This document shows positions 1-64,000 of a stretch of 64,000 nt of DNA, one piece after another; position 1 is the stretch's first letter; the number at the start of each line of letters is the position of its first letter. The DNA comes from Hydra vulgaris (lineage: Eukaryota > Cnidaria > Hydrozoa > Anthoathecata > Hydridae): NCBI RefSeq assembly GCF_038396675.1, contig NC_088931.1, positions 73,725,501 through 73,789,500 of the forward strand, read 5' to 3'. The translations under genes and the position numbers were made by a program. The notes under the pieces are model-generated. The model was not told the DNA's origin and ran no database searches. It saw nothing but the letters and a program-made list of their open reading frames with translations.

Positions 1-999
1 GATCTATAGTTTGCTAGATATTTTTAATCTTTGGATTCATTAATAATTGCTGAAGCTATATATCATCACCTTAAAAAATTTTTTTAAAAAGTTAAAATTT
101 TTGGTTTATAAAAATTTGCGGTATTAAAATAGAAGGAAAAAAAAGATTTTTGGGAAAAAAACTTGTGTATCCCAATTAGGATTCTGCAATGATACTGTAT
201 TTTACAATGAATTTCAGTTGCACTTGTGGATAGGGTTGAAACATCAGATTAAAATATGCAAAGCAAAATGCGTTGGAAAGTTTTTCACTATTGATGGAGA
301 AAAACTTTGGAGTATAATTTATGGATAAAATGATCTTTAGTGGCACTTTTCAATACTAAATCTAAGTCTATTCTTTTGCCATTGTACTTTAAGCTATGAA
401 CTATTAAAAAATACTATATGATGCTAATATAAACGATACTCATGTTGAAATTTAAGTCATTGGAATGTTAAAAGGAATCAGAACTTAGGTTTCATTAAAT
501 ACTATGGAAGAGTCACGCTACTAATAAATAGCCTATAGGATAGTTAGACAATTAACAAAAAGCCTACAGGATAGTCAGGTAACTAATCAAAGTTATAATG
601 AACTAAATTGCTCACTATAAATATCATACCTTGCAGAAATGTCTAGCGTCCAGAATAAACCTACTGTTGGAACTACAGAATATTTGATTGTCATCTTTTA
701 TAAAAAGGATAACTGAAACAGATTGTAAAGACACTGACAGAATACTGGTATACTGATGAAAACTTCCATAAGTCACAAAAGCAAAGTTGAAAGACATATT
801 TGTTGAAATACAGATTATACAAGTTTCAAAAGAATGCAAAGCAACAACACTCGATAAATTGTAACTAGTGTCTGATTTCATGAAGACATTCATGGTTGAG
901 AGAAACAGTATCGAAGCTTTTTGGATGACAATAAGGAACACCGTTGTTAGTCACCACTTTATTTTTATTCTTGTTTAAAATATATCCGCAAAGTAATGA
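1..999. other. AT-rich DNA, no gene recognised
   Basis: I see no convincing coding exon here. An open frame of about 105 codons on the minus strand (624-941) has hydrophobic, low-complexity composition and no recognisable motif. The last eight bases overlap the start of the hAT target-site duplication (1000-1007). Confidence 0.5.
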
Positions 1000-1023
1000 T
1001 TAAAATCTAGGGGTGGGAGTTAA

Positions 1024-1685
1024 GGTTAGTTTTAGTCTAACTAAATTTAGTCGACTAACTTTTTAGTCTAACTAAAATTAGTCGACTAACTTTTTAGTCT
1101 AACTGAATTTAGTCGACTAACTTTTTAGTCTAACTAAATTTAGTCGACTAACTTTTTAGCGTAACTAAATTTAGTCGACTAACTTTTTAGTCTAACAAAA
1201 TTTAGTCGACTAAATTTTTAGTCTAACTAAATTTAGTCGACTAACTTTTTAGTCTAACTAAATTCAGTCGACTAACTTTTTAGCGTAACTAAAATTAGTC
1301 GACTAACTTTTTAGCGTAACTAAATTTAGTCGACTAACTTTTTAGTCTAACAAAATTTAGTCGACTAAATTTTTAGTCTAACTAAATTTAGTCGACTAAC
1401 TTTTTAGTCTAACTAAATTCAGTCGACTAACTTTTTAGCGTAACTAAAATTAGTCGACTAACTTTTTAGCGTAACTAAAATTAGTCGACCAACATTTTAG
1501 CGTAAATAAATTAGTCGACTAACTTTTTAGTCTAACTAAGTTTAGTCGACTAATTTTTTAGTCTAACTAAATTTAGTCGACTAACTTTTTAGTCTAACTA
1601 AATTTAGTCGACTAACTTTTTAGCGTAACTAAAATTAGTCGACTAACTTTTTAGTTTGACTAAATTTAGTCGACTAAGTTTTTAA
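1024..1685 (+). repeat. Left subterminal array of ~31-bp repeats
   Basis: About 21 units with the core TTTTTAGTCTAACTAAATT followed by TAGTCGACTAAC. Each unit contains the palindrome TTAGTCGACTAA. Two unit variants alternate, TTTTTAGTCTAACT and TTTTTAGCGTAACT. The array begins about 16 bp from the left end of the hAT element and is the inverse of the array at 9884-10440. Subterminal repeats in hAT elements are commonly transposase binding sites; that role is inferred here. Confidence 0.9.
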
Positions 1686-2000
1686 TTTGAGAAAAATATA
1701 TTGTTACTTTTACCCAAAAAATACTTTTTTTAAATCTTGTTATGTGTTAGTTGTGAAGTGGTTTGAGCGCCATTTTTTTAATAACAAACTGCTGTAAGTT
1801 ACAATTTAGATCTCCATGGCATCTTATTCAAAGTTGATTTTCAGAGTTTTTCAAGTTTTTGGAGAAAATTTTTTTTTCTTAAGTTTGCGAGATATACACT
1901 TGGAGTTTTGTAATAGTAAAAAAACTGTATCCAATTACTCCCCCCTTATTACTAAGTAACTTTCAATGAAAAGCGGTTTAAATCTGGATTTAAATCGCTT

Positions 2001-2056
2001 TAATTAGAAATTGAGATTGAAATCTCAATTAGAAATTGAGATTGAAATCTCAATTT
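2001..2056. repeat. Tandem palindromic repeat
   Basis: Two tandem copies of a ~27-bp unit containing AAATTGAGATTGAAATCTCA. Each unit is itself an inverted repeat (TTGAGATT/AATCTCAA). It lies in the 5' noncoding part of the hAT element. Confidence 0.75.
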
Positions 2057-2258
2057 GTAATTAAAATGAACCATAAACTATTAGAAAAAAAAATGGTGCC
2101 ATATTTTTGAAATGTGTTGTATGCAGAAGCTTTTTCGGATTTCTTTTATATAATACCAGCAATCATTTTTTGAGGTAATAATACCTAATTTATTTTGTTC
2201 TACACTCATAAAACGCAGTTTTTACAGTGACGACAATATGATTGTAGTTGTTAGTAAC

Positions 2259-2350
2259 AATTACACAATATAGAAATAATAAAAAACATTAATTGCGTAA
2301 CAATTTGTTACGCAATTAATGTTTTTTTATTATTTCTATATTGTGTAATT
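2259..2350. repeat. 92-bp near-perfect hairpin
   Basis: The left arm AATTACACAATATAGAAATA... is followed almost without loop by its reverse complement ending at 2350. The arms are about 45 bp and differ only by one A/T in a homopolymer run. It lies about 350 bp upstream of the hAT transposase ORF, inside the element. Confidence 0.92.
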
Positions 2351-2701
2351 GAATATATATCTTGTTCAACTCTCAATTTTTATTTTTTTTTTAATTATTA
2401 TTAAAATGCTAATAACTAATTATGTATTCGGTATAAAGTATCAGCTGTTTTTGGCGGAGTTGTTCTACTAACAAACCAATTTTTATTTAATTCAATGAAA
2501 GAAAATGTGGGGCAATACTAGGTACAAACAAAACATTTTTATTACCTAATTGTCACAAATTATATTACGTATTTTAAATTTCTTAAAAACAATAAATTTT
2601 AATGAATGTCTTTAAGTTGATTTATTTGTCTTAATTCATATTATGTTCATATAATTTCTCAACAAAACAAAATTGAATATGCTGCTCCAATATCTGATTT
2701 G

Positions 2702-4633
2702 ATGAATCTGACGAAGAAAAGATTGGATAAAAGAAAGACTATAGATGAACAAAACCCTGCAGATCATAACGATAGCGAAAGAAGTTCAAGTTTTTCATCC
2801 GGTCAAACAGAAATTGAAGTTGATGCTCAGTCCATTGAAGAAGCAGCTAAAACTACATACGAATATTACTCAATCGAGGAGGAAACATCAAAATGGATAT
2901 GCAATCAATGTAATAGTAACAGACCTAAAAAGTACTCTTGTAAAACATCAAAGAGTATATTAGATTACCATCTTGAACATGATCACAAAATAATAACGCC
3001 GAAAAAAAAACGAACTATGAGTGGCTTGTCAAAAGAAGTTAGCGATAAGATTGATAGAGCTCTTTTAATTTTCATTATTGCCTGTTGTCTTCCATTTATG
3101 TTGGTAGAAAGTAGTGCATTTAAAGAATTTGTTTTGTGTTTAAATCCAAAGTATAAAGTGCCTTGCCGAAAAAAGTTAAGATCTCTTTTAACTGATTTAT
3201 ATCGAGAAAAAGTTGAACTTTTGAAATCAAAATTATTATCAATTAAAGTTTTATCTATTACTACTGACGGATGGACGTCCTGTCAAAACTATAGTTATAT
3301 ATCTGCAACTGCACATTTTATTTCTAACAAAACAAATTTCATCAGTTTCTGTTTGGGCTTTGCATACCTTAATGGCCGCCATGATGCAGATAATTTAAAA
3401 GAGGCTTTGCTAAAAATCGAAGAAAAGTTTATAGTATATGATAAAATAATGATTATAGTATCAGACAACGCCAGTAACGTACGCAACTGTCTAAATTCTT
3501 TAAAAGTTTGTTTAAACATTCAACCAATAAGATGCATGGGACATGTTTTGCAATTAGTTGTTAAAAATGTCATAGATTTAGTTGAAGAAGGTGAAAAAGA
3601 TACTTCGTCTAAATTCTTCTTCATTGCAAGAACATTAACTAAGTGCAGGAAAATTGTTACATCTTTCAATCATTCTTCTCAACTTAATGATTTATTAGAG
3701 GAAAGTCAAACACGACAAGGTGTCGAAAAAAATCACATACTTCATTTGATTCAAGATGTGAAAACTCGTTGGCACTCTACGTTTCTCATGGCAGAGCGAA
3801 TACTTAAGCTTCACTCCTACGTAAAAGATATCTTTAATTCGAAACAACAATACAAAGATATGAGAAAATATTTACTCGATGAAGATGAAATGGTTAACTT
3901 AAAAGAAACGGTAAATGCTTTATTAAGCTTTAATCAAGTAAGTGTTTTACTATCTGGCGATAGGTATGCAACGTGTTCTTTAATTATTCCAAGTATAAAG
4001 TACCTTGAGAAGCAGCTGAGTAAGAATAAAAGTGAGACTACTCCTTTAATTGTAATATTGAAATCACATTTGTTAGAATCTTTACAAACTTACAAAGATT
4101 CATATGAATTAGAGAATAATTCCTTTTTATTGTGTGCCACTTTTTTGGATCCAAATTATAAAAGTTTTCAATTCTTTGAAAAGTACGAAAAAAAGAAATA
4201 TTTAAAAATTGTGAAAGAATTTTTGTCAGATTTTTATCTCTCAAAAAGAGTTGGTGAAATAATTCTAATTAAAAAGGTGATAAAGGAATCAAAAAAATTT
4301 AAGTTGTCATTTGAGGATGAAGAAGATGATTCCGGAAGTGATAGTGACAAAAATGTAACCTTAGATTTAAAAAAAGAAATCAGTGAATATATAAGATTGT
4401 CAGTGCACGAACAAAATGTTTTAGAGTTTTGGCATCAAAATCAATATGTTTTTCCAATATTGTATTGCATTTCAACGATGATTTTATGTACACCTGCTAC
4501 CAGTGCACCAAGTGAGCGCCTTTTTTCTGATGCATTAAACAATTTGTATGCTAAGCGAAACAGGATGATGGCTAAATGTTTTCAAATGTTGATGTTTTTG
4601 TACGAAAATTTGGAATTTTTTAATTTGGTTTAA
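2702..4633 (+). CDS. hAT-family transposase (BED finger, 643 aa)
   Basis: Encodes a DDE transposase of the hAT superfamily, which would act in the nucleus on the ends of its own element. The N-terminus (residues 1-60) is charged and Ser-rich. A BED-type zinc finger follows: W65, C67-x2-C70, H90, H95. The central RNase H-like region shows STTDGWTS-type sequence (ITTDGWTSCQNYS), IIVSDNASNVRNC and CMGHVLQLVVKNV, then DVKTRWHSTFLMAERIL. The C-terminus holds the hAT dimerisation block with TPATSAPSERLFSDA and a final LMFLYENLEFF. The length is normal for the family and there is no stop or frameshift. ATG at 2702 is the first ATG in a frame open from 2621, so a short upstream exon is possible. An intact ORF plus an 8-bp duplication suggests a recent, potentially autonomous insertion; activity is not shown. 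Confidence 0.93.
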   Translation: MNLTKKRLDKRKTIDEQNPADHNDSERSSSFSSGQTEIEVDAQSIEEAAKTTYEYYSIEEETSKWICNQCNSNRPKKYSCKTSKSILDYHLEHDHKIITPKKKRTMSGLSKEVSDKIDRALLIFIIACCLPFMLVESSAFKEFVLCLNPKYKVPCRKKLRSLLTDLYREKVELLKSKLLSIKVLSITTDGWTSCQNYSYISATAHFISNKTNFISFCLGFAYLNGRHDADNLKEALLKIEEKFIVYDKIMIIVSDNASNVRNCLNSLKVCLNIQPIRCMGHVLQLVVKNVIDLVEEGEKDTSSKFFFIARTLTKCRKIVTSFNHSSQLNDLLEESQTRQGVEKNHILHLIQDVKTRWHSTFLMAERILKLHSYVKDIFNSKQQYKDMRKYLLDEDEMVNLKETVNALLSFNQVSVLLSGDRYATCSLIIPSIKYLEKQLSKNKSETTPLIVILKSHLLESLQTYKDSYELENNSFLLCATFLDPNYKSFQFFEKYEKKKYLKIVKEFLSDFYLSKRVGEIILIKKVIKESKKFKLSFEDEEDDSGSDSDKNVTLDLKKEISEYIRLSVHEQNVLEFWHQNQYVFPILYCISTMILCTPATSAPSERLFSDALNNLYAKRNRMMAKCFQMLMFLYENLEFFNLV

Positions 4634-6127
4634 AATTGGTGCAATTTAATCAATGTAATACGGAAATATCTTGTTGTAATAATTATTTTTGAATTTATTT
4701 TATTGTTCTTAAATAAAAACTCTTAAATTTAGAACTTGAACTGTTTTGTTTTAAAAACAATCAAACAAGGTTGCAACATGTTTAAAAAATGATTTTTTAA
4801 AGTTGTTGCTCTCATGTTTGGGACAGGGGGGGACCCCAGAAACTTGAGGGCTTTTATGTTTCCAGGCTACAATTATCGCAATTTTTTGCAAAGTATCATT
4901 ATCCGATTTTCAATTTTGTTTTTAGAAAAACCAATTGCTTAATTAGACTATAAAACTAAGTGCAAAATATGAACGTAGCAAGTCTTCCCGATTCTATGTT
5001 ACTTAAATTTAAGTTTTTTTACATTTGTAAATGTATTTTACATTTTCATGTATTAATTATGACCCACCCAAGTTTATATTTCATAATGAATGATTTCATT
5101 AACCTTACCTTTTCTTTATAATTCTACAAAAAATGGCGTCTTAAATGCGGTTCATTTAAGTTGATATTTCAAACTTACTTTTTAAATAAGATTGCTTCTA
5201 GTTAACTTTAGATCTTACTTTTCACGCTAAAACTCTTATTTTCTAACAAACTATCTACTCCAGCTTGAAGCAATTTAAAGCCAAAAATTGCTGCTGCCTA
5301 GTATACAGCCATATTTAATATAATTAAATGAGTTTATATACGACTAAAAATTAAATTTTTGATACAAAAAAAAAAAAACTATTTTGGGAAAAATATATCG
5401 TAACTTAATTTTTTTTTAACAAAAAGTGAAAATGTACTTTAAAATGATAGATATTCTGCATTTTTTATGTAATTAAAAAGTGATAAGAAAATTTCTGGTT
5501 TGATAAAGCGACCGCTCCCATTTAACAGAATGTTTATTTTACAGTTTTACACGATTTAATTGCGGAAGTTGCATTTTTAAATGCGGACGATGAGCCTCTC
5601 GGTAAATGCTATTAAATGTTTTGCATTTTGAAAAATCTATTAATACGTTTAACATTTGGTATGCATTTTAGAATAAATAAATTGCCGAAGCTTAAATGTA
5701 CTTAAAATGTAACAAACATAACCTAAATACGCCAACCAATTTAAGCGCAATTCTGTGCTTATTTGTCCGTACGTTGAAAAAATGAGAAAATGATAAAGTT
5801 TTAATTATGAATGTAATGATAACGTTGCATATATAAGCTTTCGCATTAAATTTCAAGCTTGTTGAGAAAAATGATGGAAGTTAGCGTTAATAAATTGGTA
5901 CTTCTTATCGCTTATATGAAATTAAATATTTAGAGACTAAGTATATTCGCTAGTATTCAGGGGAAGGGGGGGGGGGAGGTGGTAAGTTGAAAACTGCCGT
6001 AAGAATAATTGCCGATTAAAAATTATACTTGCTGAGTATAAGAATATATATATCGATTGCTGAGATTTGCTAATAATTATAATAACATCTTAATTTGGCG
6101 GATGATCAAACTAAATATCGGTAATAG

Positions 6128-6160
6128 CATGGCCTATAAGAGATGGACTTGCAACCTATT
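6128..6160. repeat. Inverted repeat copy 1 (partner 8314-8348)
   Basis: The segment CATGGCCTATAAGAGATGG... ending CAACCTATT recurs in inverted orientation at 8314-8348 with about three differences. G-rich sequence flanks the outer side of both copies. This may mark the ends of a nested element, but no target duplication was found. Confidence 0.6.
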
Positions 6161-8606
6161 TTTTTTTTTTTTTTTTGCGAACCATGCTCATTGCGCATTG
6201 TTACAAATCTTTTGTTTTAAACAATAGAAATTAAATTATAAAGTCTGTCGGATTCGTCGAAAACTTTTGGTCTCGTCTAACCAGTTACATCAACTTCCTT
6301 TTGGTTATTCAAGATAACAGCAATAGATAGCGATTCCACGGCTCAACGAAAAACATTTGACGTTTGAAAAAAAACACGTAACTTTCATGAACTTTACTCT
6401 CTTATATCTTTTTGTGTGCTTAAGCAAACACCTTAAGGTTTTTTGCATCAATTAGTGTTACTCAACCTCTTTCCAGTCATATATAGAAAGTACTATGGTT
6501 TATATGGCTTCATTTAAATTTTATCCATATCTTAAGACCACTTTTAAGAAAAAAGCTCGAAACGGGAACATTTTTTTAAAACAAAGCTTTTAGAGGTTAG
6601 GATTCCTTAGTACCAAAACACATCCAATTTTTATAAAACTTTCCGTATACATTAAAAAAGGGATGACGAATCAAATGGAATGTGCACACTTTTTAACTTT
6701 TATACATAAATTTTTAGTTCTTAGCGTTTCAAAACTTCAAGGTTTATTTTTATAGAAAAAAAAAAGTGTTTTTTAAAAGTGTCCAGGTGGAAATTGCAAG
6801 TTTACTCTTTCCTCTTTTTATAACAAGTATTTATTTATGTTTTCTTGAAGAATAGGTTCTAAGGATTTGTATATAGAAACTATGTATATATATATAACTA
6901 TCTTCCTTCGCATATTTTATGACGTTTTTTGTTTTGATTTTGCGTGACATAATGCAAATTTTCGGTGCCATAACAATGCAAATTTTCCATACTCAAGCCC
7001 TATACCTTTCGTCAAAAAATCATCAATTATTGCGCTACAAAAAATTCAATAACTTTAGATCCGCTTAACTTCAAAGGCCGAATGACCCCTCGTTTTTTAA
7101 GTCAAGTCAAGCTCTATACAATGATATAAGTTACATATGTTTATTTGAATAATAAAAAAATCGTCAAGAATGGCTACAATAGAATCAGATTTTAAGTTTA
7201 ATTTTATATAGCTAGATATTCCTTATATTTTAAGAAATAACACTGATAATAATATAGAAATTGAGATCATTTACTTAACTACTTTAGTACATGTATAACT
7301 AGAGATATAACAAATAATACAAAATATCAACTAGTTTTTAGCTACTTAGAGAATATTGGTTTCATGTCCAGGGAACTACACCATCTACTACATTGCTGTA
7401 GACTTATTGTTTATGAATGTTATAGAATTTTTTATTTTTATGTTTAACAACAGAAATATATACAGTTACGGATAAATAACTCATACATAAAATGAATATA
7501 AATACAATAAAGAAAAAAATAATTTGTCACAGTTTTAAAGAATTTAGCAAAGCCAATTTATGGCAAACCGCAAGAATAACTAAGTATTTAATATTAACAT
7601 AGCATGATTTACCAGCTATATATAAACTAATTTTTATTTGACAAAAACAAATGGGTTATTATCTGCCTTGACTAACTTGAATAACTTTTTAAAAGGTTTT
7701 GCATTATCAAACGAGTTATAAAAAAGCCCATTAGAAAATACACCTACTAAAAAACAATGCTCAGTGGAATATATATTATGGAGCTTATAGAGTAGTCGAG
7801 GCAAAAAATGGCGACATATCGGAAATAATACTCAAAAAATACACAAAACTAAGGCTGGTGAATGAAGGACCAAGGAGTTGCATGAAACCAGACCTTGACT
7901 AAAAATTTTATTTAAGCATTTTTACTTTTCGCTTTACTTTTTTTAGTCATTTTAAAATTATCTTTACAGATCTATTTTATTATTGATGGAACTTTGTTTA
8001 CACGAAAAAAGTTCCCAAATTTACAAATGTTTATCTTGGAAAAATGATGAAAATCTGTTCGTGCCGACAACTGATTTCCTTTTCCTTGGTGTAATTTGTT
8101 TAGTAATTTGTCAACACGTGAAGTAGTTACTTATCCTGAACAGTCTTATTAAACAAATGCTATAAAATTTAAACTAATACCACGTGATCAGAGTTTCTGT
8201 TTAAAAACTAAGGGCAGCCATTTTAATAGATTTTTTTGTTGACGGGTGAAAATTTAGAGTTTGTCGGAAACTCGCATGGCTCGCTAATTTCTGCGGCCTC
8301 TTTGATGTAAAACAATAGGTTGCACGTCCATCTCTTATAGTTCCATGGTAATAGATAGTGAGTGTCATACCCCCAACACCACCTTCCCTTCTCGCTGGCT
8401 CCAATACTATATATCACTAATATGAAAATGAAAATTTATAGGCAATGTATAATAAAATCCAATTTTAGGAATGTTACTTATCTGGGATAATTTTTCCTAT
8501 GTTGCTATTTTAGGCCTTTGAAATAGGGTTGTTAACCGAAAGGTTTCAAAGATTTCTGTAAAAAAATCTTTCAAAAGGGTATATACAATTACTAATTGTA
8601 ATACTA

Positions 8607-8759
8607 TATTATTTGCGAAAGTTACTTTGACAAATTTTAATGCTTCTATATATTCGTTACGAATAAAAATAAATACTAATTGTCAATTAGTATTTATTTT
8701 TATTCGTAACGAATATATAGAAGCATTAAAATATGTCAAAGTAACTTTCGCAAATAATA
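8607..8759. repeat. 153-bp hairpin with ~75-bp arms
   Basis: The left arm (from TATTATTTGCGAAAGTTACT) and right arm are reverse complements with a single visible mismatch and almost no loop (TAATTGTCAATTA centre). It lies in the noncoding part of the hAT element. It could be a foldback MITE or a template-switch product. Confidence 0.93.
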
Positions 8760-9404
8760 CTTCTGAAAATTAGACTTTCGCAAGTTGCTATTTCAAATAA
8801 TGCTCTTCCAAAACTTCCAAAAGTTTCACTTTCGGAAGTAGCACTTGAGAAATGAGCGCTTTTAATAACTACGTTTCGAAATCTATAAAGGAAGTTTATT
8901 CGCCTAACTGCAAGAAATGTGAAAATAAAATATCTGTATATATCAAACTGTTTGTAATGAAACTTTATCTTCAGTATAGCAACATATTAAATTTTTACTA
9001 GTTTGTTTTTTCAAATAATGATCAAAAAATTTATTTCGAAAGGAAAATTTTCGATAAATCCACTTGAAGAACGGTCACTTACGGAAGAAAACTTGAAATT
9101 CGTCATAAAAACAAGATTAAAATGTTCCATTTAAAAAAATCCGTTCAATGAACTAAGTAATTAAAAGCTCATTACTCATAAGTGTCAATTATCGCGCATG
9201 CAAATTTTTATGAAGTAAAAAACTGATATTATTTTTTAACTGAGTCCTTTCGGTAGGTTTCAAAAATCTTCTTTCGAAATGAATCGATTAGCAAGTTTCT
9301 TTTCGCTTGTGATTCTTGCGAAAATTTTATTTTTCGTATATTGCTTTACCAGCGGCGTGGGCAGGATTTTTTTGATGTTTCAGATATGACACTTTTAGGC
9401 ATCG

Positions 9405-9500
9405 TGCGAATGTTGTTAAGTCAAATTAATTAATTAAGTCAAAAAAATTAATTAATTAAGTCAAAAAAAATAATTAATTAAGTCAAAAAAAAATCAAGAA
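9405..9500. repeat. Short tandem repeat (AATTAATTAAGTCAAA)
   Basis: Three copies of AATTAATTAAGTCAAAAAAA-type units, flanked on both sides by GAATGTTGTTAAGTCAAAT, so the whole block is bracketed by a ~20-bp direct repeat. Confidence 0.8.
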
Positions 9501-9883
9501 TGTTGTTAAGTCAAATGAAAATGTTTCTCAAAAAAATTGCGGTGATTGGAGCGTGAGAACAAAAATACCCCCAACAAGTTGGCTATCCCAACCCCGAATT
9601 AGACGTTAAATTAAACTGCAGAATGTTAATTAAACGTTCAAAGGGTGCCTTTTTTAGATTCCGTGCCCATTGGGTGTTAATAAACAGTTGCAACAACCGC
9701 ATTGGTAGTTGTCTCAGAGCTGGGACAAAATTCTAATAATCAAAGTTGATTTAATACGTTACGAATTTGATTTGACGTGCCCCTATGAACCATATTTGGG
9801 ACATTCAACCGCCACAATAATGTGCCATCGTGTGTGAAATATTCATGGCTTCATAGGTTATTCAGTTTTTAGTACTGAAGCTT

Positions 9884-10440
9884 GTTTTAATCGACTAATT
9901 TTAGTTACGCTAAAAATTTAGTCGACTAAATTTAGTTACGCTAAAAAGTTAGTCGACTAAATTTAGTTAGACTAAAAAGTTAGTCGACTAAATTTAGTTA
10001 CGCTAAAAAGTTAGTCGACTAATTTATTTACGCTAAAAAGTTAGTCGACTAATTTTAGTTACGCTAAAAAGTTAGTTGACTAAATTTAGTTAGACTAAAA
10101 AGTTAGTCGACTAATTTTAGTTAGACTAAAAAGTTAGTCGACTAAATTTAGTTAGACTAAAAAGTTAGTCCACTAAATTTAGTTAGACTAAAAAGTTAGT
10201 CGACTAATTTATTTACGCTAAAAAGTTAGCCGACTAACTTTTTAGCGTAACTAAATTTAGTCGACTAACTTTTTAGTCTAACTAAAACTAGTCGACTAAA
10301 TTTAGTTAGACTAAAAAGTTAGTCGACTAATTTTAGTTAGACTAAAAAGTTAGTCGACTAAATTTAGTGAGACTAAAAAGTTAGTCGACTAATTTTAGTT
10401 AGACTAAAAAGTTAGTTGGGTAATTTTAGTTACGGTTTTT
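9884..10440 (-). repeat. Right subterminal array of ~31-bp repeats, inverted
   Basis: About 18 units reading AGTCGACTAAATTTAGTTAG then ACTAAAAAGTT, exactly the reverse complement of the left-array unit. A short internal block (about 10,230-10,290) reads in the opposite direction, so one or two units have been flipped. The array ends about 45 bp from the right end of the hAT element. Confidence 0.9.
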
Positions 10441-10502
10441 TTAGTTAAGTTAGTTACAATTTTTAGTGTTGGTCACAACACTATTAAAATCTAACTCCAA
10501 TA

Positions 10503-10680
10503 TCTTTATTGATATTGTTGTACGATAATTCCTGCAACTTTATTGTTACTGTTGTATAGTAACTCCTGCAACTTTAGTTTTACTGTTGAATGATAATTCC
10601 TGCAACTTTATTGCTACTATTGTATGGTAATACCTGCAACTTTAATGTTACTGTTGTATGATAATTCCTGCAACATTATT
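10503..10680. repeat. Minisatellite of ~42-bp units
   Basis: Four to five diverged units sharing ATTCCTGCAACTTTATTG and TTACTGTTGTATGATAA. It starts just outside the hAT right target duplication. Confidence 0.8.
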
Positions 10681-11530
10681 ATGTCCTTTCCTATAAATCT
10701 GTACAAGATATTTAAAAACTAAGAATAGAATTCAGCGGGAAGATTGTCTAGAAAACGTAATTATACGACGTGTAGATTATTAAACTAAATAAATTACTAC
10801 TTCTAAAAGTTTACGCTTTAACAATAATAAATTACTACATATAATATATAAATTAATTATAAGTAAAACTTTCTTCAAATTTACCAAAAGTTATTCTTGA
10901 AAATATCTTTTGCAAATAGCGTTATTCAAAAAAATTAGCTTTTAGAAAACCCATTTATTTCAGTTCGAAGAAATGCAGCATACAATTAATTTTAAGTATA
11001 TTTACAATAAATTTTTGAACAACATTTTCATGAGGCAAATGGTTTAGTATATAAACAGAGGAAAAATTATAAATATGATACAAATATAAAAGTTGAAAAT
11101 TCTTTCAAAAGTAATTTGTAGAGAGAAAAAAAAAAAGTTAAGCAGATTTATCAAAAAAAGATCTCTGATTTATTTATATACCTGTCAAAATTATTTTTAT
11201 AAAATAACAGAAGAAAAGAAGTTTAAAAAAAATATTTAAAAATTTTTAAAGCAAATAATATATATGAAAAAGAAAAAAAAAAAAAAACGATAACAATAAA
11301 TAATATTATAATTATAGTTATTATTAGAAAATAACAAAAATGCAAATTTAATTTTACTCAGCCATCAGAATTTTTTCAAAAAAAAAATTTCTAATTTCAA
11401 CCGAGACAAAAAAATGTCATATTTTATATCCTATACTATTCAATAATAAAAACTATATTCATGTGAAAATTTTAGGCTACGTCACTGAAGAATGTCTCTT
11501 TATGGGATCGTATTCCTAACTTTGTAAATC
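10681..11530. other. AT-rich DNA 3' of the FAK gene
   Basis: A- and T-runs only; I see no coding or structural signal. It separates the right end of the hAT element from the FAK 3' end. Confidence 0.5.
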
Positions 11531-11561
11531 TTTATTCAATAATTTAAAAAATGATTTTATT
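11531..11561 (-). terminator. FAK polyadenylation signals (two AATAAA)
   Basis: On the minus strand AATAAA occurs at 11561-11556, one base after the TGA stop (11565-11563), and again at 11536-11531. The second would give a 3' UTR of only about 50 nt, usual cleavage being 10-30 nt downstream of the signal. Usage is inferred. Confidence 0.65.
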
Positions 11562-11562
11562 G

Positions 11563-57935
<46,373 letters not shown>

Positions 57936-58378
57936 TTACAATAAATCACTTTGATTAAAACCTAAGTAGATTAAAATTTGAGAGCATAAGAAAAATACTA
58001 AATGTATTCAATAAAAAAGTGAGACAAAACATTGTTTTTGTTTTTTTGTCTAACTCATTTTTGTAAAACTTTATTAATCAAAAAATACAATTATTATTAG
58101 AATGTTTTATCATAGAAAGATTAAACTACAAAGAAAAAACACTACAAAATATCACATAATTTCACCACCATTAACTTTGTTAAACAAGTCTCATTGTGAA
58201 AATGTTTTCAATAACTTTAATGCCATCAAAGAGGACACTCCACAATATTTTTAATATATTTTTTGTCATTATTTTAAGACTTGTAACATCTGATAATCGC
58301 TAATTTGTGTGAAACTCTGAGCTATGTTAAAAATAAATTGAGTGTTATTAATTATTTAGTTTTTACTATGTATGTGTG

Positions 58379-58485
<107 letters not shown>

Positions 58486-58756
58486 ATTCAATATGATAAA
58501 AAGTTTCTTTATAACTAACATGTCAGTAATAAGCTCACTCTATGTAACTTTTTTTTATTAATTTTGTTTTATCAAGGAGATACAAAAAACTAATATAGAA
58601 GACAATAAGCACACAATTTTTTAAATTTCTGTTCTACTAACTTCTCAATAAACAGTACATGAAGTAATAAAGTGTTAAATAATAGATATAAAGAATGGCT
58701 ACATGATTAGTAACAGAGAAATAGCAAGGAAATTTAAAATTTCAAGAAATTGTATC

Positions 58757-61700
58757 TGAAATTATTATTATTATTCAGTGATCAAATATAAATGTTTGAA
58801 AAAAAGTTATATCGCTCCTCAGTTTTTTACCATCTGACGTTCTAGTTTATGGTTGTGGCCTCTTAAAATATACTTATCTTTACTTTTTGAAAATTTTTAC
58901 GGGACAACAAAACTGACAAGCTCGAGTTTACGAGTAATTTTGAATTGCTTGATAAGATCTGTTCTTTTGCGGCGTTCTTCAAGAGTTGTTAAACCAAGCC
59001 GTTGGAGTCGATCTTCATAGGACAGGTGTTTAATAGTCGATATTGTTTTTGTTGCTCGATGTTGGACTTGCTAGAGAATGGCAATGTCTGATTTTAAATG
59101 CGGTGACCAGGCTTGTACAGCATACTCAAGATGGGGGCAAATGTAAGTGAGATACAGAGTGTGCCATAAATAAAAACTGCGACTGCAAAATGTTTTTTTG
59201 AGTCGCCCTAGCATTCTATTAGCTACTGATGCGGCTGACTCTATTTGCGGTCTGACATTAAGGTCATTCGAGACCATCACACCAAGGTCTCTTTCGACTG
59301 TGGTTTCTTCGAGAGGACGACGGGTGCCGTCGACGTTAGACATAGAGTATTTGTACGTTGACTTATTACATCCGCGTCCAACATGCATTACTTTGCATTT
59401 CTCAATGTTGAAATGCAAGAGCCAAATATGTGACCATTCCACTGCTCTGTCAACGTCATTTTGGAGAGTGATGTTGTCCAACTCCTTTTTAATTATCCCT
59501 ATTATTTTGCTGTCGTCGAAAAACAGTTTCATATGATGAGTAATTCTGTCCGGCAGGTCGTTTACAAAGATTATGAATAGCAATGGGCCCAAGACGGAGC
59601 CTTAAGGCACTCCACTAGTGACTGCTTTCCATTCAGAAGTAATGCCATTTATAACCACTTGTTGACATCGATTGCTTAGCTGCAATCCAGTCAACGAGAG
59701 CGCCTTGAATACCATACTCTCAGCTTATGAAGAAGGCGTTTATGTGGTCTTTGCAAAATCTGTGTAAATGTCTACTGCGTGTCTGCAGTGAGTTGCTTCT
59801 GTCATGATGTCCCAAGTTTCTAAAACGTTTGATACGCATTCCTTACGATGAACAAAGCCATGCTGGTTTGGAGAAATTAGACCATTAGCAACGCAGTGTT
59901 CCATTATTCTTTTTTGTAAAATACTTTCCATAATTTTGCAAGGTATGAAAGTGAGCGAGACTGGCCTACTCCCCTTCTTGAAAATAGGTGTTACATTTGA
60001 TTTTTTTCACAAATCAGGAACTACACCAGTTGCAAGCGAGCACTTATAGATAGGCGAAAGAGGCTTGGCAAAGGTAGCTGAACATTTACTAAGGACCCGT
60101 GGATGTAAGCCATCGTAGCCGGTTGATTTTCTTTCATCCAGGTTGTTTAGGCATTTTTGTACTATATCGATAGAGAAACTTGCTGGATCGATGACACAAA
60201 CTGCTTCAGTACGACTTTCAAAGCCTGGCATTAAACCTTCGGGCTCTAAAACAAAGACTGATTAAAAATAGTTATTTAACGATGCGCATATATCGCCGGT
60301 ATCAGTTGTGATGTTGCTATTGACTGTTTCAAGCGATGTAATGTTGTTACTGATGCTCTGCTTGCTTCTTACATATGCATGTAAGCGTTTAGGGTTGCTT
60401 TCGGAATCCCTGACAAGTAGCTCTTCGTACTTCTGCCTGCCAGCTTTGACCATTTTTTTAACTTTTTTGCAGGCAGTGCAATGCGATACTTTGAGAAATT
60501 TCTGCGTATCTTGACCTGCATTAATGTACTTGGCCTATGAGGTGCGTTTAGCTTTGATTGCCTCAATAAGTTCTGGTGTTACCCATTGCTCCTGTTTTTC
60601 TGTAAAGGGAGTGGTAGTTGACAAAATGTGTAGGTTAGTGGCTTCATTGTACACGTTTGCTAGAAGCTGGTAATCATCGTTTGCATTTAGTCCAGTGAAT
60701 ACTGTTTCCTATTCAACAGCTACAATATATGCTGATATTGCTGCGTAGTTTTTTTCCAAATGAGTAGAGGTTTTAGCGGCAAAGTAGACGAGTTGTTGAG
60801 GCATGCAACAGCAAATTGACCTTCGATGAAGCAGTGTGCTTGGCCCATTGGAGTGTCACCAAGAAAATCACCTTGTTTAATGAAGATTACACAGTCTGGC
60901 TCATTTGTTATAATAAGATCGAGTGTGCTAGTAGGCTCAACATGTTGACTACTACAGTAGGTTGGGAATGTGATAAGCTGAGTTAAGTGACATTCATCAA
61001 GACGCTTCTGGAACCTGATGTTGCCTTGACACTCAACTCTCACGTGAGCAACAGTTGCAATGCCGCCGTTAACTTCGATAGACTCAAAAAATAGAGGGCT
61101 AGGTGAAACTGTAGAAGCATTGGTCTTGTATCGGTTTTATTTTCGCTTTAGTTATTGGTCTAGGACGTCTAGTTGGCAGTGGAGATTTCTGAGTTAGGAG
61201 CGGCTGTGCGGCTAGCGTAGTCTGACAGAGCTCTGGCTGGGGATGAAAATACGTAGCACTGATTGGACGTTGATTCCATGACATCGATGCAACAGATGCG
61301 ACCTGTTCTTCGATGTATAACATTTCGAAACAAATTATCGAGAATGTTAGCAGTGGCAAGTTTGTCGTGGTGGTGTTAAACTCGGTTTGTTGCTCTGGCG
61401 TTCTGTCTTCGCGTACGTAGATACCCTTGTATATCTCTTGTTTGTGGTGTGGGCATTTTTTGAGTATTTCTGCTCGAGATGAAAGATTTGATAACGAAAC
61501 CTGGATAATGTTCGAGTTTGACAATTTTGTTTTGCTTTTGCTCGATTTGAGGCGGTTAACACGTGCGATACCAGTAGTATCCTCTAATCCTGTTGCTACA
61601 AAAAAATCCTCAACAAGCTTTTTATAGTCTACAGTACTAGACTTATTAAGACCGACTACAATGACATTTAACTCGCAACTTTGAATATTTTTATTTTGAG

Positions 61701-62060
61701 CAGCGATAAAAGTACTTAACTGCTGCCGTTGCTGCTCTCAACCAATTTGTCCTTAAGCAAAAATGCAAATGATGGTGTGGCTGTTGATTTTATTTCTTTC
61801 AACTCATTAATTTTTTGTATCAGTAAATCAATTTTGTCTTTCAGGGCTTTTTCTCTTAATTCACTAGATCGTTTCTCTTCTGCTAGTGCAACAAGTAGCT
61901 GGCTTGATCATAAGAGCAATATCGCTCTGGTAACTTTTCATGAGAGTGTATTTAAATCCTTTAGATCTACTGCCGCTTCAAAAGCGTTGGTAGCTAATTA
62001 TTCGAATGCTGACATAATTAGCAATGAAATGCAATTAATAATTGCTAGTTTTTAAATTTT
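58757..62060 (-). pseudogene. CR1/L2-like LINE, both ORFs recognisable but broken
   Basis: Minus strand. ORF1 remnant (about 62,060-61,100): a coiled coil (LAEEKRSSELREKALKDKID) and CPHHKQEIYKGIYVREDRTP. Endonuclease remnant (61,080-60,720): ECHLTQLITFPTY, STLDLIITNEPDCVI; the SDH catalytic motif is replaced by QAH and the N-terminal half is missing. RT (60,540-58,880): STGYDGLHPRVLSKCSATFA, NVTPIFKKGSRP, NGLISPNQHGFVHRKECVSN, TSGVP, GSVLGPLLFIIFVNDLPD, MKLFFDDSKII (FADD changed to FFDD), WLLHFNIEKCKVMHVG, ICPHLEYAVQAWSPHL and YEDRLQRLGLTTLEERRKRT. Stops occur before GS, KK and QVQH. The 3' end has an (ATT)n tail (58,757-58,775). Less AT-rich than its surroundings, hence a younger insertion than other LINEs here. 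Confidence 0.93.
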
Positions 62061-64000
62061 TAATATTTGTTACAATTTATTACAAATTTTAAAAATTTAA
62101 TTTAAAATTTTATTAAAATTGATATTTTATATGATTATATGAATATATTCTTAATATATATAATAATATACCTTTATATATATAATACCTTAATATATAT
62201 ACTAAATTTATATGTATATATATATATGTATATATAACTTACTAATATTAGTAATTTGGTTACAAATATTAGTAAATATATAGTAATAAATTTTCTGTAA
62301 ATATATTTATTAATTGATAATAAATTTTGAATTTTGTCAAGGCACAAAAAATGAAAAAAAAAAATAAGGAAAAAGGTTGAAAATTTATTCTCAAAACTTA
62401 TTGAATAGAACAATAGATTAGAAAATATTGTTTACACGCTTAAACGTTGGCGGTTAAACTACAAGCAAAAATTAAAAGGTTTACAAAACTCTTTAAAACA
62501 AGAAAAAAGAAAAATTTGTCAACTCTGTAAAAATATAAGATAAATAAATAAAATCTTAGTCACAACTATTTTTATAATAATAATATATAAATAAAAATAT
62601 ATATAATAAAATATAAGTATAGGTATATATAAATATAGGTGCGCGAAGTATGACAAAACTGTTATTTTAGACACAAATATAGGCAATATAATATACTATG
62701 ATTTGAAAGTAGAAAATAATTAATAAACTAATAAGATGAAGCAATAATAGAGAAAGAAATAATGTTAGAAAAAAGAGAATAAAAGGAAAAAGAAATAAAA
62801 AGAATATGAAAAATATATATATATATAAAATCCTGAAACTTACGCGCGAACAAAAACACGTCTTATCGACTCAAATTATGTGACAAAAAAAAATACTTTG
62901 AAAACATTAAAAATGATAGGTAGCATCCAAAATGGAATGAAGGATCCAAACAGCTAAAAATAAAAAGCACAAAAACAGTCATGTTTCTTCGTGTAAGAGA
63001 CAATTCGTGTAAGAGTCAATCAAAAGTGTGAATTTTCATTATTTGTGGCCATTTTAATTATAATGAAGTAGGTGTATGTAGAATCTCTCAGTTGAATCAA
63101 CCAACACACATATATAGAGACATTAAAATACTGCCTGGTTCTATCAGTAGACCTGCAAACTAATTGTAACAAATGGTGGCACTTTCAACAAGATGTGGCA
63201 CCATCCTACACAGGTTGTACAGTAGGGTGGGTCATACTTTTAAAATTTTAAATATGGGAGCGAGTGCAATGTTTGTTTTTTTATGTATTAGGATATTAGA
63301 AAAGACGTGAATAATTTTTTTCTAGTAGGGGCGCAGGGCCTTTGAAAAATATAAGTTTTACTAAAAACTCATCAAAATGGCACTCTTCTGCCTTTTTTAA
63401 AAAAGCAATGGGAATGCAATCATCAAAAAACAATTAGACATAATATAGACATAAAAATAACACATAACCTATGGTGCTACTTTACTTAAGGCCATACATA
63501 CACGGTCTATTATGCTACTTTTCTTAAGACCATACAAACACAAAAACATATATAAATATAATAAAAGTTATCTACCATTATGGATTTTAAAAGAAAAAAA
63601 ATATTTATAAATGTTAGAAATGATAGAACGGGTAATAATTTAATTATGTAATAGGATATTGGAAGAAATGTGAAAAATTTTCTCTTAAAAAGTTTGTCTT
63701 GTGGGGGCGCAGGGGGTTTAAAAAATGTCAATTTTATTAAACACTTAAAAAATTAGTATAAGAATCTTATCTGTTATTTTCAATGTACATAATGTAACTA
63801 ATATATATAACGAGGTGAATCATAAAACATGGTTATCAAAATTTGTGGGCTTGGAGCTAATATCCCCTCTTCATTATTATTAAAAACCATAAAATTGGTC
63901 AGTAACAGGAAATGGTGTATGATTTTTTACATGTTATAAAGTTGGTCTTATAGCTAATTTGTAGAATAAATAGTTTCCTACATTGTAAAAGACATTGGAA
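62061..64000. other. AT-rich DNA, no exon recognised
   Basis: TA-rich runs at 62,140-62,240 and 62,580-62,640, and a repeated phrase AAGGCCATACATACACGG / AAGACCATACAAACAC near 63,490-63,540. GTGGGGGCGCAGGG at about 63,700 parallels TAGGGGCGCAGGG at about 63,330, so 63,230-63,400 and 63,600-63,760 are diverged direct repeats. The upstream FAK exons (glycine loop, VAIK lysine, FERM) were not found here. Confidence 0.5.

Follow-up and report, generated by a model that had tools for sequence, protein, structure and literature searches.

Transposons of the hAT superfamily carry repeated subterminal motifs, of which the required number and the reason are unsettled. The window analysed here, a stretch of 64,000 nucleotides of Hydra vulgaris DNA, contains a hAT element in which short palindromic motifs are set out in two long mirrored arrays, and the question raised by this locus is what these arrays are and what they do for the element that carries them.

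The element, its arrays and its transposase

The following features were delimited (TSD, target-site duplication):

1008..10483, + strand: hAT-superfamily transposon of 9,476 bp, recognised by its TSD, tips, transposase and many copies
1000..1007, no strand: left TSD TTAAAATC, same letters as 10484-10491
10484..10491, no strand: right TSD TTAAAATC, same letters as 1000-1007
1008..1046, + strand: left tip, TAGGGGTGGGAGTTAAGG and 21 bp more; matched 132 times in the genome at up to one mismatch
10433..10483, - strand: right tip, reading inward TAGTGTTGTGACC..., with single ACTAA half-sites; 146 genome-wide matches with at most one mismatch
1030..1684, + strand: left array of 21 units, all 31 bp long but for one of 30 bp, by TRF and unit split
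9887..10432, - strand: right array, mirrored, about 17 units, by TRF, inverted match and unit split
1140..1449, + strand: 5-unit block duplicated exactly in tandem (1140-1294 = 1295-1449), 155/155 bases identical, unit barcode DE.ARDE.AR
10226..10287, + strand: two right-array units in left-array orientation (local inversion)
2702..4633, + strand: open frame for a hAT transposase, 643 aa from the first in-frame ATG (PF05699, E 1.1e-15; Hermes the best fold match)
2900..2986, + strand: zinc finger Cx2Cx19Hx4H, candidate BED-like DNA-binding domain, by motif (PF02892 not reached in the window protein)

The duplication TTAAAATC flanking the element on both sides has the 8 bp expected of the hAT superfamily, and the two tips carry short terminal inverted repeats, agreeing at 8 of their first 11 bases and at 9 of 18. 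Since this duplication bounds the element at 1008-10483, the arrays, placed at both ends in a preliminary description of this DNA, lie near both ends and are subterminal, not terminal.

TRF counted 21.2 copies of a 31-bp unit in the left array and 17.7 copies in opposite orientation in the right one, where splitting at the palindromes gave 17 full units; the earlier estimate of about 21 units on the left stands and that of 18 on the right is slightly high. Each unit reads TTAGT-CG-ACTAA CTTT TTAGT-CTA-ACTAA AT or, in a variant, has TTAG-CGTA-ACTAA as its second palindrome. It thus holds two palindromes, with cores CG and CTA, both derived from one half-site (TTAGT/ACTAA), and their centres are 16.5 and 14.5 bp apart by arithmetic on the unit. 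Exact copies of either half-site number 70 in the left array and 58 in the right. The 12-bp palindrome TTAGTCGACTAA occurs 41 times in the window at up to two mismatches, against a mean of 3.2 in 100 shuffles (sd 2.0, largest 10). The GTCGAC palindrome attributed to the arrays is indeed concentrated there (34 of its 37 occurrences in the window), and both announced unit variants were recovered, AGTCTAACT 11 times on the left and 9 on the right, AGCGTAACT 6 and 5 times; both are also common in the ends sampled below. The proposal that these variants mark two binding modes found no support, as they are mixed in both arrays. Nor are the arrays exact inverses of each other, as had been stated: the longest match in inverse orientation covers 324 nt at 94%, the order of units differs, and two units at 10226-10287 are reversed.

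The C-terminal hAT dimerisation domain of the encoded protein exceeds the PF05699 cut-off (E 1.1e-15). Hermes was the best match to the predicted fold (Foldseek, VIA-align), for a model with a mean pLDDT of only 58. The Hermes-like RNase-H residues D216, D282, C305, H308 and W384 are invariant in 10 alignment rows, and the glutamate falls in a part absent from several rows. Both cysteines and both histidines of the zinc finger are nearly invariant. Pfam zf-BED gave no match to the window protein even at E=1 and reached no better than E 0.016 in 3 of 10 relatives; no THAP family was among the Pfam matches of the protein at E 1. Membership of Galileo or of the foldback elements, which implies a P-type THAP transposase, was rejected on the hAT dimerisation domain and the Hermes fold. 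A search for a solved structure by transposase sequence returned none, and searches for the unit in viral and genome collections and for the transposase in viral contigs returned nothing usable. It should be noted that the window copy lacks, at 2671-2677, about 137 bp found in four other copies, three of which encode a conserved transposase start in this segment.

From the transposase to the right array (4640-9880, about 5 kb) there is no open reading frame of at least 80 aa from a start codon; this sequence is about 93-99% identical in other copies of the element and contains an inverted repeat (6110-6165 / 8309-8363), which may represent an old passenger element. A recent nested insertion at about 6.1-8.4 kb was considered and rejected: other copies contain the same region, which is therefore part of the element as it spread. 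Near-perfect hairpin segments at 2258-2351 and 8607-8759 are likewise matched in other copies. A short way outside the right TSD, 5.2 copies of a 34-bp tandem repeat occupy 10504-10680.

Array-bearing ends across the genome

The genome searched (911.5 Mb, 15 contigs) contains, at up to one mismatch, 146 right tips (reversed control 0), the query being the first 20 bases in a consensus form with 1 mismatch to the window copy, and 132 left tips (control 1). Among the tips listed, about 100 of each kind, pairing of neighbours up to 25 kb apart gave 2 left-left pairs and 55 convergent left-right pairs, of which 28 are separated by 8-10 kb. We fetched 40 right ends, which were consecutive exact matches from C3:20.1M to C9:4.9M, and 40 left ends, of which 26 were partners of the sampled right ends and 14 were unpaired. 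The distance from tip to array anchor is 67 bp in 36/40 right ends and 46 bp in 34/40 left ends, so that 70 of the 80 sampled ends have a fixed array start. By anchor, the number of units ranges from 2 to at least 19 on the right and from 0 to at least 22 on the left, the top values being bounded by the stretch fetched. Across the 26 tip pairs the TSD is identical in 20, differs by one base in 3 and by 4-5 bases in 3; over 103 ends, those of one element being counted apart, T is favoured at position 2 (70/103) and A at position 7 (68/103).

The association also holds when the search starts from the units. By eye, 21/21 clusters of the unit core among the first listed places adjoin a tip, and in the full lists of two marker patterns (51 + 38 clusters) only 2 of 89 clusters have no terminus or transposase match nearby, a tip being accepted if its alignment beat 30 shuffles and reached one of the first three bases of the tip. 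The genome-wide unit count that the preliminary description had proposed thus places the arrays with hAT elements and not mainly outside them, and we conclude that they belong to the hAT element. The two unexplained array fragments, at C5:9275555 and C14:8106213, may be degraded copies of the element or may truly have escaped from it.

With each unit variant given a letter, many of the left arrays have a common order, approximately BGADE...CLHNACK(P/V), and many right arrays another, approximately IQBADEBMAOBAJFDADC, interrupted by block duplications and losses inside the arrays; the arrays therefore move together with the element and evolve in steps of whole units. Many variants are common to left and right arrays, which points to a common origin or to exchanged units, and each side also has private ones.

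Among the 992 units kept at a spacing of 27-34, 792 measure 31 bp and 190 measure 30 bp. The 30-bp units comprise 58 in which the arms are intact and the core is shorter, 90 with a change in one arm of the second palindrome and 42 of other kinds. In 723 units of the 31-bp type, the first units of arrays being excluded, the median variation is 1.0% in the arms versus 5.7% in cores and spacers (Mann-Whitney p=0.04). Variants present in at least 5 ends are located in arms in 11 of 29 cases, versus 16 of 21 for single-end variants (p=0.010). In the same Fisher test, where units are not independent, p is 0.10, 0.053, 0.020 and 0.013 at cut-offs of at least 3, 4, 8 and 10 ends, and 0.085 with the strict TTAG/CTAA arm set. 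The ACTAA arm of the second palindrome is variable (6-7% at two positions). Of 797 T runs between palindromes that have an intact GACTAAC before them and AG after them, 789 are five T long. These sequence comparisons suggest, with moderate strength at most, that the half-sites have been under selection.

Orientation of the interior relative to the tips

Ends were typed, 103 in all, by whether they face the sequence on the inner side of the window's left array (L-interior) or its counterpart at the right array (R-interior). Left tips face the L-interior in 24 cases and the R-interior in 18; right tips face the R-interior in 17 cases and the L-interior in 8. None of the 103 ends matched both interiors, and 36 were untyped, either because the fetched sequence consists of array throughout or because the interior has diverged too far. 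Orientation was also read from the position of the transposase gene. Out of 69 copies examined, 61 lie near listed tips: 46 of these have the orientation of the window (27 enclosed by a tip pair, 19 read from a single tip), 13 have the opposite one, with the interior inverted relative to unlike tips (6 enclosed, 7 read from one tip), and 2 belong to left-left elements, for which orientation is meaningless. Further tips, by hand comparison of coordinates, add 2 copies to each orientation class, and 4 copies have no tip. These results show that the interior has been inverted relative to the tips, and this inversion between mirrored arrays is the most surprising part of the analysis.

Six copies have 76% identity or less, and all 5 that could be read are opposite to the window. 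In the R-interior tree the copies of the window type group as a single clade (100/98) nested among the others. Two orientation changes are needed on the L-interior tree and two on the gene tree, and for the gene tree a single window-type clade was not rejected (p-AU 0.23). Many independent flips of the interior are unsupported, since orientation clusters on the trees and one or two changes suffice. The orientation opposite to that of the window is probably ancestral, and the simplest history compatible with the sequences would be one or two inversions from it followed by expansion.

As nothing but the arrays separates the tips from the interior, the breakpoints must fall within the arrays or at their edges. 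Among diagnostic units, 14/17 are of left type in right-tip arrays that face the L-interior, as a crossover predicts; in left-tip arrays that face the R-interior 4/6 are of left type, against that prediction, with no difference between the two sets (Fisher p=0.58). Unit variants were thus rejected as proof of crossover, which is inferred for these arrays and not seen in them. Mirrored arrays of such length are natural crossover sites, and recombination between them is weakly suggested. A fuller account is possible but in our view doubtful: the mirrored arrays may have acted as an inversion switch, in which recombination turned the interior between unlike tips and the inverted lineage became dominant, and the helically phased arrays may also assemble a transposase filament, a mode of end recognition that to our knowledge is known for no hAT element. 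If this account is true, the arrays let a cut-and-paste transposon remodel itself while its ends are kept.

The two elements with a left tip at both ends (C1:52481286/52485975 and C12:18275832/18285499) have flanks that are inverted copies of each other, over 586 aligned bp at C1 and over the same 30 bp at C12. These flanks are also alike between the two loci, as if the inverted duplication had itself been copied.

Kinship and probable function of the arrays

Several known elements resemble this one in part, and known hAT transposases bind motifs that are repeated inside the tips. Hermes BED domains bind cooperatively to a quasi-palindrome of AAGT and AAGC motifs (PMC10368747). Like the left-end STR1-STR2 of Hermes, the Hydra arrays consist of short motifs forming palindromes just inside a hAT tip; the transposase fold is alike, and so is the 8-bp TSD with T favoured at position 2 and A at 7 (PMC8721813 for the Hermes preference). 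By contrast, Hermes has one palindrome, at the left end only, with at most 8 other putative sites per end, whereas the Hydra palindromes stand in regular tandem arrays at both ends. The goldfish hAT element Tgf2 has a zinc finger of identical spacing, Cx2Cx19Hx4H, and 17 and 18 end repeats, which its description calls haphazard (PMC4890040), unlike the ordered 30-31-bp two-palindrome units of Hydra. The earlier view that both number and regularity exceed those of usual subterminal motifs is thus upheld for strict tandem order and not for number; the unusual features are this 30/31-bp order and the up to four half-sites per unit. The transposase of Herves, also a hAT element, binds a short repeated subterminal motif (PMC3143072), but this motif is CG/AATTCAT and the left end has three 100-bp repeats.

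Outside the superfamily, Galileo (P superfamily) and the Tetris foldback element share tandem repeats inside both inverted ends, some of which contain extra transposase (THAP) sites in Galileo (PMC3688188, PMC4079207, PMC4168063). Their repeats are long, however (about 140-220 bp), the Galileo transposase is of another type, and Tetris repeats also form satellite arrays, which Hydra units hardly do. Muta1 and other Aedes MULEs have short subterminal tandem repeats in variable number (PMC5225508), but these belong to the Mutator superfamily and are 9-15 bp repeats within long TIRs. By analogy, the Hydra arrays would fit as an extension of known hAT subterminal repeats, with palindromic units set at regular, phased intervals and in large number at both ends. 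We did not find such arrays in a Hydra hAT element in the open-access literature; the family may equal a named Repbase element or hATx-6, a Hydra hAT element (PMC8721813).

A short motif repeated inside both tips, the hallmark of hAT subterminal repeats, is present here, and the arrays are probably tandemly expanded repeats of this kind, predicted to be sites for the transposase zinc finger. We prefer this reading because the arrays are tied to termini, their half-sites form palindromes, as in the Hermes BED site, and the protein has a Cx2Cx19Hx4H finger. Each TTAGT/ACTAA half-site would be bound by the N-terminal finger, with a pair of fingers per palindrome, and each end would gather a large number of transposase subunits ahead of synapsis and cleavage of the two tips. 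The period of 30-31 bp is close to three turns of B-DNA, so that equivalent sites would face the same side of the DNA along the array. Arrays would lengthen and shorten through duplication and deletion of whole units within them and be moved by transposition, and long mirrored ones may also serve as recombination substrates. Binding, cooperativity and a role in synapsis are what we infer for the arrays. On the other side, copies with 3-5 units at an end, including one with 5 at both, have matching TSDs, although units may have been lost after insertion. In addition, mutation of inner putative sites did not dramatically lower Hermes transposition (PMC10368747), so dozens of sites may be unnecessary here.

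The same observations can be read as largely neutral minisatellite growth, in which real sites near the tip were expanded by slippage or unequal exchange and the extra units hitch-hike without function. Unit numbers from 0 to at least 22, the existence of few-unit copies, the whole-block duplication in the left array, a changed ACTAA arm in the second palindrome of the commonest 30-bp type (90/190) and the apparent dispensability of Hermes inner sites (PMC10368747) are all compatible with it. However, arms vary less than spacers and cores, and the 30-31-bp period is kept in 982/992 units. Left-end arrays are moreover longer in the younger orientation class (median 504 vs 210 bp; n=24, 9; p=0.0003), with right-end medians of 505 vs 402 bp (n=17, 7; p=0.16), an excess that decay of older arrays could equally give. 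On balance we regard neutral growth as unlikely.

It is considerably less probable that the arrays regulate the transposase gene or host chromatin, through autorepression, nucleation of silencing or supply of small RNA, instead of serving end recognition. The left array of the window does lie about 1 kb upstream of the gene, and read-through of mirrored arrays could give a hairpin RNA, but arrays at both ends, at a fixed distance from the tip and with mirrored polarity, form the pattern expected for end recognition. Ordinary satellite DNA captured by a transposon would also be tandem, AT-rich and variable in copy number, as the arrays are. It is the least credible of these explanations and was rejected for this assembly, since termini account for the core count, only 2/89 marker clusters lack a terminus or transposase match nearby, and a fixed start is combined with a variable number of units.

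The Hydra family offers a natural series in which elements of a laboratory animal, otherwise similar, carry from 0 to at least 22 near-identical units at each end, so that the effects of site number, palindromy and helical phase are directly testable. The ordered unit variants are a readable record of array change, and the family is a case where end arrays may have been substrates for inverting the interior of an element. Elsewhere in the window, open reading frames at 42181-42531 (-), 40088-40558 (+) and 59071-59601 (-) look, by eye, like a tyrosine-kinase exon and reverse-transcriptase fragments.
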